Shown: piece after piece, positions 1 to 64,000 of the stretch
Layout of the letters: each line of letters opens with the position of its first letter
Numbering within the stretch: position 1 is the stretch's first letter
Assembly (NCBI GenBank): GCA_964035015.1
Contig: OZ036001.1
Span: 14,442,422 to 14,506,421, forward strand
Source: Corallium rubrum
Taxonomy: Eukaryota; Cnidaria; Anthozoa; Scleralcyonacea; Coralliidae
Length of the DNA: 64,000 nucleotides
Direction of reading: 5' to 3'
Position numbers and translations under genes: made by a program
Notes under the pieces: generated by a model
Told to the model about the DNA's origin: nothing
What the model saw: only the letters and a program-made list of their open reading frames with translations
The model's database searches: none

Positions 1-716
1 AGAATTTTGGGGTGTTTTGGCAAGAAAATTTATGCGGTCTTTGTGTTTCGTTTTTGTATAATACGTATACATGAATAATAAATAAGAAATATTTAACGCT
101 CTGCCGAATCACTCATGTGAACTTTTATCATAAATGCAACTGGCTAGCATTATTCATCATGATACTCCCCACGATTATCCAGGATGCATTTAAATGTCGG
201 GAAGAAACATATATCTAATGTTGTTCTTGACTTTAACCAAAGCTATCGTTACAATTCTTTGGATGAACTTCGCAGAGTGGATTTATTGCAATTCATATTT
301 TGATGAATAAATTACACTGTATCTGAATTAATCAAGTTTTTAAACCGGCCAATCCGATTATAGAATCGACCAGCCGATGCCAGGGCCATTTTCGCCGACC
401 TCCCAACGTGGAGGCAAAATGCCCTGGGACGAGGTTGATCTAGAGGGGGGAGGGGGGGGGGCAGCTCCCACAGCTCTCCCCCTGGCTTCGCCACTGATGA
501 GTTTTGATACCCAATGAAAACCTGTAGGAAACTTCCTAGTGAACTGGATCACATTTCTTAATCTGCATGAAATCAATGAAGAAAACACCGCAAATCGCGA
601 TGCGAAGATGCGAATATACTCGTTTGAGAAGCAATTAAGATCAAACACTCTCTTCAGGGGACTCCAAACACTCGAGGGCTACGACTCGATTTTAATTTAT
701 TTTCTCGTGTTTGGAA
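1..716. other. Non-coding flank, no gene recognised
   Basis: AT-rich sequence without a convincing exon. A G-rich tract (about 441-461) followed at 480-498 by CCCCCTGGCTTCGCCACTG looks like the right end of a hAT-type element, because its reverse complement begins CAGTGGCGAAGCCAGG, close to the termini of the element at 717. Its left end was not found. Confidence 0.4.
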
Positions 717-1153
717 CAGTGGCGTAGCCAGGGTTGACCAATAGGGCGGGCACGAAATAACATTTCTAAAGAAGAGGGTAGCATGCCCCGGAAATTTTTT
801 GAAATTTAGGGTTTTTTGAAATGCCATTTCCTGCATTTTAAGGGAAGAATTTGTAGAATTCTGAAGATTATAAAATACGAAAATTAAATATTTACATTAT
901 TTTTTGGAGGATTGCGGCAAACATTTTAGTCAGTTTGATTATGTATTTATTGTGCATACAAGTATGTTAGTGAAAATAGCGTGCGGTATAGATTATTTAG
1001 TCACGAGTACACAAATCACGAATGGAAAACGCGTGGCCAGGCCACGGACTAGCGTTGGAGATTAGTAGAATAATGTCAATATAATGAATGTCGTCATTGA
1101 CACGGATTGGCCGGGCTTGATCCCGGCCTGGCCCGCCCTTGGCTATGCCACTG
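717..1153. mobile_element. hAT-type non-autonomous element (437 bp)
   Basis: Terminal inverted repeats read CAGTGGCGTAGCCAGGG on the left and, on the opposite strand at the right, CAGTGGCATAGCCAAGGG. The flanks are GTTTGGAA (709-716) and GTTTCGAA (1154-1161), an 8-bp target duplication with one mismatch, which is the hAT signature. No coding capacity. The inner segment GCATGCCCCGGAAA (782-795) followed by a GAAATGCCATTTCCTGC-like stretch recurs in the elements at 7883 and 9310. Confidence 0.85.
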
Positions 1154-1339
1154 GTTTCGAACTCTCTCCTCCGCAGAGGCTAAATTTCGGAGATTGGAGG
1201 TTTCGGGGGTCGTCGGAGATGCTCGGAGGCGTCAGCTGGACATAAGTAGTGCGGGCGAAACTAGTTTGGAACCCCTGATGAGACACTCAAACTCGTGTAT
1301 GATCTATTACATCAAACGACGAGAAGTGTGTTGAAAAGC

Positions 1340-1490
1340 CAAGGCGAAACCGAGGTCTTTTTAACCAACTTCGAGGTGTTTTGATATGACCTGACATCAG
1401 ATCAAACACAAGTTTCTAGTGTTTGATATAGCTCCTCAAATGAGTCGGTATTTTAAGAGAAATGTGAGGTGAAAATTGGCTTAATTTACG
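1340..1490. repeat. Interspersed repeat, copy 1
   Basis: The stretch from the CTTCGAGGTGTTTTGATA-like motif to GAAAATTGGCTTAATTTACG recurs in the same orientation at about 29,985-30,118, with the same order of sub-motifs (TTCGAGGTGTTTT, GTGTTTGATATAGCT-like, CTCAAA, AGAGAAAT, TTAATTTACG). Family not recognised. The right edge is the target site of the element at 1499. Confidence 0.6.
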
Positions 1491-1498
1491 ATAGCGTT

Positions 1499-1802
1499 AC
1501 CCATGCGAGTCAGAGCCCCTTTCCGACCTACGCAAGCTTCGGAGGAAAGTGGGCTCTGCCAACAAACTCGATATTTCTTTTTGAGCATGCGTGAACGGTT
1601 GCCAAGATACTATTTTGGGCCCAGGCTCCAACGCGTCACTTCCTATTTTCCTGCTTACGCGTGTTCGTAAACTAGAACTTGTTTGACCAGTTTAAGACCT
1701 GACAGACTCGCCCCAAACTTGGGGCGAAGATCGAGTTTGTTGGCAGAGCCCACTTTCCCCCGAAGCTTGCGTAGGTCGGAAAGGGGCTCTGACTTGCAGG
1801 GT
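1499..1802. mobile_element. Fold-back element with 11-bp target duplication (Mutator-like)
   Basis: A 304-bp inverted-repeat element. The left arm contains GTCAGAGCCCCTTTCC and the right arm is its complement; each arm is about 70 bp. Direct repeats ACGATAGCGTT lie at 1488-1498 and 1803-1813, a perfect 11-bp target duplication. A duplication of 9-11 bp fits Mutator-like elements. No coding sequence. Confidence 0.8.
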
Positions 1803-1918
1803 ACGATAGCGTTTGATCACATATCCAAACTCCATCTCGATCGGCACTGATTTCCTTTGTTTTTATCGTATGAATTATTAATGAGGTTAATTAAGAGTAC
1901 TTTTTTTTTGAAAACTAG

Positions 1919-2488
1919 ATCTTTGACAACAACGGCAAGTATCTCAGGAATATAAATTGTCTTGACCCGAATGGGGAATCATTTTGCCCATATGACGTGA
2001 CCGTTGACGACGAAGGTAACATCATTGCGCTGGATCGAGAGAAGGGGAAAGTGAGAATTTACAAAAAGGATCAAATTATGCTGGAGTTTGGCGACGTTGG
2101 GACAGGTGATTGCGAATTTATCAATCCATCGTACATTGCTGTGAATAAGAACCGTCATATTATTGTAAGTGACATGGGCAATGACAGACTTCAAGTCTTG
2201 ACCAGCGCTGGGAAGCTTCTATTCAAATTCGGTCAAACTGGCATGGCTAATGGCGAATTCCGCTGGCCGACTGGAATTGCTGTTAAAATGAATGGCGATA
2301 TCGTCGTGGCCGACTCGTGCAATAATCGTATACAAACGTTCCGTGCCGATGGCACTTTCGGCTCTAGTCGTGGACCATCGGAGTGTAGAGAAGACGATGT
2401 GTTGAAATTGCCTGAGGGGGTGGCTGTAGACGAACATGAAACCATCTTTGTCGCTGACTGGGGCCATAACCGCGTTCAAATTTTGTGA
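1919..2488 (+). CDS. NHL-repeat beta-propeller protein, terminal exon (TRIM2/3/71-like)
   Basis: An open frame of about 189 codons follows a splice acceptor (TTTTTTTTTGAAAACTAG, ending at 1918) and ends in TGA at 2486-2488. It contains at least three NHL-type blades: VDDEGNIIALDREKGKVRIY, then NKNRHIIVSDMGNDRLQVL, then KMNGDIVVADSCNNRIQTF, and a closing DEHETIFVADWGHNRVQIL. The last blade ends at the stop, as in TRIM-NHL proteins, where the propeller is C-terminal and binds RNA or protein partners. The family also usually carries RING, B-box and filamin domains; none is seen here, so the 5' exons lie left of the window or the gene is a fragment. The frame is undamaged. TRIM2/3/71-like is a family-level guess; other NHL proteins are possible. 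Confidence 0.8.
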   Translation: MFDNNGKYLRNINCLDPNGESFCPYDVTVDDEGNIIALDREKGKVRIYKKDQIMLEFGDVGTGDCEFINPSYIAVNKNRHIIVSDMGNDRLQVLTSAGKLLFKFGQTGMANGEFRWPTGIAVKMNGDIVVADSCNNRIQTFRADGTFGSSRGPSECREDDVLKLPEGVAVDEHETIFVADWGHNRVQIL

Positions 2489-2636
2489 ATTAGTTACCCT
2501 TCCACGTCCATCGTTGTAGTGGGACAACTTTTGCCGAATGTTTACTCTGTCCAACGCCACGCAGAAATAGTCAAACTGCATATGAAGTTTACAACATAAT
2601 CATTATTCATTAAATCGCGTATAACACGAAAGTTAA

Positions 2637-3151
2637 AGGACATTGGCAATAAAAAATAAGTTTGTCTCATTTGAAAGAACTCGCTGGTCAAATGGTATAA
2701 CAAGACCTTTTACAATTTTTTCCCGTATCTGTTTTGGTTTTGGAAATATTTCGACCAAAGACAGCGTGCTGTCCGCCATCTTGCTGTAATATTGGGTCTA
2801 ATTAACTTGGAAACGGGTGACGTCACAACCAAGCGTAAACCTGATGAAACTACTCCGTGGGTGACCAGATTTCCATGGAAGGCATTTTAAATATTGTGGG
2901 TCAATTTAAAATGGAAATAGCGCAACAAAAAATCGAGTTTCTAAGATAAAAATTTCAGTTTACCCTGGTTATGTCGTCACATGCATAATTTTGCATATCG
3001 AAAATAATTCCAAGATAGCGGACAGCACGCTGTCTTTAGTCAAAATATTTCCAAAACCAAAATAGATACGGAAAAATTGTAAAAGGTCTTCTTATACCAT
3101 TTGACGAGTTCTTTCAAATGAGACAAACTTATTTTTTATTGCCAATGTCCT
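2637..3151. mobile_element. Fold-back MITE with about 140-bp arms
   Basis: The left arm (2637-2780, starting AGGACATTGGCAAT) is mirrored by the right arm (3011-3151, ending ATTGCCAATGTCCT). The arms include the shared motif GACAGCGTGCTGTCC. No clean target duplication was found. Related sequence (TTTGTC..CATTTGAAAGAA and GCAGTTTTTCGTTT) reappears around 3170-3220, 25,160-25,215 and 25,975-26,045. Confidence 0.75.
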
Positions 3152-3436
3152 GTAAGCTTGTTTTGACAAAGTAACGTCTTGCAGTTTTTCGTTTGCTTGC
3201 TTCGTTTTTGAAATATTTCAATAGCGCTCCGTCATGATGACGTCAGGCTTGATGTTTGTCCGCTTTTACCCACAATTCTTGCAGTCCGAACAATAGATAA
3301 TGGCTCATTTGCAATAATTTGAAAGTCAATTTTGCTTCGTTTGTCCGCTTTTTGTGCTATTAGGGACCTTACTACGGTTCCAGTTTGAGCGTGGACACGT
3401 GTAATTTGACGACACACGTTTCACGCGGGAAACTAA

Positions 3437-3821
3437 GGCCTGTTTTAGACGGCGTGCTTTTCATGTGCCGAATATAATAGTAATTTGGGACGACTCAAAT
3501 CTATTTAGTACGGCAGTCAATTTATACGGCGAACCAAATGGGTCGCACAAAATACCGTTTCGTATTCCTATGAACCTAATATAGAAAATACATTTTAATA
3601 ATTTATGCATTAGATACGGTACATGAGAAGTTCGCCGTCTAAATCTAAATCGATCTAAACCATCGTCGCACCAAATGCACTAAGTACGACCAATTCAGTC
3701 GAACTTAGGTCGAACCAAATAAAAATTGCCGTACCTATTCGATTTAGATGCCGTGCTTGTCATGAACCTAATCTCTCCTATTAGGTTCGGCACGTGAAAA
3801 GCACGCCGTCTAAAACAGGCC
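3437..3821. mobile_element. Harbinger-type MITE (TAA target duplication)
   Basis: Inverted termini GGCCTGTTTTAGACGGCGTG and its complement at the right end, about 40 bp. Flanked by TAA at 3434-3436 and 3822-3824, the three-base TWA duplication typical of PIF/Harbinger. 385 bp, non-coding. Nested inside the fold-back at 3363-6522. Confidence 0.85.
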
Positions 3822-4055
3822 TAACACGTTGCTAAGCGGAAACTGCAACGTTACTAAGGCCAAACGGTATTGTTTCAATCTGAAACGAGTGCCAAATTTT
3901 CAAAGCAAATGTGGGCATGTTTATAACTCATCTTTATACACAATTAAATCTTCGTCAAGTGAAGCTAAGAACACCACAGTGCTTTTCCGAACGGCCATTA
4001 CGCTGACAAACCCCACAAACGCGACCATTCTATTGCCTATTGTATCAACAAGAAA

Positions 4056-6182
4056 AAAATTAAGAAACCGAAAGTATGTTACAAAGAATTTCGATCATTA
4101 AAACACTTTGAAGCCAGAGCTTTTCAAAATGACCTCCAGAATGTCCCATGGGATGCAATAAAACCCTTTGATGATATTGAGGATAGTTGGAATGCATGGA
4201 AATGTCTGTATCTTGAAGCATTGAACAAGCATGCTCCAATTAAAAGAATAAAGATCCGTCAAAAAGGGAAACCCTGGTTTGCATCAGATCTACATGCTAT
4301 GATCATCCAGAGAGATAAGATTTTTAAAAAAGCGTCAAAGTCAACAAACGAAAAAGAGAAGAAAAATCTATGGGAAGGCTATTTGGCGATGCGGAACAAA
4401 ATTAAGATTTTAGTTAAGCAAGCTAAAGCCGAATATTATAATCGGTTAATTAAGGAGAAAAAACAATGTCCTAGAGAACAATGGAGAATCATAAGACAAG
4501 TTTTTCCATCATCCAAGCACAGTTCAAATTTCCCTGAATGTGACGATACGAAGGCCTGTGCCGAAAATTTCAATAAATATTTCACTAATATAGGCGAAAA
4601 AATACAGTCGGAACTCGGATCAATGGGTAACGAATTCAACTTCCCCTTTAATGTCACATCTTGCTTTGAATTAAATCAAGTTGCACAATCCGAAGTAGTG
4701 CAGATTATCTCAAGTTTATCCAGTGATAAAGCTACTGGTATCGATACTATTGACATTAGGACGTTGAAGATAGCGGTAGGCGTTCATTCCGTACTGGAAT
4801 CCATCACTTATTTAATTAACCTCTCGATAGAACAGTCTGTCATACCTGCAGAGTGGAAATCAGCTGTGGTAACTCCAATTTTTAAAAGTGGTGATAAAAA
4901 TATCAAATCGAATTTTCGACCGATTTCAGTTCTTCCTATTTTATCGAAGGTGTTGGAGAAATTGGTATGCAAACAGTTGATAACTTATCTAAATGAAAAC
5001 TCTTTGCTATATAAATTTCAATCAAGTTATCTCAAGGGTTTTTCTACGATCACGGCTTTGACCTGTATAACGAATGATATGTTTAATTCAATGGAAAATA
5101 AAGAAATCACATTACTTACTCTATTAGATCTTAGCAAAGCCTTTGACAGTCTGGATCACAGAATGCTTGTGGACAAGCTCCATAAATATGGTATTACCGG
5201 CACACCTCTAAAGTGGTTTACAAACTATTTGGCCGACAGAACACAATGCGTAAAGATTGGTTGCACAAGGTCAGATCCTTTGAAAGTAATCTGTGGTGTC
5301 CCTCAAGGATCTGTTTTAGGTCCTATTCTTTTCATACTCTACATCAATGAATTGCCGGAAATTCTTGCTCAACACTCTATTAATAGCGGATGGGAACCGT
5401 CAAATTTACATCTTTATGCCGATGACCAGCAATTGTATAAAAGCTGCCGGGTCTCAGAGTTGAACGAGTCATTGAATCAGATGAGATCGGAGCTTATACA
5501 TATAAATGATTGGCTGATTGCAAATAAATTGAAACCAAATGTTGGAAAGTATAAATTTCAAATCACTGGAACAAAAAACCAACTTTCAAAAATAAATGAC
5601 ATCGAACAGATTAAGTTGGACATTGGTGAAGAGTGTATCAGGCCGGAGGACACTGTAGTCAATCTGGGTATGACGCTCGACCAGCATCTTTCATGGAGAC
5701 CACACGTCGAGAGGCTCTGGAAAGAAAGTATTGGTAAACTTCGGCAACTGAAATCAATTCGTGAGTGCATGCCCAGAGAGACTTTTAAAGATCTTGTAAA
5801 CTGTGTCGTTTTGTCTAAAGTGGAATATGGCAACATTGTCTATGGTAATGCTAACAAGGGTGTTCAAGATATTGTGCAGAGAATCCAAAATGCAGCTGCA
5901 AAAACTGTAACTAAGTCAAGAAAGTTTGACCATGTAACACCTTTACTAGACGAATTAAATTGGCTTCGTATGTCTGATCGTTGTTACTTGCAGCGTTGTT
6001 CCCTACTTTATAAATGTTTAAATGGAGATGGTCCAACATATCTTTCGGACAAATTAATACCTTTGTCATATAAGCACAATTATCGAACAAGATCGGCGGC
6101 AAATGGACACTTGACCATTCCCAAGCCACGTACGAACAGTAAAATAATTTTAAGGCCAATTTTAAGTAACCATTATAAATAG
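4056..6182 (+). CDS. LINE reverse transcriptase (partial ORF2)
   Basis: The frame is open from about 4056; the first ATG is at 4221 (653 codons from there), but homology-like sequence starts earlier (AFQNDLQNVPWDAI), so the ATG is not the true start. RT landmarks follow in order: DKATGIDTIDIRTLK, the fingers motif FRPISVLPILSKVLEK, LTLLDLSKAFDSLDH (first catalytic Asp), GVPQGSVLGPILFILYINEL, and LYADDQQLY (the catalytic YADD box). A C-terminal LGMTLDQHLSWRPHVE and NAAAKTVTKSRKFDHVTPLL thumb region of the CR1/L2 type completes it. The RT frame has no internal stop, so insertion was fairly recent. The N-terminal endonuclease is lost, so it cannot retrotranspose alone. Confidence 0.9.
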   Translation, partial: KIKKPKVCYKEFRSLKHFEARAFQNDLQNVPWDAIKPFDDIEDSWNAWKCLYLEALNKHAPIKRIKIRQKGKPWFASDLHAMIIQRDKIFKKASKSTNEKEKKNLWEGYLAMRNKIKILVKQAKAEYYNRLIKEKKQCPREQWRIIRQVFPSSKHSSNFPECDDTKACAENFNKYFTNIGEKIQSELGSMGNEFNFPFNVTSCFELNQVAQSEVVQIISSLSSDKATGIDTIDIRTLKIAVGVHSVLESITYLINLSIEQSVIPAEWKSAVVTPIFKSGDKNIKSNFRPISVLPILSKVLEKLVCKQLITYLNENSLLYKFQSSYLKGFSTITALTCITNDMFNSMENKEITLLTLLDLSKAFDSLDHRMLVDKLHKYGITGTPLKWFTNYLADRTQCVKIGCTRSDPLKVICGVPQGSVLGPILFILYINELPEILAQHSINSGWEPSNLHLYADDQQLYKSCRVSELNESLNQMRSELIHINDWLIANKLKPNVGKYKFQITGTKNQLSKINDIEQIKLDIGEECIRPEDTVVNLGMTLDQHLSWRPHVERLWKESIGKLRQLKSIRECMPRETFKDLVNCVVLSKVEYGNIVYGNANKGVQDIVQRIQNAAAKTVTKSRKFDHVTPLLDELNWLRMSDRCYLQRCSLLYKCLNGDGPTYLSDKLIPLSYKHNYRTRSAANGHLTIPKPRTNSKIILRPILSNHYK

Positions 6183-6311
6183 GTACTAAATAGTAACTTA
6201 ACTAATATGACAGTAACTTTTGATAGATTATAATATAGTAATAACTTTAATCTGTAAACAGAGTGTAAAATGAAAAACCACTTCGTGGATTTTTCACTCT
6301 TTAATAAATTC

Positions 6312-6420
6312 ATCCATTCATTCATTCATTCATTCATTCATTCATTCATTCATTCATTCATTCATTCATTCATTCATTCATTCATTCATTCATTCATTCA
6401 TTCATTCATTCATTCATTCA
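6312..6420. repeat. (TTCA)n microsatellite, LINE 3' tail
   Basis: About 27 perfect tetranucleotide units directly after the LINE 3' UTR. Confidence 0.95.
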
Positions 6421-6788
6421 AGAAACAATGTCGTTTTTGGCCTTAGTAACGTTACAGTTTCCGCTTAGCAACATGTAGTTTACCGACATGTCCACGCTCA
6501 AACCGGAACCGTAGTAAAGATCTACGACGGCAAGCACAACGACGTCTTGTAAACAAAATAAATATTCTGGTTTCGAAATACTGAAGAAGATGAATAATAT
6601 TTAGTCCCAAGGGTAATCCTAACACTGTTCTCGTTCTTTATACAACGCCACTTGGAGCATTTTCACGTCTTCAGAACGACGTCAACCGCCAAAAGATGAG
6701 AACTGTTGCCTAAGATTGATGTTAATACAGACACTACAATCATTTTATCAGCACCGTGGCGTTTTGGAAATCATTTAACTTGCTTTAA

Positions 6789-7458
6789 GGTGGCTCCATA
6801 CAGTTTCTTGAAAAATGGAAAATACAAGTTTGAGAGTCCAAAACACGTGATTAAACAATTCGGAAAAAGAATAAAACTAAATGTTATGCATAGTTAAACT
6901 GCTACCAAATAAATAGCAACAGTTGTTGCTATGGCAACAATGACGTTTCAAAATGGCTGCCAATTACCCTTCAAACTAATTTAATTCGGAAAAAAACATT
7001 GGTGACGACCCCCAATTTTTTTTTCATTAAAACTTTTCTTGAAGTATGAGTAATCAATAGGCGCCGGCCGATTTTAAAAATATTCTGTAAAAGGAATAAT
7101 TTTTTTTCCGGAAAAATCATGTTTGTTAATTTTTAAAAAATTTCGTTCTACAGATTTTTTTTTTAAATCGGCCTAATGATTACTCATGCTTCCAGGAAAG
7201 TTTTGATGAAAAAAAAATTGGGGGTCACCAAAGTTTTTTTCGAATTAAATTACTTTGAAAGGTAATTGGCAGCCATTTTGAAATGTCATTGTTGCCATAG
7301 CAACAACTGTTGCTATTTATTTGGTAACAGTTTTTGATTGTCTGACTGTTTAATTATGCATAACATTTAGTTTTATTCTTTTTCCGAATTGTTTAATCAC
7401 GTGTTTTGGACTCTCAAACTTGTATTTTCCATTTTTCAAGAAATTGTATAGAGCCACC
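6789..7458. mobile_element. TTAA-flanked fold-back MITE (670 bp)
   Basis: Nearly the whole element is one inverted repeat with arms of about 270 bp. Termini are GGTGGCTCC / GGAGCCACC. Both flanks are TTAA (6785-6788 and 7459-7462), the target duplication of piggyBac and Kolobok transposons. No open frame of interest. A short second inverted repeat (CTCTCAAA.. to ..TTTGAGAG, 7463-7558) lies directly to its right. Confidence 0.85.
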
Positions 7459-7882
7459 TTAACTCTCAAAGTTTGCCATGGTTAGTTCGTTCTTGGCGAA
7501 AAATTAGGCTTTCGGCCCAAATTTCCCAAAACAAACTATCCACGGCAAATTTTGAGAGATGATAGCGCGAAAACTACTCATCAGACTCTCTTGAAATTTT
7601 CAGTGAGTGCTCCTGCCATGCTCCCCTGTACAATAAAACAACAAAAATGCCAACGAATTTTTCTTTTCATAGACACTTTAAATATCAAATATAATAATCA
7701 GTTGACTGTGAGTTTTTTAAATTGCAAAATTCATGTTGCGTTTTAACCACCGTTGTCGTCCTACAGCGTCTTAAGGACCCTAGTAGTAATAGCATGCAGC
7801 TCGACGGTACACTATTTGGTTTGATATGCAAACGTTACATGTGCATAATGACCTAAGGCGGAGAAGGTTATATGTCTTTGCT

Positions 7883-8360
7883 CAGGGACCGCGGAGCAGG
7901 GGGTCTAGCCCCCCCCCCCCCTTAATAATTTTTCAAAGTAAATTAATATTGTGCTTCCAAAAAGTATTTTATTGCAATAGACAGAAAAATTGTTCAATCA
8001 GTCACTCCAGCACACGCAGCTGTCTGCACTTGAACATTATATCAACAATACAAAGCAAGCTGGGAGCATACCAGAAATGAGTACTGTTACTGTTGACAAT
8101 ATGTTGTGTTGGGTGTTTGTTCTGGTTTGCTCTTATACATAAATCTTAATCTATTAATGGCAACAAACAAAGTGTTGTCTTTTGAGAGTTTTCTGACTTT
8201 CAGAATTCTGTAATTCTTCCCTGAAACTGCAGGAAATGGCATTTCCGAGACTGTAGATTTCAAACATTTCCGGGGGGCATGTCCCCGGACCCCATAGAAG
8301 AGTCCCTTTAGTGAATACCCCCCCCCCCCCCTCAATATAAAAATCGTTCCGCGGTCCCTG
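7883..8360. mobile_element. hAT-like non-autonomous element
   Basis: Termini CAGGGACCGCGGA (left) and TCCGCGGTCCCTG (right), each followed by C or G runs. The flanks CTTTGCT and CGTTGCT agree at six of seven positions. The inside carries GGGGGGCATGTCCCCGGAC and GAAATGCCATTTCCTGC-like sequence (antisense), shared with the elements at 717 and 9310. Confidence 0.7.
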
Positions 8361-8435
8361 CGTTGCTATTATTAAACGAGTGAGTCGGTTGAGTTGATCG
8401 ACCGAAGTCGGAGTCTACAGCCACAAGGTTCCTCT

Positions 8436-8652
8436 GCCATTGGCTATTACCCCTAAGGCAGGGGTGGGCAGCACTCCCATCCCAGATGGAGAACCTGATG
8501 AGAAACCTTAACCCTTGAAGCACAGGAGAGAATCAGGAACTCTATTCGCATGAAGTTTTCCATCCCAATACTAACCCTATTCAACCAGGCTTAACTTCAG
8601 TGCATGTGGTGAGAAGGCAGCGCGCTAATGCCTTATGCCACCCGTGCCTAAT
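8436..8652 (-). mobile_element. 5S-rRNA-like SINE, copy A
   Basis: Read on the minus strand it begins GGCACGGGTGGCATAAGGC and contains GAAGTTAAGCCTGGTTG then GGGTTAGTATTGGGATGG, which parallels the internal-control half of 5S rRNA (GCTAAGC.. / GGTTAGTACTTGGATGGG). It continues into a body ending in CTCTCCTGTGCTTC. The same head and body recur at 31,545-31,762. No poly(A) tail or clear target duplication was found. Confidence 0.6.
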
Positions 8653-8887
8653 CAAACGAAATCACTTGAAATTCTACATGTTTGATGTTGTGGGTGGCAC
8701 ACACGCACGTGCTTCTTTCGAAATAAGTTTGGTTTGATAATAGCGAAGATTGATATATAACTTTTCCTGATAAATAATTGTGCACAAATCGAAAATAAAG
8801 CATCGTGGTCTGCGTGCGAGGGTAAGAGTGAAGTTGATGGTGTAGGAAGAAGCGCATGCGCTAAATAACCGACGATCACGTGCTGCC

Positions 8888-8934
8888 AACCTCGTACCCA
8901 GGGTCTGGAGATAAGCCCCTGGGTACGAGGTTGC
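8888..8934. mobile_element. 47-bp palindromic mini-element with 9-bp target duplication
   Basis: AACCTCGTACCCAGGG and its complement CCCTGGGTACGAGGTT surround a short loop. Direct repeats CGTGCTGCC at 8879-8887 and 8935-8943. Close relative at 61,581-61,634. Confidence 0.75.
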
Positions 8935-9309
8935 CGTGCTGCCAGGAGTAGATTATTATTGCATGAGACTTTTTTGATATCAAGAATTATCAAGGTCGAA
9001 GTCTGTGTTATCTACCGAAGCGGCGAAGACTGAGCCGCTGAGTGAGGCTGATAATGCGGTCTGAGACCTTGATAATTCTTCATATCAAAAAATTGGAATT
9101 TAATATTTATTTAATATTTATTATGCATTTCCGGTTGAAAATGTAAAGAAAATGGCTTCCTTAGACCCAAAGAAACGTTCAAAAAACATACGGTTGCTTC
9201 TTTCCCGCGCTTTTCTTCGGTTTGCCTAGCTGGCCAGGTTCACGTCAGTACATGCATGATAACTCCTTTTTGCTACAGATAATACCTCCAGAAACTACAG
9301 ATAATAGAA

Positions 9310-9698
9310 GGGGCGTCGGAACGACATTAAAAGTGGGGGGAGGGGGGTGGCGCCCGAAATATTTAGGGAGGTCCGGGGCATGCTCCCCCGGGAAATTTTG
9401 AAATCTAGAGTCTCTGAAATGCCATTTCTTGCATTTTAGAATAAGGATTTACAGAATCTAAAGGTCCAAAAACGTCATAAAATACTCAAAAAACAACACT
9501 TTTCCGGACATTGAATATCTCAGTGCATACAAATTTCTTTATTATATCAGTTTATTCAAAGTCGTGGGTTAGCTATGGTTAGTGATTTTGTTAATCATAA
9601 CTTTATTACTGGCCTTGTTAAAAAGTGGGAGTGGGGCCCAAACCTATTCTGCCCCCCCCCCCTCAAAAAAAAAGTGGGGCCCCCCAGGACCGACGCCT
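9310..9698. mobile_element. hAT-like non-autonomous element
   Basis: Ends read GGGGCGTCGG.. and ..CCGACGCC with G and C runs just inside. The interior repeats GGGGCATGCTCCCCCGGGAA and GAAATGCCATTTCTTGC, as in the elements at 717 and 7883. Target duplication not resolved. Confidence 0.55.
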
Positions 9699-9837
9699 CG
9701 AACCCCAGAACCGGTCTCGAATTGGAAGACAAATTCGGAACCGTTCTCGAATTAGTACGGTTTCGTCTGTTTACACGGCGAAATAGGACAAATTCGATAC
9801 CCATCTCGAATTCGTCCAGCACCGTGTAAACGTAGCC

Positions 9838-10248
9838 TGAGACCCCCTTTACACGATGCCAGTACAATTTGGAAACGGAACAAAATCATACCGGTGTGTA
9901 AAAAAAAATCTTGCGTTAACACGGTGCCGGTATAATATAATGACGGATTAGCATGTGACTATTCTCTTCCAATGAGAATTGAGAAGACTTTGTGAATACT
10001 GCTGACCCGAATACTGTGGTCGTATATATCGTGATTACCGTACTCAACTGTTACGGCACGAGCGCGAGCGTTTACACGATACCGGTTAGTGTTCCATTTT
10101 CATTTCATTCCATCAAGAAACCCGTCTTCATTTTGTGCCGTTTTCATGTCATTTTTGTGCCGGTATCGTGTAAAAGCAAGGCCTAAACGGGATGATTTTG
10201 TTCCGTTTTCAAATAGTACCGCGGGCATCGTGTAAACGGGGTCTTAGA
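9838..10248. mobile_element. Inverted-repeat MITE
   Basis: The left arm GACCCCCTTTACACGATGCC..AACGGAACAAAATCAT matches the complement of the right arm (GATTTTGTTCCG.. to ..GTAAACGGGGTC). Arms about 50 bp. Flanks TGA/TTA suggest a 3-bp duplication with one change, but this is weak. Confidence 0.6.
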
Positions 10249-11028
10249 AAATAAAATATATAATTATAGTAGTTGAGTTTTCAAAAATAGATCAAATTAA
10301 TCTCCACCCACCACCCACTGATGACGCAATAACGTAGGATGGTTCTAATGAATCGTTAGAAAATTCTAAAATTATCCGGATTAGCCTACTAAAGAATCCT
10401 ATATATATGCTGTGTAATCAGCTGCAACAGCACGTACGGTTCTATATTTATTCTTCTGTTTTGCTGCTTAGATTTAGTTTCCGCTACTCGACATTTTTCA
10501 GCAAAAACCTGACTTTTACCCCACTCCCCAGAATATCCACTTTTGGCGAAGTTGTAAATACTTTATGAACGGTCTCTTAGCTTTATTTATTCCTATTTAA
10601 TAAGCCTGAACTGACTTGTTTTTGTGGATGTTACTTTTCCCGTCTCTTACGAAATGAGACGGCAAAACTTTCTTCCTGGAGAGTTATGGTTAGGTTTAGG
10701 GTCATCGGGGGGTTTGTGGTTAGATTTAGGTTTGCCGGGGGTTGTTCTTAGGGTTAGGGTCATGTTTAGAGGTGGGGGTTATGACTCGAATGTCCAGTCC
10801 TTTTCCGGCTTTTCCAAAATAAGTCGTCAAATATGTTTTTTCCAAAAAGCTGGACGATAAACCAGATTTCTGACTAGGGTTAGAGTTTTTGTTGCGGTTA
10901 TGTTATCCAGAAGATTGCTAAAATCTTGACACTGAAGCTTGACGAACAATTTAGAAAAACAAATTCGGTAACATGTTTTGGAAGAGCCGCCAAAGGACCT
11001 ATCCAAAAATGTTTCCTAAGATAGTTTA
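10249..11028. other. Non-coding, with degenerate telomere-like GGTTAGGG tract
   Basis: No gene seen. At 10,680-10,790 there is a cluster of GGTTAGGTTTAGGG-type words, resembling decayed TTAGGG repeats. Confidence 0.5.
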
Positions 11029-11444
11029 CAATAGACCTTTATACCAATAGCGGCGCCATCTTGAATTCGCAATGCATTATGGTCCATCCAGGGTGTTGGA
11101 GACACAATGCGGTAATTTTTTCTTTATAAATACTTTCGTGGCAACAAAATCTAAACATAATAATTGTCATATTGGTAAAAGCAACAATTCTCGGACGTAT
11201 AAGGATAGATTCATGACAAATGTATCCTTATACGTACGAGAATTTAATATTGCTTTTACCCGAATATGACAATTATTATATTTAGATATTGTTGTCACGA
11301 AAGTATTTATAAAGAAAAAATACCGTATTGTGTCTCAACACTACGCAATCGACCTTTGAATGGAGCTTGTTACCTTGGATATATAGACCATAATAAAAAG
11401 CGAATAAATTAAGATGGCGCCCCCATTGGTGAAAAGGTCTATTG
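11029..11444. mobile_element. Fold-back element (about 415 bp)
   Basis: The left arm from CAATAGACCTTTATACCAAT to TATCC mirrors the right arm ending ATTGGTGAAAAGGTCTATTG, arms about 190 bp around a loop near 11,205-11,220. A G run follows the right end. No target duplication identified. Confidence 0.75.
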
Positions 11445-13661
11445 GGGGGGGGGGGGGGGCTGGTAATTTATAAGAACGCGAAAGAGAGGCTTTGATAAGA
11501 TAATTGTGACGTCATGATAAATTAATTAGGCCAGGTGTTGCATGCAATTAACAAGATGGCGGACAACCGTGTCAAATTAGTGGTGTTGTTTGACATAAAC
11601 GTTTTCTTAGATTATCGTTGTAATTAAAGGCAGTTTGTTCATCAGAATTAGCTACCAAAAAAACACACATGGCCAGTCTTACAAGGCAGTGCCATGTCTA
11701 TTCTTTTCGCACGATCAAACGAATATATAGCGCGCGCTACCAACGTACCGCGTCAAAGACTGGGGCGAGTAAGTCAAGCCAGGGGGGAGTCCGTTGTCTT
11801 TCTTCCCCTGAGTCCTTGATGTGATTTCCCGCGCTCCAAAGTTAGTGAGTGGGCTCCCTGTGTGTAATTTTGACTTTTTCTGCTGATTTAGTAGAGGTTT
11901 CCCTAGAATAGGCCAAATATTATAATTATGTATTTTCAAATAGACTAGGAATTTATCTTCAACTCCATAATATTCTCATGAATCAGTTCTACTGTATTGT
12001 CGGAATGTTTACGTGCTCTAAATTCGGATCGTGTCACGACCAGTCTACGCATGCATTTCTTGGGTTCCGGCCTTCCGATAAAATTGTATTTCAGGAATGT
12101 GTGTTTTAGGCCATTTAGGCTCTATTTACACATACTTAATCGCGCAAACCGTATAGGAACCCGGGCGGCAGGGATGAATTGGCCTTTTTTCTAAAGAAAA
12201 GTGCGTGTCTTTTTTGAAGCCCTATACAAAGTGCGCTTTTGAACAGCCGTGCCATCCAACATCGACTTGCTTCCTACGACACTGGCACCTTCAGCACGAC
12301 CATTCGCACGAGTCACGACACATGTCTTTGGAAGCATAAATTGAACATATAAGGCTTGGCAGTGTCAACGCTACTCCATTTTTGTTTCAAATTAAACAGA
12401 GGCCGGCTTAAAGCCTTTGTATCGAAAGCTTTCCGTCCACACCATTGATGTCGTTCTCGAATTGTTTTTGTCATCGACACGAAACGATCTTCATAAAAAC
12501 ACCCAATGAGCGTGCGCAATTAAAGGCCGCGCAGCATGACTGCAACCAAAATCATGTAATCGTCGTGACATCAATCTTGCGTAAATTCGTTTTACTTTTG
12601 CTGTCGGCCGTTCCCAGTATAGTGTGCTCTCCGGCTTTCCGTCTCTGAAGAGCGTTTTCAAAAAGCTCCGTTGCGTTTTCAGTCGCCGAAGATGACGCAT
12701 TAGTGCGTACGAAAGGCCAAACCGTATCGGAAAAAGTTGCCGTTTTGGCGTTTTCAAACGACAATGGATTGGTGTGGGCGCATGGCCTTAGGCTAGGAAT
12801 TTACTCCTTTTTAGTCTAGCTTGGTCTAGAAGTTACAGCATCTGGATCAGAGAAATAATCTGCATGTTGTTTTTGTTAGACAAATTTTGTCTGACGAGAA
12901 GAAACACGAAACGACTGCCTTGAAAATTCAAAGTATTGATGTATTATTGAAACTTTGGTGCATGTAAAAACAAATATTGCTGATCCGATTACTTAATTAC
13001 TTATAGCCAAAACAGTTGCGTGCCAATAGCTGAGCACTATTAAATATTGGAATATTGGTCAGCGTAAAACCATTCAGGAGCTAACGTTCTTTAAATTTAA
13101 ATTTGAATGTAAAGTACAATACTTCTCTTCTTCCCAAACTTCAAAAGTCTCATTTGATTTACTAGCTTTTAATAATAGCGTGGAATTGAATACCAGTAAA
13201 TTATTCTAATTTAATTTGGTATATGAACTATAATATAAACTTTCCTTAGTAAAACCGGATATATAAATATAAATCCCCGAACACTCCAACACCTTTCGAG
13301 AGTTCTAATCATTCTACACGTCACGGAACATGTGATGACATCACCAAATTATGCTAATTATATTCATAATTTGTTTTCAACAACTCGACCGAAGCGAAAG
13401 ACAAAGAGAAGGATTTTCTGCGTGGGTCTGACTAACGCTCTTCGTGGTCCGACTGCTCTATTTTCTCCGGAAAAATCATGTTTGGGAGAAAGACATAGGA
13501 AGGCGGTCAATGACATATTACACCCTTCGTCATTGTAAGAATTCTTCGTTGATATACGTCGCCAAATGTGTGAAATATTAGTGGAATGTTCTCGAAGGTC
13601 ATCTCACTGATCTGTGATCGAAGGCAGTGAGTTTTTGATCGTCTAGTCGAGTCAACAAAGC
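11445..13661. other. Intergenic, no gene recognised
   Basis: About 2.2 kb upstream of the RasGEF gene. Short open frames have no recognisable domain. A possible TTA-flanked element (12,109-12,787) shares only GGCCAT at its ends. The 5' UTR and promoter of the RasGEF gene should lie near its 3' end, but no TATA box or initiator can be assigned. Confidence 0.4.
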
Positions 13662-15089
13662 ATGTCATGTGCTAAAGTTGTGACCGGCAAGTTCTTACAA
13701 GCTTATGAGTCTGAGAGTTTGTACCAAGGGGATTTTTTAGAGCTCAACAACGACTTGCAGTACGTACGCCATGCTCGTATCTTCGTAATGAAGGACAGGG
13801 TTTGTTTGGCAGGACTGAGTGTGGGTGATGGCCACGAGGGGCGACAGGTAGACGGCGAACGGAACAACTGTCTTGAAATCTCTCGTTCGTGTGTCAACAT
13901 TGACTTGGTGAAGAATTCACCTTATACGTTCAAACTGAGTGTGAAGCATCCAGAGAATGAAACGAGTGTTTACCAGCTTTGCGAGAGACAAGAGTCGTGG
14001 CCAGACTTTCTCAGATCGTTTGATCTTCGTGACAGACTCGACTCGAAAAGCCGCGTGCTACCGAAGGTTACTTTCGACGACATGGACGACTACATTTCGG
14101 ATTCGGAAAGCGAATGTTCTTCGCTGAGCGAAAGTAGCAGCGCGGACGATTTAGGTCTGCCGAGATGCTTGACTTTGTGTGTTCGAGGGCAAGGTCTAGG
14201 CGCTATGTCTACATTCAACGTCAATAATGCAATGATGATGATGAACCCAAGCCACGTTCGAAGATTAACGAGACATCGAGATCGTCGGCGGGGTTCTTTC
14301 GAATTTTTTGGCCTACCTACTCGTTCGAGCGAATCTTTACGGCGTTCGAATTCCTACCCTCAGTTGAACTACAGTTCGAAATCAGAAAGGAATAGATCCC
14401 TGCCTAACCTAACGGAGCTCGATCATGTTCTTGTAGATGAAGATCTTAGGTATGGTAATCTTAAACCGAAGCGTGACGCACTTGTGGATTACACAAGCAG
14501 AGCAGAGAAGACCAGGTCGGGAACTCAGAACACGTTAAATTTCCTATCGACGTTGCAGTATCGAACGGAGTTCGGGAAACAACACGCTTCGTGCAATCGT
14601 GAGTTCGTTTTAAACGAACAAATCGGCCGGCTTATATCGCAGCCCAGCAGTGTGAAATTTAACTCCGCTGCCAAAGTTGCGCAGCAAAGGAACGAAAAGA
14701 ATTTAGTGCCAATATGCGAAAGCGTGGCGCAGGAAAGCTTCGAAACGGTGAAAGCGAGCGAACAACCGAAGCCGAGAGCCTACGAAGTAATTGATACATC
14801 GGGGGGAAATTCAAGTTGAGTTTTCGCAGGTTTTGGAAACGGAGGGAAAAGCTCAACAAGCTTAGTGGGTCGAAGTCGGATTCTTCGAACCAGCAGGACA
14901 CTGTTCCGGACCATGTTGTATTCGTTAACAAGCTCGCCGTTGATTACAAATGTCAGGTTGCGTCAATGCCAAGTTACGCTGTGACGGGCGATCGGAGAGG
15001 TGGACTTGGAAACGACGCGAGTGGCAAGAGGGAAGCTGTGACCTTATCGTCTGTCACAAGACAAAACAAAGAGTGTTCGTCTCCTGCAG
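13662..15089 (+). CDS. RasGEF gene, exon 1 (PH-like region and linker; likely 1-base deletion)
   Basis: The start ATG at 13,662 opens MSCAKVVTGKFLQAYESES. YQGDFLELNNDLQYVRHARI and FVMKDRVCLAGLS are followed by a second strand set ending in SWPDFLRSFDLRDRL, suggesting a PH-like domain. The linker has an acidic Ser cluster (DSESECSSLSESSSADD) and basic sites such as RRRGSFEF and RRSNSYPQL; the latter fits the RSxSxP 14-3-3 motif. The frame stops at TGA 14,817-14,819, just after a run of six G at 14,801-14,806. One more G would continue directly into the downstream open frame (LSFRRFWKRREKLNKLSGSK..) up to the donor CAG|GTAAGA at 15,089/15,090. Either a sequencing/assembly error or a real frameshift allele; a short intron there is less likely. 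Confidence 0.75.
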
Positions 15090-18000
15090 GTAAGAACACA
15101 ACGCGAAGTTGTTTAGTGTTTAGTAGATACCTGAAGTTCTGACGTATACTGAAATGTAGTAACTTTAGTCCCGCAAGACACATTCGCGCGTATTATATTT
15201 TGCGACTTTATTTTATTGTAGGTGCATAATAATATTTCAACATCTCTTAATTCACAAAGATGCAGTTTTAAAACTCATCAATGCCAATGGCAGATGTGAT
15301 CATTGTTATAGCATCCAGCATAGCGATGCTTAACTGTGTATTAAGTATTAACGATTAATAGGGCAACTTTTTGTCTGTTTCTTTATATTAACAGATACGC
15401 TTAAATTAAGCAGCTACTCCTACGTTGAAATATCCAAAATATGAATGACCTTCAATTAGGTTGCTTGTCAAAACATGAAGAATAGTGCTTTTATTTTCTC
15501 TGCCAACAACAATTGCTGTAGAATTTGAATGATTTGGTGTTTTTTTGAAACACGAGCCCCTGTGGAGATATGGGATTGTATTACTGTAAAATGAAATATT
15601 GTTGATGTTACGCTCCATTATCTCCTGTAAGCTCTGATGTTTGCTTTTCAAGTGCACATTTCCCGCCAAATTACCTATGGACCGCTTTACTGACATATTT
15701 TTCTGCACTTTTTCCCCTTATTGTTTGGAAATGTTTGTCAATTCTATCCATGGGAGGCCAAAGATCGCTCTAGAATGGGATAAATTATTTATCTTCTGCA
15801 TCTTTTATGAAACCACAAATATTTCCAATTTGAATAAAGATCTTTCTCAACTCCGAAGCTGATATGCTATATTGAAATGAGTATTTGAAATTCCCCGAGA
15901 ATTGATTCACATGTATGTCTTATGTGAAAATTATGCATTATGATTCTGCAAGATATTATTGCAGTACAGTATAATTAAAGGGAAAACAAAAACAACTCAA
16001 CAGTTGCCTGAAGGTGATAACAGATTGATTGTATTGAATAAATCATGTTTTTGTGATAATTATTCGTAATTATGAAAGAGAAGGAAAAGACGTGTTTAGA
16101 CCTTAGGTGTACGAGCTGGGGGCTGCAGCCCCCAAATACTATCACGTTATGGCTTGGAAGCTAAACTACTGAAAATATTTCCCAGAATGGGCAGAAAATA
16201 CGTTTTTGAGGTTTCAAAATTCAAAATTTCCTGCCCTACACTTGCCTTGCCTTGACATGAGGTTCAGAAGTCTAAACACCTTTCATTGTTAAGGAGAACA
16301 GTCGATTCAGTCCACTGTTAGAACGCAAACAGTAGCTTCTTGGTTTTATGTTATTTCTCATTCCATCATGCTGCCTCTGAGCTAGTGCAAAACCAGCCAG
16401 TGGAAAACTATTTTTCTATCACCAGCTACTATGTGCATTGACAAATGCATGGGATCCAGGTGTGCTGACTATTCATTTGCAGACAGTGTTTTCTGCAGTT
16501 CTCCAACCAATGTAAATATCAAATTTACATCGATCAGAGTTCTATGGCATTGACAGTCAATTTCTCAATAGCGAGAAAGTAATTTTCGAGAAACTTTATA
16601 CCAACTGACCCATGCGAGAGAATGACGTGATGATGTAATTTATTGTCATGTGATGGCATATGATGTCACAGTTTATTCGGGCAAATTCTGCTCAGCCCCC
16701 CTTACAAAATTTTGCCTGTATGTATGCCTATGGTTTAGACCGAACTTGTATTAACTTTGCCCCTTTGTAAGGAAATTTTTGTCACAAAATTTAGTGTACA
16801 ATGTACATGTATGAAGTATAAGAATGGCAAAGGTGTTATACAAACATACAGTAGTCATTCACTAGTATGAATCAAAAATTGATCTGAAATTGACCTACAT
16901 GTATGTTCAAAAAGTTCTATATTCATATTGTATTTTGTGGCATATAAGTTGATTTTTTGGACCAAAAACCATAATTTTTACAATACTTCAAATATAATGT
17001 TTGGGAGTTCAGATAGATGAGAAACTTAGCTGGGAAAACCATATTGAAATGATTTGCAAGAAGGCCAGTGTGGGCATTGGAGCTATTAGACACATTAAGC
17101 CTTTTGTACTGGCTGGTATATTACAAGTTATATATGAAGCCTTAGTGCTCCCTTACTTTGATTATTACTCTCCACTTTGGGACAATTGTGGAGAAGTTTT
17201 AAAAGACAAATTACAAAAATTTTAATCTTGTGTGGCAAGAGTAATTACCAGCGCCACTTATCAGTTTGGATGATGTTCTCGAAATCCTCTGGTGGGAAAA
17301 CTTAGATGCAAGACGACACTATACAAAGTTTGTCCTCATGTATAAAATAATCAATGATCATACTGCACCAAATTTAAAAGAACCCTTTCAGAAAATCAAT
17401 GAATATCAAAACAGATATAATCTTAGAAATAACAACACAAACTTGGCACTTGTAAAGCCTAAGAGAAAATTTCTTAGAAGAAGCTTTAAATATAATGGTG
17501 CCAATGCTTTGGAATAATTTACTGCATGAAGCGAAACAAGCTGAGTCGATAAATTCTTTTAAGAGGCTCACCAGGCCAGTTATTCATGAGATGAAATTGA
17601 GTCACTTTAATTCATTTACTTTTATTACATGTATTTAATCTTTATATTAATGCTGTAAACCTTTATGTGTAAATTACTTAATAATATTTAATATTTATAA
17701 TATAGGGTTTTTTATAATATGATTGTTGCAACTGATGGACTTATTTTGCCGTTGCTTGCTGTAATCATATAATCATTATATATGTTCCATGTATTATTTA
17801 CAGTGGACAATTTAATGCACGCCGCTCATGGAAACCAACATATTTCATTGATGAGGCTAGCGTGTAGAAATGAAGCATATAATTTATGGTGAAGGAAAAT
17901 TCGAGTTTAGAATTTTTGAGTGTAAAATTCGAGTGTATATATTCGAGTGTATAATATATTCGAGTGTAAAATTTGAGTGTATATATTCTGCACTTGAATT

Positions 18001-21000
18001 TTCCTTCACCAAAAATCCCAAGAATATGCTATGTAATCGAGTGAAATGCCCAATATTACTTCTAATAAACCCAGTTATCTCCTGGCATTACCACCTTAAT
18101 GTATACAGAACTCGTGATCAACCTCTCGGCAATGGCCTCCATGGCTCAGTGGTCAGAGCATTGCACTAGAATCGCAAGGTCGTGGGTTCAATTCCTGCCG
18201 GAAGGCCTGTGTAGTTGCATTTTTCGCAACTGGTCCCGGTTTGGTCTTAAAATGTACATGTATATATTCTACACTCGAATTTTCCTTCACTAAAAATCCC
18301 TAGAATATGCTATATAATTTATGTATGTATAAGCCTCAAATTAATCGTTTCATGTACATTGTTGTTGTGGAACAACTTTATCTTTTTACTCTGTCTAAAT
18401 ATGCCAAGTGGTTTAAATCGTCAAGGGGAGACATCTCACAACAGGCATGCATGAAAGGGTTAATGCAACCTTCAACTTGAATCTTGCTTCATACAGCAGT
18501 TCCTTCATTTTCAGACAGCATGTTGACATTGATTGTGTTTGCACAACTAGGCAGTTCAGCATAAAATTTATTTAATTACATCATATTGTTTACTCTTCTA
18601 TTAGTTGAGATCAGCTTTTTGACTATTAACAGCCATACAGGCACAGTGCAAAATACTGTAACAGAAATTAGTGGGTTAGCAGCTTTCTTTAAAGCAATAA
18701 GCAGCGTGGAAATACAAAATCAAAACTGTTAAGTGTTAGGCCTAATGCCTAGTGAGTATTTTGGCAGACGCCAACCAATACCATTTAACATTTTCAACTT
18801 GCCTCCAACGTTTTGCCTAGAAACAAAGCTGAAGATGGCTTTGCAATTTGTTAGAAATATTTCAGGAGTTCCACTGGTGCTGTCTGAAATTGTTTCAGTT
18901 TCCTGCTTGCCTAGAGTATTATACTGTAGGGTTTTCTAATTGGATAGTGTTTCTTCTCTTTGATCTTAAAATGTTAGTACTTAGTAATTTATTACAAACT
19001 TAGCCAAACATTACAAAGTTGGCCACTATTATTGAGTTTAGTCTGGTTTGAATTTACACTATAAGTTCTATAAGTTCAGTAGATTCCTGTTTTGTTTGGT
19101 TTGGTTTGGTTTGGTTCTGTTTTGTTTTGTTTTGTTTTGTTTTGTTTTGTTTTGTTTTGTTTTGTTTTGTTTTGTTTTGTTTTGTTTTGTTTTGTTTTGT
19201 TTTGTTTTGTTTTGTTTTGTTTTGTTTTGTTTTGTTTTGTTTTGCTTAGATTAATATCAAATCAAAGTCACAGGAGACTATAGCTTGAATGAATTACCTG
19301 ATAGACATAGATAAATAAACCACAAACACTTTTTGTGAAAACATAAAGCATTAATCAGAGTGACATACACTGTACAGTCTTGTACTGAAAAGTCTAAAGG
19401 GATAAGAAAAAAAAAATAGTGTACAGTGTAGTTTGAATACAGAATACAGATTTTAATTACTTCTTCCCACAAGGGACTTTTCAAGAGCAATTTACATTAC
19501 TAAATTTCAAGTGGCTGAGTTGAAGGCATATTAAAGGTGCTCGAAGCAGCCGCCCTATGACACATTTATGACACACATGTCAGACCACGAATCACAGACC
19601 TAGGTGTTGATTTTATGGAGGGAGGAAAACCAGAGAACCCGGCGAAAAACCCTCGAAGCACAGGACTTGGTAGGGGTCATCAATTGTTTATTATTCAACT
19701 CAAGCAAGTGCTTTTCAGTTTGACATAGCACATGATTTAAGATAATGGATTTGAATCATTGAGATAGCCATCTGACTTTTACTGTCAGTATAGCATTTCA
19801 CTTTGACAAAGGTTCTTTCAAAGTGATCAGTTTGCTTGTTTATTTTGACACCACACCTACTATCTTAGTGTTTTTATAATTCATATTCCATGGCTATCAG
19901 ACAAGCAAACACACTGACTATGAGACTATGAGTATTTGGCTAGACTGCTACCACTGTTTAGCAGTAGCCACAAAAATCCAAATAAGCTGTGGTAATTCTT
20001 AATACTGTATTAATTAAATCCAACATAATGAGTAACCAAAGTTGATTTTGTTTTTCTATTTAATTTTTTCTGGGTGGCATCTGTGTGACTCTCAAAAGTT
20101 GATTTAGCTGATTTTACTCATCACAAGCAAAATTCACTGATTGGGAGAGGGTTATTAATACCACATGCAGTTGGTTAATTTGCCAAGGTTCATTGAACAC
20201 TCAATGTGTCCTTGTGTGAATTAAATTTTTCTCACGCCCACAAATGCTGAGTCATTTTCCTGTGTCTTTGTGGGCTGCACTGTTGTTTACAATTTCTTAA
20301 GTATTTTATATGCACTTTTACTAGTCTCTAGTCTTTTTATACAGATATATATATCTAATCACAACTAGGGGTCTTAAGTAAAAAGCCTATTAAGGTTTCT
20401 AGTAGGCCCCCAGCCCAAATGTAACTTAAAAATTTGTAGAACTTTATATGGGCAAATCAATAAAAAAACTCAAAAAACCCCAAACAAGTTGGTGGTTAAA
20501 CAAGACACAAGTTAAAACTGCTGTGGCTTGTGTTCTTGTTGATCAGGGCTTTTTTAGGTACAGTAAGGTTGGAAGATCGAGACGCTAACAGTACAGTGCA
20601 GACACAGGTATATTGTCAGTTAGGCAGACAGTAATGTCTTTGTGTTGTATCAAGATTCACATGACTATATATTATTGTTTTAATTTATAAAGGTCTCCCA
20701 GTAAAAGAGAAAAACAAATTACCTCCTAACTCTCAGCCAACATTCACAGGTCAGTATGATAAAACACTGCACATGTAGTTATTTCAATACAGTACATGTA
20801 TGATGTAACAGAGTCGCAACAGTTGTGTAACAATACTGTGATAATAGTAGATGTACTGTACTGTAATTAATCATTTGACCTGGACAAAATGAATTGGAAA
20901 GTGTCAGCTCAGTTATTCATACGTTAAGCTAAGACTGAAAAATACAACTTAAAAATCAATAAATTAACCCTTTCACTACGGTTGGGGCCTTTTAATATTT

Positions 21001-24000
21001 TACTGTGGCTAACGCGAGATGATTTTACTAATGAAGAGAAGAAGTCTCGTAGTGAAAGGGTTCATTTTACTCTGGCTAATGCCAGATGATTTTACGCACC
21101 AAGGGTATACTGTATATGTAAGTGATATTATTCTCAAATGGCACCATGAAACCGTAACAGTGTTGAAGTGCAATTTACTTTATAAATAATGTGGTTAGGT
21201 TTAGGGTCAGGTTTAGAGGTGGAGTCTGGGTTGAGGTGGTGGGTTGGGATTTAATTTCTTTCATATTCAGGATTATTCTTCTAGACCATTTCACAATTCA
21301 GAATAATCCTGAATTCAAGAGCTTGGAAATTTGGGCACTAGTGGCCCAGTGTGCCCATTGGTTAATGCAGCCCTGCAGTCCAATCCCATTAAACCAGAAA
21401 TTAAACTGGTTTGGATCTCAATATTAACCATAGGTGTAGCAGCCCAATTCTGTTTGGGGGGGGGGGGGACAGAGATTTTTGCCTGAAAGATTTAGGGTTA
21501 ATAAGTTGCCAAAAGGCAACTGTGGCAAGTAAAGGGTTAATGAGATGGTACCCGCAAGACACTAAGTTGTTTCGGGCCTTTCAGTTCAATGTTTGGATCA
21601 AAAGTTGTGTTCTAAATTATTAAAATAAGGTACCCTCTACGCACGCACTGATTGGCTGTGCTCCGTGCATTTATAAGAGAACAGAGATCATGAATGACGT
21701 AGCTGGCCGGGAAAGCCCGCCAAGTTCCAAAACTACCTCACTTTTTAGTTTGATTTTTCTTCTTATTTTATAAAACAAATAAAACGTACCGCTCCTGTGT
21801 ATATGTACTCTTATAAAGGCACGTTGGACGTCATTTGAACACGAAAGAAGTGTAAAGGCACTCGGCTATCGCCTCGTGCCTCTACTCAACTTCTTTCGTG
21901 TTCAAATGACGTCAAACGTGCCTTTATAAGAGTACAAACACATGGAGCTTTATGTTTTATTTGTTAAATATAAAAATTTGGTTTTAGGAAAGGATACAAT
22001 CAGGAAAAAGATTGTCAAGAGAATTCTTTCACCAATTACCATCTTGCGATCTGTCTCGGAAGAAGAAAAGACCGTGGCTGATCTTCCTCAGACTGACGTC
22101 GAGAGTTCAGTCTACCAAACTGAATCAAACGAGTCCTTATCCAAAAGAAGACCTAAGAAATTGCTTGACATGAACCCGCTCTACCTAGCCCAAGAGTTGA
22201 CCCTGATTGACAAAGAATTACTAATTCGGATTCCTTGGAACGAATTGTCCACTTGTGGTTGGATGACTAAACATAAGGTAGGGTAAGGACGGTTATCCCG
22301 ATATCCATGCATGGAATACTAGATTTTAGTTTTGGATACTAGAAGTCTTAATTTCAGTATCCCAACGGGATACCATGGAAATTTCGATAGCGCACAGCAA
22401 GAGAATCTGAAGTAACGTCTTACAATGTAATGTAACGTCTTATAACGTCTTATAATGTAGCGTAATATCTTGCAATGTAGCGTAATGTCTTACAATGTAG
22501 CGTAATATCTTATAATGTAGCGTAATATCTTACAATGTAGCGTAACGTTTTACAATGTCGCGAAACATGTTACAATGTAGCGTAATGTATTATAATGTAG
22601 CGTAACGTTTTATAATGCAACGTGACGTCTTAGAATGTGCAGCCTAACATCTTATAATGTAGCGTAATGTATTACAATGTAACGCAACGTCTTATAACGT
22701 AGCGTAATGTATTATAATGTAGCATAACGTCTTAGAATGTAGCGTATTTTATAATTTATAGTAGTTATATTTTTATCTAAATAGTGGCATGCCTGTAAAC
22801 TAGCTGGATTAGCTAAGCGCATTTGATCACTTTAAATAAAATTGTATTGTATTGTATTGTATTGTATTGTATTGTATTGTATTGTATTGTATTGTATTTT
22901 ATTGTATTGTATTGTATTGTATTGTATTGTATTGTATTGTATTGTATTGTATTGTATTGTATTGTATTGTATTGTATTGTATTGTATTGTATTGTATTGT
23001 ATTGTATTGTATTGTATTGTATTGTATTGTATTGTATTGTATTGTATTGTATTGTATTGTATTGTATTGTATTGTATTGTATTGTATTGTATTGTATTGT
23101 GTAATGTCTTACAATGTCGCTAACATCTTACAATGTAGCGTAATGTATTATAATGTAGCGTAACGTCTTAGAATGTAACCACACGTCTTATAATATAATA
23201 TAATGTAACGTAACGTCACGTCTTATAATGTAGCGTAATGTCTTATAATGTAACGTAACGTCTTAGAATGTAGCGTAGCGTCTTAGAATGTAGCGTAACT
23301 GCAGGTACCTTTCACAAACTGTTATAGTTAATTTTAGATATTGTAACTTGAGATGTTTAGTATTCAAAAGTGGGATACTAGATTTCAAGAAGGGATACCA
23401 GATTCAGAAACATGATATCTCACTTGGATATTGCTGAAAATTTCAAGCCCTGGCTATATAGCCCCTTCATGCCGTCAACTCTACACTGGAAAATAACAAT
23501 ATTTTCAATCGCCTTGTTCAGTTCTTGTTGACTGCTTTCCAAGTACATTCATTGTACATGTAATTAACCATTTGTCTTTTGCGTTTTTAGTACCTGCGTT
23601 CTCCCAATGTCATGTCAATGGTAGAATTCTTCAATCGGATCGCTCTTGTCGTTGCTTCCGAAATCCTTTTCGAAGTTGATCCACTTATGAGAGTACGGGT
23701 CATATCGAAAGTTATTCAGGTTTGTCCAATATTCTTAGTTTAAAAATAATCTCTGAGTATTATGGTGCCTATCTCGCGTGTGGGGATGTTACATTTTCGT
23801 ATTATTCAGGTTGCCCTTAGTAAAATTGCAATATATCTTGTCGGGCCAAAATTGCGCTTTCATGGAGTTTTTTGCTGTTAAATTAAGTTAGCGATTTTGA
23901 GGGTTTTCGAAACCATGACCGGGAGAAAAATCATTGGTAACTAGTCGGCGGAAGTGACGTAAAAAGGGGCAGGAATAAAAATGTCGCAATAGTATTTATA

Positions 24001-27000
24001 TAGAGAAAGATTTATATAGGGAAATTCGTGGGTTTTTCCGAAATTTATCGGATATTTTGCAAACTAGTGTTCGTAATGCCTTGAAAATCCACAGAAATAG
24101 TCGTCAGGATTCCTCACGGATTACAGTCAAAACGATGCAGAAACCGAAGTTATGGAGGTCGAAGGCGCGATATGCCTATAGACATAGTCGCCAAAGCTAT
24201 TGAAGACATTGTCTACGGTGTTTGCCCGTGTGAAGGCGAACCTGTTGCTGACGAGAAATGGATTTCTCAATACAGGGCAAAAACAATGCAAGTTTATGGC
24301 AATTGTTTCGAATGTTAAGCAAGCGGTGGCTTTGTGTCGGCATGGGTGTGTCTTACGATACGCTTTATCTATTGTAGGTTGCGAACAAGCTTCGATCAAT
24401 GGGTAACTTCAACTCACTGAAAGCTCTTCTTGGTGGTCTACAATGTACCCCTATTTATCGTCTCAAAGAAACATGGAAAGAAGTGTCTTCGAAAAGGAAA
24501 AAGTAAGTGTATTTGTTTTCCTACATTTTTTAACATTCAATACTTACTAAAACATCATAATGCATCATAATTATAATAATAATTCTTCCCAGCGGCCCTT
24601 GTACAGTCTTATATAAGATAAAAATAATCAATACGAAAAGAAGAGGTACATGGAAAAAATAAATCTAAATAGGAAATATTTAACAACTATAAACTATAGC
24701 AACGGCATTCAACAAATTATTTACAAGTACAACATGCAAAAAGCTCAACATGATCGACTTTGTGATTTGGAAAAATTGTTTGAGATTTAAAGGAAGATGC
24801 AGTGAAGTTATCAATCATCTTAAGTTCTGCTGGGAGCGAGTTGAAAAGCATTGTCCCACTGTAGGACAATTTTGATTTAGAAAATAAAAAAATTCTATTG
24901 TGATCGGAGGAAGCATCAAATCAGTTAGATGCATCCTCGTCACTTTTTCCCGGATATCGCGATTCAAAGTAAACAGGTAACGAACTTCTGTCGGTATTGA
25001 AAAACGCAAATCGTTGAACACTATTAACCTTTTTCTCATTTTGATAAGATCTTCTAAATTTAATATTTGGGCGTCTCCCCGGGTTGGCGTCACTTCCTGT
25101 TATTAAATGCCTATGAAGTTTGTGTTATTTAAAAGAATCCTTAATATGTCAGAGCAACATTTTTTGCAGTTTTTCGTTTCCTTTCTTCGTTATCGAGATA
25201 TTTCAGTTTGTTTAAAAAGCTAATTAAAGTGCCACTAACCCCAAAAAATTTTTCTCGCAAATCTAAGAGCCCTTATTGAGTGGATTAGGCCAGTTAATAA
25301 ATTATTGGTATTGGACGTTTCGTTGATCTTCTGTAGACGACAAAGTTGCATCTGCATGTCCCATGGCGGAGTAGGAAAGGGAATGGGTATATTCCTGGTG
25401 TTACGTCAGACAAGTCAAACAAGGAACTCCTTTGAGCTCTGTCTGGTGAATACATAGAATTTTTTGGGTTGAAAATTCATTTTCCCAATTAACTCAATGT
25501 AAAAATTCTATGCTTTCGGCAGACAGAGCCCAAATGAGTTCCTTGTTTGGCTTGACTGACGTCACACCAGGAATATACCCATTCCCTTTCCTTCTCCGCC
25601 ATGGGACATGCATATGCCAATTTTTGCAACTTTGGTGGTCTACAGAAGACCAAAGAAATGTCCAATACCAATAATTTATTCACTGGACTAATCCACTCAA
25701 TAAGGGCTTTTAGATTTGCGAAAAAAAAATTTGGGGGGTTAGTGGCACTTTAAACATTTTGACGTCATGTGTGCACAACGAGTTATCAGAGAAGGTTGTA
25801 TATCGTATCGTTGCTTTTATCAAACCAAATTAATCCAAAGGAAGTACGTTGGTGTGTTTCTCTCACAACCCGAACATGTAGATTATGTTTGATAAGAGCA
25901 AAGATTTATAACTTTCCCCGATATCTCATCATACTGTACGTACGTGACGTACGAAATATCTCAACAACAAAGCAAGGAAACGAAAAACTGTAAAAGATGT
26001 TACTTTGTCATTTTAAGTGTTCTTTCAAATAAGACAAACTCCTGGACACTTTAAATCTCTCAAACCTGTTTAATTTAATTATATATACCCATTTAAACAC
26101 GGAGCGAGCGCATAAGTTCCGGCTGAGTACCTCAGCCAATCCTGCCCAAACGCATCTGATTGGTCCACACAGCTAAAATTACTTTCGGCCTTACCGAGGA
26201 ACTTTGGCTAAGACTGAAGAGTCGAGCTTTTCCGAGACTTGTTTACTGCTTTTAAATTAAACTTGCCACTTCCCAAACGTCGAATGTGTCTTTTTCAAGT
26301 GTAACACATCATTTTGAGTAGAAAGACGGAAAAATTACGCTTCCAATACGTCGAAACAAACTAAGGTGAGGAAAAACCGTACGAAAAAGACCAAGCGTCT
26401 CACCATTTTTCTTGTTGAATGCAGATGATGTCTGTATTCTTTGCTTATTCATTCATATCTTCCGTCCTTGTAATTATAAGACCCTTTTATATACACCAAG
26501 AATGTTGATAATGAATATCTCCATGTAGATGTCTCAACATCATCTCACTTTTCAACGACGACAACTTTGTTTTTGCACGACCGACAGTACATGTTGTCTG
26601 GAAAGCCAGACAAATGACTACTAAAAAGTCCTCATTTGACTTGCAAAGTTAATATAACAAGACGCCTGGTCAGGCGTTCACTCGGGCTACTGCAAAGTCA
26701 CATTGCTATGCGGCCACAGACAAAAGTCAAAACACAATCAATTCTCCGATAGAAAACACAATTTGCAATAACAAAACACGATTGCCTGTATTTATTAACG
26801 CATTTCCACACATGTACACAACGTTCATATGTCGAGTCTCTTTAGGTATTAAACACAACTATCATCGGCGTGTGCGTTTGTAAGTGTATATAATATCAAG
26901 ATACTTGCCAGCGACATTACTGACCAATAACTATGTATGTGAACACACAGAACACATCCGAGACGAGTGATCAGACATCAGGAAAGCAAAGAAAGAAACA

Positions 27001-30000
27001 GCGGTCAATATGTCAAGTCTCTTCGCCTTTAATTACACAGCTTCATGTTTATGAACGACGTGTGCGATTGTAAGTGTATATAATAATATCAAGATACTTG
27101 CCAGCGACATTACTGCCCAATAACTATGTCTAAACAAACAAAACACATCCGAGACGAGAAAGCTCACTCACTTACTCAGTCGAAAAGAAAGAAGGCACTG
27201 GTCAACATGCATGGGTCAGTTAGTCACATGGCTCAGTTTCGCAAAGCTTATTGGTCAATATCGCCAGCGGCCGCGCAGAGGACTAATAACGCGTCGCAAA
27301 AAAATAAAAATAAAAATAATAAAAAGAATCGCGAAACCTAGACTCGGCTACCACAGGTAGCCCGAGTAATAAACTATTTATTGTCTTCGTTTAAATGGTC
27401 TGTTTTAGTTAAATATCAAAGTATTGTCTTTTATGTGGAACTCTATTTTAAAAAAACGGCAAAAGACAAAGCAGCTATACGTGACCTTCAAACATCGTTT
27501 GAAAGCAAGGTCATAATATAAGCTTATATATTTTACCATAGTTAATAGAAAATATACATGGTTTGGAAACCCGGCAAACTTCAAAGCGGTTAACAATCAA
27601 GCTACGATTCATCTTGAAAGGTACACGAAGGTGCCAAATCCTTTGTTTTAGGTTTATTAATATTTAAACAGTACGGTTGAGTGATTGAAGCCAAACGTTG
27701 CTATTGGATGATTGCTTCATTATACAGAAAACACAATATGTTCAGTAACCATGAAAGTGCAAAAATTCCCATAAACCTGAACAAAAACATAAAACAATGA
27801 CTTTTGTGAGCTTCCAAACCATGTATATTTTCTATTAACTATGACCAAACAAATTTAATCACTTCAGAATTGTTTTTATCTAAGACTCTTATGCTTCTCT
27901 TTACAATTTACATGGGTAATTGAAAGGTAAAAAGGTTATAAATAAAAGATAATTCTCAAAACTTCACCAGCTCACTGACTCGTTGTTGACTTGACTGTTG
28001 ACATTTCAAACTGTCAGTGCGTAGCTGGGACTCCCGTTTATGCGCTCGCTCCGTGTTTAATAAGTGGCTAAAACGTTTCGGATCCGAACGGACCCGCGGG
28101 GGAATGCCTAACAAAATGTGTAAACACTTTCACTTTACAGCGTGATTGACTGTTTGAGGAAGGGTTGTGATATGATGTCCTAAGTGTTTTCCGACATTTA
28201 CTATTTCCATCTGCATAAAATAATACAAGCCTGCTCTCCTCGGATCGACGAAGATTCACTAACCTAGTTTTCCTATCACTAGCTTTCCTTCTGCAACCGC
28301 CAAAAGTTGAAAATTAAACAGTTAATCTGGTCACTTCGAGTTCCAATTGGAATACATTCCATAATTTCCCTCTTTCAATCGCCAAGATCTTTAGTAAAAT
28401 CTTCGCAGACATCCTTATGCTTTTATTTTGTCGTTCAATGTTGTTTACGGTAGATGCATGTACTATCTAGTACATGCATATACCGTAAACAACATTGAAT
28501 GACAGAATAAACACTCGAAGGGCCAAAACGATTCTGGGCAGGACTTTTTTTTGAATTTTGCTAGGCCTTCTCGTTTCCAACCTCTTCCTTGTCTTCCCCA
28601 ACCGACTACGCGGCCAAGCTCATGGCGGAAATTACCTTCCCACTTCTGCTTCTGTATATAGTTTGTTGTGTATTACTGTATTTCTGTAACCGCTACAGAA
28701 ACGTGAGAAAAATCTAGCGACAAAAGTCGCTTATTCTTGATTTATATTTGTTTGTTGGTATCGATTTGGTAGAAACATTCGTTATATTATGATTAAATTC
28801 CATGAAAGCTAAATTATACTTTTTATTAATATTTTTCGACAAAAAATTTTCCTCACGCTTCAGTAGCGTCTACAGAAATACAGTAATACACAACAAACTA
28901 CAGGAGCGGAGTGGGAAGGTATTTCCATTTTGACTGTAAAAACTGGAGTGACGATAATTATGTGTACGCAACGCTTGATTTGTTTCCAATTTTTTTTTCA
29001 GAAACTTTCGTGATTTGACCAAGTTAATGAGCGAAGAAGACAATTTTGCCGCTTACCGTCAAGAGCTGGATAGTCTAACGAGCCAAGGAAACGCGTGTTT
29101 ACCGTTCCTGGGTGATTTCTTGACCCAGATTGCGCAGACGCAGACGTATCTGGCATGTCGGAAGACGACGCCAGATTCTCCGAAAGACTTGCCTTCTAGT
29201 AATGAAGGTGAAGCTAGTCCTTCTACCCCAAGACCGTCACTGCCTAATGGAAAACTATCATCGTCTAGAGAAAACCGACAACGTAACGGTCTTGCTAGAA
29301 GACGAACTACTCCAATCCGAGAGAATGACGCCCGGTTCTCTAAATCGTCGCCAAATTTGCCAGCTTCGTGCACGAAGATTACCGAAAGAACACCTCACTA
29401 TCGAATGAACCGATTTCGTCGTTGTCGAAGTTGGCAACACAGCAACGACAGCGGTATTCAAGTAAATAACAGCGATAACTCTAGTTTATCAGCGAGCTCG
29501 AACTCATTTCAGACCAGTAACACGTCACTGGGAAGCCAGACGCTCGGTTTTCATACGAAACCGGTGACGAACGACGAACGACTGTTTACTAATAACTCAA
29601 ATTCGTCGAAACACCGCGATCTTGGGCGCTCGAGTTCGACAAGCACGCCCATCTCGATTCGGAATTCCGTGAAAGTGAAACTTCGTCGAAACAGAAGCGT
29701 TTCCGAGAAGTGTTTGTCAGTCTCGGAGAGCGGTTCAAATCTGAGAACGAGGATGTCGTTTCTTCGCTCGTTTCGTCGAAGTAAGAGCATGGACCAGGCT
29801 CCATCGAGCGAGAGTATTCAGAGATTGTATGCTTCGAAAACAGAAAATGGAGGATCCCCAGGCAAGTCACCGGAAACGAAAGAAATGTGTAAAAAGAGTA
29901 GATCAGAACACAGTGCCAGTGACGAATCAGGTACGTAGACTGATTATTTTATTTTATATTTTAACGATCAACCACGAGGAGCCGTTTATTATCTGATTAA

Positions 30001-32750
30001 ATCACTTCGAGGTGTTTTTAAATCAGATAATAAACGACTTTCGAGTGTATGGTATAGCTTCTCAAACAAATCAGTATTTAAAGAGAAATTTGAGGGGGAA
30101 AATTGTCTTAATTTACGGGCGTTTATTACCACATTTCACAACAACGTCTCGGTAACTGATTTCCATTATGTTTCCCTCAAGAATTATTAAAGAGTTTGAG
30201 AATCATATTTAAAAACTCGTTTACCTCGTGTGGAATTCAAAATGTTGGTTTTAAGCCCTAATCAAACGAGAACACAAGTCATCGCAAGTTGGCAGTCACA
30301 AATTTCTGTGGCGGGCAGTGAATGAGAGTGCACGCGATCACTTTGGTCGTTGGAACACCCAAATTAACAAAATAAAGGTTTCATGAGTGTTTTAAACAAG
30401 TTTTAACTTTGTCACGGTACATAATATTTTCGGGAAATTATTCAGAGCGGCTGGCTGAGATAGCGTGACTGGCAACTTGCGATGACTTGCGTTCTCGTTT
30501 GGTTAGGGCTTTAGAGACCATTTCGTTTTAGAAGTTTTCAGTAAAGACCTACGTAAGATGAACGAGTTTTCTCATTGGCTATAAGTAACCAATCACATTG
30601 TCCATTATCAATTCATTCCCATGTTCCTTACTGATTAGGGGAAGGTGTTGGGTTAGGTTATCTAAACCAGTCGGAAGCCTTCTTAGTTCGGGTGTAGGTG
30701 ATGACCCAAAGTTTTCGCAATTGTGGTCGACAAAAGCGGACCGGAAGCGCGGAGTTATTAGTCGGACCCAATAATCGTCCGTATCACAAACGCCACAAGC
30801 GGGGCACGCCCGTTTCCTCACCCACTATATGTCCGCCCTGACCTAAACAGAGAAACTATCTACCCGTAACCCTGCAGGGAAAGCCGAACGGACTGCGAAA
30901 AGCGAGGTGCCCTTGGGGGAGTATAGGTGGGAACGAGACGCGATCAAACTAACTAGACTCCAGTAAGCTCTAGTCCCGGCACAGCCCACTAAAGGTAAAG
31001 ATAAAGAACTGGGAGCTTGTAGCCAGTGGCTGAATTACGAAGGACGCAGATCAACGTGACCGTGTCGAGGCATGTCAAAGGCGCTCCAGGTAGCCGCCTT
31101 AGACCACTTTCATAAATTTCACTTTAAATTATGTGCATCTAAATGAGCCTTTCTGGCCTCGTTATGAAGCAAAGATTCTTTTGTACTGCAGACACACAAA
31201 CAAGGCCAGAAAGGCTTATTAAGATGTGCATAAAAGAATCGAAGTATAGTAAGGTTAGATATACTGCCGGAACAGAGAACGTAGGAGTCTAACGTTTCGA
31301 GCGAAGGCCCTTCGTCAGAAAGAAACGTTTCGAGCGAAGGCCCTCTCTGACGAAGGGCCTTCGCTCGAAACGTTAGACTCCTACGTTCTCTGTTTCAGCA
31401 GTATATCTAACCTTACTATATTTCGATTGTTGTTTCTACACTGCCTACGCAGCACGCTACTTTTATGTACATAAAAGAATATTCTAATTAATCGCTATTA
31501 AAGTGGTGTATACCACACAGTTAAGAACACGGGTCGCAGCTAAGGTGTAGGTATTGATTTTACGGAGGGATGAAAAACAGCGAAAAACGCGAAAAACCCT
31601 CGAAGCACAGGAGAGATCAACTACAACTGTACTCACATGAGTTCCAAGCTCGATAATGGGGTCATTCCCAAGCGGTCACTCATCGAAGTACTAACCCCGT
31701 CTAACCAGGCTTAACTTTTCGTGAGAGGCAGCGCGCTAACAGCACACGCCACCCGTGCTTCCAGTAAATACATATATCAGTCCTAGATAAAGTTTCTTCC
31801 TGGCAGCAAAATCCAAAAATAAATATTTCCTGCTAAACTAAATTAACGATTTCCTGCCTGCTAGAATTTTTCAATTTTATAAGTTGTGATACCACCAGAC
31901 TTGCAAGTTCCTATCTCAAAACCATAATTTATCTGAATGTTGTATCTATACATACTTTGAAATAGCGAACTTTTTCAATTGAATACTAATGTAATACAAG
32001 TACTAGCATCAAAAATCGAAATGCTGATTGCTGAAACATTTGAATAAGTTAAAAGCAGCTTGCATTCTTGCAAATGCACAATGACAGCTACAGCCTGCAA
32101 CAGCAACACTATACTGAAATGATAAATATTTCATTGTTTTCTAGAACAAATCGTTGCGTCATTTGCGCAAGGACATGCGAAACTTAGACAGGTTAAGGTC
32201 ATGTAATAAACCTTCAAAACACTTTCGAATTGTTTACAAATCGCCGCTGGGTTTGGCAAGAATATAGAAAGATGAGTCATCGAATATGAAACTTGATATT
32301 CGATCAAAAGTGATGCCCATCAAAATTGTGTGATTGTGTGACCGTGACGCTTTTCGATTTTTTGAAGAATAGGAAATTTATCTTTAAACTTTGACTTAAA
32401 AAAAATTAGTAAAAAAAACTGACAAGTATTTCCTGCAAGATACAAAAAATTCCCTGCGAACAATTTTTACAAGAAATTTCGGCGCTGCCGGACATTTTCC
32501 AGCACTGACATATATATTCTAATCGTTTAACCAAAATTGTCAATCTCGTCTAATCTCGTCCTCTCTTCGTGCAGGTACCGAACTTCAACTATGGCACTAC
32601 CATATGGCTGCTATCCAGTACAACTTTCCAAGCCGCGCTCACATGAAGCAGTTTTTGCTATCGACATCGTTCAACACAGAAGAAGACAATTATAAACTCT
32701 CATTACAACGGGAATCACCAGCGAGGAAACGGACATCATCCCTTTGTTGA
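13662..32750 (+). CDS. RasGEF (CDC25-homology) protein with PH-like N terminus, seven exons
   Basis: Predicted guanine-nucleotide exchange factor for a Ras-superfamily GTPase, acting at membranes. Exons: 13662-15089, 20693-20749, 21988-22277, 23591-23719, 24378-24502, 29002-29930, 32575-32750. All introns are GT..AG and the phases fit if one base is missing in exon 1; the total is then about 1,044 residues. Residues about 15-130 look like a PH-type fold. About 140-560 is Ser/Arg-rich linker. The RasGEF core starts near NPLYLAQELTLIDKEL (exon 3), passes LRSPNVMSMVEFFNRIALVV (exon 4) and the signature FNSLKALLGGLQCTPIYRLK (exon 5), then LTKLMSEEDNFAAYR (exon 6), and ends with EEDNYKLSLQRE (exon 7). 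No REM domain was recognised, as in RalGPS-type GEFs. About 260 residues interrupt the core between exons 6 and 7. The substrate GTPase is unknown; the Ral or Rap side is a guess. Confidence 0.8.
16980..17620 (+). pseudogene. LINE reverse transcriptase C-terminal relic
   Basis: Decayed ORF2 end: MGVQIDEKLSWENHIEMICK (the conserved LGV-D-L-W-HI block), then VLPYFDYYSPLWDNCGEVL, a stop at about 17,223, and continued homology-like sequence (WENLDARRHYTKFVLMYKII, YNLRNNNTNLALVKPKRKF, then NNLLHEAKQAESINSFKRL in a shifted frame). This is the CR1/L2-like thumb and tail region. Several stops and frameshifts make it inactive. Confidence 0.8.
17880..18305 (+). repeat. Interspersed repeat with GAATTTTCCTTCAC ends and a tRNA-like core
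   Basis: Repeated ATTCGAGTGTA words are followed by TGAATTTTCCTTCACC, AATATGCTATGTAATCGAGTG and AAATGCCCAATATTACT, then the tRNA-like block, then a second CGAATTTTCCTTCAC at 18,278-18,292. The central part matches the reverse complement of 43,255-43,420 (AAATGATATTGGGCATTTCACTCGATTACA and GAGTGTAGAATATATAC), so it is a dispersed family. Confidence 0.6.
18134..18207 (+). ncRNA. tRNA-derived sequence (SINE head or tRNA pseudogene)
   Basis: GGCCTCC opens an acceptor-like stem that pairs imperfectly with GAAGGCC. The pol III A box is TGGCTCAGTGGTC and the B box GTGGGTTCAATTCC. The anticodon arm TTGCA-CTAGAAT-CGCAA would place AGA in the loop (Ser), but the long variable arm of tRNA-Ser is absent, and two extra bases break the acceptor stem. 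It lies inside a dispersed repeat, so a tRNA-derived SINE is more likely than a working tRNA gene. Confidence 0.6.
19088..19244. repeat. (TTTTG)n microsatellite
   Basis: About 30 pentanucleotide units, with four TTTGG units at the left edge. The long open frame through it (FVLFCFVLFC..) is an artefact of the repeat. Confidence 0.95.
19530..19680 (-). mobile_element. Partial copy of the 5S-like SINE body
   Basis: GTTGATTTTATGGAGGGAGGAAAA and AAAAACCCTCGAAGCACAGGA match the body of the copy at 31,545-31,762. GGTGCTCGAAGCAGCCGCC at the left matches 31,080-31,100. The 5S-like head is absent. Confidence 0.5.
20345..20470 (+). mobile_element. LINE 3'-tail fragment, copy 1
   Basis: AATCACAACTAGGGGTCTTAAGTAAAAAGCC, the inverted pair around CCTATTAAGGTTTCTAGTAGG, and GGGCAAATCAATAAA match 54,215-54,345, where a (AATA)n tail follows. 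These are two 5'-truncated copies of the 3' end of one LINE family. Confidence 0.65.
20693..20749 (+). CDS. RasGEF gene, exon 2
   Basis: 57-nt exon (acceptor AAAG at 20,692, donor GTCAGT at 20,750), phase 1 at both ends, encoding LPVKEKNKLPPNSQPTFT. Linker sequence without a domain. Called because it joins exons 1 and 3 in frame. Confidence 0.6.
20968..21063. repeat. Short inverted repeat CCCTTTCACTAC
   Basis: AACCCTTTCACTAC at the left is mirrored by GTAGTGAAAGGGTT at the right. The following 60 bp repeat the inner TTACTCTGGCTAATGCCAGATGATTTTA-like segment as a direct repeat. Small MITE-like unit in intron 2. Confidence 0.6.
21807..21941. repeat. Long hairpin (about 60-bp arms) 46 bp upstream of exon 3
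   Basis: GTACTCTTATAAAGGCACGT..CACGAAAGAAGT folds onto its complement. The loop contains CACTCGGCTATCGCCTCGTG. It would form a strong hairpin in the pre-mRNA just before the exon 3 acceptor. Confidence 0.8.
21988..22277 (+). CDS. RasGEF gene, exon 3 (start of catalytic domain)
   Basis: 290-nt exon after acceptor GGTTTTAG, ending AAG|GTAGGG. It encodes basic KDTIRKKIVKRILSPITIL and then the first helix of the RasGEF domain, MNPLYLAQELTLIDKELLIR followed by IPWNELSTCGWMTKHK. The pattern L-A-x-x-L-T-x-I-x-x-x-L-x-x-I-x-x-x-E-L is the family hallmark. Confidence 0.85.
22401..23300. repeat. Degenerate about 20-bp minisatellite interrupted by (ATTGT)n
   Basis: The unit is close to AATGTAGCGTAACGTCTTAT and is repeated from 22,401 to 22,745. 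It resumes at 23,101-23,300. Between them 22,841-23,100 is a nearly pure (ATTGT)n array of about 52 units with one change at 22,900. Lies in RasGEF intron 3. Open frames through it are repeat artefacts. Confidence 0.9.
23591..23719 (+). CDS. RasGEF gene, exon 4
   Basis: 129-nt, phase-0 exon (acceptor TTTTTAG, donor CAG|GTTTGT). It encodes LRSPNVMSMVEFFNRIALVV and EILFEVDPLMRVRVISKVIQ, matching the N-x-x-x-x-x-x-x-F-N-x-x-x-x-x-V-x-x-E-I block of RasGEF domains. Confidence 0.85.
24378..24502 (+). CDS. RasGEF gene, exon 5 (signature region)
   Basis: 125-nt exon (acceptor TTGTAG, donor GTAAGT at 24,503). It encodes VANKLRSMGNFNSLKALLGG and LQCTPIYRLKETWKEVSSKR. This is the RasGEF signature (A-x-x-L-x-x-x-x-N-F-N-S-L-x-A-I-x-x-x-L-x-x-x-P-I-x-R-L-x-x-T-W), the most conserved stretch of the domain. 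Confidence 0.9.
24560..25093 (-). pseudogene. LINE reverse transcriptase C-terminal relic
   Basis: On the minus strand RLIVFNDLRFSIPTEVRYLF then TLNRDIREKVTRMHLTDLML resembles the R-x-L-x-x-x-N-x-L-P thumb and tail of CR1/L2-type LINEs. A frameshift at about 24,890 moves the continuing homology (SGTMLFNSLPAELK, ..FKSQT) into another frame. Inactive, in RasGEF intron 5. Confidence 0.65.
25100..26062. mobile_element. Outer fold-back element hosting a TTAA MITE
   Basis: The left arm (TTTTGCAGTTTTTCGTTTCC..GAGATATTTC, 25,160-25,206) mirrors the right arm (GAAATATCTC..GGAAACGAAAAACTGTAAAA, 25,949-25,995), and the right arm continues with TTCAAATAAGACAAACT. The same words occur beside the fold-back at 2637-3151, so they are one family. 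A 522-bp TTAA element sits in its middle. Confidence 0.55.
25228..25749. mobile_element. TTAA-flanked fold-back MITE (522 bp)
   Basis: Termini AGTGCCACTAACCCC / GGGTTAGTGGCACT with arms of about 240 bp. Flanked by TTAA at 25,224-25,227 and 25,750-25,753. The arms differ at many positions, so the copy is old. Confidence 0.85.
26654..27372. mobile_element. Nested repeat family B, copy 1
   Basis: Starts AAGACGCCTGGTCAGGCG, with ACTCGGGCTAC near the left end and GTAGCCCGAGT at the right. The internal 100-bp segment with GCCAGCGACATTACTG and ACACATCCGAGACGAG is present twice (26,908-27,010 and 27,098-27,160). Matches 53,160-54,513, where a LINE tail is inserted. A short open frame at 27,126 has no recognisable domain. 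Confidence 0.65.
27535..27842. mobile_element. Fold-back family C, copy 1
   Basis: Termini CATAGTTAATAGAAAATATA / TATATTTTCTATTAACTATG. The centre (TCCTTTGTTTTAGGTTTATT, AACGTTGCTATTGGA) is shared with 43,547-43,850 and, truncated, with 36,885-37,015. Confidence 0.8.
28433..28510. repeat. 78-bp near-perfect palindrome
   Basis: TTCAATGTTGTTTACGGTA and ATGCATGTACTA fold onto TAGTACATGCAT and TACCGTAAACAACATTGAA with almost no loop. Probably a minimal MITE; cruciform-prone DNA. Confidence 0.85.
28627..28926. mobile_element. Inverted-repeat MITE upstream of RasGEF exon 6
   Basis: Arms of about 60 bp: GGAAATTACCTTCCCAC..AGTTTGTTGTGTATTACTGT on the left and their complement on the right, ending GTGGGAAGGTATTTCC. 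Target duplication not found. It ends 75 bp before the exon 6 acceptor. Confidence 0.75.
29002..29930 (+). CDS. RasGEF gene, exon 6 (catalytic core plus long Ser/Arg insertion)
   Basis: 929-nt exon (acceptor TTTTTTTCAG, donor GTACGT at 29,931). It starts NFRDLTKLMSEEDNFAAYR.. and reaches ACLPFLGDFLTQIAQTQTYL, the P-x-L-G-x-x-L-x-x-I block of RasGEF. About 260 residues of Ser/Arg/Asn-rich sequence follow, including FSKSSPNLPAS, RRNRSVSEKC and FRRSKSMDQAPSS, before the core resumes in exon 7. In canonical family members this stretch is a short linker. The many R-x-x-S sites suggest control by basophilic kinases. No stop or frameshift. Confidence 0.8.
29980..30125. repeat. Interspersed repeat, copy 2, with a short hairpin
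   Basis: CGTTTATTATCTGATTAAA and its complement flank CTTCGAGGTG. The unit corresponds to 1340-1490 in the same orientation. Confidence 0.6.
30254..30510. mobile_element. Harbinger-type MITE (TTA target duplication)
   Basis: Arms AGCCCTAATCAAACGAGAAC..AAGTCATCGCAAGTTG and complement, about 48 bp. TTA at 30,251-30,253 and 30,511-30,513. In RasGEF intron 6. Confidence 0.85.
31000..31105. repeat. SINE-like fragment
   Basis: GTCAAAGGCGCTCCAGGTAGCCGCC resembles 19,535-19,553 (GGTGCTCGAAGCAGCCGCC). Probably an arm of the same SINE family or a related one. Confidence 0.35.
31237..31428. repeat. 190-bp hairpin with hammerhead-like core motif
   Basis: AATCGAAGTATAGTAAGGTT..GTAGGAGTCTAACGTTTCGA folds onto its complement. 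Both arms, read outward from the loop, contain CTGACGA, a GGGC/GCTC stem, then GAAAC, matching the invariant hammerhead boxes CTGANGA and GAAAC. A second inverted repeat (AGGCC..GAAAGGCTTATTA, 31,144-31,232) adjoins it. A related sequence is split by the element at 34,096. Confidence 0.6.
31545..31762 (-). mobile_element. 5S-rRNA-like SINE, copy B
   Basis: On the minus strand it begins AGCACGGGTGGCGTGTGCTG, then AGTTAAGCCTGGTTAGAC and GGGTTAGTACTTCGATGAGT followed by GACCGCTTGGGAA. This follows the 3' half of 5S rRNA (TTAGTACTTGGATGGGAGAC then CGCCTGGGAA) with few changes and includes its C-box pol III control region. The body ends in CTCTCCTGTGCTTCGAGGG and ACGGAGGGATG antisense. Lies in RasGEF intron 6. 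Confidence 0.7.
32575..32750 (+). CDS. RasGEF gene, exon 7 (end of catalytic domain and stop)
   Basis: Acceptor CGTGCAG; phase 1; TGA at 32,748-32,750. It encodes ELQLWHYHMAAIQYNFPSRA and FNTEEDNYKLSLQRESPARK. The E-E-x-N-Y-K-L-S-L ending is the conserved C-terminus of RasGEF domains of the RalGPS/RalGDS type. A basic tail of about ten residues follows. No PH domain follows, unlike RalGPS. Confidence 0.85.
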
Positions 32751-34085
32751 AATAATATTGTTTTTAACTGCGGTTGTAAAACCAGTAAATATATATATAT
32801 ATATTGAGCGATCAAAATATCGTGCATCATGTTTGATGAAACAGATTTTAGAATATGTTATATTCAAGACTCGGGAGTATAAATGTTTTATTCACTCTAA
32901 GAGAGTTTTGTATCTTGTAAAATATTCATTTGGTTTTTAAAATGTTGATCATCAGAACGTGAAAGCTGTTTTAGTGATCTAGTCGGGCGCAGACACTGAT
33001 CTCTAAGAGAGAGTGGATCGAGCAACTATTGTTCGGCAGCATATCCTCTCTTCTAGAGTCATGATTATCGTTAATTGTGAAATGGCCTAACAATAATGGT
33101 CGATTTTAAAGAACTAATTCCCAATACCCAATCCCATGACCAAGGCCTTCGCTCGACAGCATGTCCTCCTAGCTTAGAATTACCAATAATCAGTAAGTGC
33201 GAAATGCCATTGTGAAATTCATTACTAATTCATGAGTTTTGCAGCCAATCCAATTTCAGAAATTACATCACATGTATACCCCTGTAAACCCCATACAAAC
33301 TAAAACCAACGATGCTAATTAGTTACAACCACCAGTGGATGTATACTCTTCCGATACAACCACTAGTGCTTGTAACTAATTAGCATCTCAATATCCCAAA
33401 GGGATTTTACTATTTATTCATTTCACAAGTTGTTTACAACACTCGCGTCCTTGTTGTATTGACTATACAATCACTCGCCTTCGGCTCGTGATTGTATATT
33501 CAATACAACACGGCCGCTCGTGTTGTAAACATTAGTTATAAAGTAACATGTATACTACGCGAGCCCTGATTGGTCAATTGCCGTGTTTGGATCAGAGTAT
33601 CCAAACACGGAAAATTCCCGCCAAAACGATTTTTTGAAAATGACGGACAGTATATCATATTCACTCGTGATTATTTTATAAAAGAAATGCCAAATGGGTT
33701 TTTCCGTGTTTGGAGACTCTTATCCAAACACTTGGGAAATTGCTCGACTTTCGAAAAGCTAAAAACACTCGCCTACGGCTCGTGTTTTGTTACGCTTTTC
33801 TCCAGTCTCGCAATTTCCCGCGTGTTTGGATCAGAGTATCGTATTTCTTTAAGAATTACCAATAATCGTTAATTTTAAAAACTAATTCCCAACCCCCACA
33901 CCCCAACCCTAACCCTCTAAACCTTACCCTAAACCAAACCTAACCCTAACCCACAACCCCCCGGTGGCCCTAAACCTAAGCACAACCCTCCAGGAAAAAA
34001 GTCTCAGATCCCGATCACACCACCCGTACTAGTTTTAGTCATTTTGGTAATTCAAGGCCGTTTTAGGACATGTTGCGCTCGAAAC
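32751..34085. other. 3' flank of RasGEF gene with hairpins and telomere-like tract
   Basis: No gene. Hairpins lie at 33,311-33,387 (GATGCTAATTAGTTACAA arms), 33,432-33,530 (GTTTACAACACGAG-type arms with CTCGCCTTCGGCTCG centre) and 33,580-33,841 (CCGTGTTTGGATCAGAGTAT arms). 33,893-33,985 is rich in CCCTAACCCTAAACC-type words, like decayed telomere repeats. Confidence 0.6.
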
Positions 34086-34095
34086 GTTAGACCAC

Positions 34096-35943
34096 CAGCC
34101 TGGTTCCCTGGCCTCTCTTTTTAACGTCGAGCGGCAGACCGAAATTGATGATACCGAAAAAGATGGCGGCGGTACATTTAACCATAATGCTCTGCGACCT
34201 CAAATCAGTTCAAATAAGAACTAAACATTGTTTATCATGCTAAGATGGATTAAGTCAGCAAGAACTTCATTCCTACCAAAGTTCATCGCTTTACAACCAT
34301 ATCTTCCAATAAGTCTGCAGGAAACAATATATACTGCACGCAAAGGATTGTGGTTAAATGTACAAGTCGCCATCTTTTTCGGTACGGTCAATTGTGAAAG
34401 GCATGAAATAAAATGTTTTGCTTGGCCCCCAAACTGGCCCCAAATTATACAGGCACGAGACGGCCGTTTGGCACAAAACTAAGGCTGATAACACTCGCGT
34501 CGGTCTGGTCTACTGCCGAAACGTGAAAATATATATATGTTATTTACCGGCTGGGAGGTCCGTATAGAGAAATATTTCCCGAGGTCTCAAAAACTGCCCG
34601 AGGCCGCAGGCCGAGGGTCGTTTTTGAGACCGAGGGAAATATTTCTCTATACGGACCGACCAAAACGGTAAATAACATATTTATTTTTTTTATTAATCGT
34701 ACGATTTATAATTTACATAATTAAGTAAATTAACATAATTAATTGCGTAATCGACGTGACATTCACGTGATATTCAAAAGTCCAAAGTTTATCGTTCGAC
34801 AGTAAACAACTGCCGACATGCAGTCTGACAGGGAAGCTTGGAACGTCTTTTGTGATAAAAAAACAGTCAAAACTTGAAGATCCAGTGCTTTTAAAGTTTA
34901 GTTGATAAAGATTCTTCGTCCTTCTTCGTCGCTTGCTCGTTTTTGGCTGTTCGTTTGGAAAATCGCTTTCAGTACTCGGCTGACTGCATGGAAATTGAAA
35001 GGAGTGGGTCGTTCGAGTTTGAAGACGAAAATGCTTGTAGGAAGCCATTTGAAACTTTTTTCAAAGACATGACACGATACGAGGTTGGCATGTGGAAAAT
35101 ATTTGACTAAAGGGTAAAGACTTGTAGCGGTTTTGTTGTTGGACAACAGAAGAATGACAGTTTAGTATCAAAAGGTTTCAGCTTTTCTGTCCTCTCGTGG
35201 TATGTTTTTTTAATATATACTTCTATATAGTTTCATTTAGTGATTCAAAATACTGTGTTCACAAGTTTATGTATGTTTTGCCTATTGTTTTAAACTGTTT
35301 TCATACGTCGTTGAGCAATAATACTTTAAAACTTTATAAATGTCGCTGGCTGAAATTTTGCTTTTTCACGGCATTCTCGCTTTCTTTTAAAATTCGCTGT
35401 TTTCACACGAAGTTGTCAAAGCGATTTGGATAATAAAACTCATTTGTATCCCCGTAGCTCTCTGTTGAATATATTTTTTTCTGTGGCAAGCGAAATAGTT
35501 ATGAAAATCGATCAATTTTACGGCCTATAAAATACATTAAAAAATTATCTCGAGCGGTCCGTACGGGCTCATACGGACCGCTCGTTAACCAATCAGAAAG
35601 CAGGATTTGGTAGGATACGGACCGAAAAAAAATAAAATAGCATATTTCGATTTGTATAAATGTGTTTCAACACAATCACTTCCTACGCCGAACACTACTT
35701 TATAAAGCCTCGTATGTAACAATCTTTTAACGTAATGTAAAACAAAGAAACCTACTCGTTTGCTGTCTGCTCTCAAGAAGAAGTTTGCTTGAGTGCCCTC
35801 GTTCATAAAGATTAAAGAATCCGAGCTCCAGCAGGATTCATGATAGATAACGATGAACATTTTCCGCTAGTCCTCTCGCTCGATCCCTATCCTGTGACGT
35901 CACCGAAATAAGTTCGAGAGAAAAGAGGACTAGGAACTAGTCT
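34096..35943. mobile_element. Mutator-like element with 10-bp target duplication (1.85 kb)
   Basis: The left end CAGCCTGGTTCCCTGGCCTCTC and the complement of the right end (AGACTAGTTCCTAGTCCTCT) are imperfect inverted repeats. The direct repeat GTTAGACCAC lies at 34,086-34,095 and 35,944-35,953. No transposase; inner hairpins at 34,546-34,682 (GTTATTTACCG arms) and 35,549-35,583 (CGAGCGGTCCGTA arms). It split a copy of the sequence around 31,350-31,400 (CGAAACGTTAGAC / CTACGTT.TCTGT). Confidence 0.75.
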
Positions 35944-36884
35944 GTTAGACCACTACGTTATCTGTACTTGTTTCGGCAGTATGTCCAACCTTTAAAGGGA
36001 CTCGTCCCGTCCTTTCGCGTCTTTTCAAAAATATGTCTACGAATTGAATTTGTTTTTTCCAAATTTGTCATCAAGATTCAGTGAGTCAAAATTTTATCAA
36101 TCTTCTGGGCTGAGGTATCCCACCCTTGGTTGGCCGCTCTGGATATATTTTCCCGACACACGTAGCTTTTTTAAAGCTTTTCGCACAGATTTATTTACAC
36201 GACCAACAAGAACATATTCATAATACCATTCCTTCGTAAATTGTGTAAAGCTCTGAGCAAAAGTAAGCAAAATATTAACTTTAATTCAAGTAAACTATTT
36301 CGGGCAGTCGCTTCAGACCGCTGAACACGTTAGCGTTGAGCTTTTGTTTACAATTTTAAAATTCCCTTTTACTCCCTTACGCTCTAAACTGACTTTCACG
36401 CTTATTTGTTTGCATAGGCAGCAAGAACATAGTCAAAACAGTATTCTTCGAAATATTAGCCTACGACTAAACAAATTAAATGTACATAACAACAGTAGCC
36501 CAATACGGCTTTATAAGCACGACAATGGTGTAATTTCGTTGGTCCATCTATCTTTTTCTACGCTATTCTGCTTTCGGAATTCTACGGTATTTAATAAATT
36601 GCTAATAAATTGTTGATACCCTCGTGATAGGCAAATCTTCAAAACCTTTTGATTATTCGGCTTGGTTTGCAAAGGCTTTAATATTTTTTTGTCCATTTTG
36701 CACTAATTCAATCAAACCGTATTGAAAGACCCTAAACTATAAGTGAAAATGGATAGACTAGAAAGTTTACGAGCTTTTTCCTGTGTTTTATATAAAGAGA
36801 CAGGTCTTTATAGTATTTTTAATAAAATTTTAATTTTACTTCATTGAATCTTTAATCAAATTCACTGACTAAGTAATACAATAG

Positions 36885-37015
36885 AGACAATCAAGATTTG
36901 GTCTGGAAAAGCCAACTTTAAAGCGCCTATAATGACGAGCTGTGCTTTTATGCTGAGACGGTCTTTACAGCGCACAATCTTTTTGTTTTTTTGCTTATTA
37001 ATATTTTAATAACAT
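36885..37015. mobile_element. Fold-back family C, truncated copy
   Basis: TTTGGTCTGGAAA..CTTTAAAGCGCCTATAATGA..GAGCTGTG matches 43,563-43,620. Only one arm is present. Confidence 0.6.
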
Positions 37016-37066
37016 ACATGACAAAATTACTGCATCCTGATTGGTCGAGAGGAGTGCAATTTCAAT

Positions 37067-37140
37067 GTAATACAGTGCAGAAAAGGTGTAATACAGTGCA
37101 GAAAAGGTGTAATACAGTGCAGAAAAATGAAATACAGTGC
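37067..37140. repeat. 21-bp tandem repeat, 3.5 copies
   Basis: The unit GTAATACAGTGCAGAAAAGGT occurs three times with a fourth degenerate copy. Variants (CAGTGCAG..AAATACA) recur at 37,725-37,770. Confidence 0.85.
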
Positions 37141-37516
37141 AAATTTCAATGAGTATTAAGCATTCTGATTGGCTAATAAACAACCGGAAATTACCGGAAA
37201 GCCAACAAAATGCCTATGCGGATTTTGAAGGATGGTTTTTCCTTCACGAGAAAATCCAATATGGCGACCAAAATATAAAGTTGTCGAAGAACATTTCGAT
37301 GAAATACAGAGTGAATTTTGCTTTAATATATATTGTCATAAAAGTCCCTGCAAGAAGACTGAAGAGGTTAGATGCTATGAGTAAAATGTTTGACGTATTT
37401 AGTGAACAAAATGAAGCAGTTTTCAACCAAGCTTCGAGAAGTGGAGCAATGAGTGGTATGTAACTTCGTAGCTGGAAGAACATTTTCCAACATTTTGATG
37501 TATATTATTAATAAGT

Positions 37517-37677
37517 AATAGCATGGTTTCGAGTGCAATTGTGAAAAAAACACGCACTCGTGAGTTTTTCAAAGACCTTAAATAGCACTCGTCCTTCGGA
37601 CTCGTGCAATTTTGAGTCTTTGAAAAACTCACTCCTGCATGTTTTTTCCAAATTGCACTCGAAATCGTGCTATTATC
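37517..37677. repeat. 160-bp hairpin
   Basis: TAGCATGGTTTCGAGTGCAA..GAGTTTTTCAAAGAC folds onto GTCTTTGAAAAACTC..TTGCACTCGAAATCGTGCTA. The centre contains CTCGTCCTTCGGACTCG. Another transposon-like palindrome. Confidence 0.8.
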
Positions 37678-38099
37678 TATATTAATAATATACATTAAAA
37701 TATTTCTTAATTTTGATTGGCTATGAGCAGTGCAGTTTTAAAGAAATTCAGTGCAGAAAAAAGGAAATACAATGCAAATTTTTGAAGGCAATGAACCAAT
37801 CAAAAACAATAAAAACTGAAATCACGAGCCAATCAACGTTCTACAACGGATTTTGACGGATGGCATTTTCCAACCTCGTGCCCAGGCTCTTTCTGCAACA
37901 TAAACTAATATGGCGGCCAGGATTTGAAATCGAGAACAACATTCGCTAAAATCTGAAGCTAATTATTCTTTACTGTTGTCAAGTAAAGTACCTGCTAACC
38001 TGCTAGAAAACCAGAAGATTCTTAGTGCTTTTTGTAAACTTTCTCGAGTAGCGGTAGAAGAAGCAAAACGAGGAGTGGACACTGCCGAAAGGGAACTGT

Positions 38100-38620
38100 A
38101 ATAATGTAAGAATACCTACCAAGTCTCACGCCTTGGGCGTGTGAAACACGCCTCAGCATTAATTCTCACGCTCACACGCGGGACATAAGTGATCTCACGC
38201 CTCAGTTTTGTTTGTAGAGCTCCGTGCTGGTATTTAATACTTAACGCTTGAAATCCTGCTAAACGCGAATTAAATCTTATTCGTAATCCCCAAATGTGTA
38301 CAATCTCTTGGGAAAATTAAAATTTAAATGTGACCGCAGGTTTCCCGAGTCAATGAGTTATGAGTCGCGCGTATGTCTCGCAGAGGCTTGCTGCAGTCTG
38401 GGGACAAGACTTTCATGCACGCGGTGGCCATAAAGAACGGGGGCTCAGCTCTGAATAAGATTTACACAAAAAGTATGGCTGACATGGACTCGGAGGAATG
38501 CGCTATTGAAATCATGTTTTTTAAAATTCTTCACAAATGTGCTGTCAGAATACGGGAAGTGCCGTTTCAGAGATCCAAATTTCATGCAGTATATGACAAA
38601 ATGCGCTATTAAAAATGCAA
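38100..38620. other. Non-coding, repeated TCTCACGC words
   Basis: Contains TCTCACGCCTTGGGCGTGTGA and two further CTCACGC copies. An 80-codon plus-strand open frame at 38,373 has no recognisable domain and is not called. Confidence 0.4.
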
Positions 38621-39102
38621 ATTAGACGAAAGGTACTTACCTTGAAGTGTAATTGTAGTTCTCTGAAGATAAGCGGAGCATTATGGGATAATTATGCATA
38701 CTTCCAGTCATCTCAGAGGTCAGCGTTCACTCTTCAAAGCCATTCAAATGCAAATCAGTTACATATAAAACCCCAGGGACGTCCGGTATAGATCAGTTCT
38801 TCCTGGAGTGAGGTGGCAAAAAATTTGGCGAAGGTCCGAAAACAACAGTGGTGGGTTGAAAAAACAATCAACATGTGCCCTGATCAAGTAAATCTACAAT
38901 GGGTGGGAGCATTATCCCATAATGCTCCGCTTATCTTCAGAGAACTACAATTACACTTCAAGGTAAGTACCTTTCGTCTAATTTTCATTTCTCTTCCGAT
39001 AATCTCCGCATTATGGGATAATTATGCAAATTTAAAGAACCAAGCCAAATAAAGAAGGTCATATACACAATAAGTCAATAATAAGATATCTTTATTGACA
39101 TT

Positions 39103-41930
39103 CTAACTCTCAGAATCTCTGAGGTAAAACCTACGGAATGTCCTTTCATTAGACCAGTCGGCCATACACAAGATCTCATTTACAGGGATTCCGTTTTTAT
39201 AAGCGTCGGATACCGAAGCACCACGCACACTATTTGCTTTAAATATGGAGACATCAATACCTGCGTTAGATAAAACACACTTAATCCACCTAGCAATAGT
39301 AGATGAACACACAGGTTTGTGCGGTTTACAATAGGATAGAAATAATTTAGAGACAAACCCGCTATCTTGCTGCCTTAAAGCTGTGGTACGAGATATATAT
39401 GCCTGGACATGCGATTTAGGGCACACCGATGGCTCAGACGTTAACATCGGAAACACTACTTCAAGTGATCGGCCCGGCCGAGAAGTCTTTAATAGTTCAG
39501 CTATTTTAAAGTTCAACGACTGTGGATATTCACGCATGAAAGTCAAATCTAAAGCACACAAAGTCTGCTCCCGCTGAGCAGATGCTAAGGCACACAACAT
39601 TACTGTCTTCAAGGTCAACATCTTTAAGGAGAGTTGTTCTGGAGGAAATTGGGTCTCCAAGTAGGAGGTAACAATACGTATATCCCAGGTAGATGAATAT
39701 CGCGGAACGGGCGGTCGCAAACGATAGATTCCCTTGAGCAATCTAGTGATAAGTGGATGAGAACCAACAGTGACATGATCACTTGGACATAAAGTGGAAG
39801 AAAGGGCTGACCGATACGTATTGATAGTACTATAACTCTTACCATCAGAGAAACAGTCTGCAAGAAAATTTGCTATTTGGTCGATAGACGCCTGAAAAAT
39901 ATTGATGTTCCATTTACGACACCAGCTACACCATTTCGTCCAAGGCGGCACTGTACTGTTTTTCGGTTCCAGGGGACCAAGATGCGCACATAAGCTGGAT
40001 TGCGTTTGTAGAAAGGCCGCGGTTTCGGAGGGATCTCCGGACACCATCCAGGCGGCTAACGTCAGCTTGTCTGCTAAGGGATGACGTTCCAGACTGTGGG
40101 GCAAAGTCAGCAGATTGTTCCTCGGCAAGAGAATTGGCCGACGGACTAACAATTGTAACAGCATAGGAAACCATCCTTGGGTTGACCACACTGGGGCAAT
40201 CAAGAGAACTGTGGCTCTGTCGTTGTAAAGCTTTGCTAACACACGAGAAAGTAGACTAAAAGGTGGAAAAGCATAGCATTTAAGATTGAACCACGATATT
40301 TTAAAAGCATCAACAGCCATAGCTCCTGGCTGAGGGTGCCAGGAAACAAACTGTGCCGCTTTGGCATTGAGGCGCGAAGCAAATAAATCAACTTCGGGAA
40401 TAAAAAACAAACGAGTAAGCTGTTGATAAACACTGTCATTTAAAGACCATTCAAGATTGCCCGAAGTATTTCGTGACAAGAAATCGGCCGAAACATTAGT
40501 ACGACCAGGTATATGTTGTGCTGAAACATGAATATCTCTGTCAATGCACCATTGCCAAATACTTTTAGTAAGGGAATTTAGATAGGGGGATTTCATACCT
40601 CCCATAGCATTAATGTAGGCTACGGCCGTAGTGTTATCGAGAGCAACTCGCACATGAATTGAACGTTTGCTCGAAACAAATGACTGCAGAGCAAGAAAAA
40701 CAGCTAATAATTCCAAATAATTTATGTGATACGTTGATTCAGTGACAGTCCAACGCCCACTGGCCGAGTGATCTTCATAAACGGCACCCCAGCCGGTCAA
40801 ACTAGCATCAGATTCAATATATAAGTTGACAGCGGGAATCGCGAAAGAAGTCCCGTTAACAGCAGAAATATTATTAATTATCCAGTGTAGGTCCTCAAGA
40901 GCTTCTTGGCTAAGGACAATTACGTTATCGTAATCGGATTCACTGTTAAGAGCCTCAGTTTTAGATTGCTCTAGGGACCGGTAGTACAAACGAAGAAATT
41001 TAACAGCCGGAAAAGCCGAAACTAAAAGACCAGTGACGTGAGCTACCATGCGAACAGTCGGCTTTGTAGACGAAACTAATTGCTGACATGCAAGAATAAC
41101 TTTTGAAATTTTGTCCTCAGGGAGAAACAGCTTCATTGACACCGAATTAATAAGAAAACCAAGGTAAATAATATTCGAAACTGGTGTGAGGTTTGACTTT
41201 TTAAAATTGATAGTGAAGCCTAGACTTCTAAGCAGAGCTAACGCCTCAGCAAGATGATCGCTACACTGTTGTGCAGAACTAGCAATAACGAGGATGTCAT
41301 CAGTAAACACGACTAAACGTATCCCACGGAATCGCAAAGTTGCGATCACTGGCTTCAAAACTTTTGTAAAAACTCGTGGTGCAAGGCTGTAGCCAAAAGG
41401 CAAACACGTAAATTCGTATCGTTGCCCTTTCCAAAGAAATCTAAGATATTTCCGGTGAGGCTGAAAAATAGGAATGGAAAAATAGGCATCTTTAAGATCT
41501 AAAGAAGCCATAAAATCCCCCGGTTTTATAAAACTGCATGCAAGATTAATACTCTCCATCTTAAAATGAATCTCCTGTACAAAGCTATTCAAGGGTTTTA
41601 AATTAATTACTGGCCTAAAATCACCAGTTTTGTTTGGAACCAAAAATATGTTCGAAATGAATTCGTCTGAGCAAGAAGCCGCAGGTATCACTGCTCGCTT
41701 GTGAAGCAGGTTTTGAACCTCGGCATCAATAGTTTCAAAATCGTGCCGTGAAAAATTTGGTGAACGGGGCAGAGTAGGTTGAACAGGAACGGATTCAAAT
41801 TCAAGATGATAGCCAGAAATAGTCTCGAGGACCCAAGGGTCACTCGTAATCTGACGCCAAATGTCTAGTTTCTTTGCTAGACTACCAGCGACGAAAAAAT
41901 CCTGATTATGAGGACTTACCTGATCTAGGT
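39103..41930 (-). CDS. DIRS polyprotein: RT, RNase H, tyrosine recombinase
   Basis: One uninterrupted frame of over 900 codons on the minus strand; the first standard-length start is a GTG at 41,691, but conserved sequence (GSLAKKLDIWRQITSDPWVL) begins near 41,930, overlapping the gag end. RT: DFRPVINLKPLN, MASLDLKDAYFSIPI, CLPFGYSLAPRVFTK and the catalytic FTDDILV. RNase H: YIESDASLTGWGAV, NYLELLAVFLAL and VALDNTTAVAYIN supply Asp, Glu and Asp. Recombinase: conserved Arg in ALASAQREQTLCAL; FKANSVRGASVSD sits where DIRS proteins have H-x-x-R, so the His appears to be Asn; the nucleophile candidate is the Tyr in FRRFYLR. The intact frame suggests recent activity, though the His change may matter. 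Confidence 0.88.
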
Positions 41931-41949
41931 TCTGTCCTGTTGGTTCCGC

Positions 41950-42486
41950 TGAGACTATGCTCTCGCAGGACTGGGTGATGTGCTCGACAAGTTTTTGCGG
42001 TCGAAATAGTTTGGCTTTCGACCGCGATACCCTAAAAAAGGCGGTTTACGTCCACTCGATTGATTGCGATATGCGGTCTTGCTTTGGTACTCTGTACTTC
42101 CCCTGCTTGAATTGGCACGCACGGTTTTCTTGGATATTTTGTTTACCTCAGCGATGTCCTTGATATGCTTGGGCAACTCGTCACCAAAGAGGTAAGTGGT
42201 TATGGGGGTGGATTTGCTGCAAACGGACCGATAATTCGTGGCGATATCTGGACGTAGGAACTCACGGCGCTTTAAAGAGGTTAAATACGAAGCGTGACCC
42301 AAAAAAGTAACAGCATCAGCCAGCAAAGGCAAAACGGCTGTTTGGTCGAACTGCCCCTTCAGAGCTAGCTCAAAAACTTGAACAACAGGTTGTGCCGCCT
42401 TGATTACCTGGCGTTGAATATGCTGTAAACCAAGATCCTTAGTCTTGGAATTACGTGGTAAATCGTGCCACAGCTTGGGAGGGGGT
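41950..42486 (-). CDS. DIRS gag-like ORF1, 5'-truncated
   Basis: Minus-strand frame with PKLWHDLPRNSKTKDLGLQ, then LADAVTFLGHASYLTSLKRR and TPITTYLFGDELPKHIKDIA, ending in a basic tail (RGRKPNYFDRKNLS). FGDxLPKxIKD followed by a basic tail is typical of the first ORF of animal DIRS elements. The frame is lost upstream of 42,486, where the element is cut. Confidence 0.7.
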
Positions 42487-42820
42487 GTGTGCCAAATCTA
42501 ATCCGGCCACCCCAGCCTGAAACTTGCCACCACGCCACTGCTGCGGTGTAGACCATTTTAAGAGGTATATATAGAATACGTATTTTCACCCTTTGATGTC
42601 AATTTCTTTTGAATTTTTTCAATTTTGTTTATCGTCTTAGCTGTTGTATATTTTCAATAGTATTCAAAAGGCTGAAAATAACGTCAATGGAGGAAAGGGT
42701 CTTATTAAAAGGGTCTATATCAAATTCTCGAAGTGATTCTTTGATCTTTCATATATGCTGTAAAGCTGGTAAAGGAAATTAATGATTGAAAAAAACCGTT
42801 GGGGTTACCGTACACAAGGT

Positions 42821-43238
42821 CAGTGATGGATCCAGCTTGATCTGGTAGGGGAGTGCTGAGTGAGTGAGTGAGCGAAGTGAGATCAGGCCTGCGGCGTGAC
42901 CGAGGCAGGGTGGAGCGCCGCTGAGGCAGCTATGGCAGGGTCTGGGGACACAGCCTCCGGCACGGTCCAGGGGTTGAACTGGTGGTGGGGTAGGGGGGGG
43001 TGAAGTCCATCAGAATTTTTTCATACCTATTAATACCTATGAATCATATGATAGCTAATATATGAATCATATATCTATGAATCATATGGTAGCAGATAGC
43101 TATGATACCTAATACCTAGGTCCTATGAAGTTTACATGGACATTGAATGAATGCGTCCTTTAATGTACTTGGATTTGACAAAAATTGGCACCCCCTTGGC
43201 CAAGGCCAGGGGTGCACCCCCCTGCAAATCCATCACTG
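42821..43238. mobile_element. hAT-type non-autonomous element with 8-bp target duplication
   Basis: CAGTGATGGAT at the left and ATCCATCACTG at the right. CACAAGGT flanks both sides (42,813-42,820 and 43,239-43,246), a perfect 8-bp duplication. Contains TGAATCATATG-type short repeats (43,040-43,110). No coding sequence. Confidence 0.88.
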
Positions 43239-43249
43239 CACAAGGTTAA

Positions 43250-43440
43250 ACAATGGTTAAATGTATATATAATGAGGTGGTAATGCCAAGAGAGAATTGG
43301 GTATATTATAAATGATATTGGGCATTTCACTCGATTACACAGCATGTTCTAAGGATTTAGGGTGAAGGAAACTGATTCGAGTGTAGAATATATACATTTT
43401 AGAATATATAGAATATATACATTTATCTTTTTCGAAAACC
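43250..43440 (-). repeat. Copy of the 17,880-18,305 repeat family
   Basis: The complement carries AATCGAGTGAAATGCCCAATA and GGTAATG.. as at 18,035-18,095. The tRNA-like block is absent here. Confidence 0.55.
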
Positions 43441-43546
43441 AAGAATTAAGTTAGTATCTTCTTGTCAAAGTTATTATAGCTGATTAAGCCTCCTTAGTGA
43501 CATTTTTTTTGTGTTTTCGTCACTAACACTTGGATACACCTTGAAT

Positions 43547-43852
43547 CATAGTCAATCGAGGTATATGGTCTGGAAACTCGTCAAATTTCAAAGCGCCTAT
43601 AATGAGCTGTGATTTTATGTCGAACCGTACCTTACACCGTGCACATCCTTTGTTTTAGGTTTATTAATATTTAAATAGCACGGTTGAGTGATTGAACTGA
43701 AACGTTGCTATTGGACAATTCGTTCATTATACTAAAATACAATGTGTTCAGTGACCGTGGACCGTGCACAAAAATGCATAAAGGCGAACAAAAACATAGA
43801 CCAAAGACTTTAGCTGAGTTTCCAGACCATATCTCGATTGACTATGCTTGAA
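43547..43852. mobile_element. Fold-back family C, copy 2
   Basis: Termini ATAGTCAATCGAGGTATATG / CATATCTCGATTGACTAT. The interior matches 27,535-27,842. Inner arms CACCGTGCACA / CCGTGGACCGTGCAC are also inverted. Confidence 0.8.
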
Positions 43853-43854
43853 TT

Positions 43855-44515
43855 AGTATTGCAGAATTATGCACAGAAAAGGTGCGCAATGCAAAACTGA
43901 GGAATTAATACAGGTGGCCGCTAGAGGATGACTAAAGATACTCACTGGGTCGGTGTGATCAGCTGTTAATTTTACAACAACACTTTATTAGACAATCGTA
44001 TCAGTGCTCTTTCAGATGATCTATATACTTTAAACAAAGTTGCTAACTTTTAACTATAATGATATTAAACGTATATAACGTTGTCTTAAGATCCTCTATA
44101 CTCTACTACAATGTACAGTATTTCTATCACTTACAGTTTAAAATGAAATACTTCTCACTGTCATTTTAGAATTCTTTCGTTCAAAGAGCAATGAAAATGA
44201 AAATTGTGCTAGTAGTGATGATGGCTGGGTAGCGTCCGGCGTCTCATGCAATAAAATACTGCGTCAATGACATATTGCTTTGGGTTCCGTTCATGTTTGG
44301 CCACTTAATCAATACAAGTAAAAGTAACTATTTACCGGGCTAATCTTATGTCATGAAAAAATCTTTCTCTGACTACAAAAAATAATTGCCCTGTGTGCTA
44401 TACTTACAGAAAGACAAACCCAATTTCTCAAATAGTCCTGTAATAAGATTTTCGTGACATAAAATAGCCTGGTAATCGGGCTAGCCCGCCTCCTACACGC
44501 GTAAAAACGCACAAC
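43855..44515. other. Non-coding, no gene recognised
   Basis: AT-rich sequence between family C copy 2 and the minisatellite; nothing recognisable beyond short AT tracts. Confidence 0.4.
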
Positions 44516-44538
44516 TTGTTCACGGTTGTCAACAGGCG

Positions 44539-45671
44539 TGAACAATGTTGTGCTGCTCGAAGTGAACAATGTTGTGCTGCTCGCCGTGAACAATGTTGTG
44601 CTGCTCGAAGTGAACAATGTTGTGCTGCTCGAAGTGAACAATGTTGTGCTGCTCGAAGTGAACAATGTTGTGCTGCTCGAAGTGAACAATGTGTGCTGCT
44701 GGAAGTGAACAATGTTGTGCTGCTGGAAGTGAACAATGTTGTGCTGCTCGAAGTGAACAATGTTGTGCTGCTCGAAGTGAACAATGTTGTGCTGCTCGAA
44801 GTGAACAATGTTGTGCTGCTGGAAGTGAACAATGTTGTGCTGCTCGAAGTGAACAATGTTGTGCTGCTCGAAGTGAACAATGTTGTGCTGCTCGAAGTGA
44901 ACAATGTTGTGCTGCTCGCCGTGAACAATGTTGTGCTGCTCGCCGTGAACAATGTTGTGCTGCTCGCCGTGAACAATGTTGTGCTGCTCGCCGTGAACAA
45001 TGTTGTGCTGCTCGCCGTGAACAATGTTGTGCTGCTCGCCGTGAACAATGTTGTGCTGCTCGCCGTGAACAATGTTGTGCTGCTCGAAGTGAACAATGTT
45101 GTGCTGCTCGAAGTGAACAATGTTGTGCTGCTCGTCGTGAACAATGTTGTGCTGCTCGAAGTGAAAATTGTTGTGCTGCTCGAAGTGAACAATGTTGTGC
45201 TGCTCGCCGTGAACAATGTTGTGCTGCTCGAAGTGAACAATGTTGTGCTGCTCGTCGTGAACAATGTTGTGCTGCTCGTCGTGAACAATGTTGTGCTGCT
45301 CGTCGTGAACAATGTTGTGCTGCTCGAAGTGAACAATATTGTGCTGCTCGTCGTGAACAATGTTGTGCTGCTCGAAGTGAACAATGTTGTGCTGCTCGAA
45401 GTGAACAATGTTGTGCTGCTCGCCGTGAACAATGTTGTGCTGCTCGAAGCGAACAATGTTGTGCTGCTCGAAGCGAACAATGTTGTGCTGCTGGAAGTGA
45501 ACAATGTTGTGCTGCTGGAAGTGAACAATGTTGTGCTGCTCGAAGTGAACAATGTTGTGCTGCTCGAAGTGAACAATGTTGTGCTGCTCGCCGTGAACAA
45601 TGTTGTGCTGCTCGCCGTGAACAATGTTGTGCTGCTCGCCGTGAACAACGTTGTGCTGCTCGCCGTGAACA
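44539..45671. repeat. 24-bp minisatellite, about 47 units
   Basis: The unit GTGAACAATGTTGTGCTGCTCGAA varies mainly at two sites: CTCG/CTGG and the last two bases before GTGAAC (AA, CC or TC). A 1-bp deletion near 44,690 shifts phase; one unit has AATATT and one AAAATTG. Because 24 is a multiple of three and the unit lacks stops in several frames, long open frames arise on both strands (STTLFTSS repeats on minus, SEQCCAAR or VNNVVLLE repeats on plus). No start context, signal peptide or flanking exon supports coding. Confidence 0.95.
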
Positions 45672-45849
45672 AGTTGTCAACAAGTCGTTCACTTATGGTT
45701 CGAATAACTTGTTCACGGATAAACCAACAGTCATGAACAAGTTGCCCCAACAGCACAGTTTTATAGCCAACAACGTTGTTCGCGCATGATACAACATGTT
45801 GTAACAGCATGACGAAATAACAACGATGAACAACAATGCTACAACAGTG

Positions 45850-46045
45850 GTTAAACTATTGTAACTATTTTTACTAAACTATTGTAACTATTTTTAGTAA
45901 ACTATTGTAACTATTGTTACTAAACTATTGTAACTATTGTTACTAAACTATTGTAACTATTGTAACTAAACTATTGTAACTATTGTCACTAAACTATTGT
46001 AACTGATTGTTACTAAACTGTTGTAACTATTATTACTAAACTATT
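45850..46045. repeat. 22-bp tandem array
   Basis: The unit ACTAAACTATTGTAACTATT(G/T)TT is repeated about nine times with length variation. An isolated copy, ATTGTAACTATTGTTACTAA, occurs at 56,399-56,418. Confidence 0.9.
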
Positions 46046-46678
46046 AATTGTTGTGTTTCACTGTCCGATATCTGCGAGGTCTTCTTTCGCGCCAATCTTT
46101 AACCCTTCTACGATTCGGCAATTCGCTCGATTCTCTGACGATTATTTAGTTGAGTTATTTGGTATCTAGTGCTGTTTTAGTATCTTCCATTCTATTATTA
46201 TCTCCTTTTGTCAAAGATTGTCGTTCGTTGTTTTTAACACACAAATATCCCGTCGGAGGTGCCACGTGTTGTGAATGCCTCCGTTTAAAAACAGATATCA
46301 GCGGGACGGTGGGTGGAAGTAAACATGCAACGTTTTAACAAATTGCGCATGCGCGAGCATGAAATGCTTCCCGTCCTCTTGACGTCGACGACGTGAAAAC
46401 GCTGGATTTGCCGTTCCATCAAGGACACCGGACGTTTCTGTGGTGAAAGTCTTTTTACGTTCAGGCATTGTGTTAAACTATCTTCTACATGATTTTTGGT
46501 AGTTTCTTTTATTTATAGAATCCTATTTAGTACACTTTGGCCACATATAACTGTGTATTTTCTGACCTCCAAACTCCGGTTGTATATTATATGTTGTTGA
46601 TTATTTATACCATTAAGCTTATGGTTTCATCCTTCAAATCTTGTTAAAATTTCGCTACTTCTAGATAAATCTTGGAAA
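46046..46678. other. Upstream flank of Myb/SANT-like gene
   Basis: No gene recognised. TGACGTCGACGACGTG at 46,380-46,395 is a short palindrome-rich stretch. Possible promoter region; no specific element can be assigned. Confidence 0.3.
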
Positions 46679-47047
46679 ATGGAATGGACAAATTACCACG
46701 ATGTTTTGATTTGTCGCGAAATTCTAGTTACTGAGCCATCGGCAAAACTAAGGACCACACAGCGCGGGCAGCTCTGGAATACCGTAGCAGATCTCCTAAA
46801 CACCGTGGGCGAACTAAAATTTAACGTGACTCAACACGCTGTGCGTGATCGCTTTAAGTTGCTAAGCGAGAAGATAGCGGCTGAAGAGCGTGCTACAGGA
46901 ATAGATCCTGAAGTGATTGAATTGGATGTTCTCCAAGAAATTCTGTCCAAGGAAGAGGCTTCCAATGAAGAGCACTGCAGTAACGCAGCCGAAAAGAAGA
47001 AGAAGGAGGTGATGGACAAAGAAAATGCAGAAGATATGAGATTATTT

Positions 47048-48354
47048 GCGCGTGTCATCGGCTTGCCGGAGAGGGGGACCCCGGGCAAATGTGGGGACTT
47101 TGGTAAATTACTTTTGCAATGTTACAATATTCCCCCACACTTTGGGCAACAAAATTTTACAAACACCGTCCTCTCACCATTAGTTTTATTAATAATGGAG
47201 TGGTTGAGCTGGCAGCATTCACATTTCACATAAAGGCAAGAGTTTCAAACTTATAAATACAATTTAATAATCAACCAGTTTCTCCTTGTCCTGAAGTAAT
47301 TTACATTACAACGTGCATCGGAATTTGTCTTTCATGTTTTAAGTGACAGATACCGTGTAATATTTCAGCAGCCAATATTTATCTGATACTGTATACAAAT
47401 TGAAGCGAAGGCGAGAGATTGTATATCTGATAAAAATTGGCTGCTTACTGTATGTTCTATCTTACTTATCTCTCTGATTGTATGTTCAGGTTTATCAACA
47501 ATCTTAAATATATACGCAGTTTAAACTGAGAAAATCAAATGAAAGTTATTCCATTCAGAATGAATCTGTATTCGATTTTCAGATATTGGTGAAATATAAA
47601 TTTACTATTTAATAAAGGATTATAAAAACTTTTTACAAGGGAGTGAGTGTCAGCTCATGCAAACAACCCTATCTCTCACACTCTTTGATTGGGAAATTAG
47701 TTACTGTTTTAATATAACAAATAACAAATAACATCAACTATAAAAAATATCAAGTTATTTTTTATGCATCATCTGTCTCTTCCAAACACACAGCACAGAA
47801 GTAGTCTACCATCTGACCAGCTTCTTCTTGGGTTATATTGATACAGTCACCGTGGAACCATTCGTCACAACCATCGCATTGTATCATAAGACCTTCTTCC
47901 TCTTTCCGGCAAATGCAGTAAACGTTAGCATGATCTGGAGTATTGTGATCAACTTGTTGTTCAGTATTAAAGCGAAGCACTTCGAAGCGCGTGGTCATAT
48001 CGGGTCATATCGGAACGCTATCGCTAAAAACGGGAAATCCGGAATTGTACGAAACCTTCACGATCACTTTCGAGCATCCATGATGTTTGAAAACAAAGTT
48101 TAGAGCAAAATAGCAAATTGCGGTTCAATTAGCGAAGTTTTGCCAAATCAGACAAAAAAAACTTGTTCTGTGTACATAACGTCTCTTGTAAAATCCCCCT
48201 CATTTCCACTTGGTATTGGGGCCAAAGCTCAAAAGCTCCTATATTTGCCTTCACCACGGGCAAAAGTTTGATCCAAAGCCCCCACAAAGTCGTTAAATTC
48301 CCTAGGTAGAGCCCGGGGTCCCCCCCCCTCCCTGGGGAAGCCGATGACACGCGC
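47048..48354. mobile_element. TIR element carrying a PHD finger gene (1.3 kb)
   Basis: Termini GCGCGTGTCATCGGCTT at the left and AAGCCGATGACACGCGC at the right, followed inward on both sides by GGGGACCCCGGGC or its complement. Inserted in the Myb/SANT-like coding sequence. Target duplication not resolvable beyond CG. Superfamily unknown. Its only recognisable cargo is the minus-strand PHD ORF at 47,762-47,998. Confidence 0.7.
47762..47998 (-). CDS. PHD zinc finger protein, 78 residues, inside a TIR element
   Basis: The complete small frame, MTTRFEVLRFNTEQQVDHN.., contains one C4HC3 finger: YCICRKEEEGLMIQCDGCDE, WFHGDCINIT and DYFCAVC. All eight zinc ligands are present. The Trp between the fourth Cys and the His, with the M-I-Q-C-D strand, is the arrangement of PHD fingers that read histone H3 methyl-lysine 4. 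The closest general look is CXXC1/PHF-type fingers. The frame ends with EETDDA and a stop, so this is a stand-alone finger or the last exon of a longer gene. It lies wholly inside the TIR element and is undamaged although the host gene is dead. Confidence 0.75.
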   Translation of the reverse strand: MTTRFEVLRFNTEQQVDHNTPDHANVYCICRKEEEGLMIQCDGCDEWFHGDCINITQEEAGQMVDYFCAVCLEETDDA

Positions 48355-48511
48355 ATAAAGGCTATGTATGGAAAGTTTGAAGGAAACTCAAAAGAGGAAG
48401 GTAGATTGTGGTGAAGTTGACAGACGAGTTAAGCGAAGAAGTAATGGATCAGAGGCAGTCCAATATTTAAGGTAGAGAATGAATGATGAAAATGTTATAA
48501 AGCAGGAGCTT

Positions 48512-49340
48512 CATCCTCGTTCCCAGGGCCTCCTCGGTACACTGGGAAATCGGAGGCCCTGGTCAGATGAAAACCGGATGTCCTAGATTCTAGGACATTG
48601 AGTCGTTGAATACATTCCAGGGTGCATTCCATGTCAACCCCACGCCGAAGATAAGCCACGGGTGTTCAGGTGCTGCGCCAAGGGAGGTCAAGACTCACTC
48701 CAGCGCCGGCACCACCCACTGACTTGTATAGTTGTATGGCTGTATATGTGCGCCGACCGCAGTGTGATTGTGCACCAGCACGCCGAGCACTTTTGAAATT
48801 CACGCCGAAGATCTTCGGCGTGACCTACATGGAATGCACCCTGAAATACATTACATCGCCCTGGGTGCAAGCATGGACATAATATAACGAAACAAACTAG
48901 ATACACTCAGATATTTGAAGAAAAGCTGCTTTATTATGACGTCCGAAAAGTTTGGTGTTTGCTGTTCTTCCCGCTGGACAAAATAATACAATTTCGCTTA
49001 GGTTGTTTACGAACATAATTTGCCGTCGCCGACGAATGAGTCACCGAGTCACGCTACGTCTAAAATTGTTCGATTTTGAGAGTTAACTGATGAAACTCAT
49101 CGCAGTTCCGACTCGCTTTATGAATCCTACTTTGTTGGCTTTATTTGTAGACTTTTTCGGTGTTATCTAAGCGATAATCTTCACTCTATTCACACCGTTG
49201 TTTGACAGTTGAAAATATATTTGCCCACTTCCTGTTTTCGACAATAGCCTTCTTCCAGCCAATCACACGCTTCAATCGTTTTCATCTGACCAGGGCCTCC
49301 GATTTCCCAGTGTACCGAGGAGGCGCTGGGAAGGAGGATG
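48512..49340. mobile_element. Mutator-like element with 9-bp target duplication (829 bp)
   Basis: TIRs of about 62 bp: CATCCTCGTTCCCAGGGCCT..CAGATGAAAAC and complement. CAGGAGCTT flanks both ends (48,503-48,511 and 49,341-49,349). The duplicated bases are codons of the interrupted Myb/SANT-like exon. Contains a nested MITE at 48,619-48,842. No transposase. Confidence 0.88.
48619..48842. mobile_element. Nested MITE
   Basis: CAGGGTGCATTCCATGTCA..CACGCCGAAGAT at the left and ATCTTCGGCGTG..CATGGAATGCACCCTG at the right. AATACATT occurs on both sides, offset by one base, suggesting an 8-bp hAT duplication. Confidence 0.7.
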
Positions 49341-49542
49341 CAGGAGCTTGAACTAAAAAGACAAGATATGAGTAGAGCAGAAAGAAAGAAAGAAAGAATT
49401 AGAAGAGGAGAAACATCATGATATGATGAAGATGATGCAGATGCAGCAGCAACAAGCACAGCAAATGCTGATGAACTTTGTACAATCTCTGCAACAGCAG
49501 AACCAACTGCTAATGGCATTATTGGAAAAAATGTCCAAATGA

Positions 49543-50702
49543 TTGCCTGTTTGCTTCCAAACTTTTACTTGAAAGTAATGTCATAATTTTATTTAATGCA
49601 TTGCAACCTTAATAGTTTGTTAGTTTTGTTGAAATTTGCCCATTGGCATTGTTCATATTTTTTGCATTGTTACTGTAAGTATATACTGCTGTATTTAATA
49701 TCTAGTTTTCTAGGTTGTGTTTATACTATAAATATATGCAGATAGTTTATATTCTATATTTTGCCAAAACAGTTTACTTTTTGTAAAAAAACTTCTGAAA
49801 GCAACATAACCTGTTTATTTCATACAGCTAAGCTTTCGCCCTGTCAACTATATGGCCTTTGTATCGGAATTATAGAATGCTACATTAAAAGGGGTGGGTA
49901 AATGGTCATAAGACTGCACACTTAAGGGGTCATCATTTCAAATAGAGTTCTCAGTCTTCAAAAATGCTGAAAAGTCCTTGGAGGATCCAGGATTTTTGTT
50001 AAAGTGGGGGTTGTATATTGGAAAAAGGGATTGAGCCAAGTGTCAAAGGTTTGAGACTTCTAAGAGGTCTGGAGTATGTTCCCCTGTAATATTTTTGATT
50101 TTCTGTTGCTCTAAAATGCTATTTCTTGCAGTTTGTTGGGTGTTTTTTTGTGGGGTTTTTTGTTGTTGTTTTTGTGTGTGTGTGTGTTTTGTGTGTGTGT
50201 GTATTTTTTTTGGGGGGGGGGGGGCAGTTTTACATTAAAACCTTATGTTCAAGCACTTTGATTTTAATTATTTAATATACAAAAAAAATTTTTATACATG
50301 TAGCTGAAATTTGCCTGCAGCTGTGCTACCAATAAATTTAATTATGTTAAAAATTACAAATCTCAAAAGGCAAAACACTGTAGTGCAATTTTCAAAGATT
50401 TTTTCTGAAAAAAAGTTGTTGAATTCATGTTCATTGAAGGATGCAAGGGAACCTTAATTGCTTAAAGTAAAATTTTTTGGGTGCCACTTTGAGAAGATAA
50501 GCAATGTCAAATGTACGTGGGGCTACAACTTTTACTTACTACATAATGTTCAGCCAATGTTCCATACTTAAACTATTTAAAGTATCATACTTATTAAATT
50601 AAACATACAGGTAATCATACATGGGAAATCTATACTCAAGGGATACCAGATGAGATACAAAATTCTACACTTGCAAAAAACATTTACAGCAATAGAAAAA
50701 AA
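49543..50702. other. Non-coding between two convergent transposon-type genes
   Basis: AT-rich. Contains (TG)n with a G12 run (50,175-50,225) and a decayed hAT-core copy (GGAGTATGTTCCCCTGTAATA.. then AATGCTATTTCTTGC, 50,070-50,130). Likely the 3' UTRs of the flanking genes. Confidence 0.5.
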
Positions 50703-51534
50703 TAATTATTTGAAATATTCTTGAAGAGTTGGAGGAGCAAGTCCAAAGTATTTTGAGGTTGAATTTCCATACATACAAGTAAGTGCATTTCTTAAAATAC
50801 CTGCAACTATATACATTTTACCAACTGAACTCAAAGCAATTTTTAAATCTTTCTTAAAATCAATGAACTTAAAAGAAGAAACAACATCCCCATAAAGCCA
50901 TTTAACAGAGATGCGAACAGCACTCATCGACTTGTTAAATGCTTGCATGTCAGCATTTGGTTGAACCATCCAGAAAGGTGCCTGAAGATGAGTTCGCAAT
51001 GGATACACTGGGTCCCCATACAAACACATTGCTCGACCATCAGTATTTATACAGTATCAACAGGCTTCCAAACCTAGTTCTTTTATTTCAGGTTAAGTGT
51101 AATGTTTACTTTTGTTTTGAAATGGAGTAAACAATGATTTGGGTTTTATTTTTAATTAACCTTTTTACGTAAAAGCTCTAGTGTTAAGATACGGTTTTTT
51201 TTATTTCAGAGGGTAGGAGACATGATTCAGGAATGTTAAGAAATTCTAATCTTTTGGAGCTGCTTGAACAGAATGCCTTTGCCACAAATTGTATAATATT
51301 AATACATCAACAGAATTATTAAAATAATATTAGTTTATTAGATTATGAACCTGTAATATGTTCAAACATAGCCTGCCTGCAGACATTTATCCAATGGGCT
51401 ATTCCAATTTTTATCTAAACCTCTTTCCCTGTTGAAGAACCTTAGAATTCTAGAACCTTTGAAGCATTACATTAAAAAATTCAAGGGTAGGGTGAATGCT
51501 ACGTGGTCTCCAAGAAAGAGACCAAATAAAGTCA

Positions 51535-51685
51535 GTTGGAAATTCCAAGTACGGTAAATGCTACCTGGAAATTCCAGGAAACGGACAATGTTAGTTGGAA
51601 ATTCCAGGATCTAAGAGGAATGCTAATTGCAAATTCCAAGGAGGACAAAAGGTAGTTTGAAATTCCAAGGGAGAGGGTTATGTGA
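51535..51685. repeat. Degenerate tandem repeat with GGAAATTCCA core
   Basis: About four units of 40-47 bp, each containing TTGGAAATTCCA(G/A) or a variant. Lies in the intron between transposase blocks 2 and 3. Confidence 0.75.
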
Positions 51686-51999
51686 GAAAGGGTTTCTATA
51701 GGATAAAAATTGAAAAAGCCCAATGTCTAGTCCCTGCCAGTATTCAATTGTGTAACTAGAAACGTTACATTAAGATTCTTACCTGCAGGTCCATATAAGT
51801 TAGCTATAATACCATTTGGTAAAGCTACAGACTGATATTTCAGGGCATGGACCCTTTGTGGCCATTGTACACTTGTCTTTGTTTCCCGGTTGGTCTGCAA
51901 ATTGGGCGCACAGTGCCATCTATGAAGCCAAAGCAATTGGTCTCTGAAATGGCATTTCCCGCGTTCTGATAACACTTTTAATCAAAATTTCTGAAGTTT

Positions 52000-53159
52000 T
52001 AAAACATATTTTTCAGCACATTTTATACTTTTTTTTGAAAAAGCGTCAAAATTGGATTTGGATTAGTGAATTCTTGTAATAGTTTGTAAGTGCATAATTA
52101 TTTTTTTCTAAAAAGAAGGCAATACAACAAAAAGTAGAGATATGTGATTATATTTAATTACCAACTTAAAAACATTTCAAAGACAGCTCTAGGAGCTCAA
52201 CCATCTACATCATCCCAGTCATCCTGATTAAGTCACAACTAAACCAAGCTACCATACTACAAGCTGTCTGGTTTGCAGGTGCCAGATACTCACCTTTTAC
52301 ACATCTATCCAAGCAGACAATGTCTTGTTAAGGAATACTTTTATTTATGACCATAATGCGACATGGACATAAAGGAGCTCAACTCTCAACATTAACCCAG
52401 TCGTCCTAACCCTTGAGCCCTAAGCTAATCTAAGTCATTACCTGTTTATATGATTTCAATTTTGTAGACTATGAAAGTATATAAACACTGAATACTAGAA
52501 TTAAGTAGATATTGTATTTAAGCCAGATAATAAAATGTAAATAATAATTGTAATACAGCACATGTAGTTATTGGTTCATGTGGATATCAGCACTTAGTAC
52601 TGTAGCTACAGAGCTACTGTACACACGTAAATTTATATTAAAAGAGGAAACCAATCATCATTTTACTAATCAAGTTTATTATGACACCACATAATCATAC
52701 AGGTCACATACAGTACATGACATGTTGTGTATATATATTATATACTGTAATAATTAATATTATAGGAACAGAAATTAGCAATGTATGAGAAGAGTGCTTT
52801 AACTGCCAGGTTGGCTGGCTAGGTTACAGTCTCACTCTCACAAAGATAAAATTAGCTCACTAATCTTGACGAGGTCTGGGCCGAGTTTATATGCGTTCAC
52901 AAACTCGATTCTTAGGATTTCGTGGGCGATGATCTTCGGTATACGCAATGTTTACCCATCAGCGGCAGGCATTATTAAATTGTGCGCTACGCTACACCAC
53001 GTTGTCTTTCTTCCTCGAGGACTTTTCTTGGCAAGTTGGCATCGTTTGGCGCTGGATTGGAATATATTGATTTATTAAAGAGGAGTAAGTGTGACGTCCA
53101 TGTTGCGGAAAACGTCGCATGCTTAAGCTCTATAATTGAAAATGCTTCGGACGATAAGT
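52000..53159. other. Non-coding interior of the Harbinger relic
   Basis: No exon recognised. The missing central transposase exon (with RYSD and RFGRP-type motifs in relatives) was looked for on the minus strand and not found. Confidence 0.4.
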
Positions 53160-54513
53160 ATTTTACTACTAACAAGACGCCTGGTCAGGCGGGCTACGGC
53201 AAAATCACGCGCAGGTTGTCACATGCAGTGCTAAGATCTAAAGCCGCCGTTTAAACACATTCAGGTCACAGACAAAAGTCAAAACACAATCCAATCTTCG
53301 ATAGAAAACGCAATTTGCAATACACGAAACACGATTGCCTGTAACGTATTTCTTCGGGTATTAAATATCAACACAGCTAGCGACATTACTGACCAATATC
53401 AAACTATGTCTGTGAACACGCAAAACACATCCGAGACGAGAAAGACTTGATCAGACTCTGATCATCAGACAGTAGGAGAGCTAAGAAAGAAAGCATTATT
53501 TCCACACATGTACAGCGTTCATATGTCAAGTCTCTTCGGGTATCAAATATCAACACAGCTTCATGTATACGGTGTGTGAGATCGTAAGCGTATATAATAT
53601 CAAGATACCTGCCAGCGACATTACTAACCAATAACTATGTCTGTGAAAACACAAAACACATCCGAGAGGAGAAAGACTTGATCAGACATCTGGAAAGCAA
53701 AGAAAGAAAGCATTTGGCATGCACGCATCAGTTTCGCAAAGTCTTATTATGTTTGTCTTTGGGAAACAAAAAAACATTTCTTACAAATTTTAAACAATCA
53801 CCGTAGTCGACAATCGAAATAATCTATACATTTCCAATATCTTTATACATTTTCAATATCTTCTTCATGTTTGTATATAGTTTGTATATAGTTTGGTATA
53901 CTGTAGATTGGTCAGGGTCTGGCAGGGCAATTTCTATTGTCTTGCCAAATTCTGAGTGAACCAATGGGTATTATTATTATTTAATGGTTGTATGTCTATT
54001 TGTGTGCTATGGGTTGGCTGGAATTTCGTATAACAATTTCCCATTGTTTTGTTAAATTCTTGCCAGCCCATTCTATTTTATATGCACATTTACTAAATCT
54101 TTTATAGTATATATTTACATATATGGATCAATTTTTTTAATTCTAATCAATTTTTTCTTCTCTTATAAACATTTTCTTCGAACTGATTTTCTGTAAATAT
54201 TAAATATATTATATAATCACAACTAGGGGTCTTAAGTAAAAAGCCTATTAAGGTTTCTAGTAGGCCCCTAGCCCTAATGTTATTTTAAAAAAATTATAGA
54301 ATTATTAGATCTTTTTTATGGGCAAATCAATAAATAAATAAATAAATAAATAAATCGAGACGGCGGAATAAGTTAAATGCGCAATTGACTTGAGCCTGCG
54401 CTTTCTGATTAGAGAGGCCAGCGGAGTAGGCTAAGAGCGTGACACAGAAGGGAAAAACAACAACAAACCGAGCCGAAACCTAGACTCGTCTACCTGCGGT
54501 AGCTCGAGTAAAT
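53160..54513. mobile_element. Nested repeat family B, copy 2, split by a LINE tail
   Basis: Starts AAGACGCCTGGTCAGGCG and ends CTAGACTCGTCTACCTGCGG..CGAGTAA, matching 26,654-27,372. GACATTACTGACCAATA and ACACATCCGAGACGAG recur at 53,378-53,440 and 53,617-53,670. A LINE fragment occupies about 53,790-54,355. Confidence 0.65.
53790..54355 (+). mobile_element. LINE 3'-end fragment with (AATA)n tail, copy 2
   Basis: AATCACAACTAGGGGTCTTA, the CTATTAAGGTTTCTAGTAGG stem-loop and GGGCAAATCAATAAATAAAT. Same 3' end as 20,345-20,470. No coding sequence is left. Confidence 0.65.
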
Positions 54514-55509
54514 AGTAAATAGTAGCAACTCGCAGCACTTCACTTTTGATAAAAACTTCTAGTTGATATTAATAAACCATGAAATCTCCAAGCAAGATCA
54601 AATTTCCAGCATACACTAGTCCGTCCGATACACGTTTCATTGCAAAGTATCAATTCATTAACATGTTATAGATCAAATACAAGCAAACGCGAAGTCTAGC
54701 CCAAGAGTAAATCTATAAATAATCATAAAGACTATAATGATATTCAAATCATGCAGTATAGTAGGGTTTCTTACCTCAGACGACCTCAGAGCGCATCACT
54801 GATTCACTGTATTAAATTCTCGCAATTGGTATTTCGATATATATCTTTTTCAATCCTCTGTAAAAGGTCATCTTCAGTGCATAAAGCACTTGATGAAAGT
54901 TTCACGAATATTTCATCATTCATAAAGGTCTTGTAGATATCCTTGCAATTGAGTGTTGGAAATGGGAATATGGAAAGGATGCAGAATATGCGCATGGCCT
55001 CGTAGAAGCGTATCCTGCAAAATGACGTTTCAGCCTCTGCACCAATCGTAAGTTGTAATTAGAGCAAAATTATCCAATCAGGAACGTTGAAAAACCAACC
55101 AACTTCGTCAAAAAGTGACGAACTGCTTTCCTTCGTCAAATTCATCAAGCCGAGAGCCTGCATCGCATTTGCGTCCTGGAAATGACTGTGAACCCGATCC
55201 TTGATTCTCCCATTATGTCCCGTGCATCCCACTGCTTCCCCTCGAAATCAGTCGTAAGCTACAGAATTAGGCCTCGCGCGTTAAGAAAACGGAAAAACGC
55301 CAACGGGGAAATTTTTCTGGCCTGAACTGAAGCCTTTGTAGATAGGCATTTTAAGAATAAAACGTACTCCTTCCTACTAGATAATTATTTTTAATTTGCA
55401 GGATTTTATTTGTAAATTTTTGACAACGTGCAAACAAACGAAAATTATATATTCACGTCAAATTTTCACTTCGTCGCGCGACTTAGTTGACGTAGCCTAA
55501 ATCCGCCCC
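54514..55509. other. Non-coding, hAT-like end at the right
   Basis: No gene recognised. The right edge, GCCTAAATCCGCCCCTG (55,496-55,512), reads CAGGGGCGGATTTAGGC on the minus strand, a hAT-like terminus abutting transposase block 1. The partner terminus was not found. Confidence 0.4.
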
Positions 55510-56027
55510 TGATTCTTCTTAACAAAAGGCAAAGACCTTCTAATCCACTGCAAACGGTTCCCTGCTGGCCTCTGAAGACTTCGGGAATCTGTAAGGCGGC
55601 TGCGAGAATCGGGATATCAATCTTTGGAAATCGAAATTCGGCAACACATTCTGCCTCGTTCATTGTATCCAGCTGAAATCTTGAATAACACCTGTATGGC
55701 AAATCTAGGTTCTTAGATGTATAAACTTCCATAAGTATTAGGAATTCTTCTTCATTGATGTCTCCAAGGGCATAAATAATGGTTAGGAGCTCACGCATCT
55801 CCGTCTAAAATTCATTATGATTCCTGGCAACGTCGACGAATACGTTGACGTCGCAGGAAGTGTTTATCTTAATTGAATAAACCGCGCAAGCACGACGGCG
55901 TCCTCCGCCCAGTCCTTTCCCCGCCACGACGTCCTAGGGCGAAGTTGCCGTCGTAGATCTTAAGGTCGCTATCCACGACAAATCACAACGTTTTAACAAA
56001 ATAAGAACTTTTAATAACGAACCCAAT

Positions 56028-56180
56028 CACAGCATAATCCCAATCACAGCATAATCCCAATCACAGTATAATCCAAATCACAGTAAAGACAAATTATCAC
56101 AGTATAATCCCAATCACAGTATAATCCAAATCACAATAAAGACAAATAATCACGGTATAGACAAATCACGATCCCATCAC
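56028..56180. repeat. About 16-bp tandem repeat AATCACAGTATAATCC
   Basis: Eight to nine degenerate units, with AATCACA(G/A)TAAAGACAA variants interspersed. Confidence 0.85.
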
Positions 56181-56209
56181 AGTCGAAGTCACAATTATAT
56201 ATTCACCAA

Positions 56210-56317
56210 TAGCCTGCGTAGCTGGTGGTATTAATGAGTCCGGGCGCGGGCGATTTTCGCGTTGCCCGTCTACTGCCCGAATTCCCTAATAATTTATACC
56301 ACCAGCTACGCAGGCTA
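56210..56317. mobile_element. 108-bp MITE with 9-bp target duplication
   Basis: Termini TAGCCTGCGTAGCTGGTGGT and complement. Flanks ATTCACCAA (56,201-56,209) and ATTCGCCAA (56,318-56,326) differ at one base. Confidence 0.8.
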
Positions 56318-56486
56318 ATTCGCCAAGCATGCACACATCCTGTTTACTTAACACCTATTTTAAGCTAATGTCCAAGTGAATTACCCCAGTCCCCAACATT
56401 GTAACTATTGTTACTAAACTAATTCTATTAACCAGTTTAATTCCGTAAAAATTTTAATAATGAAAACGATAAAACAAAGTTATCTT

Positions 56487-56863
56487 TTAGCAAGATGTAT
56501 CTCTTTTCCTGTTCATTCCCGGTTGATGCACGAATGGTTGATAATAATGGAATTCACTTTCCTCTCTAAGTTTTTCTAAATTTAGTTCCTCGTATTCCGG
56601 CGACAATGGAGACGCTGAAGCGTTGGCATCGTCGTAAATAGCAGCATCAGAAACTTGCCGCTCTTCCTCGTTGCCATCAAATCCAATTTGATGTTCTGCG
56701 TGGTTATCATTTTGTCTGTTTCTACGTATCCGCTGCACTCCGTATAACGAACAAATTCCAATGATAAGTCCAGCAATGGCAGCGATCAATATAAAATAGA
56801 AATCAGTCCCATTTGTCTCTTGTTTACCAGAAGAAACTAACGGTGGCTGGGAGCACGTTATCA
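56487..56863 (-). CDS. Ig receptor, last exon (TM and cytoplasmic tail)
   Basis: Acceptor TTACAG; encodes ITCSQPPLVSSGKQETNGTD, the membrane helix, and a tail containing SPEYEELNLEKL and SEFHYYQPF. YEEL is a Y-x-x-L tyrosine motif, but the residue two before Tyr is Pro, so it is not a strict ITIM. IYDDANA is a second possible phosphotyrosine site. Confidence 0.75.
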
Positions 56864-59800
56864 CTGTAAGTCAAACAAAAAAATTGATTGTGTGAAAATT
56901 GAGTTCTTAACTCTCTACGGTTACTGTAATAATACTCGCGTTTCATTGAAGTGTTCGTCATTCACTTGGCTTAATTAATATAGGAAAGGATTTGCCCATT
57001 TAGGGCGTTGCTGTGATGTTGTGTAAGGTTTATTTCAGTTTGTTGTTATTTGCTTGCAAAACTTTACCATTGACAAAAAAAAAACATATATGAAAATAAT
57101 TATAACTGATTCAAGTCATGCATGTTACAATATACTAATTTGTACTTACTTTTTGAAAAACTGCGAGATAATTGTTTCTTATATTTTCCCAAGTTATTCC
57201 AGGCAGTACATGTATATGTTGTATTACTATTTGAACTACAGTTGCGAATAATGGCGACACCATTTAGCATTCCTTTAATTTCCAAGGTATCCGAATAGAT
57301 TGCATAGTTTGGTTTTGGCTGTCCTTCGGCATGACAAGTTAATACGATTGAGCCATTGTTGGAAATAATGGCATAGAAAAAAATTATTCTTGGTGAATCT
57401 AGAATAATTACAAAAAAAATAAGTGTTAGGAGGTTTATAAAGTGCCTAATATTTGGTCTAGTATGATTTTTGGATATATAATCTGAAATTAAGTTTAAAT
57501 AGCGTTATTCGTTTCTCGGATACGGGAGTAGAAATCTACTAACGCGTTTCCAAACATTATGCGATTTAATTTTGAACTAAGTTGCATAGTCAAGAAAATA
57601 TGGAAAACATATATATATATACCACGTCCTAAAAGATTGGCGTCTTCAGGAAAACACAGCAAAAACCTCAACGTAATAAAATTGATCTTTCTCAAGACGA
57701 AAGAAAAGGGAAACTTTCACTCGAAGATATATTTTCAGTGGTCGAGAAAATATGAAAAACTTAAGCTTACCTTTATTAATAGTGACTTAGTCTTAGGGGC
57801 CGTATACATGAATCCGGATTGAGTTTCAATCCGGATTGAACTCATTCCGCTTCCGATCAAACCCCTTTATCTGTTTACATGAATCCGGATTGAGATTAGC
57901 TCATTCCGGATTGAGTTCAATCCGTTTCTCATTCCAGATTGAAATCTCATTCCGGATTGAAATTTCGTTCCGGAATCATGTAAACACGGTGCGAGTTTAT
58001 TGCGGAATGAAAAACGTGACAGAGAGGACTAGAACAAACAATGCATGCGTGTTTTCTAATATTTACGGATTTCAGGCGACAGGTGGATTTCAATCCAGAA
58101 ACCCAATTCCCATAAACACGGACTGACTTCGCTTTTCAATCCGGATTCATGTAAACGGCCCCTTAGTACGGAAGTTTTTATATACCTCCGAGTTTATTCT
58201 TGCTGCCCTTTTTAGTTTCCATTTTCATAACAATCACGATTTCTCCTCAGTTTTTCTTTCTGTTCCTTCGAAAGTACTAACTGATCCAAAAAGCGACTTT
58301 CTTTATTCTCGTCCAGAGATTCTCGTCAATAATAAATGATTTCGCAATACAGTCAACTCTCGTTATAGCGGACACCCTGGGGACCGTCATTTAGTGTCCG
58401 TAATAGCGAGAGTCCGTAATAGCGGGTGCGATGAAAATATCCCAATTTTAGGTTGTAAAATGCCACAACAATGTATTACTGCTTTTTGCTTTAAAATGTT
58501 CAGTTTATTTCAACTTGTAGTTGAGGCTTACTGTGATACATGCATGAGTGCAAAGTACAAGTCAAAATACAAGTAAAAAATTGTATTTAAATATTTTTTA
58601 TTCCAACCCAAAAATACAACAATATAAATCAGTGTCAAATGTCTTTTCTTTCCTTCACCGCGAAGGTACAGTAACATAGGTAAAATAAGAGTATCTAATA
58701 GGAGTATCTCATTAACTGAAGCATTAAAGCATAAACTTACAAAAAGTTCTATTTCGTGATGAAGTACCTCTCTAACGTGCTTTGATGTGATCTTTCGTTC
58801 ACGGCATTCTCACTTACTTTATCCTCAAGCAGAGAAAACTCGTTTGCAAGTGTGAATTTGCCGCGCTGAAGAAAGAAAAGCTCTATGTCCCGTACGCTTT
58901 CAAGAACTTCTCGACAACTCTTCAGCCTGCTCGTTGGAGGACTTTCATTTTCGTCTTCACCAATATCACTTTCATCATCACCATCACTCTCGAGAATGAT
59001 CGTGTCTTGGTCGCTAGTATTGAGTGACTCTAGCAGCTGTTGTTCGTTGACGTCGGCGTTGAAGCAAACGGGGAGTTCTTCGTCTAACTCTAGGTATATT
59101 TGCGATGTAACGCTGCTTCCAGATGCAACCACGTCTATGAGACCTTGGAAATCATCATCAAGATCAGCAAAAGGATCTTCGTTTTCATCCCCATGTGTCT
59201 CGCTAATGTTGCTCGAGAATCCTGCTGCAACCTTGCACCAAGCACTTCCCATCCAATTCATGGCTTGTAGCACATTCAGGGTATTGCTTATTTCTGAAGC
59301 ACTGGTGTGTTCACCTGTGGCCATGGCAATGACGTGACGTAGCAACAACTTTCTGTAGTGAACTTTAAAGTTCTGAATGATTCCCAAATCTAGTAGAGGC
59401 TGCAGCTCTGATGTGCAGTTCACTGGAAAAAATACCAGCTTGAGGAGGCTATCAAGGCAACAGTTAATCGTTCTTTAGATTTATTGCCACCTTTGCACTT
59501 CTTCGCTTTTTCTGATAAGCTTTTGTCAGGTAGAGCAGGGAAAAAACAGCCTGTTTCATCAAGATTCCAAACATCTCGAAGTTCATAACCAGCTGTTATT
59601 GCACTAAGGCGCTCTTTCCACGAAGAAACCGTAGCTACTGATACATCTGCAGATTCGCCACAAACCTTGTGCTGAGAAAGGTTGTGTCGTTCTTTAAACC
59701 CTGTCAGCCAACCGCTCGAGGCCTTGAAGTCAGCGCAGCCTAGCTTCTCTGCAACTTTCGTCGCAAATTCTTGGATCAAAGGACCATCAATTGGAATTCT

Positions 59801-61291
59801 CCGCTCGGTATTTTTCTTGAACCATTCCCAGACAGCGTCATTTAAATCGGCGTATTGAGAAGTGCGATTTCGCTTCTTTGACTCAGGACGACCGGTCTCG
59901 TAGGCTACTCTTCTCTCACTCTCTCCTTATCTCTGATAATGTTACTGACTTCCGTCTTCCTACACGAGTAGTTCTCGGCACGTTTGCGCACTCCAATTGA
60001 ACCACCGCTTCCTTCATATTCTTCGAAAATCTGAAATTTTTGTTTCAAAGTCAACTCATTCCTTGCTTTCTTAGATTTGCCTTTAGGCATGTTAAAGTTG
60101 TGAACACATTTATGAATGACTATTCACCACTGTCACTGACATAATATGCTTTAATTATAATTGAGTGTGTTTTTTGAACTTTGTTCGCTACATGACACCC
60201 GACACGACACGTTTGTGAGCTTGAAACGGCTGGATAGCTACAAAGATCTCCGAAATACTATACAAACACTAATAAATCCATGGCAAGTCAGCAAAAGTGT
60301 GAAGAATGCAAGTCGTATTATTCTTGGTTCAGAGGCCACCATGCTTACAAAGACGTATTTCAGCCTGAAATTAATACGATTCTGGCGCTTCAACGTGAAC
60401 CGGAAAGTGCCAAAGATCCACATGCTGTGGCCATAACAGAACATGAAGGACGAGTTGTGGGGCACATTCCTTTAGGTTTATCTAAAATTGTCTCTCCATT
60501 TTTGAAAAGAGTGAATCACAGAGGAGAAGCTGTCATTTGTGGAAAGAGAGTAAACAGAGGAGCTGGCATGGGTTTGGAGATTCCCGTTCTTTACAAATTG
60601 TATGGTGAACACAAATATTTGACAAGACTTAATGAACTTATTATGGGCAGTGATGTGACTAGACAGTCCTTGCGAGCCAAACAAGAAGGAATATCGAGTA
60701 CGGCAGAGGCTACTCGAAAGCGCAAGTCTGGCAAGAACATTGAAACGGCAAAAAAAAAATAAAAAAAACTCGAAAGTAGTGTAAATAAAGCGGGAAAAGA
60801 TCGGAACAATCAATATTTTTCTGTTTGTCAGTTTTGTCGACAGAAATGATGACGCATGGAATCTTCAAAGTACTTCCGCTGATAAATGGAAACAGTAAAA
60901 TATGTCACTGTATAAATTAAAAAGTCATTCAGTTTCATATTGTGTCCAGAGAAAAATACGTCCAAGGTGTCCGTTGTAACGGGAGTAGAACAATAAAAAT
61001 ATTTGTTGGGGACCACATGAGGTGTCCGCAATGCCGTAATAGCGAGAGTCCGTAATAGCGAGAGTTATTTCAATACATTTCATAGTAGTTTCAGCCGGGG
61101 ATTTACAAACTGTCCTTAATAGCGGGGTGTCCGTAATAGCGGGGTGTCCGCAAGGCGAGAGTTGACTGTATTAAAGGACTGTTTATTTTGCTATCGTGAT
61201 CACTAAATTATTTTAAACTGATGTTGACGTCAGCCAATCAATTTCCGGTGCCTCATATTGTTACCAGTCCCCACAAATTTTTACGGCCTAA

Positions 61292-61354
<63 letters not shown>

Positions 61355-62167
61355 TCAAATCTCTTAACATCTCCTCCTTGCTTTTTCTACACGCGGGTAA
61401 AATGGACTCCACGCGTGTTGAGATTAGCACCGTCACCGGGCTCCAGACCTTCGGCGCTACGCCCGGGCCAGGAGATTACCCAGGTCAAATATATGTAATC
61501 GAAAGAGATTTTATACAGTCGAATCAACAATTACGGCAATTTTTTTGAAGTTGTCCAACGTTGAAAATCAACGTTGTTTCCAACCTCGTACCCAGGGTCT
61601 TTGCGAGCGGAGATAAGCCCCTGGATACGAGGTTACGTTGTTTCGATGTACGCAGTTTCAATTGTTCAGTTGTGTCAATATCGACGTTGCTTTAACGTTA
61701 AAACAACGCGTTGTTTCGACGTTAATTCGAGGTCGCATATCAACGTCGAAGAGACGTCGAAATTTCGACGTCGATTCGATTTGCGTTTTCGTCCACTCTT
61801 TCAACGTCATTTCGACGTCCAAGGACGACGTCGAATAGACGTTATTTTGCCTACTGGGAAGGCTTATGAGCGTTTATATTTATCAATTACTTACACTGAA
61901 CTGTAACTTCAATAGATTTTTCAACAATCAAAGTGTATAGCTGTGCTTGACATATGTAGGTGCCCGAGGCATCTTTTCCAACATTGCTCAAATAAAGTTG
62001 TTGATCACCATCTGTACTTGGACCACTTATATTCTGACCACTCTTTATCCAGGTTGCCGTTGGGAAAAAGTGAACACTGACAGCTTTACACCGACAAGAA
62101 AAGTTGTCATTTTCCTTTAATATTACGTTCTGGGAACAATTTACTTGTGCTTTAAGATGAAGGTCGT
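56487..62167 (-). CDS. Immunoglobulin-domain transmembrane receptor, 3' half (three exons)
   Basis: Minus-strand exons 61,895-62,167, 57,150-57,398 and 56,487-56,863 (stop). All junctions are phase 1, the classic arrangement for exon-encoded Ig domains, and splice sites are consensus (GTAAGT donors). Exon A: an Ig domain with FSCRCKAVS, TATWIKSG and DASGTYICQAQ, the Cys, Trp and D-x-x-x-Y-x-C set. Exon B: a second, thinner Ig domain with VLTCHAEGQPKP and TYTCTAWNNLGK. Exon C: a short stalk, one membrane helix (FYFILIAAIAGLIIGICSLY), a basic stop-transfer (RIRRNRQ) and a cytoplasmic tail of about 75 residues. Upstream exons and the signal peptide are not in the window. Probably a cell-surface adhesion or immune-type receptor; ligand unknown. 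A Tigger transposon lies in the intron between exons A and B. Confidence 0.75.
57150..57398 (-). CDS. Ig receptor, second Ig exon
   Basis: 249-nt phase 1-1 exon. DSPRIIFFYAIISNNGSIV precedes LTCHAEGQPKP. The core Trp appears to be Tyr (PNYAIY). It ends with TYTCTAWNNLGKYKKQLSR before the donor. Confidence 0.7.
57796..58162. mobile_element. Harbinger-type MITE (TTA target duplication)
   Basis: Termini GGGGCCGTATACATGAATCC and complement (GGATTCATGTAAACGGCCCC). Inside are many CAATCCGGATTGA repeats. TTA on both sides (57,793-57,795, 58,163-58,165). Inside the Ig receptor intron. Confidence 0.88.
58749..60090 (-). pseudogene. Tigger/pogo-type transposase, internally deleted
   Basis: The start MPKGKSKKARNELTLKQKFQ begins a psq-type helix-turn-helix (EVSNIIRDKERVREE). 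A frameshift near 59,900 moves to ESKKRNRTSQYADLNDAVWE and KLGCADFKASSGWLTGFKER, the CENP-B/Tc5 HTH. WNLDETGCFFPALP holds the first catalytic Asp of the DDE domain. After VALIAS the sequence jumps to FFPVNCTSELQP followed by LLDLGIIQNFKVHYRKLL, which normally lies about 110 residues further on. The second and third acidic residues are therefore deleted and the frame is shifted. The C-terminal part (58,749-59,423) has a long acidic region and ends HQSTLERYFITK, typical of Tigger. Cannot catalyse transposition. Confidence 0.85.
60091..60279. promoter_or_regulatory. Divergent promoter between transposase and HIRAN gene
   Basis: The two start codons point away from each other across 189 bp, so both genes must be driven from here or from overlapping 5' UTRs. 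No TATA box is assigned. This is inference from gene arrangement. Confidence 0.4.
60280..60762 (+). CDS. HIRAN-domain protein carried by a Tigger transposon
   Basis: Intact 160-codon gene. After a short CxxC-containing start (MASQQKCEECKSYYSWFRGH) comes a complete HIRAN domain (residues about 18-110): GHHAYKDVFQPEINTILALQ, REPESAKDPHAVAI, RVVGHIPLGLSKIVSPFL and GMGLEIPVLYKLYG. R-E-P-x-x-x-x-D-P-x-A-V-A-I and G-x-I-P are the family landmarks. HIRAN modules of HLTF/Rad5 proteins bind 3'-OH single-strand DNA ends at stalled forks; stand-alone HIRAN proteins are poorly characterised. The C-terminus is basic (TRKRKSGKN..TAKKK), a likely nuclear signal. No SF2 helicase follows. It lies within the TIRs, opposite in direction to the transposase, so it is a passenger or second transposition factor. 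Role unknown. Confidence 0.88.
   Translation: MASQQKCEECKSYYSWFRGHHAYKDVFQPEINTILALQREPESAKDPHAVAITEHEGRVVGHIPLGLSKIVSPFLKRVNHRGEAVICGKRVNRGAGMGLEIPVLYKLYGEHKYLTRLNELIMGSDVTRQSLRAKQEGISSTAEATRKRKSGKNIETAKKK
61292..61352. repeat. (TA)n microsatellite
   Basis: About 30 dinucleotide units. A similar short array is at 62,525-62,548. Confidence 0.95.
61540..61862. repeat. CAACGTTG/TTCGACGT-rich repeat with an inserted palindromic mini-element
   Basis: Dense copies of AACGTTG, TTTCGACGTCGA and CAACGTC-type words, ending GCCTACTGGGAAGGC. The mini-element at 61,581-61,634 sits inside it. Confidence 0.65.
61581..61634. mobile_element. Palindromic mini-element with 10-bp target duplication
   Basis: AACCTCGTACCCAGGGTCTT.. 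and ..AGCCCCTGGATACGAGGTT are arms as at 8888-8934. ACGTTGTTTC at 61,571-61,580 and 61,635-61,644. Confidence 0.8.
61895..62167 (-). CDS. Ig receptor, first Ig exon in the window
   Basis: 273-nt phase 1-1 exon (acceptor CTTTTCAG, donor GTAAGT). DDLHLKAQVNCSQNVILKEN leads into FSCRC, TWIKSGQNISG and DASGTYICQAQLY. Canonical I-set-like Ig domain. Potential N-glycosylation sites at NCS and NIS. Confidence 0.75.
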
Positions 62168-62980
62168 CTGAAAAGAAAGAAGATCTTCTTGATTTTGGCC
62201 AAAAAATACCTGGGTTTCCCATTTCTTTGCGCAAAAACTTAGGCACGGTAGCTGGTTGGATTTTTTTGTTTCCTTTTATTTATTTAGTGTCCAGGCTTGA
62301 CAATAATATTCTTTCCAAAACCAAATTTCAATTACCGTAGTACATCTATTAAACCAATGCAGTTTGAGCACATTACTATAGATTCTGCCGCAATGCTTGC
62401 TATCCCAAGATGCAAATCATGCTGCAACTCGGGCCGACACTCCTCTAATATTCAATAAAAAGATTAGGGTCGGCATTTTGTTGGCCAATAACTAGGTATA
62501 TGATCGGGAAACCGAAAACACAGATATATATATATATATATATATATTATTTGCTAGTATTGTAAGGTTTTTCAATCGGAGAATTGTATTCAACTAAAAC
62601 GCTATGGTCGACTATAAATATAGGATCTTCCATTGGAAGAATCTTCGGAAACAGTGTAAATAGCGATAATTCTGAAATGGTTATCAAGCAAACAAGCTGA
62701 AATACAATGTAAAGAGAAGAATTGCTAAACTTATTGACTTTAATCTTGATTTAGTATTTGAATGCATGGTTTAACTTGATTAGTTTGCTCTCAAGAGTAT
62801 TTTCTGATATACTCGTCACAGTTAGAGAATAGTTACACACACTCGGCCAATCCCTATCGGGTATTCCAACGCTCTATATTCCATAGTGTTTTGATTCATC
62901 AAGATTAGACATACCAGTGAGCTCTATATAGAGTCCACTGCAAAGATATTTTGTTTTCTTTTCTCACAGCACAGTGAGCT
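62168..62980. other. Non-coding upstream of the Ig exon
   Basis: No exon recognised. 62,917-62,980 carries GTGAGCTCTATATAGAG followed by CCACTGCAAAGAT and TTTTGTTTTCTT, repeated directly at 63,484-63,548. Confidence 0.5.
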
Positions 62981-62983
62981 CTA

Positions 62984-63308
62984 CAGTGTGTATGAAAAAA
63001 AGGAACACTTAGAAAATGAATTAGTATTCTGTTCAAACAACCTATTGTAGTAGTTTGAAAGCCCTAAGCACTTCGCTGAACCCACAGATGCGTAAAAAAC
63101 ACGGTCTTATACACCTGGGAAATTACGATAACTTGAAGTGCATGCATGCATGGTGAAAGTATTTAAAAGTTTTTTCTCTTCCTGTTTAACTTATGTACTG
63201 ATTAATTTATAACGCAGTGTTTTTATTGCTTTCAAACTACAACAATAGGTTGTTTTAAAAGAATACTAATTCATTTTCTAGGGGTTCCGGGATTTTTTAT
63301 ACACACTG
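62984..63308. mobile_element. Tc1/mariner-type MITE (TA target duplication)
   Basis: CAGTGTGTATGAAAAAAAGG..AGAAAATGAATTAGTATTCT and complement at the right, ending ATACACACTG. TA on both sides. 325 bp, non-coding. Confidence 0.85.
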
Positions 63309-63544
63309 TATATAGAGGCTGTCATATTTCTTGTATCACACATTCAAGATTACTTCGGATTAAACCATAAACTTATCAACACGAATTCAATCTCCAAAAT
63401 ACCATCTTTAATAAGACGCCTGCTGTTCTTATGACCAGCGGCCTATACACTGCAGAGCCCACTAACGAATTCAATAGAGTCACTAGTGAGCTCTATATAG
63501 AGACCACTGCAAAGATCTTTTGTTTTCTTTAGTCATAGCACAGT

Positions 63545-64000
63545 GAGGGGTTTGGAATTGAAGTTGGATTACATCAAGGGTCTGCACTGAGTCCGTTTCT
63601 GTTTGTGGTAGTGATGAATGTGCTGATTGAGATGATTGGGACTGAAGGTATATGGGAGCTACTATATGCAGATGATCTGGTGGTGATGGCGCACTCGGAA
63701 GAAGAATTGCAGCGAAGGATGGCAGAGTGGCAGAAGTGCTTGGAGAAATGAGGTTTGAGGGTGAATGTAGAGAAGACGGAGACAATGGTTAGCAGTAAGG
63801 AAGAAGGTGAGAAAGATTGCGCTGGAGGATATCCATGGAAGGCAACTGAATCAAGTGGATAGTTTCAAGTATCTCGGAGCGATGGTGGAGAGCACAGGTG
63901 GAACAGAGAAGGAAGTAAGGAGCCGGGTAAGCGCAGGATGGGCAAGATGGAAGGAGGTCAGCAGTGTAGTACTCGATAGAAAAATGCCATTGAAGCTGAG
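63545..64000 (+). pseudogene. LINE reverse transcriptase fragment, runs off the window
   Basis: EVGLHQGSALSPFLFVVVMN is the conserved RT palm entry, and LLYADDLVVMAHSEEELQRR contains the catalytic YADD box. A TGA at 63,748-63,750 and a frameshift near 63,808 interrupt it; the frame then resumes with DIHGRQLNQVDSFKYLGAMV and SAGWARWKEVSSVVL. The pattern resembles RTE-like LINEs, unlike the CR1/L2-type element at 3877. Confidence 0.8.

Follow-up and report, generated by a model that had tools for sequence, protein, structure and literature searches.

The window analysed here, a 64-kb stretch of the genome of Corallium rubrum, contains at positions 58350-61168 a 2,819-bp element, a decayed Tigger-type DNA transposon in which the remains of a transposase lie beside an intact gene for a HIRAN-domain protein. 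From left to right, its features in window coordinates are as follows:

58348-58349, no strand: TA, left target-site duplication, read from the sequence
58350-58377, plus strand: left terminal inverted repeat (TIR), its first 13 bp the same as at the right end
58395-58427, plus strand: left subterminal repeats GTCCGTAATAGCG, units at 58396 and 58412
58749-59474, minus strand: transposase piece 3, end of DDE_1 (E 7.1e-10) and C-terminal region to the stop codon
59420-59926, minus strand: transposase piece 2, HTH_Tnp_Tc5 (E 1.7e-16) and start of the catalytic domain
59908-60090, minus strand: transposase piece 1, with the start codon and a region resembling CENP-B_N (E 0.0014, short of the Pfam cut-off)
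60091-60279, no strand: gap of 189 bp between the divergent start codons
60280-60762, plus strand: intact HIRAN gene, 160 codons and stop (PF08797, E 5.6e-10)
61023-61141, no strand: right subterminal repeats, GTCCGTAATAGCG at 61048 and 61129, plus variants
61142-61168, minus strand: right TIR, mirroring the left end
61169-61170, no strand: TA, right target-site duplication, read from the sequence

An earlier note on this DNA had reported matching TIRs, TA target sites, a divergent gap of about 190 bp and a complete HIRAN protein of 160 residues on the plus strand, and each of these was recovered in our analysis.

Ends and genomic setting of the element

The exact core of the TIRs, CAGTCAACTCTCG, is 13 bp long, lies at 58350-58362 (plus) and 61156-61168 (minus) and occurs nowhere else in the 64 kb without a mismatch, and likeness between the ends reaches beyond this core over 28 and 27 bp, with 24 of 28 columns identical. 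The length of the exact core falls inside the range of 8-24 bp given for the TIRs of cnidarian Tiggers in the available text of PMC9219625, and the combination of a TA duplication with short TIRs is that of the Tigger/pogo elements. The subterminal GTCCGTAATAGCG repeats are possible binding sites of the transposase. A third TIR-like site, with two mismatches, was found at position 49077 and was rejected as a sign of a further copy, since a match of this quality is within chance (shuffled sequence gave a mean of 0.9 matches at no more than two mismatches).

Exons encoding Ig domains flank the element at 57103-57504 and 61890-62279, both on the minus strand and both with Pfam Ig_3/Ig_2 matches above cut-off, so that the element probably lies within an intron of a host gene that is receptor-like. 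Relative to this gene, the transposase would probably be in sense and HIRAN in antisense orientation. A stretch at 56490-56870 (minus) resembles, by eye and with no Pfam match, a transmembrane segment and its cytoplasmic tail, and probably belongs to the same host gene. To the left of the element, 57800-58158 holds a cluster of units resembling TTTACATGAATCCGGATTGA, repeated in both direct and inverted orientation, and is MITE-like in appearance, and about 125 bp to the right of the element a long run of the dinucleotide TA, which is also what transposons of this type target, occupies 61294-61354.

Elsewhere in the window, an ORF of 737 aa at 3969-6179 (plus; RVT_1, E 4.7e-27) is LINE-like by its layout, and another of 980 aa at 39106-42045 (minus) matches RVT_1 (E 6.6e-22) and, weakly, RNase H. 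The end of the latter reads by eye like a tyrosine recombinase, and a DIRS-type element is likely. Likely host exons include an NHL-repeat ORF at 1919-2485 (plus, E 9.2e-25) and an ORF that includes the final part of a RasGEF domain at 28979-29935 (plus, E 7.1e-07). The repeat array at 44351-45855 is free of stops in multiple frames on both strands, with ORFs of 367-475 aa, and automated ORF calling would yield several spurious long genes there.

The broken transposase

Profile matches to HTH_Tnp_Tc5, DDE_1 and, under its cut-off, CENP-B_N bear out the reading of a CENP-B-type transposase on the minus strand. A tblastn search with P0061, the best transposase relative, which is intact, 537 aa long and carries precomputed matches to PF04218, PF03221 and PF03184, retrieved the same three pieces in three different frames. 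Piece 1 aligns with residues 9-63 of P0061 and has a frame break near 59908; piece 2 contains the first catalytic D, in the motif WNLDETG, and stops at an internal deletion near 59440; piece 3 aligns with residues 300-537 and contains the third catalytic D, in LQPLLDLG. Compared with P0061, the window transposase is shifted in frame around residues 61-63, lacks residues 219-299, and carries an extra Leu ahead of the third D as well as further small gaps.

Residues D178, D284 and D317 of P0061 are invariant in an alignment of 11 rows, and the deletion of residues 219-299 removes the second catalytic D from the window copy. The earlier note had counted two catalytic residues as missing; only this second D is lost, and the first and third remain. 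With its frames broken and its second D gone, the copy is unable to make a working transposase of its own and, judged by the DDD triad, is a dead member of its family. In P0061, 32 residues separate D284 from D317 (DD32D), a spacing within the 29-36 residues of Tigger/pogo transposases, and the CENP-B-type N-terminus, HTH and DDE_1 regions are found in P0061 and, with CENP-B_N under its cut-off, in the window copy. Relatives of the transposase that have names are annotated as 'tigger transposable element-derived protein 4/6-like'. An internal loss spanning the second D was also seen in P0063, a predicted transposase from another organism (eukprot), in which about 40 residues that include this D are missing compared with the near twin P0062.

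The HIRAN gene and its product

The HIRAN profile scored 39.4 bits against a curated cut-off of 24.7, and it was the sole Pfam match in the 160-aa protein at E values up to 10. The protein ends in a basic C-terminal tail, and has neither the SNF2 ATPase nor the RING that characterize the HLTF/Rad5 protein family. Its predicted structure matches the HIRAN fold of HLTF at an identity of 17-21%, and the element protein is accordingly predicted to adopt an HLTF-type HIRAN fold. In animals, HIRAN proteins that stand alone are not known to have an established role. The profile match, the fold and the family described below led us to reject a chance ORF as the origin of the frame, and a recent capture of the host HLTF gene is unsupported at an identity of 17-21%. 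The 189-bp gap that separates the gene from the transposase is probably a two-way promoter.

Among the 85 rows of the HIRAN family alignment, the positions of HLTF N91, D94 and H110 are kept in 98, 98 and 96%, respectively, a conservation that may be structural, and the position of Y93 is replaced, mostly by K. The window protein has Ser at the N91 position, where 83 of the 85 rows have Asn, and the element HIRAN may therefore be impaired despite its open frame. The contrast that had been drawn between an undamaged HIRAN gene and a broken transposase stands as far as the open frame is concerned, but the contrast itself is weak: given two frame breaks over the roughly 1,340 bp of the transposase, a gene of 480 bp would be spared with P = 0.49, so that intactness beside the broken transposase is weak evidence alone.

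HIRAN and transposase families

Database searches placed the HIRAN protein in a multi-copy family, with 59 close matches, the largest cluster of which held 278 sequences and whose named members are stony corals, and with 778 matches in the broader family (best 120 of 778 inspected). All 85 rows of the HIRAN alignment matched PF08797 at E values up to 0.1. The transposase retrieved 223 matches, of which 120 were inspected. We compared the longest contigs of 130 HIRAN matches with those of 117 of the 120 listed transposase matches by exact size in bases and found four exact matches between the two sets. Two of these shared contigs were at least 10 kb long (1,353,505 and 237,903 bases) against 0.003 expected; the two below 10 kb carry no weight, as 0.76 were expected by chance. 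A long shared contig is to be read as the same scaffold, not as the same element.

In a HIRAN tree of 85 rows, built by a careful method, the window protein belongs to a 37-row clade (support 100/99) that divides into four subfamilies. The transposase tree, built by a quick method with SH-aLRT support only, comprised 116 rows, namely the window sequence together with those of the 120 listed matches that reach 340 aa (115 in number), and places the window in a 14-row clade (support 100), which likewise divides into four subfamilies; P0061 forms one of these by itself. Both trees were rooted at their midpoints. The pair on the 1,353,505-base contig lies inside the window clade of both trees and the pair on the 237,903-base contig outside it in both. 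The agreement of phylogenies for which the earlier note had asked may be reflected in these comparable clades of four subfamilies each; linked pairs are few, and the parallel course of the two trees is suggestive only.

Assignment to the nearest subfamily gave 504, 36, 36 and 19 members for HIRAN (82 of 130 clusters entered, one of them outside, and 48 judged to belong to the broad clade left out) and 342, 50, 22 and 11 for the transposase (17 of 120 clusters entered, near clade only); for P0066, the subfamily so assigned differs from its placement in the tree. Broken copies are under-counted, since the database holds predicted proteins. Within the 64-kb window, tblastn with seven proteins found HIRAN and transposase nowhere outside this element. 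Twenty pieces of 10 kb from the first 390 kb of the 96.4-Mb Corallium rubrum contig C1 (200 kb in total, including 2,500 N) yielded neither blastn nor tblastn matches at E 1e-3.

Selection on the HIRAN gene

The amino acid replacements between the window HIRAN and 11 relatives of our choosing were compared with those arising in neutral simulations of the window gene, with 200 runs each. Replacements were more conservative than neutral towards P0009 (mean BLOSUM +0.30 against -0.49) and P0231 (+0.10 against -0.66), none of 200 runs being as high in either case, and towards the other distant relatives, for which the proportion of runs was 0.5% (P0221 and P0242), 1% (P0015), 1.5% (P0010) and 2% (P0031). 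For the near relatives it was 4.5% (P0003), 25% (P0007), 50% (P0005) and 55.5% (P0002), and the last three of these four look neutral. Differences between the window protein and P0009 were found at 21 of 35 positions in the tail and 33 of 115 in the core. The test is biased in that a database of predicted proteins hides broken copies.

The suggestion that HIRAN is under selection of its own thus finds support in the conservative replacements between subfamilies, but not in three of the four near relatives. Such a pattern would be expected where selection acts on the active lineages and individual copies drift, and it supports the view that the HIRAN gene has been kept by selection over long times.

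Relation to known transposons and HIRAN proteins

Among cut-and-paste transposons, PIF/Harbinger elements have two genes, a small DNA-binding Myb-like partner helping the transposase. Their likeness to the present element is one of layout only, as transposase and partner are both unrelated. With the Tigger family of pogo transposons, in the IS630-Tc1-mariner group, the element shares the TA site, short TIRs, a size of about 2.8 kb and the CENP-B_N/HTH_Tnp_Tc5/DDE_1 architecture, with some 537 aa and DD32D in the intact relative. The available text of PMC9219625 describes most complete Tiggers as about 2.8 kb long, with TA sites and a single ORF, whereas here a second, divergent HIRAN gene is present and the transposase of this copy is broken. 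Pogo elements at large measure 1.2-5.2 kb and have one or two transposase-coding ORFs, with a Tigger spacing of DD29-36D (PMC7386202, available part). Extra ORFs beside the transposase are also carried by the TBE and Tec elements of the Tc1/mariner group, which are alike in this respect; their hosts are ciliates, and HIRAN goes unmentioned in the available part of the source (PMC7325037). The earlier note was not aware of a description of a HIRAN-Tigger/pogo pairing, and none was found among the listed matches in the literature searched, outside which lie most subscription journals and Repbase.

Compared with human HLTF and yeast Rad5, the element HIRAN is a stand-alone protein of 160 aa with neither SNF2 ATPase nor RING, and it differs from the HIRAN domain of human HLTF in its 17-21% identity, in the loss of Y93 and in being encoded by a transposon. 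The HIRAN domain of HLTF binds a single-strand end with a 3'-OH (PMC11237066), and that of Rad5 binds PCNA and, by a basic patch, targets Rad5 to stressed forks (PMC7804152), as described in the available parts of these papers. On the strength of such binding data, a transposon HIRAN could hold ends, shield them from HLTF or tie the element to forks.

A possible role for HIRAN in transposition

Taken together, the observations, indirect but in agreement with one another, suggest that the element is most likely a copy of a two-gene Tigger/pogo DNA transposon that has suffered an internal deletion and is non-autonomous, and we consider it quite probable that HIRAN is a regular second gene of this lineage. 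Several observations weigh against this explanation or against the end-binding role proposed below: one element alone was read whole; the 200 kb sampled of contig C1 held no copy; HIRAN could be intact here by chance (P = 0.49); P0002, P0005 and P0007 look neutral; HLTF Y93 is not kept and the window copy has Ser at the N91 position; and the Rad5 HIRAN domain binds ssDNA without requiring a 3'-OH (PMC7804152, available part). The first two of these would also be accounted for if a HIRAN gene, or an element carrying it, had landed inside this one Tigger copy. Such nesting appears very unlikely given the long shared contigs and parallel trees, the compact divergent layout with 189 bp between the starts, and no inner set of TIRs being apparent among the 25 of 60 inverted pairs listed. 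We regard it as quite unlikely that HIRAN is cargo or a relic of the lineage with no part in transposition: a Tigger transposase can do without HIRAN, since a single ORF is all that most complete Tiggers contain (PMC9219625, available part), and near-relative replacements look neutral in three of four cases, but those between subfamilies are conservative, with changes concentrated in the tail, and the core is conserved across the 85 rows.

Two other readings keep HIRAN as a regular second gene and assign it a different task. As a free-standing decoy, it might compete for 3' ends with the HLTF of the host, which would then be unable to strip the transposase from cleaved ends or to reverse forks. 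An isolated HLTF HIRAN fragment (residues 1-180) does behave as a dominant negative and inhibits HLTF in removing Cas9 (PMC11237066, available part), and HIRAN is the sole Pfam match of the stand-alone element protein; with an identity to HLTF HIRAN of 17-21% and binding residues only partly kept, we judge both the decoy and its proposed effect on HLTF unlikely. A tether to forks or PCNA, which would bring the transposase or the element to forks and let copies be gained in replication, has a precedent in the PCNA binding and fork targeting of Rad5 (PMC7804152, available part) and would suit the basic tail of the element protein, and we give it little credence. The earlier note had proposed either a second transposition factor or a cargo gene. 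The place of HIRAN in a repeated family that runs parallel with the transposase agrees with the pairing, and the data do not choose between these roles, nor do they decide among 3'-end recognition, host antagonism and cargo.

Excision of the Tc1/mariner type leaves short staggered ends. Passer, of the pogo superfamily, leaves footprints of 0-4 bp, like Tc1/mariner elements (PMC9976928, available part). If HIRAN is a regular second gene that acts on such ends, cleavage by the transposase would leave staggered ends with a free 3'-OH, the basic tail would carry the HIRAN protein into the nucleus, and the protein would there bind the cleaved 3' ends as an accessory transposition factor, holding or shielding them or steering repair and reinsertion. 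The window copy itself would be mobile only by means of transposase made elsewhere, and its HIRAN frame could still be expressed. That HIRAN is both a regular second gene and an end-binding accessory is a tentative proposal, to which we incline almost as much as we doubt it. We hold with somewhat more reserve the wider idea of an old animal pogo lineage made up of two-gene elements, whose own HIRAN takes the 3' excision ends or keeps HLTF off them.

Should HIRAN prove regular, pogo/Tigger would gain a second protein, one whose DNA-end-binding fold is understood biochemically, it would become possible to ask how these transposons handle their ends and whether they counter host HLTF, and some coral entries named 'HIRAN domain-containing protein' would be transposon genes. 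Were the old two-gene lineage to be real, a replication-fork repair module would serve as a transposition factor, and the broader HIRAN family would consist largely of transposon proteins now annotated as host 'HIRAN domain-containing protein'.
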